DNA of 64,000 nucleotides, taken from the NCBI GenBank assembly GCA_902782945.1, contig CACZOU010000061.1, positions 1 to 64,000 on the forward strand. The letters are read 5' to 3'. The translations under genes and the position numbers were made by a program. Below are positions 1-64,000 of this stretch, piece by piece. Numbering within the stretch: the first letter of the stretch is position 1; the number at the start of each line of letters is the position of its first letter. This stretch comes from an uncultured Methanobacteriaceae archaeon (GTDB lineage: Archaea > Methanobacteriota > Methanobacteria > Methanobacteriales > Methanobacteriaceae). The notes below the pieces were generated by a model. The model did no database searches and was not told where the DNA came from. It saw only the letters and a list, made by a program, of their open reading frames with translations.

Positions 1-90
1 GCCCAACTAATGGAGGAAGCCCAACTAATGGAGGAAGCCCAACTAATGGAGGAAGCCCAACTAATGGAGGAAGCCCAACTAATGGAGGAG
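1..90 (+). repeat. 18-bp coding tandem repeat, five copies
   Basis: The unit CCAACTAATGGAGGAAGC recurs from base 3 with copies at 3, 21, 39, 57 and 75. The first four are identical and the fifth changes in its last codons. It encodes PTNGGS. Such perfect nucleotide identity suggests recent slippage or recombination, so the copy number probably varies between strains. The array may extend left of the window. Confidence 0.9.
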
Positions 91-380
91 GCTCATCAGT
101 AATAACACAACAAGACCCAAATGATCCAAATGTTCCACACATTCTACCAGATACTTATAATACCAAAGTAATCACAGTAGATCAAGCATATCAATTCATA
201 ATAAAAGAACCAACACACGCAAAGATAGATAAAAACAGTGCCACAATACTTGATACAGATGATGGTAAATGGGTTAAATTTGACGCAACAGATGATACAA
301 CACATGCTAAAATAGAAGTATATGTTCCTTTAGAACCAGCAAGAAAACAAGTATGGTACCGAAATGATGATGCGGACTAA
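1..380 (+). CDS. C-terminal part of a surface-type protein with PTNGGS repeats (partial)
   Basis: The reading frame is open from the left edge (first full codon at base 3) to TAA at 378-380. It begins with four exact copies of the hexapeptide PTNGGS and a fifth that runs into a Gly/Ser stretch. About 95 residues follow, with no recognised domain, ending in WYRNDDAD. The repeat resembles the flexible stalks or linkers of archaeal cell-wall or adhesin-like proteins, but no anchor, transmembrane segment or signal is visible in this fragment, so the function is unknown. A phrase THAKI occurs twice in the tail about 30 residues apart, which may mark a small internal duplication. The start lies outside the window. 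Confidence 0.7.
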   Translation, partial: PTNGGSPTNGGSPTNGGSPTNGGSPTNGGGSSVITQQDPNDPNVPHILPDTYNTKVITVDQAYQFIIKEPTHAKIDKNSATILDTDDGKWVKFDATDDTTHAKIEVYVPLEPARKQVWYRNDDAD

Positions 381-384
381 AATA

Positions 385-419
385 AGAAAGGTATTTCCTC
401 AAGGATACCTTCTTTTTTA
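385..419 (+). terminator. Hairpin plus T-tract terminator after the surface-protein gene
   Basis: A perfect 7-bp stem AAGGTAT (388-394) / ATACCTT (405-411), with further CC/GG pairing possible in the loop, is followed at once by a run of T residues (413-418). It begins 8 bases after the stop codon of the partial gene. Confidence 0.65.
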
Positions 420-639
420 CACTATTAACAGTAAAAATCATAAAATAATTCCTATAGGATACATTTTAAGATAAGATAATATTATTATTGAGATTAAAAT
501 AGAAGAAATAAGATAAATATTAAAAAAATAATTTCTTTTCTAATACATCTCAAATTAAAAACTTTTTTTATTCAATAAAAGAAACTTAAATCAATACCCA
601 CATAATAACAAATTTAATTTTAAACTAATTTTTTATTTA

Positions 640-1806
640 ATGATTAAAATGATAATTAATGCAGATTTACATGTACATAGTAAATACTCTATGGCTACAT
701 CAAAAAATATGAACCCAGAAACTATGGCAATTGAATCCGTTAAAAAAGGTTTAAATCTCGTGGCAACTGGAGATGCTTTTCATTCAAAATGGCTAAAAGA
801 ACTAGAAGATTCATTAATAGAAATAGATGATACAGGAATTTACAAAACGAATGACAATATAGCACCAAATAATACCAAATTTATAACAACCACAGAACTA
901 GAAGATAATCATAGAATACATCATCTACTTATAATACCATCCATAGAAGTAGCATGGCAAATGAGAGATGAATTCACTGTGAAGAATATGGATTCAGATG
1001 GCCGACCAAAAATCAGAATGAATGGAGCAGAAATAATGGACATAGCCCGTGAATATGATTGTATAATAGGACCCGCCCATATATTTACACCATGGACAGG
1101 ATTATATAAAGAATATGATTCAATAATGGAATGTTATGATGATAAACCTGACTTTGTAGAACTAGGATTATCTAGTGATTCAGATTTAGCAGATACAATC
1201 GAAGAATTATGGGATTACACATTTTTAACAAACTCTGATTCTCATTCTCCATGGCCTCATAGAATAGGAAGAGAATTTAATAAAATGGAATTAGATGAAT
1301 TATCCTATAATGGATTACGTAAATCAATAAAAGATAATAATATTATAGAAAACTATGGTTTTGATCCACGTATGGGAAAATATCATGAAACAGGCTGTAT
1401 TCAATGTCATAAAATATATAATATACATGATGCAATGGCTAGAAATATGAAATGTACCTGCGGTGGTAGAATCAAGAAGGGCGTGAAGGGTAGAATTCAA
1501 GAACTAGCATCATATGATACACCTCAGCATCCAAGTAATCGTCCACCATACCAATATCTGCTTCCATTATCAGAACTGCTAAGTACTGTGCATGATAAAG
1601 GCGTTACAACAAAATATGTGCAAACACGATATGACAATCTTCTAAAACAATTTGGAAATGAAATTGAGGTTCTTCTTAATACTCCGATTGAATCTATAGA
1701 AAAAGTTGACCCATTATTATCTAAGGTTATAAATTCATATAGAAATAATGGTTTAAATGTGAATCCTGGTCGTGGAGGCCAATATGGTACTGTTGAATAT
1801 AATTAA
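640..1806 (+). CDS. PHP-domain phosphoesterase-like protein
   Basis: A 388-residue protein of the PHP (polymerase and histidinol phosphatase) superfamily. The N-terminus shows the metal-binding motif DLHVHSKYS, followed by a central GPAHIFTPW motif and a later NSDSHSPWPHR motif, all typical of the archaeal PHP conserved-protein family. A CxxC...CxC cluster at about residues 257-278 (GCIQCHKIY ... KCTCGGR) resembles a zinc ribbon, which is usual in this family. The C-terminus ends in a Gly-rich GRGGQYGT stretch. The substrate is unknown; family members are annotated only as putative phosphoesterases or nucleic-acid enzymes. No strong ribosome-binding site is visible, and the in-frame ATG at 649 is an alternative start. 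Confidence 0.8.
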   Translation: MIKMIINADLHVHSKYSMATSKNMNPETMAIESVKKGLNLVATGDAFHSKWLKELEDSLIEIDDTGIYKTNDNIAPNNTKFITTTELEDNHRIHHLLIIPSIEVAWQMRDEFTVKNMDSDGRPKIRMNGAEIMDIAREYDCIIGPAHIFTPWTGLYKEYDSIMECYDDKPDFVELGLSSDSDLADTIEELWDYTFLTNSDSHSPWPHRIGREFNKMELDELSYNGLRKSIKDNNIIENYGFDPRMGKYHETGCIQCHKIYNIHDAMARNMKCTCGGRIKKGVKGRIQELASYDTPQHPSNRPPYQYLLPLSELLSTVHDKGVTTKYVQTRYDNLLKQFGNEIEVLLNTPIESIEKVDPLLSKVINSYRNNGLNVNPGRGGQYGTVEYN

Positions 1807-1844
1807 ATAATAATTATACAAAACTAGTTATTCTCTTTTTTTAA

Positions 1845-1919
1845 CGGATTTGGGGGGATTTGAACCCCCGGTCTCCAGATTAGGAGTCTGGTGCCCTATC
1901 CAGACTAGGCTACAAACCC
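1845..1919 (-). tRNA. tRNA-Arg(CCT)
   Basis: Read on the minus strand this folds as a cloverleaf. The acceptor stem is GGGTTTG/CAAATCC (one GT pair), the anticodon arm is CCAGA-CTCCTAA-TCTGG with anticodon CCT, and the T arm is GGGGG-TTCAAAT-CCCCC. No intron is seen. The 3' CCA is not encoded; the discriminator base is G. It lies just upstream (on the minus strand) of no gene and is followed about 95 bases away by a second tRNA-Arg. Confidence 0.95.
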
Positions 1920-2012
1920 ATTTACTAAATAATATAATTAATTTATAAATAATTTATAATAATAAAATAATTCTAAAAAAAAAGTTATATATTGTTTGGA
2001 TTTAATTTTTAG

Positions 2013-2087
<75 letters not shown>

Positions 2088-2201
2088 TTGTTATAAAAAA
2101 AACGTATTACTATTATTACTATCTTTAGTTCATTCTTTTTATAGTTTACTATTATGGTATTATAAAAAATAAAAATTAAACTAAAAAAAATTAAATTTAG
2201 T

Positions 2202-2312
2202 TTATTCTATTGAACTACCCATTGCTTGACCAATTAAAGTAATGACTACAAAACCAATGATAAAGAAGATTAGAATAGTTACATAATCCATGTTAAACAT
2301 TGCTAATTCCAT
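2202..2312 (-). CDS. 36-residue single-pass membrane peptide
   Basis: A small open frame too short for usual gene calls: ATG at 2312, TAA at 2202-2204, 36 residues. A good ribosome-binding site (TTAAGGAGTT) lies 7 to 8 bases upstream. The N-terminus is MELAMFNMDY, then about 18 hydrophobic residues (VTILIFFIIGFVVITLIG) form one membrane helix, then the polar tail QAMGSSIE. I do not recognise the family. It lies between the tRNA pair and the PAC2 gene, on the same strand as both. The clear ribosome-binding site and clean one-helix layout support a real gene. Confidence 0.65.
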   Translation of the reverse strand: MELAMFNMDYVTILIFFIIGFVVITLIGQAMGSSIE

Positions 2313-2539
2313 GATTTTAACTCCTTAATTTTTTTATGAAAAATAAAATCTTTCCTCGGTAAAGTACTTCTTAGACAGTACTGTATTATATTAATATATA
2401 TACCTATTTTTACTATTTATAATTTTAGTCCATATGAAAGACTATGAGTTTATACTGGAAAATAGGATAAATTCTGTAATTTTATAGTTACTATACGCAT
2501 ATATAACAAAAAATATAGGAAAGGGTTATTTTACTTTTT

Positions 2540-3319
2540 TTATCCAATATAACGTAAATCCTCACTAGGTTTAGATACTTGTGGTTCCATTCCTACCTGT
2601 CCGAATTGAGGATTATGGGATAATCTTTTAAGTGTGTCTTCAACTTGTTCATTAAGCTCTTCAAGATCTATTTGGAAGTTTAATAATTCAAATAAGACTA
2701 GTAAAACTTCTTTACCAGCACTAGGGTCTACATAAAATCCTGGTGTTTCACCCATAAGACATGCTGCATCAATGCCTTTTTCTTCACCGTAATATAGTAA
2801 TAATCCTGATGCTCCTACTATTGCTCCGCCTTCATCCTTTCTTAGTTCTGCATTGTCAATTTCTAGTATTTCATCAATTAATTCTTTATTATTACCTGCA
2901 ACAACTACTCTGCTTTTTTCTATCATTTCACCAGTGCCAAGTCCACCTAGGGTAAATATCTTCTGTACACCTAGATCCTCGAAGTAATTAATTAATAATT
3001 TGGAGATTGCTATTTGACCTTCAAAATCGGATCCCTGAGAGTTTCCTGTTAATAATATTATATCTTGATTATTTTCTCCGAAATCTTTAATATAATAAAA
3101 CTCGTTTTTCATATGTTCTATTAGTCCATCTTTTTTCATTGTAACCTGAGGTGGGAAATAGTCTGATTGAAGTTCTGCGAATTTAGTAGCATCCATTTGT
3201 TTTATTATTTGATCAACCACTATTTTTCCTACAAATCCTATTCCTGGTAATCCTTCTAGCACTATTGGATTTTCTAGGTCTACTTCCTCAATTTCTTTTA
3301 TTCTATTTTTGTTATCCAA
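2540..3319 (-). CDS. PAC2-family proteasome assembly chaperone-like protein
   Basis: A 259-residue PAC2-family protein. The conserved N-terminal signature is visible (PIVLEGLPGIGFVGKIV), as are the family's TLGGLGTGE and GASGLLLYYGEEKG motifs. Archaeal members are homologous to eukaryotic proteasome assembly chaperone 2, but their role in archaea is only inferred. The start is TTG at 3317-3319, chosen because GGGGG lies upstream at good spacing and no ATG is in frame nearby. The gene follows nop10 by 29 bases and probably shares its transcript. The C-terminal helix region is rich in Leu, Glu and Gln. Confidence 0.85.
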   Translation of the reverse strand: MDNKNRIKEIEEVDLENPIVLEGLPGIGFVGKIVVDQIIKQMDATKFAELQSDYFPPQVTMKKDGLIEHMKNEFYYIKDFGENNQDIILLTGNSQGSDFEGQIAISKLLINYFEDLGVQKIFTLGGLGTGEMIEKSRVVVAGNNKELIDEILEIDNAELRKDEGGAIVGASGLLLYYGEEKGIDAACLMGETPGFYVDPSAGKEVLLVLFELLNFQIDLEELNEQVEDTLKRLSHNPQFGQVGMEPQVSKPSEDLRYIG

Positions 3320-3348
3320 TGAATAACCCCCTTTTTTTATGTTTTATC

Positions 3349-3513
3349 TTATTCCATCTGTTGTTTTTTTAGAAGACGTCTATATTTACCATATTTATCT
3401 TGTGGTGAGTATCTTGCTGGGAAGATTACTCCGGTTTTTACATTACACTCTGGACAAATATCTTGTAGAGTATATTCTCCACATTTTTTACATCGTTTCA
3501 TTTGAAATTTCAT
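3349..3513 (-). CDS. nop10: Nop10, H/ACA ribonucleoprotein subunit
   Basis: A 54-residue protein, short enough to be missed by a length cutoff. It has the Nop10 zinc ribbon, MKRCKKCGEYTL near the N-terminus and CPECNVKTG after it, then the conserved PARYSPQDKYGKYRR segment that binds the Cbf5 catalytic subunit. It is a core protein of H/ACA guide RNPs that make pseudouridine in rRNA. It sits between the MetX-like hydrolase and the PAC2 gene. In many archaea nop10 directly follows the aIF2-alpha gene, so the hydrolase between them here looks inserted. Confidence 0.93.
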   Translation of the reverse strand: MKFQMKRCKKCGEYTLQDICPECNVKTGVIFPARYSPQDKYGKYRRLLKKQQME

Positions 3514-3600
3514 ACTGTTATATTATATATTTTTTATCTAATATTATATTTTATTAGATAATATTGATAATTATTCTTATTATTGTTTGTCAATGCAAAT

Positions 3601-3620
3601 TTACACTTGAAATATACGTC
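3601..3620 (-). other. Isolated origin-recognition-type box
   Basis: TTACACTTGAAATATACGTC is an exact match to the 20-base pattern shared by the boxes of the replication origin near 53 kb (reverse orientation relative to the left array there). It lies in the 150-bp gap upstream of nop10, 50 kb from the origin. The core matches the Cdc6-binding 13-mer known from Methanothermobacter. See findings. Confidence 0.7.
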
Positions 3621-3663
3621 TTTAATTAATATAATTATTTTAGTTATATATGTGGTAAATGTT

Positions 3664-4647
3664 CTATTCTTTAAACTGTGACATGAATTCAACTATCTCT
3701 GGTTCAATTTTTATTAACTCAGAGGATCCAACATGTCCCATATATGAATTAAAACATACAAGTGTTGAATTTTTTATCAATGCATGCATAGGAATAGCAT
3801 CAAGCTCCGGAGGGAAATACTGGTCCTCATAAATACCAATAATCAATGTAGGTACACATATATCTGAAACAATAGAAGACAAATCATAATTCATAGATGC
3901 AACATTTCTATAATAAGCATCCAATACATCCTCCATTGAATCCTCCTCTGCAAACTCATCCATATACTTATTAATATCAGATATGGATTGGTCCATATAA
4001 AACTGTCTTGAAAGACCAAAGGAATACATTGATTTACTAGCCATCTTCAAAGACCTCTTACAATCCCCCGTAATATTACCCCCATTAAAATCAGGGTCAG
4101 ATGTAATAATATCATTCATAACCTTACTAATAACATAATTCTGACCACCAACCTTATAACTACTTACAAGAGATATAAGAAAATCAATACTATCTGGATA
4201 AATAGTAGCCCATGTAACAGCCTCAAATCCACCCATAGAATTACCTATTAAACCAAGTGGATGAGTAATATTCAAACACTCCTCCAAGAACTGCCTATTA
4301 AAATTAACCATATCTAAAACACCATACTCAGGATAATCATTATTTAATCCAGAAGTACTCGGACTACTACTACCTGGAGTACCAAGAGTAGATAAAGAAA
4401 CGAAATAATAATCATCTAAACTAAGAGGCTTACCCTCAACAAGCATTGAACTTATCCTATTGATAGAAGAATAATTACCAGTAGTTCCATGGAAATAAAT
4501 AATAGCATTACATATCTTGCCATCTGCATCATATCGAGGTGTACCTAATGTTATATATTCAACAATCTGATTTTCTAATATTCTACCATTAATAAATTCA
4601 AAACTCTTCAAAGTATAATAATTTGGTTTTATGGATTTAATGTCCAT
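3664..4647 (-). CDS. Alpha/beta hydrolase related to homoserine O-acetyltransferase (MetX-like)
   Basis: A 327-residue alpha/beta hydrolase. The oxyanion region (YFHGTTGNYSS), the nucleophile elbow GNSMGG (Ser at about 139), the acid in GIYEDQYFPP and the catalytic His in YMGHVGSSE are all present in the order seen in MetX-type acyltransferases. True MetX enzymes transfer an acetyl or succinyl group to homoserine, but the motif detail here is not enough to assign that substrate. A strong GGAGG lies upstream of ATG 4647. It separates aif2a from nop10, which are usually adjacent in archaea, so it is likely an insertion into a conserved translation cluster. No methionine-pathway neighbour is present. 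Confidence 0.75.
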   Translation of the reverse strand: MDIKSIKPNYYTLKSFEFINGRILENQIVEYITLGTPRYDADGKICNAIIYFHGTTGNYSSINRISSMLVEGKPLSLDDYYFVSLSTLGTPGSSSPSTSGLNNDYPEYGVLDMVNFNRQFLEECLNITHPLGLIGNSMGGFEAVTWATIYPDSIDFLISLVSSYKVGGQNYVISKVMNDIITSDPDFNGGNITGDCKRSLKMASKSMYSFGLSRQFYMDQSISDINKYMDEFAEEDSMEDVLDAYYRNVASMNYDLSSIVSDICVPTLIIGIYEDQYFPPELDAIPMHALIKNSTLVCFNSYMGHVGSSELIKIEPEIVEFMSQFKE

Positions 4648-4815
4648 ATTATAATCCTCCCATTTATCTGAAAAATAAATAATTTTCTATTAAATATTAA
4701 TATGTAAATGATTAATTATTTAACACTACTATTTGAAAATAAGTTGTGATTAATAATATTAAAAAAATTATATAAAAAAAGTATAATTGTGACAAGAATA
4801 ATTAGAAGAACCTAA

Positions 4816-5598
4816 TTATTCATCTAATTCACGATGGAAACTACCTTGTCCATCATTATCTTCAACTATTGCCACACATTTATCCGCTGATTCACTAAGG
4901 ATTTTTTCAGCTGTTGGGTAATCTTCTGCAGTTACCATGACCCTGTATTTTGGAGCTCCTACACATTGAACTTCCACATTATCTGCTTCAATAGCAAGTA
5001 ATGCTTCCTTAATAATTTCAACACCATTAGGTTTGTATGAAGTTAAATCTACATATCCTGTAATCTGTACTTCTGGTGTAGAAATATTCTTTTTAGCTAC
5101 TTCTGTTATTGCTTTTGCCCACTCAGGTTCAATATCAATGTTTAAGAGGACATCTTCTCCTTCATCAGAAGCTAATTCAAAACCTTCATATAAATCTCCA
5201 AATTCATCCATAATCAGATATCCTACTTCATCATATGCCTCATCTAGTGATTTATTTAATGATTTAGCTGAGATTTCTAGTAATTTCTCTGCTTTCTGTT
5301 CTATCTTCCATTGTTGCATCCTACGTGTTCTTTGATCTTCACGTATTCTTTTAAGAGATGCATCAACATGTCCTTTTTTTGGGTTAACTCTTAATACTCT
5401 TGCTACGATTTTCTGATTCTCTCTAACGTAGTCACGTATATTTTTTACCCATCCTGAGGATACTTCAGATATGTGAATAAAAGCCTCTTTTCCTTCATAT
5501 TCCTCTAGTTTAGCAAATGCACCATAGTTTAATACTTTGTGTACGGTTCCAACAATGAGATCACCTTCTTCAGGCCATTCTTTGTTCATTCTAACCAA
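4816..5598 (-). CDS. eif2a: Translation initiation factor aIF2 alpha subunit
   Basis: About 260 residues. An N-terminal S1 domain ([20 protein letters not shown] ... [19 protein letters not shown]) is followed by the helical and C-terminal alpha-beta domains of aIF2-alpha. It forms the heterotrimer that carries initiator Met-tRNA to the ribosome. I choose TTG at 5596-5598 as the start: it gives [12 protein letters not shown], the usual archaeal N-terminus, and AGGTGAT ends 4 bases upstream. ATG at 5589 (three residues shorter) and GTG at 5607 are possible. It lies downstream of rps27e in the conserved rpl44e-rps27e-aif2a order. Confidence 0.95.
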
Positions 5599-5638
5599 TA
5601 TTATCACCTGGATTTAGTAATCTATTATATCCACTTAC

Positions 5639-5818
5639 TTAGTGGTCAAGTACTTCAACTATTTGTGCATAGATTTTTGAACGTCCACCTTTTGGTTCGA
5701 CTAATGTTTTTCCACAAACTACACATTTTACTGTAGATGCTGCGTGGTCAAATATTATTTGGTGGTTTTCACAGTCTCCACATTTTACTTTTAAAAAGTT
5801 ACTTTCTTGTTTTGGCAT
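5639..5818 (-). CDS. rps27e: Ribosomal protein S27e
   Basis: A small-subunit protein with the S27e zinc finger, [12 protein letters not shown] followed by [10 protein letters not shown]. Start at ATG 5818 (MPKQESNF, 59 residues) is favoured over the more upstream frame because GGAGG lies 8 bases before it. It sits between rpl44e and aif2a on one strand, the usual archaeal operon. Confidence 0.95.
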
Positions 5819-5967
5819 GTTTTGTTCCTCCACTTGAATTGTGTGATTATCTACTCTTGTAATTATCCGTTGATATTATTCTCCATATTCTAGTTAGTTA
5901 TCTTAAAAAAAGTATTTTAGAAAAAAAGAGAATAATAGATATTAATTTTTTAGATAATTAATGCTAT

Positions 5968-6252
5968 CTATTGTGATACAAATTCAACTTTTCCTGCACG
6001 GATATTTGTTGCTCTTTTTATGTGGGATTTTCCACATTCTTTACATTTGTATCTTAAATCTAATTTTTTAATTGGTTTACTTCCTGATGGTAAAGGCCTT
6101 GGGTAACCTCTGTAACCTGCGGTTACACGTCTGAACTGACGTTGACCCCATTTTAGCTCACTAGCTTTTCTTTTTTTAGATGTGTGTACTTCGTGTATTG
6201 TATGTTTTTTACATTTTGGACAGTATGTTCTTCGTTCTTTTGGCATTTTCAT
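5968..6252 (-). CDS. rpl44e: Ribosomal protein L44e
   Basis: A 94-residue large-subunit protein. The N-terminus [18 protein letters not shown] and the later YKCKECGK give the zinc-binding cysteines, and the basic middle ([16 protein letters not shown]) is the family's rRNA-binding stretch. GAGGTGA lies 7 bases upstream of ATG 6252. First gene of the L44e-S27e-aIF2-alpha cluster; the promoter should be in the 540-bp region upstream. Confidence 0.96.
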
Positions 6253-6790
6253 CTCTAATTCACCTCATGTTTTATATATAAAATAAATTATCCCCTTATT
6301 TTCTTTCTGTTGAAATAATTTTATTTTGTGATTGAAAATATATTTAAAGTAATGACAATCAGTCTTACTTCATTTATTATTTAATTTGTATAATTCCTTT
6401 GTTCCTTGGAATTTAGTATAATTTATTGAATTTAATTCAATAATTAAATAGAATGTAAATACGTTTTAATAATTAACCGTATTTTACTTGTTATACATCG
6501 TTCTAATTTATTAATTATTGCTTTGTATTGTTTAAATTATTTTTTACTCTGCTAATTAGCCTTAGATTCATGTATAATCATTGTTTTTCATTAAATCCTA
6601 ATTGTTCTCTAGTCATAGAACAATCAATAATTTATCTATATATTATTATGATATGAATACATATTTATAATTATTGTATCATCATCCCGTTATAACTAAG
6701 AGGGATATTTAAGCCCTAACATTCATGTATTCTAATTTCATATTTTTTACTAAAAAAAGTTATTTTGGAGGTGATGTTTACAGTAAAATT
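6253..6790. other. 538-bp intergenic region upstream of rpl44e
   Basis: I find no gene here. It should hold the rpl44e promoter (AT-rich, TATA-like stretches such as the one near 6345-6352 on the minus strand). It holds a perfect inverted repeat at 6601-6624, and a shorter GGG...CCC pair near 6692-6706. A T-rich and A-rich stretch near 6748-6760 follows the end of gins51. Confidence 0.5.
6601..6624. repeat. Perfect 8-bp inverted repeat
   Basis: ATTGTTCT (6601-6608) and AGAACAAT (6617-6624) are exact reverse complements around an 8-base spacer. It could be an operator or an RNA hairpin. No T-tract follows on either strand, so a terminator is less likely. Confidence 0.5.
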
Positions 6791-7753
6791 CTACCTTATT
6801 ACCTTAATTACTTCATTCTGTCTTAGTATTTTTACTATAGATCTTGGTAGTAATACTACATCCCTTACTTTGAATGGACCATACGTCTTTTCATTTTCAT
6901 CTAATATATCAGTAGTTACATCTTTTTTAAATTCTACTAGCTCTTCCTCATTATATTGTATTTGTGGTATTACCTCTGTTTCTTCTCGTTTATCTTCTGA
7001 TGTTACTTGTTTTTCTATTGTATTATCATGGATTTCTTCTTGTTTTTCTTCATCAGTATTTTGTAATGTTACTGTATCTGTCTGTGGAGGTGCTGGTGGT
7101 GTGAATGGTGTAGTAATATCTGTTTTTGGCTTTGATTTTACAGGATTGTTATTTTCATCCAGTAGTACGTCATCTGGTGCCTGTCCAAACATCATTGCTA
7201 TTTGACTTTCATCAAGTTTTGGTGGTGCTGGTTTACTTGTCTTCTCAGTTGTTGATTCTCTGGTAATTTCTTCATGTGGAGTTATTGTATCCTGCTTTTC
7301 TGGTTTTTTTACTTTCCTAGGTTTAAATCCTATTTTTGTTTCAGTATCTCTGTGTGGTTCAATGGATTCCATTAATCCTTCTCTATGTAATATTATTGTG
7401 TTTACTATGTCTTTGTATAATTTTTCTTCTTCTGGTGTTACATTGTATGGTATTTCTTCGTATAGTTCTGTGTCTTTTTTATATCCCTTAAAGATATCAT
7501 GTGATTTCTGAACATTTGATATTGCAGTAGTTATTATCTTAACTTCTCTTCTTTCACAGATTTCTACTGTTATTCTCTGTGCATCACGTAACTGATATGC
7601 TTCTAGAGATAGGGGATTTTTGTCTACTACTTCTAGTAATTGTTGTAGGTATTGGGATGCTTCATCATAAAAGGTATCTTCTATTTCTGATAGTGTTCCA
7701 GTAGTTCTTTCTTTCTTTTGTATATCTCTTAATCTTTGAAAAAAAGTATCCAC
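6791..7753 (-). CDS. gins51: GINS complex subunit Gins51
   Basis: A 320-residue archaeal Gins51. The N-terminal alpha-helical A domain covers about residues 1-125, followed by a long charged, Pro/Thr-rich linker (about 130-265) and the C-terminal B domain ending YGPFKVRDVVLLPRSIVKIL. The A-then-B order identifies Gins51 rather than Gins23. It works with MCM and a Cdc45/RecJ-like protein in the replicative helicase. Start is GTG at 7751-7753 with GGGG about 9 bases upstream; no in-frame ATG exists in the conserved N-terminus. It lies 66 bases downstream of pcn, the usual pairing. Confidence 0.88.
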   Translation of the reverse strand: MDTFFQRLRDIQKKERTTGTLSEIEDTFYDEASQYLQQLLEVVDKNPLSLEAYQLRDAQRITVEICERREVKIITTAISNVQKSHDIFKGYKKDTELYEEIPYNVTPEEEKLYKDIVNTIILHREGLMESIEPHRDTETKIGFKPRKVKKPEKQDTITPHEEITRESTTEKTSKPAPPKLDESQIAMMFGQAPDDVLLDENNNPVKSKPKTDITTPFTPPAPPQTDTVTLQNTDEEKQEEIHDNTIEKQVTSEDKREETEVIPQIQYNEEELVEFKKDVTTDILDENEKTYGPFKVRDVVLLPRSIVKILRQNEVIKVIR

Positions 7754-7819
7754 CTGTATTATCCCCTTTTTATTAAATTAATTATTCTATAAGTTATGAT
7801 ATGGTTTATTAGTAGAAGA

Positions 7820-8551
7820 TTATTCTTCTTCTATTCTTGGTGCTAATAAGAATGTTAATTTACCCTCATCATTTAATAGTTCTAATGTTAATGTTAATGG
7901 CATGTCATTTCCTAATGATATATATGTGTTATCTGCAAATTTTTCTGCTTTTAACATTTCTTTAATATTTTCTATTGCAAATATAGCTTTTACTGTTTCT
8001 GTTACTTTTTCACCGTGGAGGTATTCTACTTTTGCATCAGCGAAGTCTCCTACTGCTTCTAATGTAAGATTATCTTCATCTATTGTAAATGATACCCTGT
8101 CTGCTACTATTTCTATATCTTGTATTGTTTCTTTTAGTGTGCTTATAGGTACACTTATTGTTACAGGGTATTCTATTTCTGGTGGTGTTGGAGTATCATA
8201 TTCTAAATCTATGAGTTTTACTTTGAATGTCTTTTTAACTGCTCCTTCAAATGTTAATATGAGACTTCCTGCATCTACAGTTAATTCCATTACATCATCA
8301 GATTTTGATCTTTTTAGTACTTTCATTAATTCTTCTGTATCAAGATTTAGTTTAATTGGTTTGTCACATTCAAATATGTCAAATAAGCTTTCTTTTAATT
8401 CTAGGTGTACGTATGTTATGTGACTTCTATCAATTGCATTTAATCTAAGTCCATCTGAATCTACTTCTATTTGTACTTCGTCAACTATTGATGATATAGC
8501 ATCGAAACTGGTTTTAAAAATACCAGGATTACTTAATACTAGTTTAAACAC
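7820..8551 (-). CDS. pcn: Proliferating cell nuclear antigen (sliding clamp)
   Basis: A 243-residue clamp of normal archaeal length. Both PCNA folds are visible, with the conserved [20 protein letters not shown] stretch near residue 33, an interdomain connector region rich in acids and prolines around residues 118-130, and the C-terminal [12 protein letters not shown] tail that helps bind PIP boxes. It encircles DNA and tethers polymerases and nucleases. Start is GTG at 8549-8551 with GGAGAG upstream. It heads a two-gene unit with gins51. Confidence 0.96.
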
Positions 8552-8859
8552 TGTGAAATACTCTCCTTTTTTTATTATGTTCTTTTTTATCTATTTTCTT
8601 TGGAAAATTAGATGACTTTTAATATTTTGATTATGTTTAAATTTTTGATATTTATGAATAATAAATTTTATGAATTTACATATTTGTGGATTTTATGCTG
8701 TAATGGTTATTAACCCAGTAATTTAATTAGTTTGATTAAATTTGAAAATTAAAAAATTAGAATTATCATTTATTATGAAATCATCAACTAAGATTAAACA
8801 TAGTGTATGATAAGTTGTTAGCTTTACTGATTATTTTTTTGGTGGTGAGTGTATTCAGG
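8552..8859. other. 308-bp intergenic region upstream of pcn
   Basis: No gene, tRNA or strong inverted repeat is seen. It presumably carries the pcn promoter at its left end and the 3' end of the membrane-protein gene at its right. Confidence 0.4.
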
Positions 8860-9606
8860 TTATTTATTATTCCTCTTATTTCTAGGTTTAGGCATGCTAC
8901 TTTCAGTATCCACATCCTCAAAATCATTAAGACCTATAATATTTAATAGTTCTTTATAGAATGCAAATATTATAATAAGTATTCCTATAATTATTAGACC
9001 TACAGCTAGTGTTTCGTGTTCAGCATACATTACATTATCTGATACTTTAATAACATCATCTAATGATTGTATTATACCAATTACTGTAAGGATTAAACCT
9101 ACTACTATCATCACTACTTTTTTTACTGTTTGCTTGTTGAATTTTATATTTTGGAAGATGTTTAGTTTTTTTATCTTGTTTGTGTCAAACTGATTTAGTA
9201 GAGGTACACCATCTTCATCTACTTTAACATCATCCACTATTTTTGTTGAATCTTCTGATTTACTAGTTTTTGATAGTTTATCTTTATGTTCTACTTCGAT
9301 TTTCTGTTCTTTTTCTTTGTCTTTAGTGTTTTTGTTGTTTATATCTACGTCATCAATTACACTCATTAGCTTGTTAGATTTATCTTCTTCATCATCGTCT
9401 GTTTCATCAGTTGGTTTTTCCACTATTGAACCTAGTTCACTATTATATTCAGGTATATCTTCTGCATCTCTCTGTTCTAACATGTCCAATGGATCTATTT
9501 CTGTTTCAATAGTTTCTATATCATCAGATGTATCCTCTATTTCATTCAATTCATCCAGAGGATCTACCTCATCCATATTTATAGAATCATGATCATTTTT
9601 TGACAT
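8860..9606 (-). CDS. Acidic protein with two C-terminal membrane helices
   Basis: 248 residues, family not recognised. The first 150 or so are highly acidic and low in complexity (repeated Asp/Glu with IDPLDxL motifs: DEVDPLDELNE and EIDPLDMLEQ), with a Lys-rich patch around residues 95-115. Two hydrophobic helices follow, at about 165-183 (VVMIVVGLILTVIGII) and 203-221 (AVGLIIIGILIIIFAFY), joined by about 20 residues. The tail is short and basic. The likely topology is a large cytoplasmic acidic tail on a two-helix hairpin. It lies between tfs and pcn on the same strand but is separated by about 300 bases on each side. Confidence 0.65.
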   Translation of the reverse strand: MSKNDHDSINMDEVDPLDELNEIEDTSDDIETIETEIDPLDMLEQRDAEDIPEYNSELGSIVEKPTDETDDDEEDKSNKLMSVIDDVDINNKNTKDKEKEQKIEVEHKDKLSKTSKSEDSTKIVDDVKVDEDGVPLLNQFDTNKIKKLNIFQNIKFNKQTVKKVVMIVVGLILTVIGIIQSLDDVIKVSDNVMYAEHETLAVGLIIIGILIIIFAFYKELLNIIGLNDFEDVDTESSMPKPRNKRNNK

Positions 9607-9894
9607 GTTATCACTATACTAGTTATTAATTTATTTTTTAAAAATTTTAGGTATGATACAAATTATAATATTTAACATATTATTTCTAAATCTTCTACAA
9701 TAGGCATGTTAACCTACTATAGTTCAATTGAATATTTTTTTAAAGACAATGAAAAAATATTTTAGTAATTTGTAATCTTGTTTAATAATTTCTTTTTTAG
9801 TTAATAAATATTTTATGAAGATAAAAACTTTATTAATTTTAATAAGTTCTTTACCTTGTTTGATTTAGTTAAAAGGAAGAAAATATGATGTTAA

Positions 9895-10212
9895 CTAATC
9901 ATATTCTCTCCAAGTATAATCACATTCTGTGCATCTGAAAAATCTTGTTTCTGATTCATCTGCACTTCTTGTTTGTTGTAACCACCAGAATGCAAGTTTA
10001 TTATTACATTTTGGACATATTACTTTTATTGTAGGTAAAGTTTTTACATTATCATTAGTGACTATTACTGTATCTTCTTTATCAACTTTTTCAGATACTT
10101 CATATTGTTTTTTTGATTCTTCAGTTACGTTTTTCTCATATCCACAAGCGTCACATGAGAATTTACCGTCTTTTGGAAATAGTACTTTTCCACAATTTGG
10201 ACAAAATTCCAT
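9895..10212 (-). CDS. tfs: Transcription factor S (TFS, RNA cleavage factor)
   Basis: 105 residues, normal length. The N-terminal zinc ribbon is CPNCGKVLF ... CDACGYEK; the C-terminal one is [32 protein letters not shown] in register, with the catalytic acidic pair DE in RSADESET. It stimulates transcript cleavage by backtracked RNA polymerase, like TFIIS. GGGGAT lies 6 bases before ATG 10212. Confidence 0.96.
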
Positions 10213-10310
10213 TCATATCCCCTTTCCTATATTCTTATGTTTTAATTTTATATTTATGTACTAATATTCTATTATTTATATAAAATAATGATATTTGTAT
10301 TTATCTATTC

Positions 10311-10727
10311 TTATTGCGTGTCCTTAATTAGTCCTGCGTCAGTTATTATTTCTTCATGATCAAATGCTAATTTTTCATTTTTTAATTCTGTAATTTTTAT
10401 ATATTTTGCATCTTTTGCATCAGAATCTGATTGTAGTGTTCCATCTATTATATGTGCGGTGAATGCTACTGTCACAGTATGTCCTCTAGGATCACGGTCA
10501 GGATCAGAGTAAACTCCTACTAATTTATCTAATTCTACATCTAATCCTGTTTCTTCTTTTGCTTCTCGTACTGCTGCATGTTCAACTTTCTCCCCATATT
10601 CCACAAAACCACCAGGTAAAGCCCAATGATCCTTATATGGGTCATTTAATCGCTTGATAAGAACTGTATTATCATTATCGATTATAATAATATCTACAGT
10701 TAATGCAGGATTTCTATGTTTTGACAT
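10311..10727 (-). CDS. Nudix hydrolase
   Basis: 138 residues with a complete Nudix box, GGFVEYGEKVEHAAVREA continuing into KEETGLD, giving the G-x5-E-x7-REUxEExGU pattern. The region after it (YSDPDRDPRGHTVTVAFTA) matches archaeal ADP-ribose pyrophosphatase-like members, which cleave nucleoside diphosphates linked to another moiety. The exact substrate cannot be read from sequence. It is a single gene between tfs and rpoL. Confidence 0.88.
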   Translation of the reverse strand: MSKHRNPALTVDIIIIDNDNTVLIKRLNDPYKDHWALPGGFVEYGEKVEHAAVREAKEETGLDVELDKLVGVYSDPDRDPRGHTVTVAFTAHIIDGTLQSDSDAKDAKYIKITELKNEKLAFDHEEIITDAGLIKDTQ

Positions 10728-10872
10728 GATTACAATATATATTAAATCATGTTTATGAAGATTCCGAATTAAATATAAAATAAAGTATAGTGTTATGTAT
10801 AATTAGTTAAAAAAATAGTGATTGTAAAATAATATATTTAAAAAAAAGATATTTAGTTAGTTGAGATTTTAT

Positions 10873-11136
10873 TTACTGGAAATTATCTTCAACTACTTGT
10901 TTAAAATCTTGTGCTTCTTTCTTAATTTCCTCAGATGCTGTAACTATTGATTCTCTAGGATTTGGACTATGTACTTCAAACTCCGGTTGTCCTATAAGAG
11001 GGTGTGTTATATCATATGCTGCTGCTTTTACTTCATCCTGTGACATTAATCTTTTTCTTAGGATGTTACATATCGTATGTGTTTCCCCTGTTATTTCTAA
11101 TACTAATTTTTCTGGTTGTTCTTCTATTACTTTCAT
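10873..11136 (-). CDS. rpoL: RNA polymerase subunit L
   Basis: 87 residues. The Rpb11/AC19-type signature ETHTICNILRKRLM near residue 18, followed by VKAAAYDITHPLIGQPEFEV, identifies the partner of RpoD in the assembly platform of archaeal RNA polymerase. Its ATG directly follows the TAA of csl4, and the ribosome-binding site GGAGG sits inside the end of csl4, so the two are translationally linked. Confidence 0.96.
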   Translation of the reverse strand: MKVIEEQPEKLVLEITGETHTICNILRKRLMSQDEVKAAAYDITHPLIGQPEFEVHSPNPRESIVTASEEIKKEAQDFKQVVEDNFQ

Positions 11137-11703
11137 TTAATATCCTCCATATCTGCTTGATATTTTTCTTGTGTCTATTACTCCGCATTCACATGATAAT
11201 TTATTACCTTCTGTTAACTTCATGAATTTACGACAGTTAATACACATTGCTTTTATTACTCCTAGTTCTATTTCGGCTGTTGTTAACTCTACATATTCTG
11301 ATCCTAGGATATTTATTACTTTTGCTTCTATTATGTCACCTATCTTAAATAAATCATGCATTGATGAAACATAATCATTAGTTACCCTGGATATATGAAT
11401 ATATCCTTTATATCCAGCCACTATTCCACGGTTATTATCAACTATTTTTTTAATTGTTACTAGTGCCTTATGTGGTTTAACTTCTGTTATATGTCCTACT
11501 ACAATGTCTCCTAGTTTTATACGCCTTGGAGTGTTTGGTGCTTGTACAGATATTGTCTTGTTAATTTCATCTATTTTTACTATTCCATGTATAGCTGATT
11601 TTATAATTCCATCATCGATGTATGTCCATTCAGCTGGAATATACTCCTCGTAGGTGCATAATGTTTCACCAGGTAATACTATGTCATTTTCTTTATGATT
11701 CAT
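11137..11703 (-). CDS. csl4: Exosome RNA-binding subunit Csl4
   Basis: 188 residues from ATG 11703 (MNHKENDIVLPGETL); the frame opens 11 residues earlier but the family starts with the N-terminal barrel at this Met. It has an N-terminal Csl4 domain, a central S1 domain (IKLGDIVVGHITEVKPHKAL ... GYIHISRV) and a C-terminal zinc ribbon (CINCRKFMKL ... LSCECG). It caps the archaeal exosome and recruits RNA. It is joined end-to-start to rpoL. Confidence 0.92.
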   Translation of the reverse strand: MNHKENDIVLPGETLCTYEEYIPAEWTYIDDGIIKSAIHGIVKIDEINKTISVQAPNTPRRIKLGDIVVGHITEVKPHKALVTIKKIVDNNRGIVAGYKGYIHISRVTNDYVSSMHDLFKIGDIIEAKVINILGSEYVELTTAEIELGVIKAMCINCRKFMKLTEGNKLSCECGVIDTRKISSRYGGY

Positions 11704-11808
11704 ACAAATTACTACCATCAGATAGATTATTAACATTAATGTTGTGTAGATTTAATAAATTATACTATATTAATATTTATTCTTTATTAATAATAAATGT
11801 TTTAACAA

Positions 11809-12825
11809 TTAGTCTGTCTGCTCATCATGGATTATAATTTCATCCATCATATAGTCTTCCCAATCTCTTAATCCTAGAACAATTTCTAATTCCTGAGGAG
11901 TAATAACTGGTTTTTTATACATTGCACTATCATCAATAGCTATTCTTGGGCAGGCTGTCATTACAAATGCATCTAGATTAAACGGTAGTAATCTATCTGG
12001 TGCTATGTAATCCATGTTAAGTATCTGTGCTTTTAATCCATGTTCTTCTAGTAAATCTCTTAGTTTTAAAGCTAATTCAAATCTTAATTGTCCTTTTTTT
12101 GAGGATATTATTATTCCATATGATTTTGCTGATTTTGCCTTTGTTATTCTTGCAAATCTTATTCTGAGTATTTTATCATAGAATTTATCAATATCACGTG
12201 CTTGGCCTGTGAATGGGTCAGCTAAGATTACTGGTTTTTTTGTGAACAATTTTACTCCTAATGCATGGAAGTCACCACTACCGACATAAACTATCACATC
12301 AACATTTAAGTTTTTGATTGATGTGAAGTTACATCCTAATACTTGTCCTGTAGATGTACCTATTCCATTGTCAAGAACTACAGTATATCCATTAGACTTG
12401 AATATTTCAATCATATCGTCTAATTTATGTATATGCTGTGTTGTTGTTACTAGTCCAATAGTCTTTACATCATCATCAAGTTTATTGATAGCATCAAGTA
12501 TAGGAGCATTTATATCAGCACTAGAATGAGCTTCAATATATAATACAGGACATTCAGTTTTTATAGGAAGAGCCGTATGTGCAAAGTGAACTACAAGATC
12601 AATATGGCCATTAACCTTATTATCTGCTAAATCACATGCACCAAAACAAGGATCTGCATCAATAATAATATTCACATCATTTACAACACTATTTATCTCT
12701 TCTGCAACCATTATGGCATCAGTTTTAAGACCCTCCGGGAATTGTAGAATAACATTTTTTGCATTTAATTCCTGAATCTTATCCTTTATTGTATCAATTT
12801 TATAATCATAATCTATTGTTGACAT
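11809..12825 (-). CDS. dph2: Diphthamide synthase Dph2 (3-amino-3-carboxypropyl transfer to His of EF-2)
   Basis: 338 residues from ATG 12825 (GGAG 7 bases upstream). The three cysteines that hold the radical 4Fe-4S cluster are in DADPCFGACD, VLGCNFTS and VMTACPRIAIDD, spread over three repeated domains. The enzyme cleaves S-adenosylmethionine noncanonically to start diphthamide on elongation factor 2. The stop is 105 bases upstream of csl4; 15 to 20 bases separate it from hpt, so hpt-dph2 may be co-transcribed. Confidence 0.93.
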   Translation of the reverse strand: MSTIDYDYKIDTIKDKIQELNAKNVILQFPEGLKTDAIMVAEEINSVVNDVNIIIDADPCFGACDLADNKVNGHIDLVVHFAHTALPIKTECPVLYIEAHSSADINAPILDAINKLDDDVKTIGLVTTTQHIHKLDDMIEIFKSNGYTVVLDNGIGTSTGQVLGCNFTSIKNLNVDVIVYVGSGDFHALGVKLFTKKPVILADPFTGQARDIDKFYDKILRIRFARITKAKSAKSYGIIISSKKGQLRFELALKLRDLLEEHGLKAQILNMDYIAPDRLLPFNLDAFVMTACPRIAIDDSAMYKKPVITPQELEIVLGLRDWEDYMMDEIIIHDEQTD

Positions 12826-12846
12826 AAACAAACTCCAAATTCCAAT

Positions 12847-13410
12847 CTAATCCTCAACAATTGTAACTTTTCCATCAACCATTTTAATTTTAACAAGTGT
12901 ATCAAGAGTATAACCGGTTTCTTCCTCAACAATCATTCGTCCGTCATCCTTCTCTATTGGTACTATTATATGAACAAAATTAGCTCCGATTTCATCAAAT
13001 GCTTTAATAACACTGATTAATGTTCCACCAGTACTTACAACATCATCTATAAGTAACACATTATCTTCTTTATTTATACCATTAATGAATAATTCACTTT
13101 CACTGTAACCTGTTTCCTGATGTACTTGTTTTTCTCCTTCTAATCCATAAGATCTTTTACGTACTACTACAAATGGAATTCCAGTCTTTAATGATAATGC
13201 TGTTGCTAAGGGTATACCCATTGATTCAATACCTACTATTTTATCAACAAGGTCAAGATTATAATTATTAATAATATAATCCATAATATCTTCTAACAAT
13301 TCTGGTTCTACTAGTGGTACTCCATCACTAATAGGATGTACAAAATAATAATAGTTCCCTTTTTTAACTACAGGACACTCAATTAATGATTTTTTTAATT
13401 CATCTAACAT
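12847..13410 (-). CDS. hpt: Hypoxanthine/guanine phosphoribosyltransferase, archaeal type
   Basis: 187 residues. The PRPP-binding loop VLLIDDVVSTGGTL (about 119-132) and a basic VVVRKRSYGLEGEKQ segment match archaeal purine salvage phosphoribosyltransferases. These make IMP or GMP from free base and PRPP. GGGGA lies upstream of ATG 13410. It is divergent from SRP54, and the two share the 316-bp intergenic region. Confidence 0.9.
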   Translation of the reverse strand: MLDELKKSLIECPVVKKGNYYYFVHPISDGVPLVEPELLEDIMDYIINNYNLDLVDKIVGIESMGIPLATALSLKTGIPFVVVRKRSYGLEGEKQVHQETGYSESELFINGINKEDNVLLIDDVVSTGGTLISVIKAFDEIGANFVHIIVPIEKDDGRMIVEEETGYTLDTLVKIKMVDGKVTIVED

Positions 13411-13726
13411 ATCTAATTCCCCATATTCATTAAATAAAGAATAATCTTCTTTATCATTCTAATACTCTAGTCATTACTACTCTTTAAAAATAAATCTTTG
13501 TATAACTTATTTTTTTTGATATAAAGAGTAGATTCTTCTATTAAAAAAATATTTATATTACTATTATATATTTAGATTAATCATTACTTAAGAAAGTACT
13601 TATTGAAGTGGATAAAATTAATATAAATTAGATAATATAATATAATGGATGGATAATATAATTAATAATAATATAGACTAATAATCAATTATACTAAATA
13701 AATCATCAGAGGAGGGGTCAAGTTAA
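13411..13726. other. 316-bp divergent promoter region hpt / SRP54
   Basis: No gene is seen. Very AT-rich, with several TATA-like stretches (for example 13551-13572 and 13633-13665). It ends in GAGGAGGGG at 13710-13718, the ribosome-binding site of SRP54. It must carry both divergent promoters. Confidence 0.5.
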
Positions 13727-15061
13727 ATGCTAGAAGGATTAAGTGAAAGTCTAACAAAGACCATGAAGAAACTGGCAGGAATGTCAGTGATTGACAAAAA
13801 AACATTAAAAGAAGTTACAAAAGAAATTCAACGTGCACTCATACAAGCTGATGTAAACGTAAAAGTAGTATTTGCTCTTACAAAAAAAATAGAGAAACGA
13901 GCATTAGATGAAGAGTTACCAAAGGGATTAAGTCCAAAAGAACATGTAATTCGTATTGTATACCAGGAATTAGTAAACCTAATTGGAGAAAAACCAGAAG
14001 AACTCAAAATTACTAAAAAACCATATAAAATAATGATGCTTGGTCTACAGGGTAGTGGTAAAACCACAACTACTGCAAAATTAGCAAAACACTTGAAAAA
14101 GAAAGGCTATACATCAGCAATAGTATGTACTGATACATGGAGACCAGCAGCATACGAACAGTTAAAACAATTAACAGAACCCTTAGGTGTACCAGTATAC
14201 GGAGACCCAGAAAACAAGGATGCAGTGGATCTTGCAAAAAAAGGACTGGAAAAATTCCAATCAAAATATGATGTACTTCTAATAGATACAGCAGGACGAC
14301 ATAAAGAAGAACAAGATTTACTGGATGAAATGACCGAACTAAGTAAAGTAGTAGAACCAGACGAAGTAATATTAGTAATAGATGGTACTATAGGTCAGCA
14401 AGCACGTAAACAAGCAGAAGCATTCAAACAAACCACTACTATTGGTTCAATAATAATAAGTAAACTTGACGGATCAGCAAAAGGTGGAGGTGCACTCTCA
14501 GCTGTAGCAGAAATTAAAGCTCCAATAAAATTCATTGGTACTGGTGAAAATGTAGATGACTTTGAAGCATTCGACCCTGAAAGATTCATCTCAAGATTAC
14601 TTGGAATGGGTGACCTTGATACATTAATAGAAAAAGCAGCAGAGGTAACTTCAGAACAATCCGATAAAGAAATGATTGATTCCATAATGAGTGGTAAATT
14701 CACATTAAAAGATATGGAAAATCAGCTTGAAATGATGAATAAAATGGGACCAATTCAACAGATAATGAAGTTAATACCAGGACTTGGAAGCCAATTACCA
14801 GCAAATGCATCCCAGGTTACAGAAGACAAACTTAACATGTACAAGGTATTAATGAACTCTATGACAGAATACGAATTAGAAAATCCTGAAGTAATTAAAA
14901 AATCAAGAGTAAATCGTATAAGTAGAGGTGCAGGTCTTACAAATGAAGATGTAAAAGACTTACTTAAATATTACAATGTAACTAAAAAAGCATTAAAAGG
15001 AATGGGAAAACGTAATATGAGCGGACCAATGGGTAAATTATTAAGACGTATGCCAAGATAG
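13727..15061 (+). CDS. srp54: Signal recognition particle protein SRP54
   Basis: 444 residues, full length. N domain 1-95; G domain with the P-loop [21 protein letters not shown], and the conserved [13 protein letters not shown] domain with Met-rich helices ([20 protein letters not shown]) and a basic SRP-RNA binding helix. It binds signal sequences and SRP RNA and delivers ribosomes to FtsY/SecYE. The 3' end converges on the giant glycosyltransferase gene with only 40 bases between. Confidence 0.97.
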
Positions 15062-15101
15062 TAAGTATACCCTCCCTATTACTACTTTTTTTATAGAATA
15101 A
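15062..15101. terminator. Short convergent intergenic with T- and A-tracts
   Basis: A T7 run at 15086-15092 follows the SRP54 stop by about 25 bases and fits an archaeal oligo-T terminator. On the other strand the end of the glycosyltransferase gene runs into AAAAAAT. No strong hairpin is seen. Confidence 0.4.
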
Positions 15102-18100
15102 CTATTTTTTAAATTTTTTCTCATAATCCTCAATAATCGTCTCTACACGATTTGTGAATGTATGTTCACTCACAACATTTGGATTAACAGGATTTCTATG
15201 TAATGCTTCCTCAATTTTATCCTCTAATTCTTCTTTTTTATCATATATTATAATATCATCACTACTAAATACATCTTCTAATCCTTTAACATGGTCTGTT
15301 ACTATTACAGCACCACAGGCTAATCCATCAAAAATTCTGTTAGATATAAATCCTTTTTCCCGCATGTCCTTCCAATGATCATTTAGTAATACTTTAGTTG
15401 ATGAATAAGCCTTATATAATTCCTCATTGGGTATATATTCATCTACAATATACTTATCATCCAATAATCCTTCCCATTGATGACCGTAAACATCTAAATG
15501 ATATTTTGATGGTAATAAATCATGAAGAATCTTTCTATAAACAAAACGTGCATTACCTACAAATAATAATTCTGTATCATATTTCTCATCGTATTCCCTA
15601 TGGAAACGTGACACATTTGTACACTGTAATAATCCTTCAACATCCACATCAACTAATGACTTAATTTTATCAGCCCAGTAATAAGAAGCAATGTATACCT
15701 GATTATATGAATTAAATTCACCGAAACTCACCATATCAGGATGGGATAAATTCCACATGATATTATAATGTATAGGTTTTGGTTTATATTCATATAAGCC
15801 TCTAAGAACTAATACTATGTCATAAACAGCATCTTTATATTTATCCCAATCATTATAAAACTGTATTTTAGAGATATAGCCCTGTTTATTAAATTCTTTT
15901 TGTAATTGTACTGCAAAGTGATAATCACCCCATCCCATCTTTTCCCAGTTACTAGGAGCAGGTATTTTAATCATTACTTTATCAGAAACAATGAAATTTC
16001 TTAATATGTCCATTAATTCTTTAGCTCTTTGTTTATATGTGTGATTAGATAACACTATTGAACGTAGTTCTGATACTTTTGCTCTTCTTTTATCTGGATT
16101 ATTCAAGTACTCAATAATTAACTGTTCAAGTGATTCTTTTGAATTAAATGTTGGTACCTTATCTCCGAATAATTCTTTCAATCCATGTTTACAGTTACTA
16201 ACAACTAACCTACCACATGCTATAGCATCAAACACCCTATTATTTACCTGTGAAGGTATGTTTCCCTGTTCTGAAGTATCATCTATAACTATTTTTGTTG
16301 AAGCATAAACCCTTGGCATTAGGTCATGTTTAACAAATCCTTTATAGTATTCACTAAGTTTACTATAACCCCATCCCACACCATATATATTGAATTCATA
16401 TGGTAAATCTTCTGGATAAATTACACTTGTTATGTTTTCTTCATGTTTTTCGCTGCTTCCTGCAAAACAATAATCACAGAAATATTCCTCAGCTGGTTCT
16501 ACTTCATCATTATATAAATCAGTGTTCGTTGCTTCCGGGAATAATATTGGACTATATCCTGTATTTTCCATTATATGATGTATTCCTTGACTGTTAGAAG
16601 ACAGTATTATATCAAAAGATTCAAAGAATTCTTGTTTAGTCCATGTTTCAAAGCTATCCAGTATCCATGCTATATTTATCAATAGATTATTATTTGTTTT
16701 TATTTTATTAATATCATAGTCCTCTATGCATGATATTAATACATCTGAGTCTATATTATACCAGTTATCCTTATCTTGTTTTCTTGATAAAAATTCTACT
16801 TTGTATCCTAATTTTTCTAGTTGATTAGATAATCCATTAGCTATGAAGTAATCTCCTTCTACTATATGTTCTCCTCTTTGTGAAACTATGAATGTTATTT
16901 TTAGTTCGTTTTCTGAATAGAATAGCTTTTTATCTAATTTATCTTGTAATAATTGTTTTTTTAAGAAATTATTCCATTTATGTGCATAGTATTTTTTATT
17001 TCTAGAATCCCTATTTATTAGTAGTCCATTGATTGTTTTTTCTATTGATGCAAATTCATAGTGATATGCTACTGCTCTTGATGTGTAATAGTTATGGTAT
17101 CCTTCTTCATTTAATCGTAGACATAAATCAACGGATTCTAGTCCAAAATTAAATTCTTCATCAAATCCTCCAACTTCATTGAATATATCTTTTTTAAGTA
17201 GCATTAATGAACCTGTAACTGCCACCACTTGTCTTATTACATCATCTCCATAAATATACGGTCTTCCATTTCTATAGTTATATGGAATTATTAATCCCTT
17301 GTATTCTTTGAACTTTATTCCTTCATGTTGTATTTTGTAGGATTTATCTGCATTATAGTTAGATGCTGTGGTATCCGGGTATACTAGTCTCGCTCCTACT
17401 GCTCCTGCATCATCTTTTAATCCCACATCCATTAGATGATTTAACCATCCATCTAGTAATTCAATGTCATTATCCATGAATACCAGGTAATCACCTTTTG
17501 CTTGTTTTACTACTTCATTGTATGCCTCTGAGTAACTCTTGTTTAGTTGATTCTTATGTATTCTTATTGGTAATACTTCTGTGTATTTGTCTATTATTTT
17601 TAGTGAGTTATCTACTGAGTCATTATCTATGATTATTATCTCGTAATTTGGGTAATCAGTGAATTCTATTAGGGAGTTTAGTAGTTTTGTTAGGTAATCT
17701 TCTCCATTACGATTTAATATTAATATTGATACGCTTGGTGCATCAGTACCGTAAATAGTATATTCTTTTGATAGAACATCTTCATCAATTAATTCTTTAT
17801 AATTTTGTTTATCAATATCCCTCAAAAAGTACTTACATGTGTTATTTTTATCTTGTCCTACTGTTATATAGTGATATAATGGATTTATTGTAGGATTATC
17901 TAAATTATCATATTTATAAAGATAATAGTTATTGTCAAAGTAGCTTGAAGGATTTTTACCCTCTTTATATCCTCTTGACACATAATGATATGCTGGTGTT
18001 TCAAGACAATATTTTACATCAGGATACTTATTTAAGTAATATTTTTCATCAAACAAGTCTGATTGTTCTACTACTTCTGCCATATGTTCATATTTTTCTT

Positions 18101-19490
18101 TAATCTTATCTTCTTGCTCTATAATTTCTTTTGTTATTATCGGAGAACGTCCCTCTTGTTTTCCTACAGTTAAATAGTTATAATATGGATTTATATCACA
18201 TAATGACTCCGGATATTCACTTGTATAGTATCTTGTATCAAAATGTTCATTTGGATTTTTTCCCTCATCTGCACCAATTGTAACATAATGTTTTATAAGT
18301 TCTTTTGTTGATCCTTTAATGTCCCTATTTTGTTGCATATAATATTCATCATCAAAAGTGTTTGAGTTATATATTGTATTAATACAATCCTCCATATCTT
18401 CATCTGAATATTCCCTATGTGTATTATAATTATTTTTCATTCCAATGTTTGCATAATGTATTAAAGGGTTTATATCTTCATTTTTTAGATATTTTTGCTT
18501 ATAATAATATGTGTTGAACGTCTTTGTAGGATTTAAGTTTAATTTATATCCTTCTTTAAGATAATGCCCGAGAGGGTCAAGACTGGTTTTTTGAAGCTGA
18601 GGATATTGCTTATAATAGTACTTCTCATCAAATAAATCATTTTCATTGATTAATCTTACTGCGCTTTCTATATCCTCCGATGTCATCTTATTAGTTGTTC
18701 GTCTACCCTTATAAATATCATATAATGCGTAATATATCAATGGATTCATATTACTTTTTTTAACATCAGGATAGGAAAGATAATAATCATTATCAAAGGA
18801 TTCTGATGGATTCATTCCCTTTTTATATCCTTCTTTAAGATAATGTTCTAATAAATTACTAGTTTGCTCTGCTACCCACGGATATTTATTGTTATAATAC
18901 TCTTCATCAAATAAATCATTATTCTTGATTACTTTTAAGGCTGTTTTTATATCATCATCTGTTAGTTCATCCTTGGTTTTATGGAGTTTATTATCTATTG
19001 CATCTTCATAAATTATTCCTGTACGTTCTTTGTTTACTAAATTTTCAGTTAATATCTTGTTTTTTTCATTAATTAACTTTATTTTCCTGTTTATATCAAA
19101 ACTTTCCTGTGTTAATTGTCTGTTTAATTCATTGATTGATTTTATATTTTCAGATAACTTTTTACTCTTTGAAACTATTGTTTTATTCTGTAATGTCTTA
19201 TCATATAAAACATGATATACTAGTGGATTAATTTCATTTTCAAGTAATCCCTTATGAGTATTTAGATATTTATCATTATCAAAGAATTTAGATGGATTAG
19301 TACTTTGCTTATAACCAACAAGTAGATAATATTCCAATAGATTGTCTGTCTGTTCGGCTATCTCTGGATAATTTCTTTTATAATACTCCTCGTCAAAGAG
19401 ATTATTCTCTATTATAATTTGCTTTGCTTCTTCAAGCTTAATGCTATCCAGTTCATCCTTAACGTTTTCATATGACATGACATTAACCAT
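15102..19490 (-). CDS. Giant multi-domain glycosyltransferase (five N-terminal repeats, GT2 domain, two GT1/CgeB-like domains)
   Basis: 1462 residues. Five repeats of about 90-95 residues, each starting near L/TFD-E/D-xYY (at about 31, 193, 286, 379 and 479) and followed by HYLxxGYKxGxNPS, FDxxYYL and NPLxHY motifs. A charged helical stretch (about 105-175) separates repeats 1 and 2. A GT2 domain begins near 585 (SVSILILNRNGEDYL) with the metal motif DND in YLVFMDNDIEL and a GGFDEEFNFG acceptor motif. Two GT1-type C-terminal domains follow, marked by FDAIACGRLVV (about 1145) and FDGLACGAVIV (about 1405). The FD-YY repeats also occur in bacterial polysaccharide glycosyltransferases. No membrane segment; probably cytoplasmic, building a cell-surface glycan. 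It lies antisense between SRP54 and pus10. Confidence 0.85.
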   Translation of the reverse strand: MVNVMSYENVKDELDSIKLEEAKQIIIENNLFDEEYYKRNYPEIAEQTDNLLEYYLLVGYKQSTNPSKFFDNDKYLNTHKGLLENEINPLVYHVLYDKTLQNKTIVSKSKKLSENIKSINELNRQLTQESFDINRKIKLINEKNKILTENLVNKERTGIIYEDAIDNKLHKTKDELTDDDIKTALKVIKNNDLFDEEYYNNKYPWVAEQTSNLLEHYLKEGYKKGMNPSESFDNDYYLSYPDVKKSNMNPLIYYALYDIYKGRRTTNKMTSEDIESAVRLINENDLFDEKYYYKQYPQLQKTSLDPLGHYLKEGYKLNLNPTKTFNTYYYKQKYLKNEDINPLIHYANIGMKNNYNTHREYSDEDMEDCINTIYNSNTFDDEYYMQQNRDIKGSTKELIKHYVTIGADEGKNPNEHFDTRYYTSEYPESLCDINPYYNYLTVGKQEGRSPIITKEIIEQEDKIKEKYEHMAEVVEQSDLFDEKYYLNKYPDVKYCLETPAYHYVSRGYKEGKNPSSYFDNNYYLYKYDNLDNPTINPLYHYITVGQDKNNTCKYFLRDIDKQNYKELIDEDVLSKEYTIYGTDAPSVSILILNRNGEDYLTKLLNSLIEFTDYPNYEIIIIDNDSVDNSLKIIDKYTEVLPIRIHKNQLNKSYSEAYNEVVKQAKGDYLVFMDNDIELLDGWLNHLMDVGLKDDAGAVGARLVYPDTTASNYNADKSYKIQHEGIKFKEYKGLIIPYNYRNGRPYIYGDDVIRQVVAVTGSLMLLKKDIFNEVGGFDEEFNFGLESVDLCLRLNEEGYHNYYTSRAVAYHYEFASIEKTINGLLINRDSRNKKYYAHKWNNFLKKQLLQDKLDKKLFYSENELKITFIVSQRGEHIVEGDYFIANGLSNQLEKLGYKVEFLSRKQDKDNWYNIDSDVLISCIEDYDINKIKTNNNLLINIAWILDSFETWTKQEFFESFDIILSSNSQGIHHIMENTGYSPILFPEATNTDLYNDEVEPAEEYFCDYCFAGSSEKHEENITSVIYPEDLPYEFNIYGVGWGYSKLSEYYKGFVKHDLMPRVYASTKIVIDDTSEQGNIPSQVNNRVFDAIACGRLVVSNCKHGLKELFGDKVPTFNSKESLEQLIIEYLNNPDKRRAKVSELRSIVLSNHTYKQRAKELMDILRNFIVSDKVMIKIPAPSNWEKMGWGDYHFAVQLQKEFNKQGYISKIQFYNDWDKYKDAVYDIVLVLRGLYEYKPKPIHYNIMWNLSHPDMVSFGEFNSYNQVYIASYYWADKIKSLVDVDVEGLLQCTNVSRFHREYDEKYDTELLFVGNARFVYRKILHDLLPSKYHLDVYGHQWEGLLDDKYIVDEYIPNEELYKAYSSTKVLLNDHWKDMREKGFISNRIFDGLACGAVIVTDHVKGLEDVFSSDDIIIYDKKEELEDKIEEALHRNPVNPNVVSEHTFTNRVETIIEDYEKKFKK

Positions 19491-19589
19491 CTAATATTTC
19501 GTTATTTTATATTTATTAGATATTAAATATATAAGAATTTAATAGAAAACATTAATAGAAAAAAATACAATTATATAAGGGAATATTAG

Positions 19590-20810
19590 ATGACTAATAA
19601 AGATAAACCTATAAATAAATTAGATGAGTGTGCTCTTTGTCCACAATGCTTATCAAGAATATATAGAAATCCAGAGGAAAGAAAAAAATCAAAGATACCA
19701 ACTATCACTTCCTCCCAGAAATGTAGTATATGTGGTAATATCCTATTACATGAAGATAAATTATTTAATCTCGTTAACAATAAGATTAAATTATTAAATA
19801 TTGAGTTTAACACGTTTTTAGTAGCTTGCCAGATATCTAATAAAACAATAACTCAAAATGAAAATAGAATAAGAAAGATGACAGGATATCATGGAAATAA
19901 TGATCTTAAACATCAGATAAAACGTGACCTCAATGAGATGATTACGAAGAAATTAGGAAAAACTCTTGATTATAAGAATCCTGAAGTTGTTATAATGGTT
20001 AAGATAAGAAAAAAACCATATAAACATAACCCCTATTATGAACTACGTAATATAAACATATTTATAGATTCTAATCCTCTATTTATAGAAGGAAAATACC
20101 GTAAATTAGTACGTGGAATACCACAAACAAAATGGCCTTGTACAGTATGTAAGGGAAAGGGATGTGAAGCCTGTGATTATACAGGAAAACAATACAAGGA
20201 TACTGTAGAGGATTTAATTGCAAAAGATTTACTTAAAATGACACGTGGAAGCAGCACTAAATTTCACGGATCAGGACGTGAAGATATTGACGTGTTAATG
20301 CTAGGTGAAGGTAGACCTTTTGTTATTGAAGTAAAACATCCATTCAAAAGAGATATTGATCTTAAATTCCTAAGACGTGTTGTTAATAGCCATAGTGATG
20401 GTAAAATAGAGATTAATGACTTAAAATTTGTTAGCAAGGATAGAAGAGCTGCTATTAAGAATAGTTCCGTGGAAAGCTACAAGATATACTCTGCAATAGC
20501 TACCTTTAAGAATGGTGTTACAAGTAAAGATATTGAAGAAATTGAAAAACTTGACGTAATCGAACAAAGAACACCTGTTCGTGTAGAACATAGAAGAGCA
20601 GACCTTATCAGAACCCGTAAAATAAATAGTATTAGTGCTGAACGTATTAATAGTAAACAATTACGTTTAATAATTAATTGTCAGGGTGGATTATATATTA
20701 AAGAATTAATTTCTGGTGATAATGGACGTACACAGCCTAATATATCAAAAATTACTAATAATGAAGCAATATGTAGTCAATTAGACGTTTTAAAGGTACA
20801 TATACCTTAG
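19590..20810 (+). CDS. pus10: tRNA pseudouridine synthase Pus10 (positions 54/55)
   Basis: 406 residues. Two N-terminal CxxC pairs (CALCPQCLSRIY, KCSICGNIL), a THUMP-type RNA-binding middle, a further CxxC group in WPCTVCKGKGCEACDYTG, and the catalytic core with GSGREDIDVLMLGEGRPFV, in which Asp is the nucleophile. It makes pseudouridine 54 and 55 in archaeal tRNA. It starts 100 bases after the divergent glycosyltransferase start and is followed by the 420-bp leader region of rpl21e. Confidence 0.95.
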   Translation: MTNKDKPINKLDECALCPQCLSRIYRNPEERKKSKIPTITSSQKCSICGNILLHEDKLFNLVNNKIKLLNIEFNTFLVACQISNKTITQNENRIRKMTGYHGNNDLKHQIKRDLNEMITKKLGKTLDYKNPEVVIMVKIRKKPYKHNPYYELRNINIFIDSNPLFIEGKYRKLVRGIPQTKWPCTVCKGKGCEACDYTGKQYKDTVEDLIAKDLLKMTRGSSTKFHGSGREDIDVLMLGEGRPFVIEVKHPFKRDIDLKFLRRVVNSHSDGKIEINDLKFVSKDRRAAIKNSSVESYKIYSAIATFKNGVTSKDIEEIEKLDVIEQRTPVRVEHRRADLIRTRKINSISAERINSKQLRLIINCQGGLYIKELISGDNGRTQPNISKITNNEAICSQLDVLKVHIP

Positions 20811-21230
20811 ATATAATCTTACCTTATACTTTTTTTAAAACATGTGCTCTTGAGGGGTTATACTTATAAACTATAAAATTAATATATATTACACAATAAT
20901 AAAACATAGTATACTCTTTAATAGTATAATGATATAATCTATAAAATCAAAACCTAAAACAAATAAATATAGATTAAATCATTAAATAAACAATTAAAAT
21001 AAAAGAGACTATGTAATATAATTAATTTCTTTCATTAGCTCTAAAGAAATTACTGAGAATAATAACTTATTACGGATAATATAAAATCTAGTATTCTAAA
21101 TAAAAAAGAATACACAGATTAAGTATAGTCAAAACCTAAGACTAAAAATAAACCTATAATATCGTGATAAAAACCTAATCACATGTAAAACCTATAAAAT
21201 TATTCTATTAACAAAATCGAGATGATATAG
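20811..21230 (+). promoter_or_regulatory. Hairpin-rich 420-nt leader upstream of rpl21e
   Basis: No open frame. It holds five perfect stem-loops: AATCTATA/TATAGATT (20936-20943/20968-20975, 8 bp), TAATTTCTTT/AAAGAAATTA (21023-21032/21043-21052, 10 bp), GTATTCT/AGAATAC (21091-21097/21107-21113, 7 bp), TAGTC/GACTA (21126-21130/21140-21144) and GTGAT/ATCAC (21164-21168/21178-21182). Three of these loops contain AAAACCTA, and two more AAACCTA copies lie at 21150 and 21187. The ribosome-binding region before ATG 21231 is GAGATGAT. This suggests a structured mRNA leader or a small RNA; the role is inference. Confidence 0.5.
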
Positions 21231-21521
21231 ATGAGAAAATCAAAAGGATTTAAAAGTCGATCAAGATACAAACTTAAAAGAAGTATCAGACCAAAACGAG
21301 CTAACCCAATATCCAGAAAAATACAAGTATTCGAAAAAGGACAAAAAGTACACATAATAGTTGATTCAAGTATCCACAGAGGACAACCTCATCCAAGATT
21401 CCACGGAAAAACTGGAGAAATCGTTGGACAAAAAGGAAAAGCATACCTTGTAGCAATTAAAGATGGTAACAAACCTAAAGAATTAATCGTAAGACCAGAA
21501 CATCTTAAATTACAAGAGTGA
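21231..21521 (+). CDS. rpl21e: Ribosomal protein L21e
   Basis: 96 residues, normal length. Basic N-terminus ([18 protein letters not shown]), then the [20 protein letters not shown] and [16 protein letters not shown] motifs of L21e. A large-subunit protein. First gene of a run with rpoF, rsmA and mtq2, the conserved archaeal order. Its stop overlaps the start region of rpoF. Confidence 0.96.
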
Positions 21522-21523
21522 TT

Positions 21524-21886
21524 ATGATGATTGGAAAGAAAGTCATTGATACCCAACCAGTAACAATATCCGAAGCAAGAGAAATTCTAATGAAAAAAGT
21601 AGAAGAAAAAGCTGACGAGAATAATGAAGTCGATGGCCACCAATTTACATATGAACAGAATTTAACTATTGATTATGTCAATAAGTTTGCACTACTAAGC
21701 GCAGAAGATGCAGCAGAACTAAGAGGTAAATTAGAAGAATACCTTACACCAGTGCAAGCAGTTAAAGTAGTGGATTTAATGCCTGAAGATCTTGATGACC
21801 TCAGATTAATATTCGCAAAAGAAAGAGGAAACTTCGATACTGATACACTAGAAAAAATACTAGATTTACTTGATCAGTACAGGTAA
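21524..21886 (+). CDS. rpoF: RNA polymerase subunit F (Rpb4)
   Basis: 120 residues from ATG 21524 (a GTG at 21518 and ATG 21527 are also possible). It carries the Rpb4 pattern: N-terminal GKKVIDTQPVTISEAREIL, then helices ending in LLDQYR. With RpoE it forms the stalk of the archaeal polymerase. The GAGTGAT that serves as ribosome-binding site overlaps the stop of rpl21e, so the two are translationally coupled. In several methanogens a DUF655 gene lies between rpoF and rsmA; here only 140 bases do. Confidence 0.92.
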   Translation: MMIGKKVIDTQPVTISEAREILMKKVEEKADENNEVDGHQFTYEQNLTIDYVNKFALLSAEDAAELRGKLEEYLTPVQAVKVVDLMPEDLDDLRLIFAKERGNFDTDTLEKILDLLDQYR

Positions 21887-22026
21887 ATTCCTCAACCTTT
21901 TTCCCTACTTAAATTCTTTCAAAAAACAATACCCACCATCAAATAACAAGAAATATCTATAAATAAATATTTTATCTATTTTTTTAAACATTATGAAATT
22001 TAATTTAGATTTTAAGGATAACTAGC

Positions 22027-22845
22027 ATGTTAAACAATACAAAACAAATACTAGACAAATATAACCTCCGATTAGATAAAAATAAGAGTCAAAACTATTT
22101 AATTGATAATAATAAATTAAATTTAATTCTAGAAAATGCTAATATACAGCCAGATGAAACGATACTGGAAATAGGTGCAGGAATAGGAACATTAACAATA
22201 CCTATGGCAAAAAAAGCTGGAAAAGTAATAGCAATAGAAAAAGATTCAAATATAGTAAAAGTTTTGAAACAAAGGATAAAAGATGAAAATATTGAAAATA
22301 TTGAGGTTATAAATGAGGATGCACTGAAAATAGAATATCCTTCATTTGATAAAGTAGTATCAAACTTACCATATCAAATATCATCACCTGTAACATTTAA
22401 ACTACTTAAATATCCTTTTAAAAAGGCTATTCTAATGTATCAATTAGAATTTGCTGAAAGAATGCAGGCAAAGCCTGGGACAAAAGAATATTCCAGATTA
22501 ACTGTTGCATTATATTTCAGGGCAGATATCCATATTATTGATATTGTTCCACCAAATGCATTCATACCACAGCCTAAAGTTAAAAGTGCAATTATTGAAT
22601 TAATACCACAGAATTGTGAAGAACCTACAAAAATATTTGAGGACACAACACGTGCATTATTCCAACATAGAAATAAGAAGGTAAAAAAAGCATTAATACA
22701 ATCCGCTCATGAACTTAAAAGTGATAAAAAAGAGCTTAAGAAGAAGTTAAATGATGTTGACGATGAAATACTCGAAAGAAAAGTATTTACTTTAACACCA
22801 GAAGAAATTTTAGTATTAAGTAAGAAGTTAGAGGCAATATTATGA
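22027..22845 (+). CDS. rsmA: 16S rRNA adenine dimethyltransferase RsmA/KsgA
   Basis: 272 residues. SAM motif I is LEIGAGIGTLT, the catalytic motif IV is NLPYQIS, and FIPQPKVKSAII completes the family pattern. It dimethylates two adjacent adenines in the 3' hairpin of 16S rRNA late in small-subunit assembly. The TGA stop overlaps the ATG of the next gene (ATGA). Confidence 0.96.
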   Translation: MLNNTKQILDKYNLRLDKNKSQNYLIDNNKLNLILENANIQPDETILEIGAGIGTLTIPMAKKAGKVIAIEKDSNIVKVLKQRIKDENIENIEVINEDALKIEYPSFDKVVSNLPYQISSPVTFKLLKYPFKKAILMYQLEFAERMQAKPGTKEYSRLTVALYFRADIHIIDIVPPNAFIPQPKVKSAIIELIPQNCEEPTKIFEDTTRALFQHRNKKVKKALIQSAHELKSDKKELKKKLNDVDDEILERKVFTLTPEEILVLSKKLEAIL

Positions 22846-23435
22846 AATACAATAATATAGAATACACAGAATGTGATGAAGTATACCCTCCTGCAGAAGA
22901 CACCTTTCTATTAATAGATAATCTTGAAGTTAAAGAGGATGATGAAGTACTAGAAATTGGTACTGGTACAGGTATTGTTAGTATTGCCGCATCATATACT
23001 GCAAAGAATGTTACTTGTGTTGATATTAATCCTCATGCAGTTAAATGTGCAGAAAAAAACATTGAACTTAATAATAGAAGTAATATTAATGTTTTTGAAA
23101 GTGATTTATTTGAAAATATTGATGTTAAATATGATTTAATCCTATTTAATACACCTTATCTACCAGTGACCGAGGAAGAACATGATTCATCTGATGACTA
23201 TAGTAAAGCATGGGATGGCGGTCTTGATGGCAGACAGGTTATTGATAAATTCATAGAACAAGTCGGTGAATATCTTAAAAATAATGGTCGTGTACAATTA
23301 ATTCAATCATCACTAAGCAATAATGATAAAACAATTGAATATCTTAATAATCATGGTTTTAATGCTAAAATTAGTGCTAGTGAACATCAATTCTTTGAAG
23401 ATATTACATTAATCACTGCTAAAAAAATAGAATAG
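22842..23435 (+). CDS. HemK2/Mtq2-type protein glutamine methyltransferase
   Basis: 197 residues. SAM motif I LEIGTGTGIVSIA; the catalytic motif is NTPYLPV, where most family members have NPPY, so the second residue differs. The conserved WDGGLDGR follows, typical of Mtq2. It lacks the long N-terminal domain of bacterial PrmC. In eukaryotes and archaea this enzyme methylates the GGQ glutamine of the release factor. Its start overlaps the rsmA stop by 4 bases. Confidence 0.9.
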   Translation: MKYNNIEYTECDEVYPPAEDTFLLIDNLEVKEDDEVLEIGTGTGIVSIAASYTAKNVTCVDINPHAVKCAEKNIELNNRSNINVFESDLFENIDVKYDLILFNTPYLPVTEEEHDSSDDYSKAWDGGLDGRQVIDKFIEQVGEYLKNNGRVQLIQSSLSNNDKTIEYLNNHGFNAKISASEHQFFEDITLITAKKIE

Positions 23436-23483
23436 ATAGATTATTTTGGATTATATTATAAAATCATTCAAATAACTAACTTA

Positions 23484-24191
23484 TTATTCTTCTTTTTTTG
23501 TATAGCCCATTTTGTTTAATAATTTTACTACTATATTTCTGTAGAATCTTACTATATATCCTACTACTATTCCTGCTAATATGGTTCCTAAACCAATTCC
23601 TTTGAATGTTCCAAATAGTGCTAGTGACAATATTATACCTATTACAACGTTACTTGTGTCAAACATTGTTTTTATTTTACCAAATTCTATGTTTGTTACT
23701 TGTTTTACTGCTAATGATACTCCTTCTCCTGGCAGTACTACTGCTTTAGAGTTTACTTCCAGGAATACACCTACTGCTATTACAAAACAACTTATTATAC
23801 ATATTATCCATTTATCTAATTCTGTTGTTGGTGTTAAAAAGGTCAATATGCCTAATGCGTAGTCTATGAAGTATCCGAATATTGTGGTTACTACTATTTG
23901 CATTAACTGTATTCTTTGGAATCTTGATCTTAGTAAAATTATCTGTATTGCTATTAGGAGCATGTTAAAAATAACTGTTATTGTTCCTAATGATAATGGA
24001 CATGCAAAGCTAAGAACGTTAGGTATACAAGATATAGGAGTTGTTCCCAAATCTGATTTTACAGAGAGTGCAACTCCAAATGACATTATGAATAATCCAA
24101 TAACTAAAATTGTATAATTTTTTAATAATTCTTTAAAGTTTATTTTATACAAATTAACATTAATAAGACTTTTAAACATCATTTTCTTCAT
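23484..24191 (-). CDS. YczE/YitT-like integral membrane protein
   Basis: 235 residues with six hydrophobic segments: about 28-46 (ILVIGLFIMSFGVALSV), 60-85, 98-118, 128-145, 180-198 and 200-220. The GVALSVKSDLGTTPISCIPNVLS motif near the N-terminus and a second, related GVFLEVNSKAVVLPGEGVSLA half marks the two-fold repeat of the YczE/YitT family. The function of this family is unknown; some members are linked to metal or small-molecule transport only by guess. The basic tail ends GYTKKEE. Confidence 0.8.
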   Translation of the reverse strand: MKKMMFKSLINVNLYKINFKELLKNYTILVIGLFIMSFGVALSVKSDLGTTPISCIPNVLSFACPLSLGTITVIFNMLLIAIQIILLRSRFQRIQLMQIVVTTIFGYFIDYALGILTFLTPTTELDKWIICIISCFVIAVGVFLEVNSKAVVLPGEGVSLAVKQVTNIEFGKIKTMFDTSNVVIGIILSLALFGTFKGIGLGTILAGIVVGYIVRFYRNIVVKLLNKMGYTKKEE

Positions 24192-24287
24192 CTAATCATC
24201 ATTATTACTTATATTAACCATGGTATAAAAAGATGAATAATTTTAAAAGAATTACAGTTAGTTATATGATAAAAATTGTTATAATAT

Positions 24288-24962
24288 CTACTTTTGTCCA
24301 CGTATCACAAAATATCGGTAATATTTAAAAAATACATCTACATCTCGGTATCCTATACTCTCATACCAATTAATTGTATCTTGTAATGTTGCTGGCTGGT
24401 CTAATTTTCTTCTATTTCTTAGTACTTGTTTTTCTTTTTCAGGCATGTCTTGTTTGTTAAGGTATTGTTCATCTTGTTGTTTATATAATTTCTCAGTTAA
24501 TGATGTCATTCCACGTACTTGGTCTGCATTTACAAATATTCCGTTTTCTTTGAGATTATCATATATTTTTTGATATAACTTTTGTTTTTCATTATCTGTT
24601 AAGTGATGTATTGATAATGAGGATATTATTATATCATATTTCTGTGGGAACTCATAGGTGGTATAATCTGCTTCTATGTATTTGAAGTTATTTTTGTTAC
24701 TGAATTTCTTTTTTGCTTTTTCCAACATTTCATTGGACATGTCTATTAGTGTGATGTTACTTTTCGGATATTGTTTATGTATCATCTCGGTTAATATTCC
24801 TGTTCCTGCCCCTAAATCTAGTATTTCCGGTTGGTTGTATCCTTTTGTTTGGTCTATTGCTGTTTGGTAGAATATATCCATGTAGGGTATTGCATGTTTT
24901 CTGTAATTATCATATTCTTCTGATCCCTTGTTAAATGCATCTTTAACTTTCTGATTTTTCAT
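24288..24962 (-). CDS. Class I SAM-dependent methyltransferase
   Basis: 224 residues. Motif I ILDLGAGTGILTEMI, motif II acid in ITLIDMSNEML, then IIISSLSIHHLTDNEK, which is the pattern of small-molecule methyltransferases (Methyltransf_25/11 type). The substrate is unknown. GGAATG lies upstream of ATG 24962. It is on the same strand as the YczE-like gene, and ends 97 bases upstream of it, but there is no clear pathway link. Confidence 0.85.
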   Translation of the reverse strand: MKNQKVKDAFNKGSEEYDNYRKHAIPYMDIFYQTAIDQTKGYNQPEILDLGAGTGILTEMIHKQYPKSNITLIDMSNEMLEKAKKKFSNKNNFKYIEADYTTYEFPQKYDIIISSLSIHHLTDNEKQKLYQKIYDNLKENGIFVNADQVRGMTSLTEKLYKQQDEQYLNKQDMPEKEKQVLRNRRKLDQPATLQDTINWYESIGYRDVDVFFKYYRYFVIRGQK

Positions 24963-24974
24963 GTTTTATCATTC

Positions 24975-25829
24975 CTATGTAGATATTTTTAATGTTAATA
25001 TGTATATTTGAGGGTTTTTAATAGAATTTAAATAATTCTTTCTATTATTTGTATCATATGCTAGGTAGATTTGTTTTTTGTCACTGTTTATATGGATGTA
25101 TATTGTGTCGTTGTCCTTTCGTATTAGTTGTTCTAGTTTTTGGTTTATTTCTGTTATGTTATCTTCTGTTTTTCCAGTTATTGTTTCATTGTATGTATTT
25201 GTTAATATATAGTCTGTGTCCTTGTCTACTATAATATAGTACGTTCCTTTGTTTAGTGTTGATTTATTAATGTTAAATGCTTTGCATGACCATTCTTTAT
25301 TATCTTTTTCATGATGTAATGGACATGTATTTGAGTAGTTATGATTATATATACTTGATATATCATATCCATAATCAATTATTACAGGTGCTTCCATCGA
25401 ATATACATTTCTATCAATACTTACACTACCTCTTGTTGCGATTATTGTATTATGATTTGGATTATTTTTTGGATGAATACTTAATTCATAATTTGTACCC
25501 GTAGGTAGAAGATTACTTAATAATTGATTATTACTTTTTAGTTTCATTAGTTTATCATAACTTATCATTGAGGAAGTGCTATTTTTTCTCAATCCAATTA
25601 TTTTTATATTATTAAGGCTTTCATTTTCCCAATTATGTGGTGTTCCCTCTGTTTTTATAATAGTATTTAATGTATCAGTTAGTATCTGGTCAGTTTCATG
25701 ATTATTTAATGATGAAACCTGGTTATCATTAATATTATCTATCGTATATATTATTATTCCCAGAATTATCGTTAATAATATTAAATATAACATCAAATCT
25801 GTTATTATTAGTTGTCCCTTTGAATTCAT
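24975..25829 (-). CDS. Pilin-like exported protein (second of a pair)
   Basis: 284 residues, family not recognised. The N-terminus is MNSKGQLIITDLMLYLILL followed by a strongly hydrophobic stretch to about residue 28. The lysine-glycine-glutamine before the hydrophobic segment resembles the class III signal of archaeal type IV pilins, though the classic QxxxxE is not exact. The rest is polar with several NxT/S sites and a CPLHHE ... CKAF cysteine pair. It overlaps the gene upstream by 4 bases, so the two are one unit. The likely location is anchored outside the membrane. Confidence 0.7.
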   Translation of the reverse strand: MNSKGQLIITDLMLYLILLTIILGIIIYTIDNINDNQVSSLNNHETDQILTDTLNTIIKTEGTPHNWENESLNNIKIIGLRKNSTSSMISYDKLMKLKSNNQLLSNLLPTGTNYELSIHPKNNPNHNTIIATRGSVSIDRNVYSMEAPVIIDYGYDISSIYNHNYSNTCPLHHEKDNKEWSCKAFNINKSTLNKGTYYIIVDKDTDYILTNTYNETITGKTEDNITEINQKLEQLIRKDNDTIYIHINSDKKQIYLAYDTNNRKNYLNSIKNPQIYILTLKIST

Positions 25830-26767
25830 AATCCATATTTAGTTTTATGTCCATCGTCAAGATAGATTATCGTTGTATTATTTATTACTATCCTATTACC
25901 ATGATATTGGCTGTTCGGTGTTGTGTTTAGTAATACATGATCTACAGATACCGGTGCACTTGTTACATTTTTTGTTGGTAATATGAATGTTTCAAGTCCC
26001 ATATCCTTACAGGCTGTTTTATTTTCTAGTCTGCAGAATATACATAGTCCATCATGGCTTTTATGATAATAATGATTAGTTATACAATCCATTATGGTTG
26101 TGTTGTTATGTCCATGTTTTTCATATTCCTGATATGGACATTCTCGTATAATGTACCCCTGTGTTGCATTATCGTATACTTGACTATTATTTGTATTAAT
26201 TATCTCCTGTAATTGCTTTCCATAGTGTATATTATTATTTGTGGGTTTGATTCCTGTTTTCAGTGTTGGTAGTGGATCATATACAGGGTACTGTGAGTCT
26301 GTTAGTGGAACATGTTCTTGTTTTGTTATTTTTACAGTTGACTTGTTATTGTATGTTGTTTTTATTGTGTATTCTATTTCTATTTGAAATGGATTCTCAG
26401 ATGGATTTAGGTTGTTTATTTCACAGTTTATATTGCATCCTGTTTTTTTCTTGTAATCTATTTCCTTATTGTCTATTTCTTCTTGTATTTTATTTTTTAT
26501 TGTTGTTCTACTATTTGTTAGTGGTTTATCATCTTTTACTGTTTGTCTTGTTATGTCTGATAGTGTTTGTTTTGTAATTTGCGGTATTTCTTCTTGAAAA
26601 TCATTTGTTACACTTGTTAGTTTATTTGATTCTATGGTTTCTGCTGTGTTGTTTATATAATAGCTTTGCTCATCAATAGTTATTATTAGTAGAAGTATGA
26701 TTATTAGAAGCAACATTAGTAGAATCATACTTGTTATATATCCATTATTATCTTCAAGTATTTTCAT
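25826..26767 (-). CDS. Membrane-anchored exported protein (first of a pair)
   Basis: 313 residues, family not recognised. The N-terminus MKILEDNNGYITSMI leads into 20 or so hydrophobic residues (LLMLLLIIILLLIITID), then an Asn/Thr-rich extracellular-type region. Cysteines occur as TGCNINCEIN, ECPYQ, MDCITN and LCIFCRL...ACKDMG, suggesting disulphides or metal binding. Many NxT/S sequons are present. It overlaps the pilin-like partner by 4 bases. Both look like surface or pilus-associated proteins, but nothing in the window encodes a prepilin peptidase or assembly ATPase. Confidence 0.7.
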   Translation of the reverse strand: MKILEDNNGYITSMILLMLLLIIILLLIITIDEQSYYINNTAETIESNKLTSVTNDFQEEIPQITKQTLSDITRQTVKDDKPLTNSRTTIKNKIQEEIDNKEIDYKKKTGCNINCEINNLNPSENPFQIEIEYTIKTTYNNKSTVKITKQEHVPLTDSQYPVYDPLPTLKTGIKPTNNNIHYGKQLQEIINTNNSQVYDNATQGYIIRECPYQEYEKHGHNNTTIMDCITNHYYHKSHDGLCIFCRLENKTACKDMGLETFILPTKNVTSAPVSVDHVLLNTTPNSQYHGNRIVINNTTIIYLDDGHKTKYGL

Positions 26768-26917
26768 ATTTTATATAATCTTCACATTATTCTAAAAAAT
26801 ATTACAATGAATATATGTTTATTTTATAATATTTATATTAATATGTGTATTATATTGTAAAATTAGTATTGAATGTTATGTTTTTTGGAAAGAGTTAAAA
26901 AAAAGAATTTAATATTT

Positions 26918-27250
26918 TTAAGAAATATCTAAAGAGTTTACTATTACCTTGAGTTTATATTTCTCTGAGTAATATTCGTCAGATGCTCCCATTATATCTA
27001 AGATAACTCTCATATTACCATCATCCAAAAATGATAGTAATCTTGATTGGAAATTACCCCATTGTTCTTGTATTTGGGTATCATTATATACTCTACTTAT
27101 TGCAGATATATCCTCAGACCATTTTCCTGCATTATGATACTCTAATTTCTCCTCAACAGGAAATCCTTTCGTAGTTATTCTTATTGATACTGATATTTCA
27201 TTATTTTGTGATAACATATCTATTATTGAATAATGAATTATTTTATCCAT
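26918..27250 (-). CDS. Hypothetical 110-residue protein
   Basis: Start at ATG 27250 (MDKIIHYSIIDML), since AGGAGTTGAT lies directly upstream; the frame can extend three codons to a TTG. No domain, signal or membrane helix is recognised. The sequence alternates beta-like stretches (ISVSIRITTKGFP, KLKVIVNSLDIS) with a helix (IQEQWGNFQSRLLSFL). It is probably cytoplasmic. It is preceded by 375 gene-free bases and followed by a T-tract. Confidence 0.65.
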   Translation of the reverse strand: MDKIIHYSIIDMLSQNNEISVSIRITTKGFPVEEKLEYHNAGKWSEDISAISRVYNDTQIQEQWGNFQSRLLSFLDDGNMRVILDIMGASDEYYSEKYKLKVIVNSLDIS

Positions 27251-27624
27251 ATAAATCAACTCCTATTAGTAGTTTAGATTTCCTAAATTAGTTTACTAAT
27301 TAATAATATGATTTATACCTATTTATAGTATCTCTTTAATCTCATCTTATTTTAATTAATATTATATTTTTCATCTTTTATATTATTCATTAAATCATTG
27401 TTCATATTTATTTTATTTATATTAATACTCTAAATTTAGTATTATTTAATATATTTACCAGAAATTTCAATAAGACGAAGAATCAATGAAAATTTAGATA
27501 GAGTAAAGTTATTACTAATTACCCATTTTTCCTAAAAAAAGTATTAAATAGTTTTAAATATTTTGTTTAACAAATTAATAACAACAATACATATTAGTAA
27601 TACTATTATTATGGGGAAACCACC
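27251..27624. other. 374-bp divergent intergenic region
   Basis: No gene is seen. It must carry the promoter for the chelatase cluster (a TATA-like TTTAAATATTTTG near 27551-27563) and the promoter of the small hypothetical gene on the other strand. GGGG at 27613-27616 is the weak ribosome-binding site of the first chelatase. No riboswitch-like fold was recognised. Confidence 0.45.
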
Positions 27625-28143
27625 ATGAATACAAAAAATGAAAAAACAGGAATACTTTTAGTAGGTCATGGAAGTAGCCTACCTTACAATAAAGAATTAT
27701 TAGATACATTATCTGAAAAAATAGAGAAGAATCTACCAGAATACACAATTGAAGTTGGATTCATGCAATTTACTCAGCCTACTATATCTCAGGCTGTCAA
27801 TAACCTAAAGAAAACAGGAATAACTAAAATAATAGTACAACCAGTATTCTTAGCAGATGGAATACATACAAGAGTAGATATAAGAAAACAATTAGGACTC
27901 AAACCATTAGACACTGAAATACCTATAATAGAAGGTATAGAAAATAATAAAAAAATAAGAAAAACTAAAAAACGGGAAATAATACCAGTAGATTTTGATG
28001 GAGAAATCATATATCTAAACCCTTTAGGACCTGATGATATTATAGTCAACATTATTAAGGAAAGAGTTGACAAATATTTATATCCTCATCCAAAACAAAA
28101 TATCACCAAATTAAATGAAGTTGTGGGTGAAAAGATAATATGA
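27625..28143 (+). CDS. CfbA/CbiX-type sirohydrochlorin chelatase, copy 1 (Lys-rich loop)
   Basis: 172 residues. Family motifs are present: VGHGSSLPYNKE with the first metal-ligand His, VGFMQFTQPTISQA, and VFLADGIHTRVDI with the second His. Small CfbA/CbiX-S enzymes insert Ni (towards F430) or Co (towards cobamides) into sirohydrochlorin. Compared with the two paralogs downstream, the loop after HTRVDI is Lys-rich (ENNKKIRKTKKRE), and the C-terminus is longer by about 20 residues. Its stop overlaps the next gene's ATG (ATGA). Confidence 0.88.
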   Translation: MNTKNEKTGILLVGHGSSLPYNKELLDTLSEKIEKNLPEYTIEVGFMQFTQPTISQAVNNLKKTGITKIIVQPVFLADGIHTRVDIRKQLGLKPLDTEIPIIEGIENNKKIRKTKKREIIPVDFDGEIIYLNPLGPDDIIVNIIKERVDKYLYPHPKQNITKLNEVVGEKII

Positions 28144-28586
28144 ACGACAAAAAACAGGACTCTGGAATTTTATTAATTGGACATGGTAGCAGATTACCTT
28201 ATAACAAAGAAGTAATTGATAAAATAGCAGAAAAATATTCCGAAATTATGCCTAATTATAATATAGAAGTAGGATACATGGAATTATGTGAACCTAGTAT
28301 CTCACAGGCATTTAATAAACTAAAAGAAACAGGAGTAAATAGAATAATAGTACAGCCCGTCTTTTTAGCAGATGGAATGCATACAAAAGCAGATATACCA
28401 ACATTATTAAAATTTTGTGCTAAAGGTTCAGAACCAGATAATGTTAATATTGAATCATCAGATAATAACGAGATTATAAAGTCAGAATCATCTGCATTTA
28501 CTGGTGAACTAATTTATCTTGAACCAATAGGTCCTGATGACGGTATAGCAAATCTCATCACCCAACGTATACAGGAAAATTTATAA
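28140..28586 (+). CDS. CfbA/CbiX-type sirohydrochlorin chelatase, copy 2 (acidic loop)
   Basis: 148 residues with IGHGSRLPYNKE and VFLADGMHTKADIP metal-site motifs. It is closer to copy 3 than to copy 1 (for example the shared EVxxKIAEKYSE and FNKLKETGV stretches). The loop between the second motif and the terminal GELIYLEPIGPDD is acidic and Ser-rich. Translation is coupled to copy 1 by an ATGA overlap. Which of the copies is the true Ni chelatase cannot be told from sequence. Confidence 0.88.
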   Translation: MNDKKQDSGILLIGHGSRLPYNKEVIDKIAEKYSEIMPNYNIEVGYMELCEPSISQAFNKLKETGVNRIIVQPVFLADGMHTKADIPTLLKFCAKGSEPDNVNIESSDNNEIIKSESSAFTGELIYLEPIGPDDGIANLITQRIQENL

Positions 28587-28757
28587 ATAATTTCTTGATT
28601 AATAAAAAATTGTATAATTTATTCTTTTCTTTTTTAAAAAATTATGTTAATAATACTAATATAAGGTAAGTTTTTAAATGATTAAAAATAAATAGATAGT
28701 AAATAAATATATAATTATTAAGATAACTAATATCAATTTTAAGGGAGGATTTAATAT

Positions 28758-29156
28758 ATGAGTGATATTATAAAAGGATGGCGTCATAGCGATCAGAGAT
28801 ATAATTTAATAGGAACAAAGTGTAACAAGTGTGGATGTACTTTTTTCCCAAAAAAAGTAGTATGTCCAAACTGTAGAAGCCATGGTGAAATAGAAGACAT
28901 CCAATTTAAAGGAACAGGAAAAATATACACTTATTCTATAATACACAGCGCAACAGATGACTTTAAAAATAATTCCCCATACGCAGTAGGAATTATAGAA
29001 CTAGATGAAGGTGCAAAAATAACAGCACAAATAGTAGATTGTGATTTAAACGATTTACACATAGGTGACGAAGTAGAAGTTGTATTTAGAAAAATAAAAG
29101 AAGAAGGCAAAGATGGAGTTATATCATATGGATACAAATTCAAACTCAAAGAATAA
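28758..29156 (+). CDS. DUF35-type Zn-ribbon/OB-fold protein
   Basis: 132 residues. An N-terminal zinc ribbon (GTKCNKCGCTFFPKKVVCPNC) is followed by an OB fold (GTGKIYTYSIIHSATDDF ... ITAQIVDCDL ... GDEVEVVFRKI). In archaea this family usually pairs with the acetoacetyl-CoA thiolase and HMG-CoA synthase genes for isoprenoid synthesis and bridges the two enzymes. No such partner is in the window; here it lies between two chelatase genes. It has its own good GGAGG site, and its last 29 bases overlap the next gene. Confidence 0.85.
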   Translation: MSDIIKGWRHSDQRYNLIGTKCNKCGCTFFPKKVVCPNCRSHGEIEDIQFKGTGKIYTYSIIHSATDDFKNNSPYAVGIIELDEGAKITAQIVDCDLNDLHIGDEVEVVFRKIKEEGKDGVISYGYKFKLKE

Positions 29157-29616
29157 TACAGGAATACTACTAATAGGCCATGGAAGCAGACTACCCTACA
29201 ACAAAGAAGTAGTTAACAAAATCGCAGAAAAATATTCAGAAAAAAATCCTGAATATAACGTAGAAGTAGGATTCATGGAACTAGCAGAACCAAACATACC
29301 AACAGCATTCAACAAACTAAAAGAAACAGGAGTAGATAGAATTATTGTAACACCTGTATTTTTAGCTGATGGAATGCACACTAAACGTGACATACCTAAA
29401 ATATTAGGTCTTGAACCAGAAATAGAAGAAACAAACGAAGAACACCATCATGACCACGAACACGGACATGGACATGAACACGGACATCATCACCATCATC
29501 ATGATGAAGAACCACAACACGTAGAGTTTGATGGAGAAATAATATATACAAAACCTCTCGGCGCTGATGATTTAATAGTAGATATCGTTGCAAGTAGAGT
29601 GAATGAACATTTATAA
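29128..29616 (+). CDS. cfbA: CfbA/CbiX-type sirohydrochlorin chelatase, copy 3 (His-rich loop)
   Basis: 162 residues from ATG 29128 (GGAG 9 bases upstream; ATG 29113 also in frame). Metal-site motifs IGHGSRLPYNKE and VFLADGMHTKRDIP. The loop holds a dense His/Asp/Glu/Gly tract of about 30 residues (DHEHGHGHEHGHHHHHH), which is a metal-storage or delivery feature known in some CfbA/CbiX proteins, and the tail GEIIYTKPLGADDLIV is as in the other copies. The start lies inside the DUF35 gene in another frame. The His tract makes this the best candidate for the nickel enzyme, but that is inference. Confidence 0.85.
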   Translation: MDTNSNSKNNTGILLIGHGSRLPYNKEVVNKIAEKYSEKNPEYNVEVGFMELAEPNIPTAFNKLKETGVDRIIVTPVFLADGMHTKRDIPKILGLEPEIEETNEEHHHDHEHGHGHEHGHHHHHHDEEPQHVEFDGEIIYTKPLGADDLIVDIVASRVNEHL

Positions 29617-29705
29617 AATAATAACTCAATCTCCTCCACAAATCTTTTTTTTATTAAATTAATACTAAAGAATCTTTTTTTTTAAACTAAAAATAATTAT
29701 AATAC

Positions 29706-30719
29706 ATGATAATTATGAAAATATCAGAACTAGGAGAAAGAAAATTAATAAAAATACTTCTTGAAAAAAGAGATGAAAAACTAACAGTTAAAGATGAAAA
29801 AATAATAGAAAGTTATCATGATGACGCGGCTATACAAGAAAATAAGCAGAAATACACAGTACTATCCACAGATATGCTGATACAACATACCCATTTTCCT
29901 AAACAGATGACATATTACCAGATGGGCGAAAAAATAGTGACTGTAAACGTTAGTGATATCTTAGCAATGAATGCAAAACCCGAATCTATACTAGTATCTA
30001 TGGCATTACCACCAACAATGCTAGTCAATGAATTCAATGAACTAGTAGAAGGTATATTAGATAAATGCAGTGAATATAATATCACTCTTATTGGTGGAGA
30101 CCTAAATGAGAATGATGAAATTATATTAACAGGGACAACAACTGGGCAAATAAATAAAAACATTAAATTACAAAGTAATATACAAGAAGACAATTTAATA
30201 GCTGTAACTGGACAACTTGGAACTCCAGCAGCAGCACTAGACATCCTAAATAGTAATGAAATCATAGACATACCAGATAATGAAAGAAAAAATATCATAA
30301 ATAGTATTCTTGAACCAAATCTTCCACTTAAAACATCAAAATTCCTACAAAAACACCCTGAACTTGTTACAAGTATTACAGACATAACTGATGGTTTAGC
30401 AATAGAACTAAAACACTTGCAAGAAAAAAATAACCATTTAGGATTCCAAATAATTAAAAATAAGCTACCTTATAACAAATATATCCAAAAAATAGCTGAT
30501 TGTAATAATAAACCATTGAATGATTACTTATTACATTTTGGAGAAGAATTTGAATTACTATTAACACTAGATTCAGAAGAATATGAACAATATCGTGAAA
30601 AATTAGTGGATGTAACTGTTATAGGTAGAGTAAATAATAGTAAATTAATAACTATACTAGAAGATGATTGTCTTAAAGAAATAAAGATAAAAGGTTATGA
30701 ACATTTAAAGGATGATTAA
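29706..30719 (+). CDS. thiL: Thiamine-monophosphate kinase
   Basis: 337 residues. ThiL motifs: N-terminal ISELGERKLIKILL, then DDAAI, STDMLIQHTHFP, VNVSDILAMNAKP and TDITDGLAIELKHL. It phosphorylates thiamine monophosphate to the diphosphate cofactor. ATG 29715 is an alternative start three codons in. Its stop is directly followed by the next gene's ATG, so the two form one unit. Confidence 0.92.
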   Translation: MIIMKISELGERKLIKILLEKRDEKLTVKDEKIIESYHDDAAIQENKQKYTVLSTDMLIQHTHFPKQMTYYQMGEKIVTVNVSDILAMNAKPESILVSMALPPTMLVNEFNELVEGILDKCSEYNITLIGGDLNENDEIILTGTTTGQINKNIKLQSNIQEDNLIAVTGQLGTPAAALDILNSNEIIDIPDNERKNIINSILEPNLPLKTSKFLQKHPELVTSITDITDGLAIELKHLQEKNNHLGFQIIKNKLPYNKYIQKIADCNNKPLNDYLLHFGEEFELLLTLDSEEYEQYREKLVDVTVIGRVNNSKLITILEDDCLKEIKIKGYEHLKDD

Positions 30720-31670
30720 ATGAATAGATGTAATATTTGCCCAAATCATTGTAGTTTCGATGGTAACTCAATATGTCAACAAACTCCCCTATATGATTCT
30801 GAGGATGCGATATATACTACTGCAGTAGCTATTGATCCGATAGAAAAAAAACCATTATATCACTTTCTTCCAGGTACATTTACTTTATCAATTGGTACTC
30901 TTGGATGTAACTTAAAATGTTTAAATTGTCAAAATCATACAATAGCCCAGCCAGAGCAAAGTATTCTTGTTCCTACAACAACATACACTCCAGAGGATAT
31001 TGTTAATCAGGCAATAGAAAATAATCTTGAAAGCATATCCTGGACATATAATGAACCAACAATTCATCCAAAATGGATTATAAGTACTGCTAAAGTAGCA
31101 AAACAATATAACATTAAAACAATAGTTGTTTCTAATGGTTATACTAGTGAGGAAACACTTGCAGATTTAGTTAAATATGTTGATGCTGTAAATATTGATA
31201 TAAAAAGTATGAGTAATGATTTTTATAGAGAGGTTTGCTCTGGTCTAGTTGATCCTGTTTTAAACTCTGTTAAATATTACGTCAAACATGATGTACATGT
31301 AGAATTAACAAATCTTTTAATTCCAGGATATAATGACACTACCGAAGATATGAGAAATATTATTAATTTTGTGGGAAACACTTCTAAAGACATTCCTCTT
31401 CATTTCACAAGATTTTATCCTAACTTTAAATTAATGGATGTTGAAGCCACACATGAAAGAACAATATCTAAAGCCTGTGATTTAGCCCAGTATCTGGGAA
31501 TTAAATATGTTTATCCAGGAAATGTATCACCATCATATAAGGATAATACATATTGTAAACATTGTAGACACGTATTAGTAGAAAGAAACGGGTATGATAT
31601 TAAAAGTTATGTTACAAGCCAATGTGCTTGTCCTAATTGTAGTCATAAAGCAGATATAATAATTAAATAA
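30720..31670 (+). CDS. AmmeMemoRadiSam-type radical SAM enzyme (PflA-like)
   Basis: 316 residues. The radical-SAM cluster is LGCNLKCLNCQN (CxxxCxxC), preceded by an N-terminal CNICPNHC motif and followed by the SWTYNEPTIHPKW segment typical of the AmmeMemoRadiSam subgroup. A C-terminal CKHC ... CACPNC pair forms a zinc ribbon. Its natural substrate is not known. Family members are normally encoded with AMMECR1 and Memo genes; neither is in this window. Immediately downstream of thiL with no gap. Confidence 0.88.
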   Translation: MNRCNICPNHCSFDGNSICQQTPLYDSEDAIYTTAVAIDPIEKKPLYHFLPGTFTLSIGTLGCNLKCLNCQNHTIAQPEQSILVPTTTYTPEDIVNQAIENNLESISWTYNEPTIHPKWIISTAKVAKQYNIKTIVVSNGYTSEETLADLVKYVDAVNIDIKSMSNDFYREVCSGLVDPVLNSVKYYVKHDVHVELTNLLIPGYNDTTEDMRNIINFVGNTSKDIPLHFTRFYPNFKLMDVEATHERTISKACDLAQYLGIKYVYPGNVSPSYKDNTYCKHCRHVLVERNGYDIKSYVTSQCACPNCSHKADIIIK

Positions 31671-31711
31671 ATACTATTTTTAAAAAAAAAGTAAGGGTAT
31701 TTGGTAGAGTA

Positions 31712-33508
31712 CTAGAATACTCCACCTCCACCTCCACCAAATCCACCAGATCCGATATCTCCAATGTCTCCAAAGGAACCAGGGTCAGTATCAGTTTCCG
31801 GCGTGTTTAATGTATTAAATGATGAATACATTATAGCCCATCCACCATAATATGAGAAGTATAATGTATCATAGTCAGAATAGTACTCCTCTGATACGTT
31901 ATATTCTTTGAAGTATTTTTTCATGTTTTTATTTACTTCATCAGCACATCCTAGTGCTGTTGCATATACTAAGTATCTTCCCCAGACTTGCACTGATTCT
32001 GGAGGATATTCTTTAATTAAACTATAATCTTTAAGATATTTCTTGAAATTTTCCCATTTATCATTAAATTCTTTTCCTTCAGGCGTCCATCTTCCCATAA
32101 TTCCATTTGAATCAGATAATAATATTAGTACTGATTCTATAAGCACTAATACTCCTAATATGAAAACATTTGATAATTGTGATGAAGAATCAATAAATAC
32201 GAAGAGAATTATTATTCCTAATATTGCAATAATTATTGAAACAAGAGATATTAAGTTCATTATAGAATCACCTGTATCATCAAATAATTCTTTTACTCTT
32301 GCTGATGTTACTTCTTTATTAACATCTATTTCCCATGCATCCATGAATTGTGAAAATTCTCCTCTATCGCCCTCAGATATACTTTTTAATGAAATATTAC
32401 CTTTTTTATCTTCATATCGTTTTAAGTATTTGATAATATCTTTTTCATATTGTTTAAGAGATGATTGATCTTTGTCTTTCCTCTTAATAATCATATCATT
32501 ATCATTACCAACAATTACTTTATAGTATTTTTTATCTATTAAATCTAATAGAGTGGCTTGAAATCCATTTAAATCTGAAGTTCCTATAGGCTTACCTATC
32601 ATAGCATTTACAAATACGGCTGAATCATTTGTAGGTAATTGGCTTTCATAATCTGCCTTATAATCTATTTTAGGCTCCCGGCCATACTTATAATAGACTC
32701 CTACTGGTACAAATAATAATATTACAAATATTATTTCAAGTACATAACACATATTATCCTGGAATTGGATACTATTTGCATAATCTTGTTGATCTTGTTC
32801 TATAATAGTTTTTGCATCTTTATTTATTACATCAGCATTTTCAGTACTGTTGAAATATGATTTTGGTATTAACATTCTTATTTCAGTATTTTGTCCTGAG
32901 TCTAAATGATTATATACAGTTTTAAGTGTATTATCAGAGGTCCATGTGCTTTCTTTAACATCACTTGGAGGATTATTCCATAATTCCACTTCATTATGAC
33001 TTCCAGGTAACTGGATATAAGTTGTTAAATTATCTACACTAGAATCCCATCCGGAACCCCATGCCATGTACTGGTATTCAGCAATATCATTGTATATTTT
33101 TACTCCTTTATTGAAGTTATAATGATATATTATACGTACATCCTCATCAGACACTTTTTGTGTTTTAGCTTCATCTTTATATAACCATACCTTTATCTGT
33201 ACATTATTAGATGAATTTATTACTTCCACTGTATTATAGTACCCTGGAGTTTCTACAGATATATTATCTATACTCTGATTACCACTTATTGTCACATCAC
33301 GATAAACACCATTTACAGTTCCACTAATCTTATATGTTACATCCTCTGCTATTTGTGTTGCTCCGTTATCTTGGATTGTGATATGTTTTTCCACATTTCC
33401 TAAATTGTAGCTACCCTCTTCAGCAAATGAAAAAGGTATACATAAAAGTGTTATTACCATGACTAGAATTAGAAACTTTCTAAGACTACTTGTTTTTAAT
33501 CTTTTCAT
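31712..33508 (-). CDS. DUF2207 membrane protein with Gly-rich C-terminus
   Basis: 598 residues. A signal peptide (MKRLKTSSLRKFLILVMVIT..., cleaved near FSFA-EEG), an extracellular DUF2207 domain of about 220 residues, and a membrane helix at about 252-270 (VLEIIFVILLFVPVGVYY). Then comes a cytoplasmic region with two more helices at about 416-435 and 440-460, and a final GGFGGGGGGVF tail. The function is unknown. The gene follows a LemA gene on the same strand by 217 bases, a pairing often seen in bacteria and archaea. Confidence 0.85.
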   Translation of the reverse strand: MKRLKTSSLRKFLILVMVITLLCIPFSFAEEGSYNLGNVEKHITIQDNGATQIAEDVTYKISGTVNGVYRDVTISGNQSIDNISVETPGYYNTVEVINSSNNVQIKVWLYKDEAKTQKVSDEDVRIIYHYNFNKGVKIYNDIAEYQYMAWGSGWDSSVDNLTTYIQLPGSHNEVELWNNPPSDVKESTWTSDNTLKTVYNHLDSGQNTEIRMLIPKSYFNSTENADVINKDAKTIIEQDQQDYANSIQFQDNMCYVLEIIFVILLFVPVGVYYKYGREPKIDYKADYESQLPTNDSAVFVNAMIGKPIGTSDLNGFQATLLDLIDKKYYKVIVGNDNDMIIKRKDKDQSSLKQYEKDIIKYLKRYEDKKGNISLKSISEGDRGEFSQFMDAWEIDVNKEVTSARVKELFDDTGDSIMNLISLVSIIIAILGIIILFVFIDSSSQLSNVFILGVLVLIESVLILLSDSNGIMGRWTPEGKEFNDKWENFKKYLKDYSLIKEYPPESVQVWGRYLVYATALGCADEVNKNMKKYFKEYNVSEEYYSDYDTLYFSYYGGWAIMYSSFNTLNTPETDTDPGSFGDIGDIGSGGFGGGGGGVF

Positions 33509-33725
33509 AGTATATACCTCATAATTTATTAAAAATTGTTAATAGTTTCTCTTTATTATGTAATATATTTATTTGTCTTTTAAACTTGTTGTTGATAAAA
33601 TAAAAGTAGATTATGAGTGAGATATAGTTTAGATATTTATGACAAACTTACATTATATGAATAAAAAATAATTTTAATTAATTAGAAAATAATATAAAAA
33701 AAATAAAAAAAGAGAAATTCTGGAA

Positions 33726-34280
33726 TTAGAATTTTATATTTGGTGCTGCACGAGTTCCTTCCTGTGCTTCAAAGAATTCTGATTCTTCAAAATGGAATAT
33801 ACTTGCTACTATATTACTTGGGAATTGTTGACATAGGTTATTATATTTTAGTACGGTGTCATTATAGAATTGTCTTGCATAGGATATCTTGTCTTCTGTA
33901 TCAGATAATTCTTGTTGTAATTCTAGGAAATTCTGGTTAGCTTTTAGATCAGGATATGCTTCTGCTACTGCAAATAAAGATTTTAATGCATCTGTTAGCA
34001 TATTATCTGCTTCAGCTACTTCTTTAACACTTGAAGCATGTGCCATGTTTGATCTTGCCTGAGTAATTTGTTCAAATGTTGATTTCTCATGGCTTGCATA
34101 TCCTTTAACTGTTTCTACAATGTTTGGTATTAAATCATTACGTCTTTGTAGCTGTACATCTATTTGACTCCATGCATTAGACACTCTGTTTTTACCATTT
34201 ACTAAATCATTGTAGTATTTTACTAGTAATAATATAATTGCAATAATTATAATTACAATAATTATCAGTAACCAATCCAT
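33726..34280 (-). CDS. lemA: LemA-family membrane protein
   Basis: 184 residues. One N-terminal helix ([22 protein letters not shown]), then [35 protein letters not shown], the LemA signature, and the long helical bundle with [14 protein letters not shown] near the end. GGAGG lies upstream of ATG 34280. LemA function is unclear; partner of the DUF2207 protein. Confidence 0.95.
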
Positions 34281-34425
34281 TGTTATAACCTCCTTATATT
34301 AATAATAAACCTACTTATTGTATAGTTTATACTATTTATTCATATTTTCTATTATATAATATAAAAATTTATTTATTAGATATCCTTATATTAATTAAAT
34401 ACTAATAAATATTGGAGGGATTTTG

Positions 34426-35553
34426 ATGAGCACATATAAAGATTTACAGGTATTATCTGATGCGGCATATTATGACCGTTGTAATTATGTTAATTATAAT
34501 GTGGATAATGTTCTTAAAGAAACAGATAAGATTAAAGACGGTATTTATCATGCAAAAGCCGGAAATATGGATGTACCTTTATTCAAAGTATTATTAACAA
34601 ATCAGTGTAATAATGATTGTGCTTATTGTACTAATTGTATGAATCATAAATATCAGCGTGCTCGTCTTAGTCCAGAAGCTCTTGCACGTATATATATGAA
34701 ATATTATGAGAATGGTACTGTTGAAGGTCTTTTCCTTAGTTCTGGTATAATAAAAGATGCTGATTCTACCATGGAGGAAATGATTGAAGCAGTTAGCTTA
34801 CTACGTAACAAATATTCATATAAGGGCTATGTTCATTTAAAAATTATTCCTGGTGCTAGTAAAGACCATATTAAATATGCTATGCAATTAGCAGATAGAG
34901 TTAGTATTAATATTGAAGCAGCAACCAGGGATGGATTAAGTGACCTTAGCAGTACTAAAAATTATGATAAAGATATTTTGAAAAGACTTGACTGGATTGA
35001 TAATCTTCATAGAAGAAATCATAATCTGGCAAGTAGTGGACATACCACACAGATTATTGTAGGAGCTAATGAGGAAACTGATGAAGATATTTTAAAACAG
35101 GTTTACCATCTAACACAGAAGTATGATGTGCTGTATAATTACTTCAGTAACTTCAAACCACTTGAAGGAACACCACTAGAAAACCATGAAGCAGGCGACC
35201 CTCGAAGAACAGGAAGATTATATCAGGCAGAATACCTATTCACAAAATACAATTATAACAAAGATGACATAATACTAGATGACAATGGAAACCTAGAACT
35301 TACAAATGACCCAAAATACACAATAGCATTACAACACATGGAAGACTATCCAATAGATGTTAACACGGCAAAATATAAAGAATTAATCAGAGTACCAGGC
35401 ATAGGATTAAAATCAGCACGAAGAATAACACACCTACAAAAAGAAAACAAAAAAATCACGAGCCTAAAACAATTACAACAACTAGGAGCTAATATTAAAA
35501 AATGCAAAATATTTGTAAAAGTTGGTGGGTCATATCAAAGTACCTTGATATAA
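34426..35553 (+). CDS. Radical SAM protein of the putative DNA modification/repair family
   Basis: 375 residues from ATG 34426 (GGAGGGAT upstream). The cluster motif is TNQCNNDCAYCTNC (CxxxCxxC). A TIM-barrel region follows with GLFLSSGII and INIEAATRDGL, and a C-terminal helix-hairpin-helix (ELIRVPGIGLKSARRITHLQ) that would bind DNA. This matches a family usually encoded next to a uracil-DNA-glycosylase-like gene. No such neighbour is present here; the next gene is convergent. Its substrate is unknown. Confidence 0.88.
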   Translation: MSTYKDLQVLSDAAYYDRCNYVNYNVDNVLKETDKIKDGIYHAKAGNMDVPLFKVLLTNQCNNDCAYCTNCMNHKYQRARLSPEALARIYMKYYENGTVEGLFLSSGIIKDADSTMEEMIEAVSLLRNKYSYKGYVHLKIIPGASKDHIKYAMQLADRVSINIEAATRDGLSDLSSTKNYDKDILKRLDWIDNLHRRNHNLASSGHTTQIIVGANEETDEDILKQVYHLTQKYDVLYNYFSNFKPLEGTPLENHEAGDPRRTGRLYQAEYLFTKYNYNKDDIILDDNGNLELTNDPKYTIALQHMEDYPIDVNTAKYKELIRVPGIGLKSARRITHLQKENKKITSLKQLQQLGANIKKCKIFVKVGGSYQSTLI

Positions 35554-35612
35554 AAAAAATAGATTGAAATTGTATAGTTTAACCACTATACACTACTAAT
35601 ATGCTTGAATTA

Positions 35613-35969
35613 TTATAAATCCTCAAATAACTTCCAGATTTCGGGATACTTATCCGCAATTGCTTCCTCTAAAATTAGTGAAGCTTCACTACTAATACTA
35701 AATTCAGGTGTTGTTTTTTTAAGATATCTTAAACATGCAGCTGATTTTGGAGACCATAAACTTATTCTAGGATTTTTTTCAACTTCTTCTTTTATTTCAT
35801 TTAACTTATCATCAGATAATGTTAAAAATCTATTGTCCCTAATATTTTCAGAGGATTGTCGTTTATTGCTAGATTTTTTTGACTTTCTTGGTTTTGATTC
35901 TTTTGCAGGTTTTTTTATCAGTGCATCTAATCCTTTTCCCAGTGCATTATCAGTCATATTATTCTTCAC
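35613..35969 (-). CDS. Small ParA partner with a ParB-like N-terminal motif
   Basis: 118 residues. N-terminus MKNNMTDNALGKGLDALIKK: the GKGLDALI motif is that by which bacterial ParB proteins begin and touch ParA. A basic, Ser/Lys-rich linker (about 20-45) follows, then a helical C-terminal domain (about 50-118, ending ADKYPEIWKLFEDL). There is no ParB CTPase box, no helix-turn-helix and no dimer domain visible. Its start overlaps the end of parA by 11 bases. It may be an adaptor linking ParA to something other than parS; that is inference. Confidence 0.7.
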   Translation of the reverse strand: MKNNMTDNALGKGLDALIKKPAKESKPRKSKKSSNKRQSSENIRDNRFLTLSDDKLNEIKEEVEKNPRISLWSPKSAACLRYLKKTTPEFSISSEASLILEEAIADKYPEIWKLFEDL

Positions 35970-36735
35970 CTTCTAATTTAATAAATTCTTTTGCTAATTT
36001 TCTATATGCCTTTGCACCTTTTGAATCAGGATCATAAGTTATGCATGGTTGACCAAAGCTTGGTGCTTCTGCTAATTTAACATTACGTGGTATTTTTTCT
36101 TTAAAGATATACTCTGAATCTTTGAAGAAGTCTTTAACATTTTTTGACACGTCTTTTGCTAATTTAGTTCTTGGATCATATAATGTTATCAATATTCCTT
36201 TTATTGGACATGGACTTTTTAATCTAGTTTCTACTAATTTTATTGTTTCAAGTAAGTCTGCCATTCCTTCTAATGCATAGAATTCTGCTTGTATTGGTAT
36301 TATAATACTATCTGATGCTACTAATGAATTTAATGTTAATATACCTAGTGATGGAGGTGCATCTATGAATATATAATCAAAGGCGATTTCCTGACTACTT
36401 AATTTTTCTTCTAGTATTGATTGAAATCCTATTTCTTTACTTAATTCTATTTCTGCTCCACTTAATGAAATATTACTTGGTATAATAAATAGGTTTGGTG
36501 TGTTTGTCTCCATTATTGCTTCTTCATAGGTGCATTTTCCTGTTAGTAATGTGTATATAGTTGTATCTAATTCATTTTTTTCAATTCCTACGCTTGTCGT
36601 AGCATTACCTTGAGGATCCATATCTATTATTAATATTGATTTTCCTAATTCTGCTAATGCAGCTCCTAAGTTTACAGCTGTCGTTGTTTTTCCACAACCA
36701 CCTTTTTGATTTAATATTGTTATTGTTTCTGTCAT
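35959..36735 (-). CDS. parA: ParA/Soj-family ATPase
   Basis: 258 residues. Deviant Walker A KGGCGKTT at residues 11-18, switch I DPQGNATTSVG, Walker B YIFIDAPPSLG and the C-terminal PRNVKLAEAPSFGQP. It is a chromosome- or cargo-partitioning ATPase of the Soj subtype with no N-terminal DNA-binding domain. A GAGG site lies upstream of ATG 36735. Its 3' end overlaps the small ParB-tail-like gene. A 190-bp AT-rich region with TATAACTTATAACTTATAA-type repeats lies upstream and may be its promoter or operator. Confidence 0.93.
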   Translation of the reverse strand: MTETITILNQKGGCGKTTTAVNLGAALAELGKSILIIDMDPQGNATTSVGIEKNELDTTIYTLLTGKCTYEEAIMETNTPNLFIIPSNISLSGAEIELSKEIGFQSILEEKLSSQEIAFDYIFIDAPPSLGILTLNSLVASDSIIIPIQAEFYALEGMADLLETIKLVETRLKSPCPIKGILITLYDPRTKLAKDVSKNVKDFFKDSEYIFKEKIPRNVKLAEAPSFGQPCITYDPDSKGAKAYRKLAKEFIKLEGEE

Positions 36736-36789
36736 TTTTAGTAGTTCCTCTATAATATTAATATTCTATTAATAGTTATGATAATATTA

Positions 36790-36837
36790 GTATTTATAAG
36801 TTATAATAGTATAAATTATAAGTTATAACTTATAACT
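36790..36837. repeat. Repeated TATAA(C)TTATAA-type sequence upstream of parA
   Basis: Short imperfect direct and inverted repeats of the TTATAAGTTATAA type cluster 55 to 100 bases upstream of parA. ParA proteins often control their own promoter, so this could be an operator; alternatively it is only the AT-rich promoter. Confidence 0.35.
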
Positions 36838-36924
36838 AAAATTAAACTATACAATAACAAAAAAATGAATCAAAAAAAATAAGATAAAAAAAAGAGGAAT
36901 AATTAATATTAAAAAATATTAATT

Positions 36925-38769
36925 TTAATCAAATTTTACACGTTTAGATACGTGGTATGGTAAAGGTAACTGTCTAAATGGCATTCCTTCGGTCTTTGAA
37001 TGAATCTCGTTAACTAAATCTTCAATACTAATTTCCTCTTTAGTATCATCTAAACGTCTATTAACAGTAATGCTGTTATTTTCTATTTCATTATCTCCAA
37101 CAACGATTGTGTAAGGAACCCATTCTTTACCAGAATTTCTAATTTTCTTACCAAGTCTTTCCTGAGTATCATCAATATCTACTCTGACATTAAGACCTCT
37201 GATTTTCTGATAAACTTCTTCTGCATATTCCATATGTTTATCAGTTACTGGGATAATTCTAACCTGTGTAGGTGCTAACCATAATGGTAATGATGGTTTT
37301 TTACCTTTATCTGTGGATGTTTTCTCTAATAAACTACAAATTACTCTTTCAATACTACCTGTAGGACTGCAGTGTAATATTGTAGGATATTGTTGTTCTT
37401 CATTCTCATCAAGGTAAGTTATACCAAATCTTCTAGCACTTTGAATATCCATTTGTACTGTTGGATTTTCAATTGGTCTACCAAGGTCATCAATTGCTGC
37501 AAAGTCTACTTTAGCGTTCCAGTAGTGTTTCATTTTAGGAATAATTTCAAGAAGTACTGGTTTCTTAATGTTTTCTCTTACAACTTGTTTAATCCAATCT
37601 TCATTATCATCGAAGAATTTCTGTGTTACACGGAATGCAACTTCATAATGTACTTCTAAATCAGATTCTGTCTGTGAACACATGTCAACCTGTTTAGCAA
37701 ATACTTGTCTTGCATGTTCATCATTTAAACATACACTGTGGAAGTCAGGCATTGTAAATGCTCTTAATCTTTTAAGTCCAACAACTTCTCCTTGTCTTTC
37801 AAATCTGAAACTGAATGTTGATAACTCATATATTCCTACTGGAAGATTTTTCCATGTTAAGAAGGAATCTGCTAGTATTCTGAATGCACCGAAACAACAT
37901 GCGAATCTTAACATTAATTCTCGGTGTTTTGTTTTTAATCTGTATTGTCTTTCACCGAATTTAGCTGCATGTTCTCTTATAGCAGGGTCTGCTAAATCAT
38001 ACATTACAGGAGTTTCTACAGGCATTGCTCCTCTTGCTGTAACTAGTTGATATACATAATCACTAAGTAAGTCTTTAACTAATTTTCCTTTAGGATACCA
38101 TCTTATATGACCTACATCTGCGGATGGTTCATTGCTTGCTAATTCTTTTTCTTTCATTAATCTTACGTGTGGAGGTTGTTTACCTGTGTCTTTAGTTTTA
38201 CCTTCTTCATGGTCAACTAATTGTCTTAATGTTTTATTTTTATAATTATATTCCTCTACATCATAAATTTGTCCATCTTCTTCTAATATAAGTAATTTTG
38301 ATGGTTCTGAAGGTTCTTTAGATTCTTCTTCTTCATCTTCATCAGGTTCTACTGTGATTGTTCTGGATAATTCTGATAATGGATGTCCTTTACATGCTAA
38401 TTCAAATGATTTATACCAACCGAATGGTACTCTTAGAACTGCTTCATTATTATCTACTAATTCAGCTTCTATTCCTTTAAGAATCTTTTGAGCTACATCT
38501 GGATTACTGAGTGATGAACTTAAATGTGCATATGGGTATACTACAATATTTTCTGCATTAACCTTGTTTTGTACATTTAATATTTCTTTAACTGCTTTTT
38601 TAACAATTAATTCTGGGTCTTCTTCGTCTTCTTTTTCAACAGCAATAAATGCAACTAATGCGTTGTCTACTCCTGCTGCTCTTTTTTCATCTTCAATATC
38701 TTCAGCCATTTTAGTTTTACTTCTAGTTTTATAACGTAAATAGTCTGAATGTATCATCAACGTTCGCAT
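36925..38769 (-). CDS. thrS: Threonyl-tRNA synthetase, archaeal type
   Basis: 614 residues. N-terminal archaeal editing domain ([18 protein letters not shown] ... [14 protein letters not shown]), related to D-aminoacyl-tRNA deacylases, and a class II core with [23 protein letters not shown] and [19 protein letters not shown]. The C-terminal anticodon-binding domain begins near [19 protein letters not shown] is 11 bases upstream of ATG 38769. Full length and apparently intact. Confidence 0.96.
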
Positions 38770-38987
38770 TTTTAATTATTCCTCCGTAGTTAAGTGATAA
38801 AATTAATAAGAAATTTTTGTCAATAAAAATTATCTCTAAATAAGATTTAAAATATATTTATATTTATTTATATTTATATAACTTCTATTATATTAATTTC
38901 AGTATATGAAAACTAATATAAAGATAAAAATACACTTGAAAAATAAGTATTGATGTAAAAAAAATAGTTAAAAGAAAAAATGTTAAT

Positions 38988-39308
38988 TTAGCTTGTTGTG
39001 AGTTTAAGACCAACTACTCCTGCAATTATAAGAAATAAAAATAATAATCGTAGAGGAGATGTTGATTCATTAAGGAAGATCATACCCACAATAACAGTTC
39101 CAGCTGCACCAATAGCAGTCCAACAAGCATATGCTGTTCCTAATGGTATACCTTTTAAGGAATATTCTAGAAATACCATACTTAATATTAAGAATATCAC
39201 TGTTAATACAGAGGGTACAATCTTTGTAAAACCATCAGAAAATTTTAATGGAACAGCCCAACATACTTCACAAATTCCAGCAATAACTAAATAAATCCAT
39301 GAATTCAT
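38988..39308 (-). CDS. SMR-family transporter of the SugE/Gdx (guanidinium exporter) type
   Basis: 106 residues, four helices (about 3-20, 31-50, 58-80, 87-104). The functional Glu is in IAGICEVCWAVPLKFSDGF, and the GTAYACWTAIGAAGT motif with KFSDGF fits the Gdx/SugE subgroup rather than EmrE. These export guanidinium in exchange for protons. I see no guanidine riboswitch upstream. It sits between argS and thrS on the same strand. Confidence 0.85.
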   Translation of the reverse strand: MNSWIYLVIAGICEVCWAVPLKFSDGFTKIVPSVLTVIFLILSMVFLEYSLKGIPLGTAYACWTAIGAAGTVIVGMIFLNESTSPLRLLFLFLIIAGVVGLKLTTS

Positions 39309-39400
39309 ATTAATGCTCTTTTTTATTATAAAATTCTAAATATTAATAGTTAAAAAAGATTAAAAGAAGTGATGGTGAATAAGGTAGATAATTTCTTATC

Positions 39401-41083
39401 TTACATGTATTCAGGTGCTTTGATACCTAGTAGTTTTAATGAGTTTTTAAGTGTTATTCTGGATGCATCTACTAGTTTTAATCTTAAAGCTTCGTGTTCT
39501 GATCCTATAACTTGTTGTGTTTTATAGAATTTGTTGAATGCTCTTGATAGACTTAATGTATATTCTGCTAGGTGATGTACTCTTCTTTCTTCTGCTGATT
39601 TACGGATAATTTCTGTGAACCTAGATAATTCTTTGACTAATTCTTTTTCTTCGTCTTCTAATTCATAGTCACATTTAACGTTATCAAATTCAGAGTAATC
39701 TGTTTTAGAGAGTAATTTACATGCTCTTGCATGTGCATATTGTACTGATGCACAGCCTCTTTCGAAACTTAATGCTTCTTCCCATTTGAATGTTATTGGT
39801 TTTTCTGGTGATATTTGGTTAATGTAGAACCTGATAGAGCCTATACCTATTTTTTCAGCTACGTCCTCTATTTGTTTTTCTGTTAAATCAAGGTCACGTT
39901 TAATGATTTCATCACGTGCATGACTTATTGATTGTTCAATGAATTCATCTACTGATATGAATACTCCTTTTCTTGTTGACATAGATCCTTCTGGTAAATC
40001 TATGAATTCATAGAATACTACTTCTGGAGCTCTGTTACCTGATAATTCTAGTGCTAAGCTTAATTGTTTAGCTGCAAGTTTATGGTCAGCTCCTAGTATA
40101 TCTAAGGATATATCACTGTTTTTAGTCTTATATTGATGATAAGCTAAATCCCGTGTAGCATATAAGCTTGTACCATTTGATCTTCTTAGTACTAATTCTT
40201 TATCTACTCCATATCTTTCCAGTGGAAGATATAATATATCTTTTTGTATTGTAAATGGTTGTATTTTTTCTAATACGTCTTCAACATCACCATTTCTTAG
40301 AAATGTACTTTCCCACTTGAATAGGTTGATTTTTATGTTTAATCTTTTTAGTGTTTCTTTTATACCATCAATACAATATTCCACTACTGATTCGAATTTA
40401 TCTGATAATTTGGAGTCATTTCCTTCTTCGTATCTGCGTAATATATCATTGATTTCTTCGTTAAATTCAGGGTTTTCTTCTAGTTTTTGGTTGCATTTAA
40501 AGTATACTTCCCCTATTGCATGGTCTGATTTTTTTTCTTCATCTAATTTAAAGTTGAATTTATTCATTCCCCATACAATTATTGCTATTTGTCTACCCAT
40601 ATCATTTACATAATACTGAGCTTCTACTTTGTATCCTGCATGTTCAAGTACTCTTTTTAGGGAATCACCTAGTATAGCATTTCTAAGGTGTCCTACGTGT
40701 AATGGTCCATTAGGATTTGCAGAAGTGTGTTCTAATAATATTCTTTCGCTTTTTTCAGGTAATTCTCCATAACTTCTATCTATATAGTTTGCCACCTTTG
40801 ATGTGAATAGTGTGTAATCTATAAAGAAATTTATGTAAGGACCTTTTGTTTCTACTTTATTAAAGTATAATGGTAGTTTTATGTTTTCTTTTATTTCTTC
40901 TGCTATTTCTACGGGTGATTTTTTTAATTTACTTGCTAATGAGAATGCAATGTTACATGACATATCTCCCATTGATGGATTTGGTGGTTCTTCTAGTATA
41001 ATTTCATCATCATAGTTTATTCGTAACTTGTTTAAAGCGTCTGTTATACTATCATTTAGTTCATTCTTTAGTTTTGAATACAT
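39401..41083 (-). CDS. argS: Arginyl-tRNA synthetase
   Basis: 560 residues. Start at ATG 41083 (third codon of the longest frame), because GGAGG ends directly at the first ATG, leaving 6 bases to the second. HIGH motif is GPLHVGHLRNA, KMSKS is SMSTRKG, and the N-terminal Add-1 domain carries the DMSCNIAFSLASKL stretch. The C-terminal DALR domain begins near CASVQYAHARACKLL. Three tRNA-Arg genes also lie in this window. Confidence 0.95.
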   Translation of the reverse strand: MYSKLKNELNDSITDALNKLRINYDDEIILEEPPNPSMGDMSCNIAFSLASKLKKSPVEIAEEIKENIKLPLYFNKVETKGPYINFFIDYTLFTSKVANYIDRSYGELPEKSERILLEHTSANPNGPLHVGHLRNAILGDSLKRVLEHAGYKVEAQYYVNDMGRQIAIIVWGMNKFNFKLDEEKKSDHAIGEVYFKCNQKLEENPEFNEEINDILRRYEEGNDSKLSDKFESVVEYCIDGIKETLKRLNIKINLFKWESTFLRNGDVEDVLEKIQPFTIQKDILYLPLERYGVDKELVLRRSNGTSLYATRDLAYHQYKTKNSDISLDILGADHKLAAKQLSLALELSGNRAPEVVFYEFIDLPEGSMSTRKGVFISVDEFIEQSISHARDEIIKRDLDLTEKQIEDVAEKIGIGSIRFYINQISPEKPITFKWEEALSFERGCASVQYAHARACKLLSKTDYSEFDNVKCDYELEDEEKELVKELSRFTEIIRKSAEERRVHHLAEYTLSLSRAFNKFYKTQQVIGSEHEALRLKLVDASRITLKNSLKLLGIKAPEYM

Positions 41084-41126
41084 GTCCATCCTCCAATTAC
41101 GTTATTAATTATTTTTTATGGTTTTA

Positions 41127-41651
41127 TTATAATCCTCTGAACCATATGGTTATATAACCTATTTTTGGTATTACTAATAGTGAATTGTTTATTGTTATTA
41201 CTTTTGCTCTTATCTGATCAGGTGTTACTAGGTATGGGTCTGCAACATCATTATTATCTCCTTTTATCAGATAATATTTAGAACCATTAATATCTTCTAT
41301 ACCTATAACTCTATGGATAACTGGTTCTGGATACCATTCAGCGTTATATACTACAACATCTCCTACTTTAACATCATTATATGGGTCAAATTCATGTACT
41401 CCATAATAGGTTTGAACATTTTCTGTTGCTACAATATCTCCTCTGTAAAAGGCTGGCTCCATACTTCCTGATACTACTACGCTTAGATGTGAGGACAGTA
41501 ATACAGCTACGATTATTATAATAGCATAGCTTGTTATCTCTTTTAGAACATATTTTGTATCTTTCTGTTTCGTTTGTGTGTTTTTCTTTTTCTTTTTGTT
41601 TTTATTTCTATTTTTACCATTGTTTTTATTGTTATTATGCTTTTTTGACAG
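41127..41651 (-). CDS. Signal peptidase I, apparently starting at CTG
   Basis: The annotated-looking ATG at 41462 would cut off the catalytic Ser. The same frame continues upstream to a stop at 41667-41669 with no ATG, GTG or TTG. CTG at 41649-41651 is preceded by GGGGGTGA at 4 bases, the best start. From it: 174 residues with a Lys/Asn-rich cytoplasmic N-terminus, one membrane helix at about 39-60 (SYAIIIIVAVLL), catalytic Ser63 in SGSMEP, His113 in VIHRVI, and Asp132/135 in KGDNNDVADP. This is the Ser-His-Asp archaeal/ER type. It removes signal peptides outside the membrane. The start is inferred. Confidence 0.8.
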   Translation of the reverse strand: MSKKHNNNKNNGKNRNKNKKKKKNTQTKQKDTKYVLKEITSYAIIIIVAVLLSSHLSVVVSGSMEPAFYRGDIVATENVQTYYGVHEFDPYNDVKVGDVVVYNAEWYPEPVIHRVIGIEDINGSKYYLIKGDNNDVADPYLVTPDQIRAKVITINNSLLVIPKIGYITIWFRGL

Positions 41652-41725
41652 AAGTTCACCCCCTTGTTATGTAGATATTAAAATAATAGAAGTTAAGGAA
41701 TAATTAATTGTTAATTATTCTATAA

Positions 41726-43375
41726 TTATTTGAGTATTGCTCCTTTGTCAGCTGAGGTTGCTAATTGTTGGTATTGTTTTAACCAACCTTTAAGATTTCT
41801 TTCTACTGGTTTTACTTTAGATAATCTTTCTTCTATTTCTTCATCGCTTAATTCGAGTTTGATGGTTCTTTCTTTAACATTTATATGTACTATGTCACCA
41901 TTTTCTATTGCTGCTATAGGTCCTCCTTCAGCAGCCTCTGGTGATATATGTCCTACACATGGTCCTCTACTTCCACCAGAGAATCTTCCATCTGTAATTA
42001 AAGCTACATGGAATAGTTCACGTCCCATTATTGCTGCTGTAGGATTTAACATTTCACGCATACCCGGTCCACCTTTTGGACCTTCATATCTTATAACAAC
42101 AACATCGCCATCTACAATTTCATCATTTTCTATTGCTGCTACACATTCTTCTTCTGAGTTAAATACTTTACATGGACCTGAATGCTCTAACATGTCTTCA
42201 TTAACTGCTCCTTGTTTAATTACACAGCCATTAGGTGCAACATTACCATATAATACAGCTATTCCACCTTCAGTTCTTATAGGATTATCTAAAGTGTGTA
42301 TTACATCATAGTCTATATCTGTTACATTAGCAATGTTTTCAATGATTGGTTTGGATGTACAGGTCATGCAGTCTGTGTTTAGTAATGATTCTAGGTTTTT
42401 CATTACTGCTGGAATTCCTCCAGCATTTTCAACATCTATCATACGGTTTGTTCCGCCAGGTCTTATACTGCAAATGTATGGTACTTTATGACTTAGTTTA
42501 TCAAATAAATCTAATGTTACATCTACACCTTCTACTTCATTTGCTATTGCTGGTATGTGTAGTGTTGTGTTTGTTGATCCACCAAGAGCAAGGTCAACTA
42601 TGATTGCATTTTCAAATGCTTCCTGTGTTAATATATCAGAAGGTCTTATATCCTTTTCTAGTAATGTGAAGATTTGCTTAGCTGATTTTCTTGCTATTTC
42701 TACTTTTTTATCACTGACTGCGTGTGCTGTAGCACATCCTGGTAAACTTAATCCAAGAGTTTCTGTTAAACATGCCATAGTGTTAGCTGTGAATAATCCT
42801 GCACAGGAACCTGCACCTGGACATGCACATCTTTCTAATTCATATAAGTCTTCTTCAGACATTTTACCAGATTGTACTGCTCCAACAGCTTCTGTTACAT
42901 TAATGAAATCTACTGTTTCACCATGGAATTTACCCGGCATCATTGGTCCACCAGTAATTACTATTGCTGGTATATTTAGTCTTGCTGCTGCCATTATCAT
43001 TCCAGGTACTACTTTATCACATGATGGCATTAGAATTAATGCATCAAACTGATGAGCCATAGCCATACTTTCAACTGTATTTGCTATTATCTCTCTTGAT
43101 GGTAAGGAATAATACATTCCTTCATGGTTCATTGCTATACCATCACATACTGCCATTGTGTCAAATTCAAATGGTACTCCACCTTGTGCTCTGACAACTT
43201 CTTTTACTTCTTCAACTAAACTTCTTAGATGTATATGACCTGGTACTATGTCAGTATAACTGTTTGCTATTCCTATAAATGGTTTTTTCATGTCGTTATC
43301 ATCTAAGCCACATGCTCTTAGTAAAGATCTGTGTGAAGTTCTGTTTATTCCTTTTTTTATATTGTCACTTCTCAT
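41726..43375 (-). CDS. ilvD: Dihydroxy-acid dehydratase
   Basis: 549 residues. Fe-S ligands in SCDKVVPGM and [16 protein letters not shown], plus the C-terminal [20 protein letters not shown] motif. It converts dihydroxy-isovalerate/methylvalerate to the keto acids for valine, leucine and isoleucine. Full length. GAGGATGA precedes ATG 43375. No other branched-chain amino-acid gene lies in the window. Confidence 0.96.
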
Positions 43376-43607
43376 TAAATCATCCTCTTAACGTGAAATT
43401 TAGATTTTATGTTAGTTATAATAAAATTAAAAAAAATATATTAATAAATTATTGCTATACATTATATATTATATTTATATTGTAGTATTATAATAATTTT
43501 TTTAATACCATTCTATTATGGGAAAAAAGTTTAATAGAATAAGATATAAAATAATATATATAGAACAAAATCAAGTTGATAAAAATATATTTTATATAAA
43601 AAAAGAT

Positions 43608-43683
<76 letters not shown>

Positions 43684-43962
43684 TTAACATTTATATAATT
43701 ACTAGTTTTATAAAATCATTTTAACATGATTCAATTATACTTATTTTATTTAATATATTATGATTATACGAACAAATATAACATAATTTATATAAAAGAT
43801 GAAATTCATAATTTAAAAAAAGAACTTTTTTTGAGAATCATACTAAGTGATAAATTTGAACTCTCTTTTTTTTAACAATTATAATTAAGAATAAATATTA
43901 TACTAGAACATAATTATTTGATAATAATATAAATAACTAATATATAATAACGAGGAATAACT

Positions 43963-45252
43963 ATGCCATATGATTTTAATTTAAAAAAAGAAAATAATCA
44001 TCTTATAATTGGAAATATTGATGCAAACGACTTAGCAGAGAAATATGGAACACCATTATATGTAATTGATGAAGAAAAAATTAGAGATAATTACAACAAA
44101 TTATATACAGCATTCAGCAGTAAATATGAAGACCTACACATGTGTTATGCTGCAAAAGCAAATACAAGCTTAGCAGTAATGAGAATATTAGAAGATGAAG
44201 GAAGTTATATAGATGCAGTATCTCCTGGTGAAATATATACAGCATTACTATCAGGATTTTCACCTGACAGAATAGTATTCACAGGAAACAACGTAACAAC
44301 AGAAGAATTAGAATACGCACATAAAACAGGAGTTACTATAAACTTAGATAGTGTATCAGCACTAGAAAGACTAAGTACTATTGAAGGTACAGAAGGAAAA
44401 GAAATATCTATAAGAGTAAATCCAATGGTAGAAGCAGGACATCATGAACACTGTATAACCGGAGGTCCAAAAAGTAAATTTGGTATCAAAGAAGAAGAAG
44501 CAGTTGAAGTATATCAGAAAGCAATAGACCTTGGATTTAAACCAATAGGAATGCATTCACATATAGGATCAGAAATACTAGAATCTGAACCATTTATGTT
44601 AGCAGTGGAAACAATGATGGATATAGCAGGAGAAGTACATCAAAAAGTAGGTATTGACTTTAAATTCCTAGACTTTGGTGGAGGATTTGGTATACCCTAT
44701 GAACCAACAGAACAAGAATTAGATTTAGAAAAATTTACAACAGATATAATTAATTTATACAAATCTAAATTAGAAGAGTATGATATGGGTAAACCATCAA
44801 TGTACATTGAACCAGGAAGATTCCTAGTAGGAAACTCTGAAGTGTTACTAACACGTGTAAATACAATAAAAGAAAGCTACCGTAAATTTGCAGGAGTAGA
44901 TTGTGGATTTGGTACATTACTAAGACCTACAATGTATGGATCATACCATCATATAGTAGTAGCTAATAGAATTAATGATGAAAATGAGGAAAAAATTGAT
45001 ATTGCAGGTAACTTATGTGAATCTGGAGATTTATTTGCAAGAGATAGACCAATGCCTAAATTAGAGGAAGGTGACCTTCTAGCAATACTTAATGCTGGAG
45101 CATATGCATTTAGTATGGCATCACAATATAATTCCAGACCTAGACCTGCAGAGGTATTAGTAAATAAAGATCAAGTAGATGTAATTAGAAGAAGAGAAGA
45201 ATTTAGTGACTTATTTAATGGTCAGTCAGTCCCTACAAGGTTATTAAAATGA
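43963..45252 (+). CDS. lysA: Diaminopimelate decarboxylase
   Basis: 429 residues. PLP-lysine motif [10 protein letters not shown], the glycine-rich phosphate site [12 protein letters not shown], and [12 protein letters not shown] and [14 protein letters not shown] near the end. It is a fold-type III enzyme; the last step of lysine synthesis. Its TGA overlaps the dapF ATG (ATGA), so the order lysA-dapF is translationally coupled. Confidence 0.96.
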
Positions 45253-46127
45253 TGAAAGAAATAGAATTTACAAAAATGCATGCTCTTGGTAATGATTATA
45301 TTGTTATTAATGAAACAGAACAAGAAGTCATACCAGAACAGTACAAAAATAAATTAAGTGATGATATAAGTACTCGTAGATTTAGTGTTGGCTCTGATGG
45401 TGTTATTTTTGCATGTAAATCTGCAGTAGCTGATGTTAGATTCCGTATATTTAACAGTGATGGTAGTGAGGCCGAGATGTGTGGAAATGGTATCCGATGT
45501 CTTGCTAAATATGTGTATGATAATGATATTGTTAAAAAGGAAACTATGCAGATAGAAACCATGGAAGATATTAAGGAAGCTAGACTTACAGTTGAAGATG
45601 GTGAGGTTACTAGTATTGCTATTGACATGGGTAAAGGATACTTTAAACCTGAGGAAATTCCTGCTATTGCACCTAGTGGTGATACTGAGGAATTCATTGA
45701 TGAGGAAATTGATGTTGAGGGTGAAAAAGTTATCATGAGTTCTGTTAGTGTTGGTAATCCTCATGCTGTATGTTTTACTGATGTTAATATTGATGATATT
45801 GACTTAGACTATTATGGTCCTCGTATTGAAAATCATGAGGCTTTCCCTGAAAAGGTTAATGTTCATTTTGTTAACATTATATCTCCTGAGGAAATTAATA
45901 TATTAACATGGGAACGTGGTGCTGGTTTTACATTTGCTTGTGGTACTGGTACTACTAGTTGTGTATTATTAGGTTATAAGATGGGTCTTCTTAATGAGAA
46001 GGTACATGCTCATCTTTCTGGTGGAGATCTTGATATTACTATTACTGAGCATGATGATTTCTTGACTGCTGTAATGGAAGGTAAAGCTATTACTGTTTAT
46101 GAAGCTAATATGACTGTTGAGTTATAA
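45249..46127 (+). CDS. dapF: Diaminopimelate epimerase
   Basis: 292 residues. The two catalytic cysteines are in [11 protein letters not shown] and [10 protein letters not shown]. It interconverts LL- and meso-diaminopimelate directly before LysA acts. A start ATG overlaps the lysA stop. It ends 127 bases before the convergent cbiH gene, with an origin-type box between. Confidence 0.96.
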
Positions 46128-46198
46128 TTAGTTTCATTATTTTTACTATTTTTTTGTTTTAATTTTGGGTTTGGAAGTATGAATTTTTAATAAATCCA

Positions 46199-46218
46199 GA
46201 CATATATTTCAAGTGTAA
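46199..46218 (+). other. Isolated origin-recognition-type box
   Basis: GACATATATTTCAAGTGTAA agrees at 18 of 20 positions with the origin box GACGTGTATTTCAAGTGTAA at 53054, same orientation. It lies in the short convergent gap between dapF and cbiH, 7 kb left of the origin. See findings. Confidence 0.6.
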
Positions 46219-46253
46219 ATTTTGTTATAAAAAAAGTATTAATTGAAGAATAA

Positions 46254-47360
46254 TTATTCTTCATCGTCGCCTAAATCATAGTTACGGCCATAATCAAGGT
46301 CTCTTGTTTTATATATTGTTGCTCTTCTAAGTTTTAATAAATCTTTTTTCTTGGTGTCGAAGTCTTCCATTGATTTAATGTTTTCTTTAACATAATCTAG
46401 TACTTCATCGACTACTGCATCTTTATGTATCCAGTTACATTCTTTACAGTTCCATACATTTTTATCTTCTATCCAGTTTCCTCCTGTTGATCCGTCTGCA
46501 CATGGATAGAATGGACAGTAACAGAATGTGCAGTTTTCTTGTTCTCCATGACATGGGAAATATTCGCAGTCAGTATTTGGTCCTATTTGAATGTCACCTT
46601 TAAAGAATCTGTCATAGAATTGTTCTGTTAATTCAGGTAATTTAGCATCCATCTTGTATCCTCTTGGAGTAATCATTTTACCTTTTTTAACGTATGTTAA
46701 TGAGTTTCCTACAATTATTGTTGTTGACATGTTAATGTCTTGGTCTTTTAGTTCTTTTAGTTTGCATATGTGTGTTATTGTTTCTGTTCCTTTGGTTGTT
46801 ACTATTCCTACTGGTGTTTCAGGGTTTCTGTTTTCTACTAGTATATCACATGCTGTTTCAAATGGTTTTGTTCTGGTTTTACTTTTAGGATTGTAGAATG
46901 CTATTACAAGGTCTGCTATTGCTGCGTATTTTATTTTTCTTTGGATTTCTTCTAGTGGTGTTAGTAAATCACTTAGGCTGATTATTGCTAAGTCGTGTAA
47001 TGGTGCTCCTAGTGCACTTGCTGAGTATGTTGCTGCTGTTACTCCTGGTATTACTTCAAATTCCAGATTACTGTATTTGTCGATTATTTGGAAGTATACG
47101 TTTGCCATTCCATAGATTCCAGGGTCTCCTGAGCTGATTATTGCAACTTTTTTTCCTTCTTTTTCTTTTTCTATTGCAAGTTCTACTCTGTCCATTTCAT
47201 CGCCCATACCTCTTCTGTATACTTCTTTTCCTTCTATTAGGTCTTCTATGTGTGTTAAGTATGGTTTGTATGCTATTATTACATCAGCTTCTTTTATTCT
47301 GTCTGCTGCTTTGAGAGTCATGTGCTCTCTTTTTGATCCTATACCTATTAAACTTATCAT
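46254..47360 (-). CDS. cbiH: Precorrin-3B/cobalt-factor III C17-methyltransferase with C-terminal Cys-rich domain
   Basis: 368 residues. The tetrapyrrole methyltransferase domain (1-240) shows VAIISSGDPGIYGMA, a SAM site motif, and PGVTAATYSASALGAPLHDLA, the CbiH/CobJ signature. The extra C-terminal domain (about 255-330) carries CEYFPCHGEQENCTFCYCPFYPC and a later CKEC; this is the Cys-rich small domain often fused to CbiH in methanogens. It probably binds zinc or iron-sulphur. It is a ring-contraction step of cobamide synthesis. cbiG and cbiB lie 4 kb away. Confidence 0.9.
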   Translation of the reverse strand: MISLIGIGSKREHMTLKAADRIKEADVIIAYKPYLTHIEDLIEGKEVYRRGMGDEMDRVELAIEKEKEGKKVAIISSGDPGIYGMANVYFQIIDKYSNLEFEVIPGVTAATYSASALGAPLHDLAIISLSDLLTPLEEIQRKIKYAAIADLVIAFYNPKSKTRTKPFETACDILVENRNPETPVGIVTTKGTETITHICKLKELKDQDINMSTTIIVGNSLTYVKKGKMITPRGYKMDAKLPELTEQFYDRFFKGDIQIGPNTDCEYFPCHGEQENCTFCYCPFYPCADGSTGGNWIEDKNVWNCKECNWIHKDAVVDEVLDYVKENIKSMEDFDTKKKDLLKLRRATIYKTRDLDYGRNYDLGDDEE

Positions 47361-47578
47361 AATAATTCCCCATTTATTTACAGATTTTTAACTCAAATTA
47401 AAATAGTTTATATGTAACTGAATTATTATGTATTTTTTATATTATTTATTGATTAAGGTCATTTAAATCCAATTATAGTGATATTTGTTATGTTTTTCTA
47501 TAATTTTGTTTTAAAAGATAATAAAAAAAAGTGGGGGTTATATTATTCATCTTTTAGTAGGGAAGTTGAATAATTGTT

Positions 47579-48193
47579 TTATGCTCTTGCTCTACTTGTT
47601 GATGTGTTATTTGCTGCTGTTGTGTTTGTAGCAGTTGTATTGTTTTGTGCATATTGTAAGAGGTTGTCTATTGATTGATTTGATGATGTGTTATTGTTTT
47701 GGTTGTATAAGAGTATTTTTTCTTTGATTGATATGGAGCTTGTGTTTATTTTTACTTTTCCGCTGGAGTATACTTCTCCTATTGCTGTTGCTGTTATACT
47801 GTATGTTTGTTCTGGAACTATTTCTATTGCTCCTCCAGAGGTTACCTGTGCATCTTTTGTTGCTGTTGCTGTGATTGTAACTGTTTGATTACCCGGATCC
47901 TCACTAGACACCTTCGCAGTTACCGAGTTCAAGTTAACACTTAAATTTGTCATATTATTTAGTAATAAGGCTACATCATCATCATTTGTAATATTCATCG
48001 TGTTTTGATCATTAATATCTTTTTCACCAGAAAATGAACCTACAAAGTCAGATATACCGTTTAATTGTACTGAAACTAAATCCACGGGATTTGCAGAATC
48101 AGATGATATTAGACTATAAGATGCAAATAAACCTATTTCAAAGAATACTATAAGTCCTACAATAAACAGAATTATTTTCAAAATCCTTGACAT
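47579..48193 (-). CDS. Membrane-anchored hypothetical protein with Asn/Thr-rich tail
   Basis: 204 residues, not recognised. One N-terminal helix (ILFIVGLIVFFEIGLFASYS, about 7-27), then an outside domain rich in Asn, Thr and Ser with many sequons. A region at about 90-130 repeats VTITATATK and ITATAIGE, suggesting a beta-fold. The tail ends NNTSTSRARA. GGATGGTGA precedes ATG 48193. It is on the opposite strand from DP1, with a divergent promoter region between. Surface location is inference. Confidence 0.65.
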   Translation of the reverse strand: MSRILKIILFIVGLIVFFEIGLFASYSLISSDSANPVDLVSVQLNGISDFVGSFSGEKDINDQNTMNITNDDDVALLLNNMTNLSVNLNSVTAKVSSEDPGNQTVTITATATKDAQVTSGGAIEIVPEQTYSITATAIGEVYSSGKVKINTSSISIKEKILLYNQNNNTSSNQSIDNLLQYAQNNTTATNTTAANNTSTSRARA

Positions 48194-48389
48194 TAATTCA
48201 CCATCCCTATTTTTTCTTTAATATAATCAGAAAAAGCATTATATTTTTTAAAGTCTATTATTATTTTAAGTTAATTATCATATATATTATATTTTATTAT
48301 TCTTGAAAAACATAAATAATTAATATTAAATAAAGAAAAAATAATTTAAGAACAATATAAAAAAAATATTTTTAATAAGTGTGCTGATT

Positions 48390-49856
48390 ATGTCAAGTGA
48401 TATAATAAAAAAATTTCAACAAGCAAATCTTTTATTAAATAATAATGCATATGCAGAAATTAGAGGAAATGATGATTACGATTATTTAATAAATGAATTA
48501 ATTCAATATGTAGAAGAAAATGAGAATGATCAGTATATAATAACAACCCAGACCATCAGAAATTACCAGGAACATGAAAGACAGCGTATACACGAAGCAA
48601 TAATTGAAAATCCTAAAACAAGAGAAATCAGAGCAAAACAGGAAACACCATATGAAATAGTATTAGATGTGACAAACAAGTCATATACTGATGGAGATAT
48701 TCAGGATTTAAATAAATACTTTAACAGCCGATATGATAAGCTTAAAAAAATAATACAACAAAACCCTGAATTTAAGAAAATTAATGAACTAAAAACAACC
48801 AAGACCAACATTGATAATCTTCATGCAATAGGTATAGTAAACAGTATCAACAACACAAAGAATGGTCATAAAATAGTGGAGATAGAAGATCCTACAGGTA
48901 CCGGCAGTGTAATAATCCTTAAAGATAATGAGGACTTGATGAATGCTAGCCAATCATTAGTTAAGGATGAGATTATTGGTGTTAGTGGAAGTACTAATGG
49001 TAATCTTATACGAGCTGATGAAATAGTACATCCTGGTATTCAGAGAAGAAATATAGAAAAACCAATGGATTTCTCAATAGTATTCTTATCAGATGTACAT
49101 ATTGGAAGTAAACAATTTGATGAACAAGCATTCAATAAATTTATCAAATGGATTAATGGTAATTACGGTTCTGAAAAACAACAAGACCTCGCTAATGATG
49201 TAAAGTACCTTGTAATTGGTGGTGATCTTGTTGATGGTATAGGAATATATCCAAACCAGGAAAAGGAATTGAAAATCAAGGACATATACCAACAATATGA
49301 GGAAGCTGGTAGATTATTAGGTGATATAACAGATATTCCTATTATATTAAGTCCAGGTAACCACGATGCAACAAGATTAGCAGAGCCACAACCAGCAATA
49401 ACTGAAAAATATGCTAAAGACTTATGTAATCAGAAAAATATTGAAATGGTAAGTAATCCTACAGTTGTTAATCTGGATAATATTAAAGTTGAAGTATATC
49501 ATGGAAGAAGCTTTGATGATATTGTAATGGCACTGAATTATAGTCATGCAGAAACTGATAAAATTATGAAATTATTACTTGAAAAAAGACATCTTGCTCC
49601 TATTTATGGTGAAAGAACACCTCTTGCAAGTGAATTTGAGGATTATCTTGTTATTGATGAAGTTCCAGATGTATTACATACTGGTCACGTTCATATCAAT
49701 TCTCATGTTAAATATAAAGGTGTTCATATGCTAAACTCAGGTACTTTCCAGAAACAGACAGAGTTCCAGAAAATATATAATATTGTACCAACTGTAGGAC
49801 AAGTTCCAATACTTAGTCATGGAACTTTTCAGATGCTTGACTTCAGAAGTGATTAA
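48390..49856 (+). CDS. polB: DNA polymerase II (PolD) small subunit DP1
   Basis: 488 residues from ATG 48390. An OB-fold domain (LHAIGIVNSINNTKNGHKIVEIED) then a calcineurin-like phosphoesterase core with LSDVHIGSKQF, VIGGDLVDGIG, LSPGNHDATR and TGHVHIN, the Mre11-like 3'-5' exonuclease site. The metal-ligand residues are intact, so the proofreading subunit should be active. The large subunit DP2 is not in this window. Confidence 0.95.
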   Translation: MSSDIIKKFQQANLLLNNNAYAEIRGNDDYDYLINELIQYVEENENDQYIITTQTIRNYQEHERQRIHEAIIENPKTREIRAKQETPYEIVLDVTNKSYTDGDIQDLNKYFNSRYDKLKKIIQQNPEFKKINELKTTKTNIDNLHAIGIVNSINNTKNGHKIVEIEDPTGTGSVIILKDNEDLMNASQSLVKDEIIGVSGSTNGNLIRADEIVHPGIQRRNIEKPMDFSIVFLSDVHIGSKQFDEQAFNKFIKWINGNYGSEKQQDLANDVKYLVIGGDLVDGIGIYPNQEKELKIKDIYQQYEEAGRLLGDITDIPIILSPGNHDATRLAEPQPAITEKYAKDLCNQKNIEMVSNPTVVNLDNIKVEVYHGRSFDDIVMALNYSHAETDKIMKLLLEKRHLAPIYGERTPLASEFEDYLVIDEVPDVLHTGHVHINSHVKYKGVHMLNSGTFQKQTEFQKIYNIVPTVGQVPILSHGTFQMLDFRSD

Positions 49857-49881
49857 TTAAGTAGAATAAGGAGTTTTTATT

Positions 49882-50463
49882 ATGATGAATAATAATATAA
49901 TAGATAAAATAGTTAAAACAGCACATCATTTATATGATTTAGGGATGGTTATTGGTAAATCAGGAAATATTAGTATAATTGATGATGAAGGTGAATATGT
50001 TTACATCACAGCATCTGGTACTGACTTTAAAAGTCTTGTATATGAAGATGTCTTGAAAGTTAAAATTGATGACTTAACATATACTTCAACTGATAACAGG
50101 GTTCCTTCAATGGAAACTAATCTTCACATAGGTGTTTATAAAAATAGGCCTGATGTAAAAAGTGTGGTTCATGTACATTCACCTTATGCTACTGGATTTG
50201 CATTTAGTAAAAGACATTTATATCAACAGGAGGGCTTTGGCGAAATCACTAGCGAATATATTGCTGAAGTTGACTATTATCCGCCAGGTAGTAAAAAATT
50301 AGCTAAGCATAGTAGTGATGCTCTTAAAAAAGAAGATGCTGTATTATTAAAAAATCATGGGGTTATTAGTGTTGGTAAAAATATTGAAGAAGCTACACTT
50401 CTATGTGAATATATAGAAGGTATAGCTAAAACACAATATATTACACATGTACTTAATCTTTAA
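49882..50463 (+). CDS. Class II aldolase (L-fuculose-phosphate aldolase-like)
   Basis: 193 residues. Motifs [31 protein letters not shown] and [17 protein letters not shown], with the zinc-binding His pair in VHVHS and the later His in KNHGV. The methanogen member of this family may make branched sugars or methylthioribulose phosphate, or act in aromatic precursor synthesis; the substrate is not clear from sequence. GGAG precedes ATG 49882. Its end overlaps the convergent UPF0147 gene by 11 bases. Confidence 0.85.
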
Positions 50464-50719
50464 CTGCTTCTAATTCACTTAGAATGTTCCAAACAAGAAT
50501 TCTTGCATGAATTGGTATGTTTGGATCATTACTTATATCATCTAATATTGATATAACAGTACTTGCCTTTATTGTTGGCTCTTCATCTTTAGCTAAAAGA
50601 TTTGTTGAATCTTCTGCTGCTTTTCTTATATTACGTGGTACACTATTGTCATTGATTATTTGTGATAATATTTCAGTACAATTTTCAAATATTTCATCGT
50701 TACTCATTATATCATTCAT
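50453..50719 (-). CDS. UPF0147 family protein
   Basis: 88 residues. Helical throughout, with the archaeal UPF0147 pattern [19 protein letters not shown] and [19 protein letters not shown]. The function is unknown; the structure is expected to be a small helical bundle. GGGGAGTG precedes ATG 50719. It converges with the aldolase gene with an 11-base overlap. Confidence 0.9.
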
Positions 50720-51047
50720 AATTACACTCCCCTATTACAGTATATTATATAATTTATTTTTTATTAAATAAAACATGTAATGTAAAATTATCTTGTTATT
50801 ATTAACAAAAATTACTGAGTATTTCTATTTTTTTATTCTTTGATTGATTATTAATATGCATAAATTAAATTTTTTTATATTATTATATTTATGGTAGTTA
50901 TAATATATAAAAACAAGTGTTATGAACATTTTTGAGGGATAAATAGAATAAAAAATTTATTGTAGTGAAAATATGGAAAAAGAATGATTTCAAGTGATAA
51001 TTAAAAATAAATGTTAAAAAGAAAAAGATATGTTTCTAGTGCAAAAG
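50720..51047. other. 328-bp intergenic region
   Basis: No gene, tRNA or strong repeat. It should carry the promoter of the UPF0147 gene at its left and the 3' end of cbiG at its right. A short box-like TTTCAAGTG at 50990-50998 is too degenerate to call an origin box. Confidence 0.4.
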
Positions 51048-52040
51048 TTAGTTATTATTAACTGAAACAGCAATAGTAACACCATTATATGCAGTTTTTT
51101 TAAAGATTAACTCTGAATTATCACCATTAACTATCAAACATGCTGGTTCACAAACTCCTTTCACTCCAAATTGTTTCATAACAAAATCAGACTTTGAAAT
51201 ATCATTATTTTCATAATTCTTAATATCAGACATTTCAACTATTTCCAATATCTTATCATATTTAGACATTACATCCAATATTCCTTGTTCTTTAGCTTTA
51301 ACATCAGCAGTGGCAAATAAGTCAATTCTATCAACAGGTACTTCTAATATTTTACAGGCTTCAAGTACAGCATGTTCAACTTTACTAGTAGCTATATTCT
51401 TCCTAGCACCTATGCCCATAACTAATCTTCTTGGCTTTAATATAACTTTGTGACCATCAATTTCTGAAACAATCATTTCAAGTGTATTATCTATATGAAT
51501 ATTATAGGAATATCTAACTGAATCAGTTAATATAAATGAAAATTTAGAAGGTAAATAAAGTTCCACTTTTCTATCATCAACTAATGCTCTGTTAATAAAT
51601 TTAATATTACCAGTATTTTCTAAACTACAATAATAATGCTTTGCTATTGAATCAATACCTATTTTATTATTTATATCAGTTGAAGTAGTTATAACAGGAG
51701 TAGCATCAATAATATCAGCTATTTTATGTGTTAAATTATTAGCTCCGCCAAAATGTCCACTAAGTAAGCTTATTACAAAATTACCATTATCATCAACTAA
51801 TAAAATTGCCGGATCAGATAACTTAGAATTAACGTAGGGAGCTATGGACCTGATCATAATACCAGATGCCATAATACCAATAATACAATCATATTCATTG
51901 AAAATATTTTTTATTGTTTCTTTAACATTTTTATGATATTGCTGAACATGAAGTATTAATGGATTATTTTTAAGATTAGAATATAATTTGTCTGAAATTA
52001 ATTGTCCTTGTTCTGTTATAGAAATTATTGCTATTTTCAT
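51048..52040 (-). CDS. cbiG: Cobalt-precorrin-5A hydrolase CbiG
   Basis: 330 residues from ATG 52040 (MKIAIISITEQG); a GTG at 52047-52049 is also possible. N-terminal domain with IIGIMASGIMIRSIAPY and SLLSGHFGGANNLTHKIA, C-terminal domain with RLVMGIGARKNIATSKVEHA and GVCEPACLI. It opens the lactone ring and releases acetaldehyde in anaerobic cobamide synthesis. It lies 20 bases downstream of cbiB, one transcript. Confidence 0.94.
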   Translation of the reverse strand: MKIAIISITEQGQLISDKLYSNLKNNPLILHVQQYHKNVKETIKNIFNEYDCIIGIMASGIMIRSIAPYVNSKLSDPAILLVDDNGNFVISLLSGHFGGANNLTHKIADIIDATPVITTSTDINNKIGIDSIAKHYYCSLENTGNIKFINRALVDDRKVELYLPSKFSFILTDSVRYSYNIHIDNTLEMIVSEIDGHKVILKPRRLVMGIGARKNIATSKVEHAVLEACKILEVPVDRIDLFATADVKAKEQGILDVMSKYDKILEIVEMSDIKNYENNDISKSDFVMKQFGVKGVCEPACLIVNGDNSELIFKKTAYNGVTIAVSVNNN

Positions 52041-52060
52041 ATTTAACACGCCAATTTATT

Positions 52061-53020
52061 TTATAATAATAACATTGCTATTATAAAGTAAACTAAAAGA
52101 ATTGTTACAATAAATAGTATTGATGTTACTTTAGTAAGTTTAATTGATTCGGTTATTTTATCACTTGTTAACTCGGTTGTCCCATAGCCTAGCTGATATA
52201 CTCCTTCTTTAGTTAAGGTTATATTTAGTGCTCCTGCTGCTGCAGACATTGTGTAACCACTATTTGGACTTGGTGTTTTCAATGCAAATTCTTTCATCAC
52301 ATGATATGATTGTTTGTAATCATAGCGTAGTATGTATGCTGATAGTATCATATAATATCCTGCTATTCTTGCAGGTATATAATTTAGTATATCATCGAGT
52401 TTTGCAGGATAACAACCCACATCTATTAATTCCTTTGTCTTGTAGCCTAACATTGCATCCATTGTATTACATACCCTGTATATTACAGCACAGGGTATTG
52501 CTATAATCATTCCGAAGGGTATGCTTATTATTGTTGTGTAAAATAATGGAGATATTATACTGTCAGTTATGTTTTCAGTTAGTGTTTCTATTGCTGCTGA
52601 TGTTATTCTTGATTCTGTTAGTTCCTGTGTATCTCGGCTTACTAAATAGGACATTGATTGTCTTGCCTTGTCAATATCTTCATTTAAATCTTTTTGAATG
52701 TCTTTAACAGATTTTATTAGGAAATTGATTGAGAATGTTGTTGATAATATGATAGATGCTATTATTACATATAACCAGTTGTTGAGGTATGCTGTGATTA
52801 ATAATAATATTAATGTTATTATCGAAAATGTGAAGTTTGTTGCTAGAATTATTAATAGTCCTGATGTTTTTGTAGCCGGCAGGTAATTTTTTAGTTTTGA
52901 AATAAAATTTCCCATATATATTACTGGATGTATTTTATCAGGTACCTCTCCTATTAATAAATCAATAAGTACAGCTAGACCTAGTATTGAAATTGAGTAA
53001 ATTAAACTTTCATATATCAT
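52061..53020 (-). CDS. cbiB: Adenosylcobinamide-phosphate synthase CbiB
   Basis: 319 residues, a polytopic membrane protein with helices at about 10-25, 55-75, 80-100 and others. Family motifs: DLLIGEVPDKIHPVIYMG, YLVSRDTQELTES, ESRITSAAIETLTENITDSII and TPSPNSGYTMSAAAGAL. It joins aminopropanol phosphate to adenosylcobyric acid. First gene of cbiB-cbiG; its start faces the replication origin. Confidence 0.94.
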   Translation of the reverse strand: MIYESLIYSISILGLAVLIDLLIGEVPDKIHPVIYMGNFISKLKNYLPATKTSGLLIILATNFTFSIITLILLLITAYLNNWLYVIIASIILSTTFSINFLIKSVKDIQKDLNEDIDKARQSMSYLVSRDTQELTESRITSAAIETLTENITDSIISPLFYTTIISIPFGMIIAIPCAVIYRVCNTMDAMLGYKTKELIDVGCYPAKLDDILNYIPARIAGYYMILSAYILRYDYKQSYHVMKEFALKTPSPNSGYTMSAAAGALNITLTKEGVYQLGYGTTELTSDKITESIKLTKVTSILFIVTILLVYFIIAMLLL

Positions 53021-53053
53021 TATTATTATATTATATTAAAGTTGTATATAATA

Positions 53054-53281
53054 GACGTGTATTTCAAGTGTAAATATTTGTTTTTCCTATCAAAACAAAT
53101 AGTGAGACGTACATTGCAAGTGTAATGTTTTTTTCATAGCAAAAATTTTCAAATAGTGAGAGGTATTTTTCAAGTGTAAAATTTTTTTGTACCTAACGCA
53201 AAAAGTTAAGACGTTTATTTCAAGTGTAATTTTTTCTGAATAAAAAATTTTGAAAAAAATAAAATTAAATTTCAAGTGTAA
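53054..53281 (+). repeat. Left array of five origin-recognition boxes
   Basis: 20-base boxes start at 53054 (GACGTGTATTTCAAGTGTAA), 53106, 53160, 53210 and 53262. The shared core is TTCAAGTGTAA, with one box (53106) having TGCAAGTGTAA. Start-to-start spacing is 52, 54, 50 and 52, close to five helical turns, so bound proteins would line up on one face. The fifth box keeps only the core. Confidence 0.88.
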
Positions 53282-53317
53282 AAATTTTTGAAAAATATTT
53301 TTAAAAGTATTACTATA

Positions 53318-53331
53318 ATACTTATAAGTAT
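53318..53331. repeat. 14-bp perfect palindrome ATACTTATAAGTAT
   Basis: Between the box array and the AT-rich core. It is self-complementary over 14 bases. It may be part of the unwinding element or a binding site for another protein. Confidence 0.5.
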
Positions 53332-53344
53332 TTTTGTAGTACTT

Positions 53345-53560
53345 TTTTATTAAATTTTTAAATTAAATTAAATTAAATTAAATAATAAAATAATAAATAA
53401 TAATAAATAAAATAATAAAATAATAATAAATAATAAAATAAATAATAAATAAATAATAATTAATAAAATAAATAGAAAAATAAATAAAAATAATAAATAT
53501 TATATAATAAAAATTATTAATTTTCTTTTTTATTAATAAAAAAGAATTATTTAACTTTAT
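53345..53560. other. AT-rich low-complexity core, likely duplex-unwinding element
   Basis: About 200 bases nearly free of G and C, built of AAATT, TAAAT and AATAAT units (five tandem TAAAT/ATTAA units near 53347-53372, then many AAT repeats). It lies between the two box arrays, where melting would start. Confidence 0.7.
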
Positions 53561-53610
53561 TTTTAGCTAAAAACCATTTTTAAACATTTTTATTTTTCAC
53601 TTTTTGCGGA

Positions 53611-53757
53611 ATTTTAGTGGGGGGTACCTTTTTAATATACACTTGAAATATACGTCTCACTCTCTAAACCTTTTTATAGTATAAATTAGAAATAAAATAT
53701 TATTAATTTTTCACTTGAATTTCTAATATTACATTTAAAATTATACTTGAAATTAAA
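53611..53757 (-). repeat. Right-hand origin boxes and G-tract
   Basis: A G6 tract with GGTACC near 53619-53628 precedes ATACACTTGAAATATACGTC (53637-53656), which differs from the consensus at one base. Two partial copies follow, TTCACTTGAA near 53710 and TATACTTGAAAT near 53742. The last two are 20 to 70 bases before the cdc6 start, so Cdc6 may also control its own promoter. Confidence 0.7.
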
Positions 53758-53777
53758 CTACATAACCAGGCGATTAT

Positions 53778-54932
53778 ATGACAAACATTTTTGAAGATTT
53801 AAATGACAGAAAAACAATATTCAAATCTAAACAATATTTAGATCATCGTTTTATTCCAGAAACACTGCCACACAGAGATGAAAAAATTAAATCAATTGCA
53901 AACTATTGGGTTGAAGCATTACAAAAAAACACACCACCTGACATAACTATCTATGGTAAAACAGGAACTGGTAAAACAGCAGTAACCCTATACGCTAAAA
54001 AACAGTTAGAAGAAGTAGCATCAAAACGAAATTTAAACATCAGAATCGAATACATAAGATGCACTGATTACAATACAGAATATCAGATACTAGCAAGATT
54101 ATGTCAACAATTAGGAAAACCAGTACCGTACAGAGGATGGACCAAAGCAGAAGTAGTCAACACATTTAGAAATTTATTTAAAAAGAATATATTAGGTGAA
54201 GATTTAATACTAATCGTAATATTAGACGAACTTGATGTTATACTCAAAAATGATGGAGACAGTATTTTATATACATTAACTCGAACTGATAATGTATCTA
54301 TAACATCCATAAGTAACTATGTTGACTTCAAAAGTTTTATTAAACCAAAAGTAAAAAGTAGTTTAAGAGACCGGGAAATTGTATTTCCTCCATACAATGC
54401 ACAGCAACTAATAGATATTCTTAAAGAAAGATCACAACTATCCTTCAAAGAAGGAACAATAGCTGATCCAGTAATACCTTTATGTTCAGCATTAGCAGCA
54501 AAAGAAGAAGGAGATGCAAGATATGCTCTTGATTTATTAAAAACTTCAGGTGAAATAGCAGATGAAAAAGGGGCAGATGTTGTAGAAGAAAGCTTTGTTA
54601 TAGAAGCTAAAGATCGTATAGAACACAATAAAATTATTGATGTTGTAATGACTTTACCTATTCAACAACAAAGAGTATTACAAGCTATAACATATCTTAC
54701 AAATAAAAAAGAAGAAATCACATCTGGAAGATTATACGAAATATATGAGGACTTAGCTAAAAATGATAAAGTATCATATCGTAGAATCTTCGATTTTATC
54801 AATGAATTAGAAATGCTTGGTTTAATTTCCGCAAATACAATATCTCGTGGTAGAGGAAAAGGAAGAACAAATATCATCACATTACAATGTGATCCAGAAT
54901 TAATTGAAAAAGCATTAGTATTTAAAGATTAA
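53778..54932 (+). CDS. cdc6: Orc1/Cdc6 replication initiator
   Basis: 384 residues. AAA+ domain with Walker [13 protein letters not shown], Walker [13 protein letters not shown] and an arginine-finger region [12 protein letters not shown]; winged-helix domain at the C-terminus (about 290-384, with [20 protein letters not shown]). It binds the boxes upstream and loads MCM. Position directly after the origin is the standard archaeal arrangement. Ribosome-binding site is weak (AGGCGAT). Confidence 0.97.
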
Positions 54933-55067
54933 ACTCTTTTTCAATTTCTTATTTTTTTCTAATTGTTTAATTTACAGTTATAATTAATCTTTTTTTATGA
55001 AAATAGCAGTTAATATTTTAGAATTTCTATTAAAATTTATATTTTTTAATATTGAAAAAATGAACTT

Positions 55068-55093
55068 TACACTTGAAAATAATCTCAAGTGTA
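55068..55093. repeat. Inverted pair of origin-box cores downstream of cdc6
   Basis: TACACTTGA (55068-55076) and TCAAGTGTA (55085-55093) are exact reverse complements with an 8-base spacer. It can be seen as two ORB cores head to head or as a hairpin. A run of A follows, not T, so it is not a clear terminator for cdc6. It lies between cdc6 and the convergent cupin gene. Confidence 0.6.
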
Positions 55094-55164
55094 TAAAAAA
55101 AATAATAATTTATATAAATTGGTGTTTATACTTGTAATACAACTTTACAGAAAATAATCGTATC

Positions 55165-55485
55165 TTATTCTGATTTTATCATAGATAGTATCATTTTAAA
55201 TCTTTCAGCTGCATGTAATGCATGTGGAGCATTTGCTGGCATTATAATCATATCACCCTTTTCAAGTGTATATAATTTTTTGTTTAATGTTAATTCTAGT
55301 TTTCCATCTATTATTTGAATCATTGCATCGTATGGAGCTGCATGTTCAGATAATCCTTCTCCTTTATCAAATGCAAATACTGTTATTGTTCCTGTTTCTT
55401 TTTTTACTAATTCTTTACTTACAACAGAATTTTCCTGATATTCTACTAATTTATCTATTTGATATATTGTTGATTTTTCAGTCAT
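55165..55485 (-). CDS. Small cupin-domain protein
   Basis: 106 residues, one cupin barrel. The two cupin motifs are GEGLSEHAAPYDAMIQIIDGKLE (metal-binding His/Glu partly kept: H at about 48) and GDMIIMPANAPHALHA. Function unknown; may be a sugar-binding or small regulatory cupin. GGAT lies upstream of ATG 55485. Confidence 0.85.
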   Translation of the reverse strand: MTEKSTIYQIDKLVEYQENSVVSKELVKKETGTITVFAFDKGEGLSEHAAPYDAMIQIIDGKLELTLNKKLYTLEKGDMIIMPANAPHALHAAERFKMILSMIKSE

Positions 55486-55578
55486 ATTTATTCCTATCCT
55501 TTTGATTTTTCTATTTAACTTCTATATTAGCCTTGTTTATATAATAATTTGTAACTTAAATAGTTAATTAGAAACATC

Positions 55579-56493
55579 TTATTTTATTATGGAATCAAGT
55601 AATGCCATTCTAATTGGAACACCATAAAATGCTTGTTTAAAGTACATAGCATTATCTAGTTTATCAACATCAAATGATATTTCATCAACCCTGGGAAGTG
55701 GATGCATAACTATGACATCAGAATTCTCCAAATCTTTTCCCTTTAATGCATATTGACCTTTAACTTTCAAGTATTCCTGTGGATCAGGGAATCTTTCCTT
55801 CTGTATTCTAGTCATATAAACAACATCAACATCACTTATATTATCAGCTAAAGAACTTTTAATACTGAATTTACAATTAATCTTCTCCAAATCTTTAAGA
55901 ATCTCCGGAGGCATCTGTAATTCATTAGGTGATATAAACACTATCTCAGCATTAAACATTGCAAGAGCATATACAAGACTATGAACAGTACGTCCATATT
56001 TCAAATCTCCAACAATAGCAATTTTAATATTATTAATATTATCTAATGTTCTTCTCATAGTATAAAGATCAAGTAATGTTTGTGTAGGATGTTGTCCTGC
56101 TCCATCTCCAGCATTAATAACAGGAACATCAACCTTGTTAGATATGAATCTTGCAGCTCCTTCCATATCATGTCTTAAAACAATAGCATCAGTATATTGG
56201 GATATAATCTGTGCAGTATCATATAATACTTCACCTTTCTGTATACTTGTTCCCTGTTTCTGGTTAAATCCTATTACATCTCCACCTAATCGTTTCATTG
56301 CCGTTTCAAATGATAATCTTGTACGAGTTGATGGTTCATAGAACATTACTCCTAATAATTTACCATCCTTTTTATGACATACTTTCTCTGATTTAGCAAT
56401 TGGCTCCATGTCTTCAGCAAGATCTAATATGTATTCAACATCACTTTTCTTAAAATCTCTGATAGAAATTATATTTTCTAAATTAAAACTCAT
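55579..56493 (-). CDS. pyrB: Aspartate carbamoyltransferase catalytic chain
   Basis: 304 residues. Carbamoyl-phosphate site [15 protein letters not shown], the [21 protein letters not shown] motif and the C-terminal [10 protein letters not shown]. It commits to pyrimidine synthesis. The regulatory chain (PyrI) gene is not adjacent in this window. A start with GAGTTGAAG upstream. Confidence 0.96.
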
Positions 56494-56533
56494 AATACTT
56501 CAACTCTTTATTAATCCACTTCTTATTTTTTCA

Positions 56534-57268
56534 TTATAGCTTTCTTGCAAATGTAATATATCCTGTATGTCCTGCCATTCTACTATTAGGCCTTGTTTTA
56601 TTATTCTTTATTTCTAATTCTCTAACATTACCCTCTCTTATTCTGATATTTTTAAATTTATTCTTCTGTAATTCTCTTGTTACTACTTGAAACTGTTCGA
56701 CATAAGGAGTATACACTGCTATAAATCCACCAGTCTTAAGTATCCTATAAGAATCTTCAATTACATCTCCTGGTCTTGGAAGATCTAAAAATACTAAATC
56801 AACTGAATTATCTTCTTCTAAAAATCCTTCAGTAACATCTCTGTTATGTAATGTTATATTATTAAAATCAGTACCTTCAATGTTTTCTTTTATAATTTCT
56901 ACAAAGTCTTCTCTTATCTCATAACTAGTAACATGTCCTTCTGGTCCTACAATGTTAGCAAAGAATAGTAGACTACTACCAGCACCTGTACCTGATTCTA
57001 CAATTTTACTACCATAGCCTACTCCTGTAAATCCAATTATTAATCCAAGATCCTGGGGTAGTAATATTGAGCATTTTCTTTTCATTAATTCGATATAATC
57101 ATTAATATTAGGTTCTATAACAGTATACTTTTTACCCATATGTGTTTCTAGTACATCACCTACTTTAGCATTTTTAATATCTTCTTCAGGTATTACTCCC
57201 TTTTCTGAATGAAATTCTTTATCATGTACTACGTATTTCCTGTTTTTTCTGTCTACTATTATCTTCAT
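56534..57268 (-). CDS. trmI: tRNA (adenine-N1)-methyltransferase TrmI
   Basis: 244 residues. SAM motif I VESGTGAGSSLLFFANIVGPEGHV, then DLVFLDLPRPGDVIED and the C-terminal NSRMAGHTGYITFARKL. It methylates A57/A58 of tRNA as a homotetramer. It lies 40 bases upstream of pyrB on the same strand. Confidence 0.92.
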   Translation of the reverse strand: MKIIVDRKNRKYVVHDKEFHSEKGVIPEEDIKNAKVGDVLETHMGKKYTVIEPNINDYIELMKRKCSILLPQDLGLIIGFTGVGYGSKIVESGTGAGSSLLFFANIVGPEGHVTSYEIREDFVEIIKENIEGTDFNNITLHNRDVTEGFLEEDNSVDLVFLDLPRPGDVIEDSYRILKTGGFIAVYTPYVEQFQVVTRELQKNKFKNIRIREGNVRELEIKNNKTRPNSRMAGHTGYITFARKL

Positions 57269-57326
57269 ATTTTATCCCTTGTATATTATATAGGCTTTGT
57301 AGAGTTATTATTTTTTTTTATTGAAT

Positions 57327-60155
57327 TTAATTAATAAAATATTCATACATGTCCTCTCGTACCGGATATTTTAGTTTTAATTTAAAGTTCACAGTATCCT
57401 TAAGTTCACCATTCTTATCCATGACTTTAGCTTGAGCTGGCTGTGTAGGAATAATAGGACCCATGTAATAGAATGTTTTTCCTTCTTCATTATTTTTTTT
57501 CATAAACAAGTAGAATTTCATATTTGTCTTTTTATAGTTAAGAATTTCTTTAATATCCTTTGATTCAAATGTTCTGGAACTAGTGGCCATCCAACTTAGT
57601 GTTTCATTATCATAGAATTTATTAACATATTTAGTGCTTTCTTCATTATTTTCTTTTTTATCATATGTTACACAGAATGGACATGTTTTCTCATTATCTA
57701 TATTATTTTTTATCACATAACCGTATATAGCATCTTTTTCAGGCCAGTTTAGTAATTTAGCTATATCTGCTCTTGAATATCTTTCATATAACTTGAAATT
57801 CATGTTATCGAGATGTTCATTATAGTTATCTTCATATTCAGTTAATCCTACTTTTAAAAGGTCACATACATTATCTTTAAATTCTTTATTATCTAATAGT
57901 CTTTTAAATATTGGATCTATTGTGATTTCATCGTCTTTAACATCTATTATTTTACTTTTTAAGTAATAATCATGTTCTCTTGGTTTGTAGAATGATTTGT
58001 CAAGTACACGTATGGCACTTTCAATGGATATTCTGTCGTTAATAATATTATATCTTTCTTTGAGTATATTTTCAAGAACATAAATTTCAAGTGTATTATT
58101 TTTAATCAATTCCTCTATAATTACCAGTTCATGAGGTCTTCTACCATTTGCAAGTTTCTGAGTAATAAATTCTAAATATAATAATTCTAAGGTATTCATT
58201 GAATTATTATAATCATTATCAACTTTAGCAACAAAGTAAGGGTATGTTTTACTTTCCTTTAATGAATTAAGCTTATTCATACAATTAATTATAAACATAG
58301 GATTCAATTGATTATACTTGTAGAACTCATAAAGAGTAGGAATGTGTCCAAGCTTGTTTTTTAATTTGAAATACTCGTTTTTAATAAAATTCAAGTTATT
58401 GAATTTAGCTTTATTGATGGATTTATAAATTCTCTCAGATGATATTTTATCAAAATTGATTGTAGAACATCCAACAAGCATATTATCACGGTTAATCATA
58501 AACTTACGAATTGTATCCTTATCATAAGTGGTATCTCCTGATAATGCTATGGGAATCATGAAATTATTATTATAATTACCAATAAAGTCCAGTACGACAA
58601 CATATTCCTTTCCTGGTGATTTACGAAGTCCTCTTCCAAGTTGTTGTATAAATATTATACTGGACTCTGTTTCACGTAACATTACTATTTGATTAACTTC
58701 TTTAATATCAACACCTTCATTGAAAATGTCAACTGTGAATATATAGTCAAGGTAATCTTCACGTGTATCACTAGTTAATCTATCGATTGCTTCATCTCTT
58801 TCCTTTTGTGAGTTATCACCACTAAGACTAATTGTTTTATATCCGCGTCTATTAAATTCATCGGATAATAATTTTGAATTTTTATTAGTATTACAGAAGA
58901 CTAATCCTTTAACTCTATTTCCACTGTAACCATAATATTCAATGTTTTCAATTATATTATCTATACGAGTGCTGGATAAATCATTAACATCTAATGCTTT
59001 ATCAGTTATACCAAAATAATTAAATGTGCAGAGCATATTCTCTTCCAAGGCATCTTTTAATCTTATCTCGTATATTATATTATGGTCAAATAAGGAGTAG
59101 ATGTCAAAGTCATCTGATCTATCTGGAGATGCTGTCATTCCTATATAAAACTTAGGCTCGAAATAATTCATTATTTTCTGGTAACTTTTAGCTCCTGCTC
59201 TGTGTACCTCATCTATTACAATGTAGTCAAAATGATTCTTATCATATTTAGTATAATTCTCTTCACGTGACATCATTTGAATAGTACTGAATATAAAGTC
59301 GCTATCATAGTTTTTATTATTTCCTGAGAGCATGCCCATAGTTTTATTGTTAAATACATGTTCATATGATTGTTTTGCTTGTTTTGCTATTTGTTCCCTG
59401 TGTACTAGGAATAATACTCTTTTAGGATTAAGTTTTTTTAATCCAAATGCTGATGCATATGTTTTACCTGTACCTGTTGCACTTATCAGTAATCCTCTTT
59501 TCTTACCTGAATCTACTAGTTTACTTAGATTTTCCATGAATCGTTTCTGCATATTATTTGGTTTAAATTGTTTTGGAGCAGGTTTTATCCATGATTTCAT
59601 CTGTAATTCTATATTTTCTTCATATAATTCTTCATATTGAGTTATACACTCATCTATATCTATTGAATCATTCCAATATTCATTGAATGTTTGTATTATC
59701 TCCTTGTTTACTTCATTATTAATACTGTCTTTTGTTAGTATATTCCATTCTTTGTTAACTGTCAATGCTTTTTGTGTTATGTTGGAGCTTCCTATCAGTA
59801 TATCATAGTTTTCCTTGTTTTTAAATATGTATCCTTTAGTATGAAAGCCATATCCCTTTTCATTTACTGAGTATAATCGTACATCTATGTTTTTTAGTTG
59901 ATTTAGTTTTCTTAATGCTTTAGGTTCACTGAAAAATAGGTAATCTGTTGTTAATATTTTACCAGGTATGTTATTTTCTTCTAATTCTTTTAGTGTTTGT
60001 AATAATGGTGTTATTCCACTTTCTGTTATGAATGCTACACTTATATAGAATTCTTCACAGTTTTCTAATTCAGCTTGTAGCGTACTTATCACTTTAACAT
60101 TGTATTTTGAGTTGTTTATTATGAATTTAGAATTAGACAAGGTATAACTCCCCAT
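57327..60155 (-). CDS. HKD-nuclease / superfamily 2 helicase / DUF3427 fusion
   Basis: 942 residues. N-terminal phospholipase-D-type HKD domain (about 30-170) with GFHTKGYIF ... ILIGSSNITQKAL; superfamily 2 helicase with ATGTGKTYASA (Walker A), VIDEVHRAG (DEVH), MTASPDRSDD, and a second lobe with GRGLRKSPGKEYVVVLDFIG; then a C-terminal DUF3427-type region with CPFCVTYDKKENN. Such fusions are found in bacteria and archaea near defence genes and probably cut and remodel foreign nucleic acid; the exact role here is unknown. The ATG at 60155 overlaps a GGGGAG; TTG at 60138-60140 is a possible true start. Lies 46 bases downstream of Hef. Confidence 0.85.
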   Translation of the reverse strand: MGSYTLSNSKFIINNSKYNVKVISTLQAELENCEEFYISVAFITESGITPLLQTLKELEENNIPGKILTTDYLFFSEPKALRKLNQLKNIDVRLYSVNEKGYGFHTKGYIFKNKENYDILIGSSNITQKALTVNKEWNILTKDSINNEVNKEIIQTFNEYWNDSIDIDECITQYEELYEENIELQMKSWIKPAPKQFKPNNMQKRFMENLSKLVDSGKKRGLLISATGTGKTYASAFGLKKLNPKRVLFLVHREQIAKQAKQSYEHVFNNKTMGMLSGNNKNYDSDFIFSTIQMMSREENYTKYDKNHFDYIVIDEVHRAGAKSYQKIMNYFEPKFYIGMTASPDRSDDFDIYSLFDHNIIYEIRLKDALEENMLCTFNYFGITDKALDVNDLSSTRIDNIIENIEYYGYSGNRVKGLVFCNTNKNSKLLSDEFNRRGYKTISLSGDNSQKERDEAIDRLTSDTREDYLDYIFTVDIFNEGVDIKEVNQIVMLRETESSIIFIQQLGRGLRKSPGKEYVVVLDFIGNYNNNFMIPIALSGDTTYDKDTIRKFMINRDNMLVGCSTINFDKISSERIYKSINKAKFNNLNFIKNEYFKLKNKLGHIPTLYEFYKYNQLNPMFIINCMNKLNSLKESKTYPYFVAKVDNDYNNSMNTLELLYLEFITQKLANGRRPHELVIIEELIKNNTLEIYVLENILKERYNIINDRISIESAIRVLDKSFYKPREHDYYLKSKIIDVKDDEITIDPIFKRLLDNKEFKDNVCDLLKVGLTEYEDNYNEHLDNMNFKLYERYSRADIAKLLNWPEKDAIYGYVIKNNIDNEKTCPFCVTYDKKENNEESTKYVNKFYDNETLSWMATSSRTFESKDIKEILNYKKTNMKFYLFMKKNNEEGKTFYYMGPIIPTQPAQAKVMDKNGELKDTVNFKLKLKYPVREDMYEYFIN

Positions 60156-60201
60156 TAATATGTTGATTAGTTAAAAATTATGGTGGTGAGGTTGTGTAAC
60201 A

Positions 60202-62445
60202 TTATTCATCTCTGAATTCTCTTTGTGTTACATCTATAATATTCGTAGCCGTTTTTTCTCCTATTCCTTCTACTTCTTTTAATTCATTTTTTGACGCATT
60301 TATCATGTTTTTAACAGTTTTAAAATGTTTGAGTAGACTTTTTGCTGATACTGGTCCTATTCCTGGTAGGCTTTCTGTTATGAATAATTGCTGTTCTGGT
60401 AGTGTAACTGGTTTTGTTTGTGTTCGTATACTTACTGGTTTTTTGTTGTCTTTGTCCTGTTCTCTTAATGCTATTCTTTTTAATAGGAATGCTGTGTCGG
60501 TTTCACTTTGAGTTTGAATAATTGGTATTCTGAAGTCAAGTGCTATAGATGCAAGTGCACCTCTTATAGCATTTGGATGAAGGAATGTATGATAAATGTT
60601 TTCACCTTCAATTATCATAAGGGGTTTTCTACAATTAGTGGTTAATTCTTTAGCTTGTTGATATAATCTTTTATCTGTTATTGACTTGCTGAAATCTTCA
60701 ACAGTTTTTCTTTCAATAATAATATCATCAGTAATTTGATAATCACCAACACCCATACTTTTTACTTTTATCTCACAATTGATTTTATCTAATTCTCGCA
60801 TCATGTTAGAATTTTTCTCACGATAATCAACATATAAAGTTACTTCAGCATTATCTGGGTCTGTGTTGATATTATAAGATTGTACTTCTTCATTATTAGC
60901 CACGTAGTTATCAAGTGAAATATTATTCTTGTTGTATGCATTGTAGATGTTATTCTTCATTGCTCTTTCTTTTCTTTGACTAGCCCAGTAATATGATTCA
61001 TCAAGTGTACCTTTAGTCATTAATATATACATTTCACCTTGATGTTTACGTCCTGTTCTTCCTTTTCTCTGAATCATTCTAATTTCAGATGGCACTGGTT
61101 CATATAATATAACATAATCTACAGCAGGTATATCAATACCTTCCTCTGCAACACTAGTTGAGATAAGCACGTTGTATTCATCATTCTTAAATTTATCAAT
61201 TACTTCAATCTGTTTTTTCTGACTTAATCCCTTATCATTATCTCGTGATGCCTGACCATAAAATCTGATAGATTTAATATCATTTTTTTCACAATGTTCA
61301 TGAATACTTTTTGTGGTATCTCTAAACTGACTGAATACTATAATCTTATTCTGATTATTTTCATCAAGAATTTGTTGAATTAACTCCATTAATCTTTTCA
61401 TTTTTGGATGATCAATACCTCTATCCACATATTTTCTTGTTAACATCACAGCTTTATTAAACTTATAATCATTTTTCAATGATTTAGATGCTTTTGTTTT
61501 CTTCTTTTCAAGTTTATTAAAGTAATTATTCAATGTTTTAATACTCTGAGTTTCAAGAAGTTCTTGAGAATGCATAATATTTATTACTTCAGTTAATATT
61601 GAAATTCCTGTGAAATATTCTTTTTTAGGATTATTACTTGAGGCTATTTTTTGTTGAAGTCTTTTTTGTTCAACAAGAATTTCTCTTTTTGATGGTTTAG
61701 CTATTGAATCTATAATACCTAATTTTTTAAGAGTTTTTAATCTTATTTTCAGAGTTTCTGCTAATAAATCTTTTATTTCTTTTAATTCAGGTGTTAGTTT
61801 TACCTTTATCCATTTAGTCTGCACTTGATTAAAGTATGGTGCTACGTCAGGGTCATCTTCACTTTTAATTATAACATTATTTATGTAGATGTTATGGGAT
61901 ACTTCTTTTATTTTTTTCTCTTCCCATCCTGGACTAGCTGTTAAACCTAATACTAGCTGGTCTTTAGCTTGCTGAATATACTTTTGTGCTAAGTATACAT
62001 AGGAATATGATCCTACTGCGTGATGACATTCATCAAAGACAATTAAAGAAACATCTTTAAAATCATATTCACGTGATATAATATCAGATTCTACAGTTTG
62101 TGGTGTAGCACAAATTACTCTATTTTCCTTCCATAATTCTTTTCTATCAGCAGGTTTGTTATTTCCTGTTATACTAGTTACTGAAGTATTTAAAAATTTT
62201 TTAAAGCTTTTTTCATGTTGTAATGTCAGTGGTTTACTTGGTGCTAATATTAAAATCTTACTATTTTCATAGTTTTTTAGTCTTTCAGCTGATATTAAAG
62301 CTGCAATTACTGTTTTACCCATTGCAGTAGGTGCTATTATCATTGTGTTACCTTTTTTAAGTACACTCATAGCTAAATTCTGTTGGTATATCCTTCCTTC
62401 TATCGTATTTTTATTTATGTATTTATGATCTATCCAATTTTTCAT
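60202..62445 (-). CDS. hef: Hef helicase/nuclease (FANCM/XPF family)
   Basis: 747 residues. N-terminal superfamily 2 helicase: PTAMGKTVIAALI, FDECHHAVG (DECH), LTASPGWEEKK, and RMIQRKGRTGRKHQGEMYIL; then an insert domain at about 230-330; then the XPF nuclease (about 550-680) with VDYREKNSN, GDYQITDDIIIERKTVEDF (ERKxxxD active site) and two helix-hairpin-helix motifs (SLPGIGPVSAKSLLKHF, EVEGIGEKTATNI). It processes stalled replication forks. It looks full length. Start ATG 62445 has no ribosome-binding site, so a leaderless message is possible. Confidence 0.95.
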   Translation of the reverse strand: MKNWIDHKYINKNTIEGRIYQQNLAMSVLKKGNTMIIAPTAMGKTVIAALISAERLKNYENSKILILAPSKPLTLQHEKSFKKFLNTSVTSITGNNKPADRKELWKENRVICATPQTVESDIISREYDFKDVSLIVFDECHHAVGSYSYVYLAQKYIQQAKDQLVLGLTASPGWEEKKIKEVSHNIYINNVIIKSEDDPDVAPYFNQVQTKWIKVKLTPELKEIKDLLAETLKIRLKTLKKLGIIDSIAKPSKREILVEQKRLQQKIASSNNPKKEYFTGISILTEVINIMHSQELLETQSIKTLNNYFNKLEKKKTKASKSLKNDYKFNKAVMLTRKYVDRGIDHPKMKRLMELIQQILDENNQNKIIVFSQFRDTTKSIHEHCEKNDIKSIRFYGQASRDNDKGLSQKKQIEVIDKFKNDEYNVLISTSVAEEGIDIPAVDYVILYEPVPSEIRMIQRKGRTGRKHQGEMYILMTKGTLDESYYWASQRKERAMKNNIYNAYNKNNISLDNYVANNEEVQSYNINTDPDNAEVTLYVDYREKNSNMMRELDKINCEIKVKSMGVGDYQITDDIIIERKTVEDFSKSITDKRLYQQAKELTTNCRKPLMIIEGENIYHTFLHPNAIRGALASIALDFRIPIIQTQSETDTAFLLKRIALREQDKDNKKPVSIRTQTKPVTLPEQQLFITESLPGIGPVSAKSLLKHFKTVKNMINASKNELKEVEGIGEKTATNIIDVTQREFRDE

Positions 62446-62590
62446 GCTAAATAAGTGTTTGTTTTATATTGTTTATTAATTATGTTTTTTTCATCGATAT
62501 TTTATTCATAATAATAACACTGTAAGTTATTAATAGACAATGTTTAGTTATATACCTATAGAAACCTATATATACTAGTAAATATAATCT

Positions 62591-62610
62591 ATTATTGTGA
62601 ATAAGTATAA
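62591..62610 (+). repeat. 20-bp direct repeat, copy 1
   Basis: ATTATTGTGAATAAGTATAA, identical to the copy at 62744. Preceded by TATATATAC-type TATA-like sequence about 20 bases upstream, as is copy 2. Confidence 0.7.
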
Positions 62611-62743
62611 AGAAAAGAAATAATTTCTAAAATATTTATAAACAATAATAAATAAAATTAAAAAATAGATAATAAGTAAATTAATATTAACATTGTATAT
62701 TAAAATAAATATAGAAAGATATATATAATAACAAAATATATTT

Positions 62744-62763
62744 ATTATTGTGAATAAGTATAA
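62744..62763 (+). repeat. 20-bp direct repeat, copy 2
   Basis: ATTATTGTGAATAAGTATAA, the second copy, 153 bases from the first. Again preceded by an ATATATAT TATA-like stretch about 20 bases upstream. Both are followed after about 18 bases by AATTTCTAAA. Confidence 0.7.
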
Positions 62764-62846
62764 TTAAATTAAAAAATTTCTAAACAATTAACTCTATTAA
62801 TTGTTGTAATATACAAATATTAACAAAGAAAAAAATTTCACATAAA

Positions 62847-63565
62847 GTGATGAAAATGAAGCGATGAAAAAAATTATTCTTAAAATAACGAAACAAAAAA
62901 AATATGAACAACTTATCACAAGCATATCACAGTTGTGATGAAAATGAAGTAAATACAATAAAGAAATTATAACATATAATACAAAAAAACTAACATTATA
63001 ATAAATGAAAAAATAGATGAAATAATTTTTTGTAGTCGTGATTAAAATGAAGAACTAAAAACAACAACTTTAAATCGAATATTCTATTACAACATTACAA
63101 ATTACAATATAATTAAGATAAAATAATAATTCAAATAATCATTTAGAGCGTGGTTGATATGAAGTGAGTCATATACTTAAGGAATCAAATAAATTAAATA
63201 AAATAATAAGAAAAAGGAATTTCAAGTAATAAATTATAGTGACAGTGGTTTATATGAAGTGAATCTTTTAATTAATGAATTAAATCATTGATTAAATAAA
63301 AAAAAGATCTAAAAACATAAAAAAAACAAAACATAAAAAAGACACTAAAATAAAAAATTCAAATTTAAAACAAAAAATAATCACATATGTTGTGATGAAA
63401 ATGAAGTGAAGGTTAATAAAATATATAATTAAAGCTATATCGTAAATATAAATAAAAATTACTATCAAATATTCTAGTCGTGATAAAATGAAGAACTAAA
63501 AACATTTATCCTTAAAAAAATATTTCCAAAATAAATCACCACGACGAGAAGTGATGAAAATGAAG
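62847..63565 (+). repeat. Eight degenerate GTGATGAAAATGAAG-type elements
   Basis: Element starts: 62847 (GTGATGAAAATGAAGCGATG), 62935 (GTGATGAAAATGAAGTAA), 63038 (GTGATTAAAATGAAGAACTAA), 63151 (GTGGTTGATATGAAGTGA), 63245 (GTGGTTTATATGAAGTGA), 63392 (GTGATGAAAATGAAGTGA), 63480 (GTGATAAAATGAAGAACTAA, one base shorter) and 63551 (GTGATGAAAATGAAGCGATAG). Spacing varies from 71 to 147 bases, so it is not a CRISPR array. Pairs resemble each other in their flanks: 1 and 8, 2 and 6, 3 and 7, 4 and 5. Confidence 0.65.
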
Positions 63566-64000
63566 CGATAGAATAAAATATTATAAACCTAATCTAAAAA
63601 CTCTTCAAAAATAATAATGAAAGATAAAATAATACCTTATAAGTATATATGACTAATAAATAAAATCTTTTCGGTGATAATTTAAATCAATTAATGATAT
63701 TTATTAAAAAATATCTATAAAATAATCTCTTAATAAAAAAAATCAATAGAATTAAATCAATAAATTAATTAAACTACCATATTAAATAAAAAGAAGAATA
63801 CCTGAACCTATAAAAGTAGTATAATTAATAAAAAGAATTGTTTACTTCCCTATTGATTTCATGTTTTATAATTAATAGAATAATGATATTAAAAACATGT
63901 AAAAAAAGTTGTGTTAAAAAAAAGTATTGACGTGGTTGAAAAATACTTTTCTCAAATAAATTTCATAATTTGTTAATAAAACAAGGAAAAAAGGAAATAT

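Follow-up and report, generated by a model that had tools for sequence, protein, structure and literature searches.

To our knowledge, archaea have few known, or even predicted, cis-regulatory RNAs. In bacteria, CsrA and TRAP grip several short single-stranded sites, a mode of recognition familiar from bacterial global regulators. The archaeal ribosomal-protein leaders (r-leaders) described by Eckert and Weinberg in 2020 serve eL15 in the Euryarchaeota, S15 in the Halobacteria and Methanomicrobia, and L4 in the Archaeoglobi; such leaders as a rule have a narrow distribution, and one protein may be served by more than one structure (PMC7247131). A ribosomal protein, L7Ae, is also thought to regulate translation by binding kink-turns in archaeal mRNAs (PMC5539422). 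The protein eL21 is absent from the ligand table of Eckert and Weinberg (PMC7247131), L21 is not mentioned in the main text of Weinberg 2010 or of the 2021 human-microbiome survey, and no leader for eL21 turned up in the main texts of the open-access papers searched. The DNA upstream of rpl21e in Methanosphaera looks like such a leader, an undescribed switch that sets the amount of eL21 made.

The Methanosphaera rpl21e leader resembles the leaders of Eckert and Weinberg in being a conserved RNA that always stands before one ribosomal-protein gene, is limited to a lineage and has structures that differ by lineage (PMC7247131), but it differs in its gene (eL21), in its lineage (Methanosphaera) and in carrying a motif repeated across hairpins rather than one structured site. 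A ribosomal protein acting through archaeal mRNA elements, as for L7Ae (PMC5539422), is likewise the scheme proposed here, although no kink-turn was recognised by eye in the rpl21e leader, where a linear loop motif is what is conserved. In design only, the leader also resembles the targets of CsrA/RsmA and TRAP, in which a short motif is repeated in loops or single strands near the ribosome-binding site; unlike those targets, the repeated motif is AAACCUA and not GGA or (G/U)AG, the leader is archaeal and only one gene is served. The repeated-motif design sets the rpl21e leader apart from known single-site leaders.

The window, a stretch of 64,000 nucleotides, belongs to a Methanosphaera genome by comparison with named relatives. 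Between a pus10-like gene (19590-20810) and rpl21e lies a gap of 420 bases (20811-21230), followed by the open reading frame of rpl21e (21231-21521, + strand; 96 aa), which encodes eL21, a protein common to archaea and eukaryotes. Directly after it, from about 21524, comes rpoF (Rpb4), and the list of reading frames gives the order rpl21e, rpoF, a gap and then ksgA; the names pus10, rpoF and ksgA were recognised from sequence and are putative. A family-wide search found homologues of eL21 in 129 of 139 Methanobacteriaceae genomes. The gap between rpoF and ksgA in the window is about 140 gene-free bases (21886-22027), while by eye a DUF655-type gene apparently occupies this place in Methanothermobacter-like loci (L020), so that it has apparently been lost from, or moved in, Methanosphaera. 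Upstream of the pus10-like gene, on the - strand, 15102-19490 encodes a protein of 1462 aa in which, on inspection, repeated DLFDEEYYxxxYPD-like units are followed by glycosyltransferase-like domains.

All features of the leader given below are on the + strand. A TATA-like box, TTATAAAC (20864-20871), is part of a conserved TACTTATAAACTAT block that recurs with the same spacing to the first stem (P1) in nearly all Methanosphaera leaders; the box marks the start of the conserved block, about 30 bases 5' of P1. The rpl21e transcript would, judging from this arrangement, start near 20890-20900. An earlier note on this DNA had taken all 420 bases as the leader: this is indeed the length of the gap, but because the TATA-like box opens the conserved block, the transcribed leader is probably about 335 nt long. 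In several leaders (L009, L010, L011, L012 and L016) the upstream neighbour is a gene other than pus10 or points the other way, and the promoter-like block and leader are retained there; the leader block therefore belongs to rpl21e. At the other end, conservation is unbroken up to the rpl21e start codon and includes a ribosome-binding site, GAGATGAT (21219-21226), that varies little or not at all between leaders. The window leader has no T run above three, and so nothing in it suggests an internal terminator. The best explanation of 20890-21230 is that it forms the 5' untranslated leader of an rpl21e-rpoF mRNA and acts as a conserved cis-regulatory RNA.

The earlier note had described five perfect stems of 8, 10, 7, 5 and 5 bp, with AAAACCTA in three of their loops and further copies of AAACCTA downstream. 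All five stems are present, as are the three loop copies and the extra ones, at 21150 and about 21187-21188; the local stems are real, but two long-range stems, P1 and P4, had been overlooked. P1 (ACATAGT/ACTATGT, 20904-20910 with 21008-21014) is the outer stem of the 5' part and continues inward as P2 (CTCTTT/AAAGAG, 20914-20919 with 21002-21007), both in the minimum-free-energy (MFE) and in the centroid fold. P1 encloses a motif-bearing hairpin, U1 (TAATCTATA/TATAGATTA, 20935-20976), whose 8-bp perfect stem (AATCTATA/TATAGATT) brackets a loop at 20944-20967 with AAAACCTA at 20949-20956; relatives have another stem and the same motif. The 10-bp hairpin P3 (TAATTTCTTT/AAAGAAATTA, 21023-21032 with 21043-21052; loop CATTAGCTCT) is found both by comparison and in the centroid.

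P4 (AGAATAAT/ATTATTCT, 21056-21063 with 21199-21206) appears in the centroid fold, and its 3' arm position is shared by relatives. It closes a 3' domain with four AAACCTA copies, and its 3' arm ends about a dozen bases 5' of the ribosome-binding site. Within P4 lie a 7-bp hairpin (GTATTCT/AGAATAC, 21091-21113), seen in the centroid and matched by related, shifting stems in other species, and P5 (TAGTC/GACTA, 21126-21144), present in several other leaders, with AAAACCTA at 21131-21138 in a loop at 21131-21139; two further leaders keep the P5 stem without the motif. A linear copy, M2 (AAACCTA, 21150-21156), lies between P5 and P6, as it does in most leaders. P6 (GTGAT/ATCAC, 21164-21182) has AAAACCTA at 21170-21177 in a loop at 21169-21177 and an equivalent hairpin in most leaders; just 3' of it is M4, a linear AAAACCTA (21187-21194) that most leaders share, placed about 39-49 nt ahead of the start codon.

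The window leader (20897-21230) folds at -47.1 kcal/mol, compared with -28.6 for dinucleotide shuffles (z = -4.6), and its centroid contains P1, P2, U1, P3, P4, the 7-bp hairpin, P5 and P6, with all five AAACCTA copies unpaired. Taking all leaders, the mean unpaired probability is 0.89 for motif bases and 0.46 for the rest. With 40 shuffles each, z was -2 or lower in 15 of 18 leaders and weak in L004, L007 and L016. The folds are backed by cross-species comparison as well as by local inverted repeats.

All 20 genomes of the genus Methanosphaera have rpl21e, and the leader, with its stems and motif, was found in 18 of 19 species, always before rpl21e (that of one genome, G012, was counted from another contig, L067). 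Stem sequences vary among these close relatives while the loop motif stays. The idea put forward in the earlier note, which a lack of such conservation would have undone, survives this comparison. The leader of the most divergent genome (G016, L019), whose eL21 has 72% identity, has no AAACCTA; placed in the genus, this genome marks the edge of the leader's distribution. One metagenome-assembled genome (G013) has a second rpl21e leader (L087, on G013:C207) that is close to L014's and probably comes from a different strain or species binned together with it, through strain mixture or contamination.

P1 occurs as AAACATAG/CTATGTTT or in a shortened form in nearly all leaders (in L008 by eye). 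In P3 the UAGCUC loop is retained except in two leaders, while the stem changes from ATTTC/GAAAT to TATTC/GAATA. P4 takes the form TAGAATTTA/TAAATTCTA in relatives, where 89.9% of its cells are paired compared with 32-46% with slid partners, and two sequences are altered on both sides; the window species keeps the position of the 3' arm and has a different 5' arm. The stems of the motif-bearing hairpins vary. An equivalent of U1 with AAACCTA in its loop is present in most of the longer leaders, its stem being TCTATA/TATAGA, ATCCTAT/ATAGGAT, TTTTCC/GGAAAA or TTTCTAT/ATAGAAA according to species, and that of P6 is GTGA/TCAC, GACTTG/CAAGTC, TCATGAC/GTCATGA or GTGGCA/TGTCAC. In nearly all of these U1 and P6 hairpins the motif occupies the loop, with L003 (a P6 loop without it) as an exception, and along the leader it is laid out as hairpin, linear, hairpin, linear. 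To us, nothing speaks more strongly for the motif being recognised than these varied stems around a constant loop, a pattern read from the sequences rather than from a formal covariation test. Covariation statistics for the full leader were set aside because MAFFT misaligns the repeats; AT-rich DNA and poorly aligning repeats keep the covariation counts modest. Together, the z-scores, the pairing in P4 and the stems of U1 and P6 describe a conserved structure with compensatory changes, in a consistent place 5' of one ribosomal-protein gene across genomes. Two further pairings were dropped. In one, the UAGCU of the P3 loop would form a pseudoknot with a downstream UAGCU, a partner missing from the window species and from a near relative; in the other, AAACCUA would pair with the ribosome-binding site, where GAGAUGAU lacks AGGU.

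The longer form of the motif, AAAACCTA, is not rare window-wide (6 found, 5.2 expected), with four of the six copies inside the rpl21e leader. In the window leader AAACCTA itself is expected 0.16 times but occurs five times, a number that none of 1000 shuffles reached, and it occurs three to five times per leader in 19 leaders from 18 Methanosphaera species against 0.06-0.26 expected; for any leader, at most 1 of 1000 dinucleotide shuffles attained the observed number. Across 20 genomes, triple clusters of AAACCTA are almost confined to the rpl21e leader, and the ones that the window genome, its sister and G003 have outside it are repeats within long reading frames. Doublets outside the leader are at the level of a reversed-pattern control in 6 genomes, and clusters of AAACCTA or its complement outside the leader, on both strands of the 20 genomes, reach the control level only. 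The near confinement of motif clusters to the rpl21e leader points to control in cis and not to a regulon; a regulon of AAACCTA genes was rejected on these searches of 20 and 6 genomes, hits outside the leader being at control level or in protein repeats. Copies in general do not lie within strong stems (mean stem score no higher than at random positions, p = 0.23), because only about half of them sit in hairpins and the others are linear, a split that is descriptive, the two classes being partly defined by pairing.

Conserved structure, repetition of the motif, its restriction to the rpl21e leader and its position are established here; we infer the ligand, repression and the mode of repression, as well as the transcription start. 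It seems probable, if only just, that 20890-21230 is an r-leader by which eL21 represses its own synthesis, eL21 being proposed as the ligand because its gene is the closest one for a ribosomal protein and the unit encodes no other. P1 would enclose a domain that displays AAACCUA in a hairpin loop, and P4 a second domain, with the AAACCUA hairpins P5 and P6 and adjacent linear copies, that ends just before the ribosome-binding site. When eL21 is in excess over 23S rRNA, free eL21 would bind several of the AAACCUA elements and fix the P4 domain beside the ribosome-binding site, so that initiation of translation would be blocked; when rRNA is in excess, eL21 would go to ribosomes and the rpl21e message would be translated. 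Imitation of the rRNA binding site is frequent in r-leaders, though not required of them; no 23S rRNA was found in the genomes searched. Multiple sites for a small ribosomal protein are unusual, most described r-leaders being single-site, and this multiplicity, together with the modest covariation, the few two-sided changes in P4, the different 5' arm of P4 in the window species, some weak z-scores, the motif-free P6 loop of L003 and the one species that lacks the motif altogether, counts against the eL21 reading. We advance more tentatively, as a possibility short of likely, that the sequences represent an archaeal leader read by multivalent, sequence-specific recognition of single-stranded AAACCUA in exchangeable hairpins and dedicated to one ribosomal-protein gene. 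The rpl21e leader would, within the literature covered, be the first to be described for eL21, and its short repeated motif makes the proposal directly testable with synthetic RNA and one purified protein.

The main rival to the eL21 reading is a second RNA-binding protein. The interval would remain a cis-regulatory RNA, with AAACCUA read by another multi-site protein, either an archaeal RNA-binding protein or a further product of the operon such as Rpb4/7 or KsgA. The three to five copies, shown by turns in hairpins and in linear stretches, would suit such a multivalent reader. A general reader should, however, have further targets, and clusters elsewhere are at control level. For KsgA in particular, the gene lies downstream, and the 16S helix that KsgA recognises contains AACCU, shared with the motif, but the likeness extends to five bases, as expected by chance in rRNA, and mimicry of the KsgA substrate was rejected as a resemblance of those five bases only. 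We regard a reader other than eL21 as unlikely, though worth keeping in mind.

The earlier note had suggested a binding site either for the gene's own ribosomal protein or for a small RNA; a protein-binding leader, possibly eL21's, appears to explain the sequences best, and the small-RNA variant has less support. A separate small RNA made from the interval would agree with its own promoter-like box and independent folding, but the window leader has no long T run to end such a transcript (longest, 3) and conservation is continuous to the start codon. For a small RNA acting in trans by pairing with the AAACCUA copies, clusters of the complement elsewhere are at control level on both strands, and this rules out a trans RNA carrying complementary sites in several copies, an exclusion that does not reach a single-site trans RNA; a small RNA of either kind is improbable. 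A riboswitch, or another RNA sensing a small molecule or ion and governing the rpl21e-rpoF unit, has a slighter chance still. Its length, its conserved stems and its closeness to the ribosome-binding site would fit, whereas conservation rests in a short linear motif that is repeated, with no single compact core, such as aptamers usually have, and only a ribosomal-protein gene is attached. An Rfam scan of the window gave tRNAs only above the gathering threshold, and rpl21e leaders of three genera gave nothing relevant at E up to 1. That the stems are chance and the AT-rich repeat without function is hardly credible: short stems are common in AT-rich DNA, as a control confirmed, and AAAACCTA is at its expected number window-wide, but this reading is contradicted by the comparison, in which motif number, arrangement and stems are conserved in 18 species, and by the folding z-scores.

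Returning to the reading of a protein-binding leader, other Methanobacteriaceae genera also have long and structured rpl21e leaders, yet these are different from that of Methanosphaera. In one Methanobrevibacter clade (L040-L047, L052 and L053) the rpl21e leader has multiple stems, with 14 pairs changed on both sides, an invariant AAACCTA in a hairpin loop (AAACCCTAA in two leaders) and invariant AAACCGAAGGGC segments. The occurrence of AAACCTA in both Methanosphaera and this clade is suggestive only; the same loop sequence in a differently folded leader means that one recognition element may serve unrelated leader folds. Of the three rpl21e leaders from Methanovirga-type genomes (g3), two contain a single AAACCTA. 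In a further Methanobrevibacter clade (g4; L155-L172, L174, L039, L048, L050 and L057) there is a near-invariant hairpin, CTATGTTACTAGTATT...AATACTAGGTNGCTGATAACATAG, with ATGGGC in its loop, written in full as CTATGTTACTAGTATT-ATGGGC-ATACTAGGTNGCTGATAACATAG and followed downstream by ACCCAG, with which the loop probably forms a pseudoknot; many of these leaders have a T run after GGGC. The g4 leader is a strong r-leader candidate in its own right and is undescribed. From the sequences of these differing structured leaders, rpl21e seems to be controlled through its leader throughout the family, the leader itself often being replaced, and frequent replacement fits the view of r-leaders held by Eckert and Weinberg (PMC7247131). 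The several structured leaders seemingly acquired by rpl21e in one methanogen family offer a test case for the repeated solving of one regulatory problem. A third conserved rpl21e leader segment, CCTATTnnGTGATAnCTG, accompanied by a GC-rich hairpin before GGAGG, is present in g15, g21 and g22 (L141, L142, L143 and L154).
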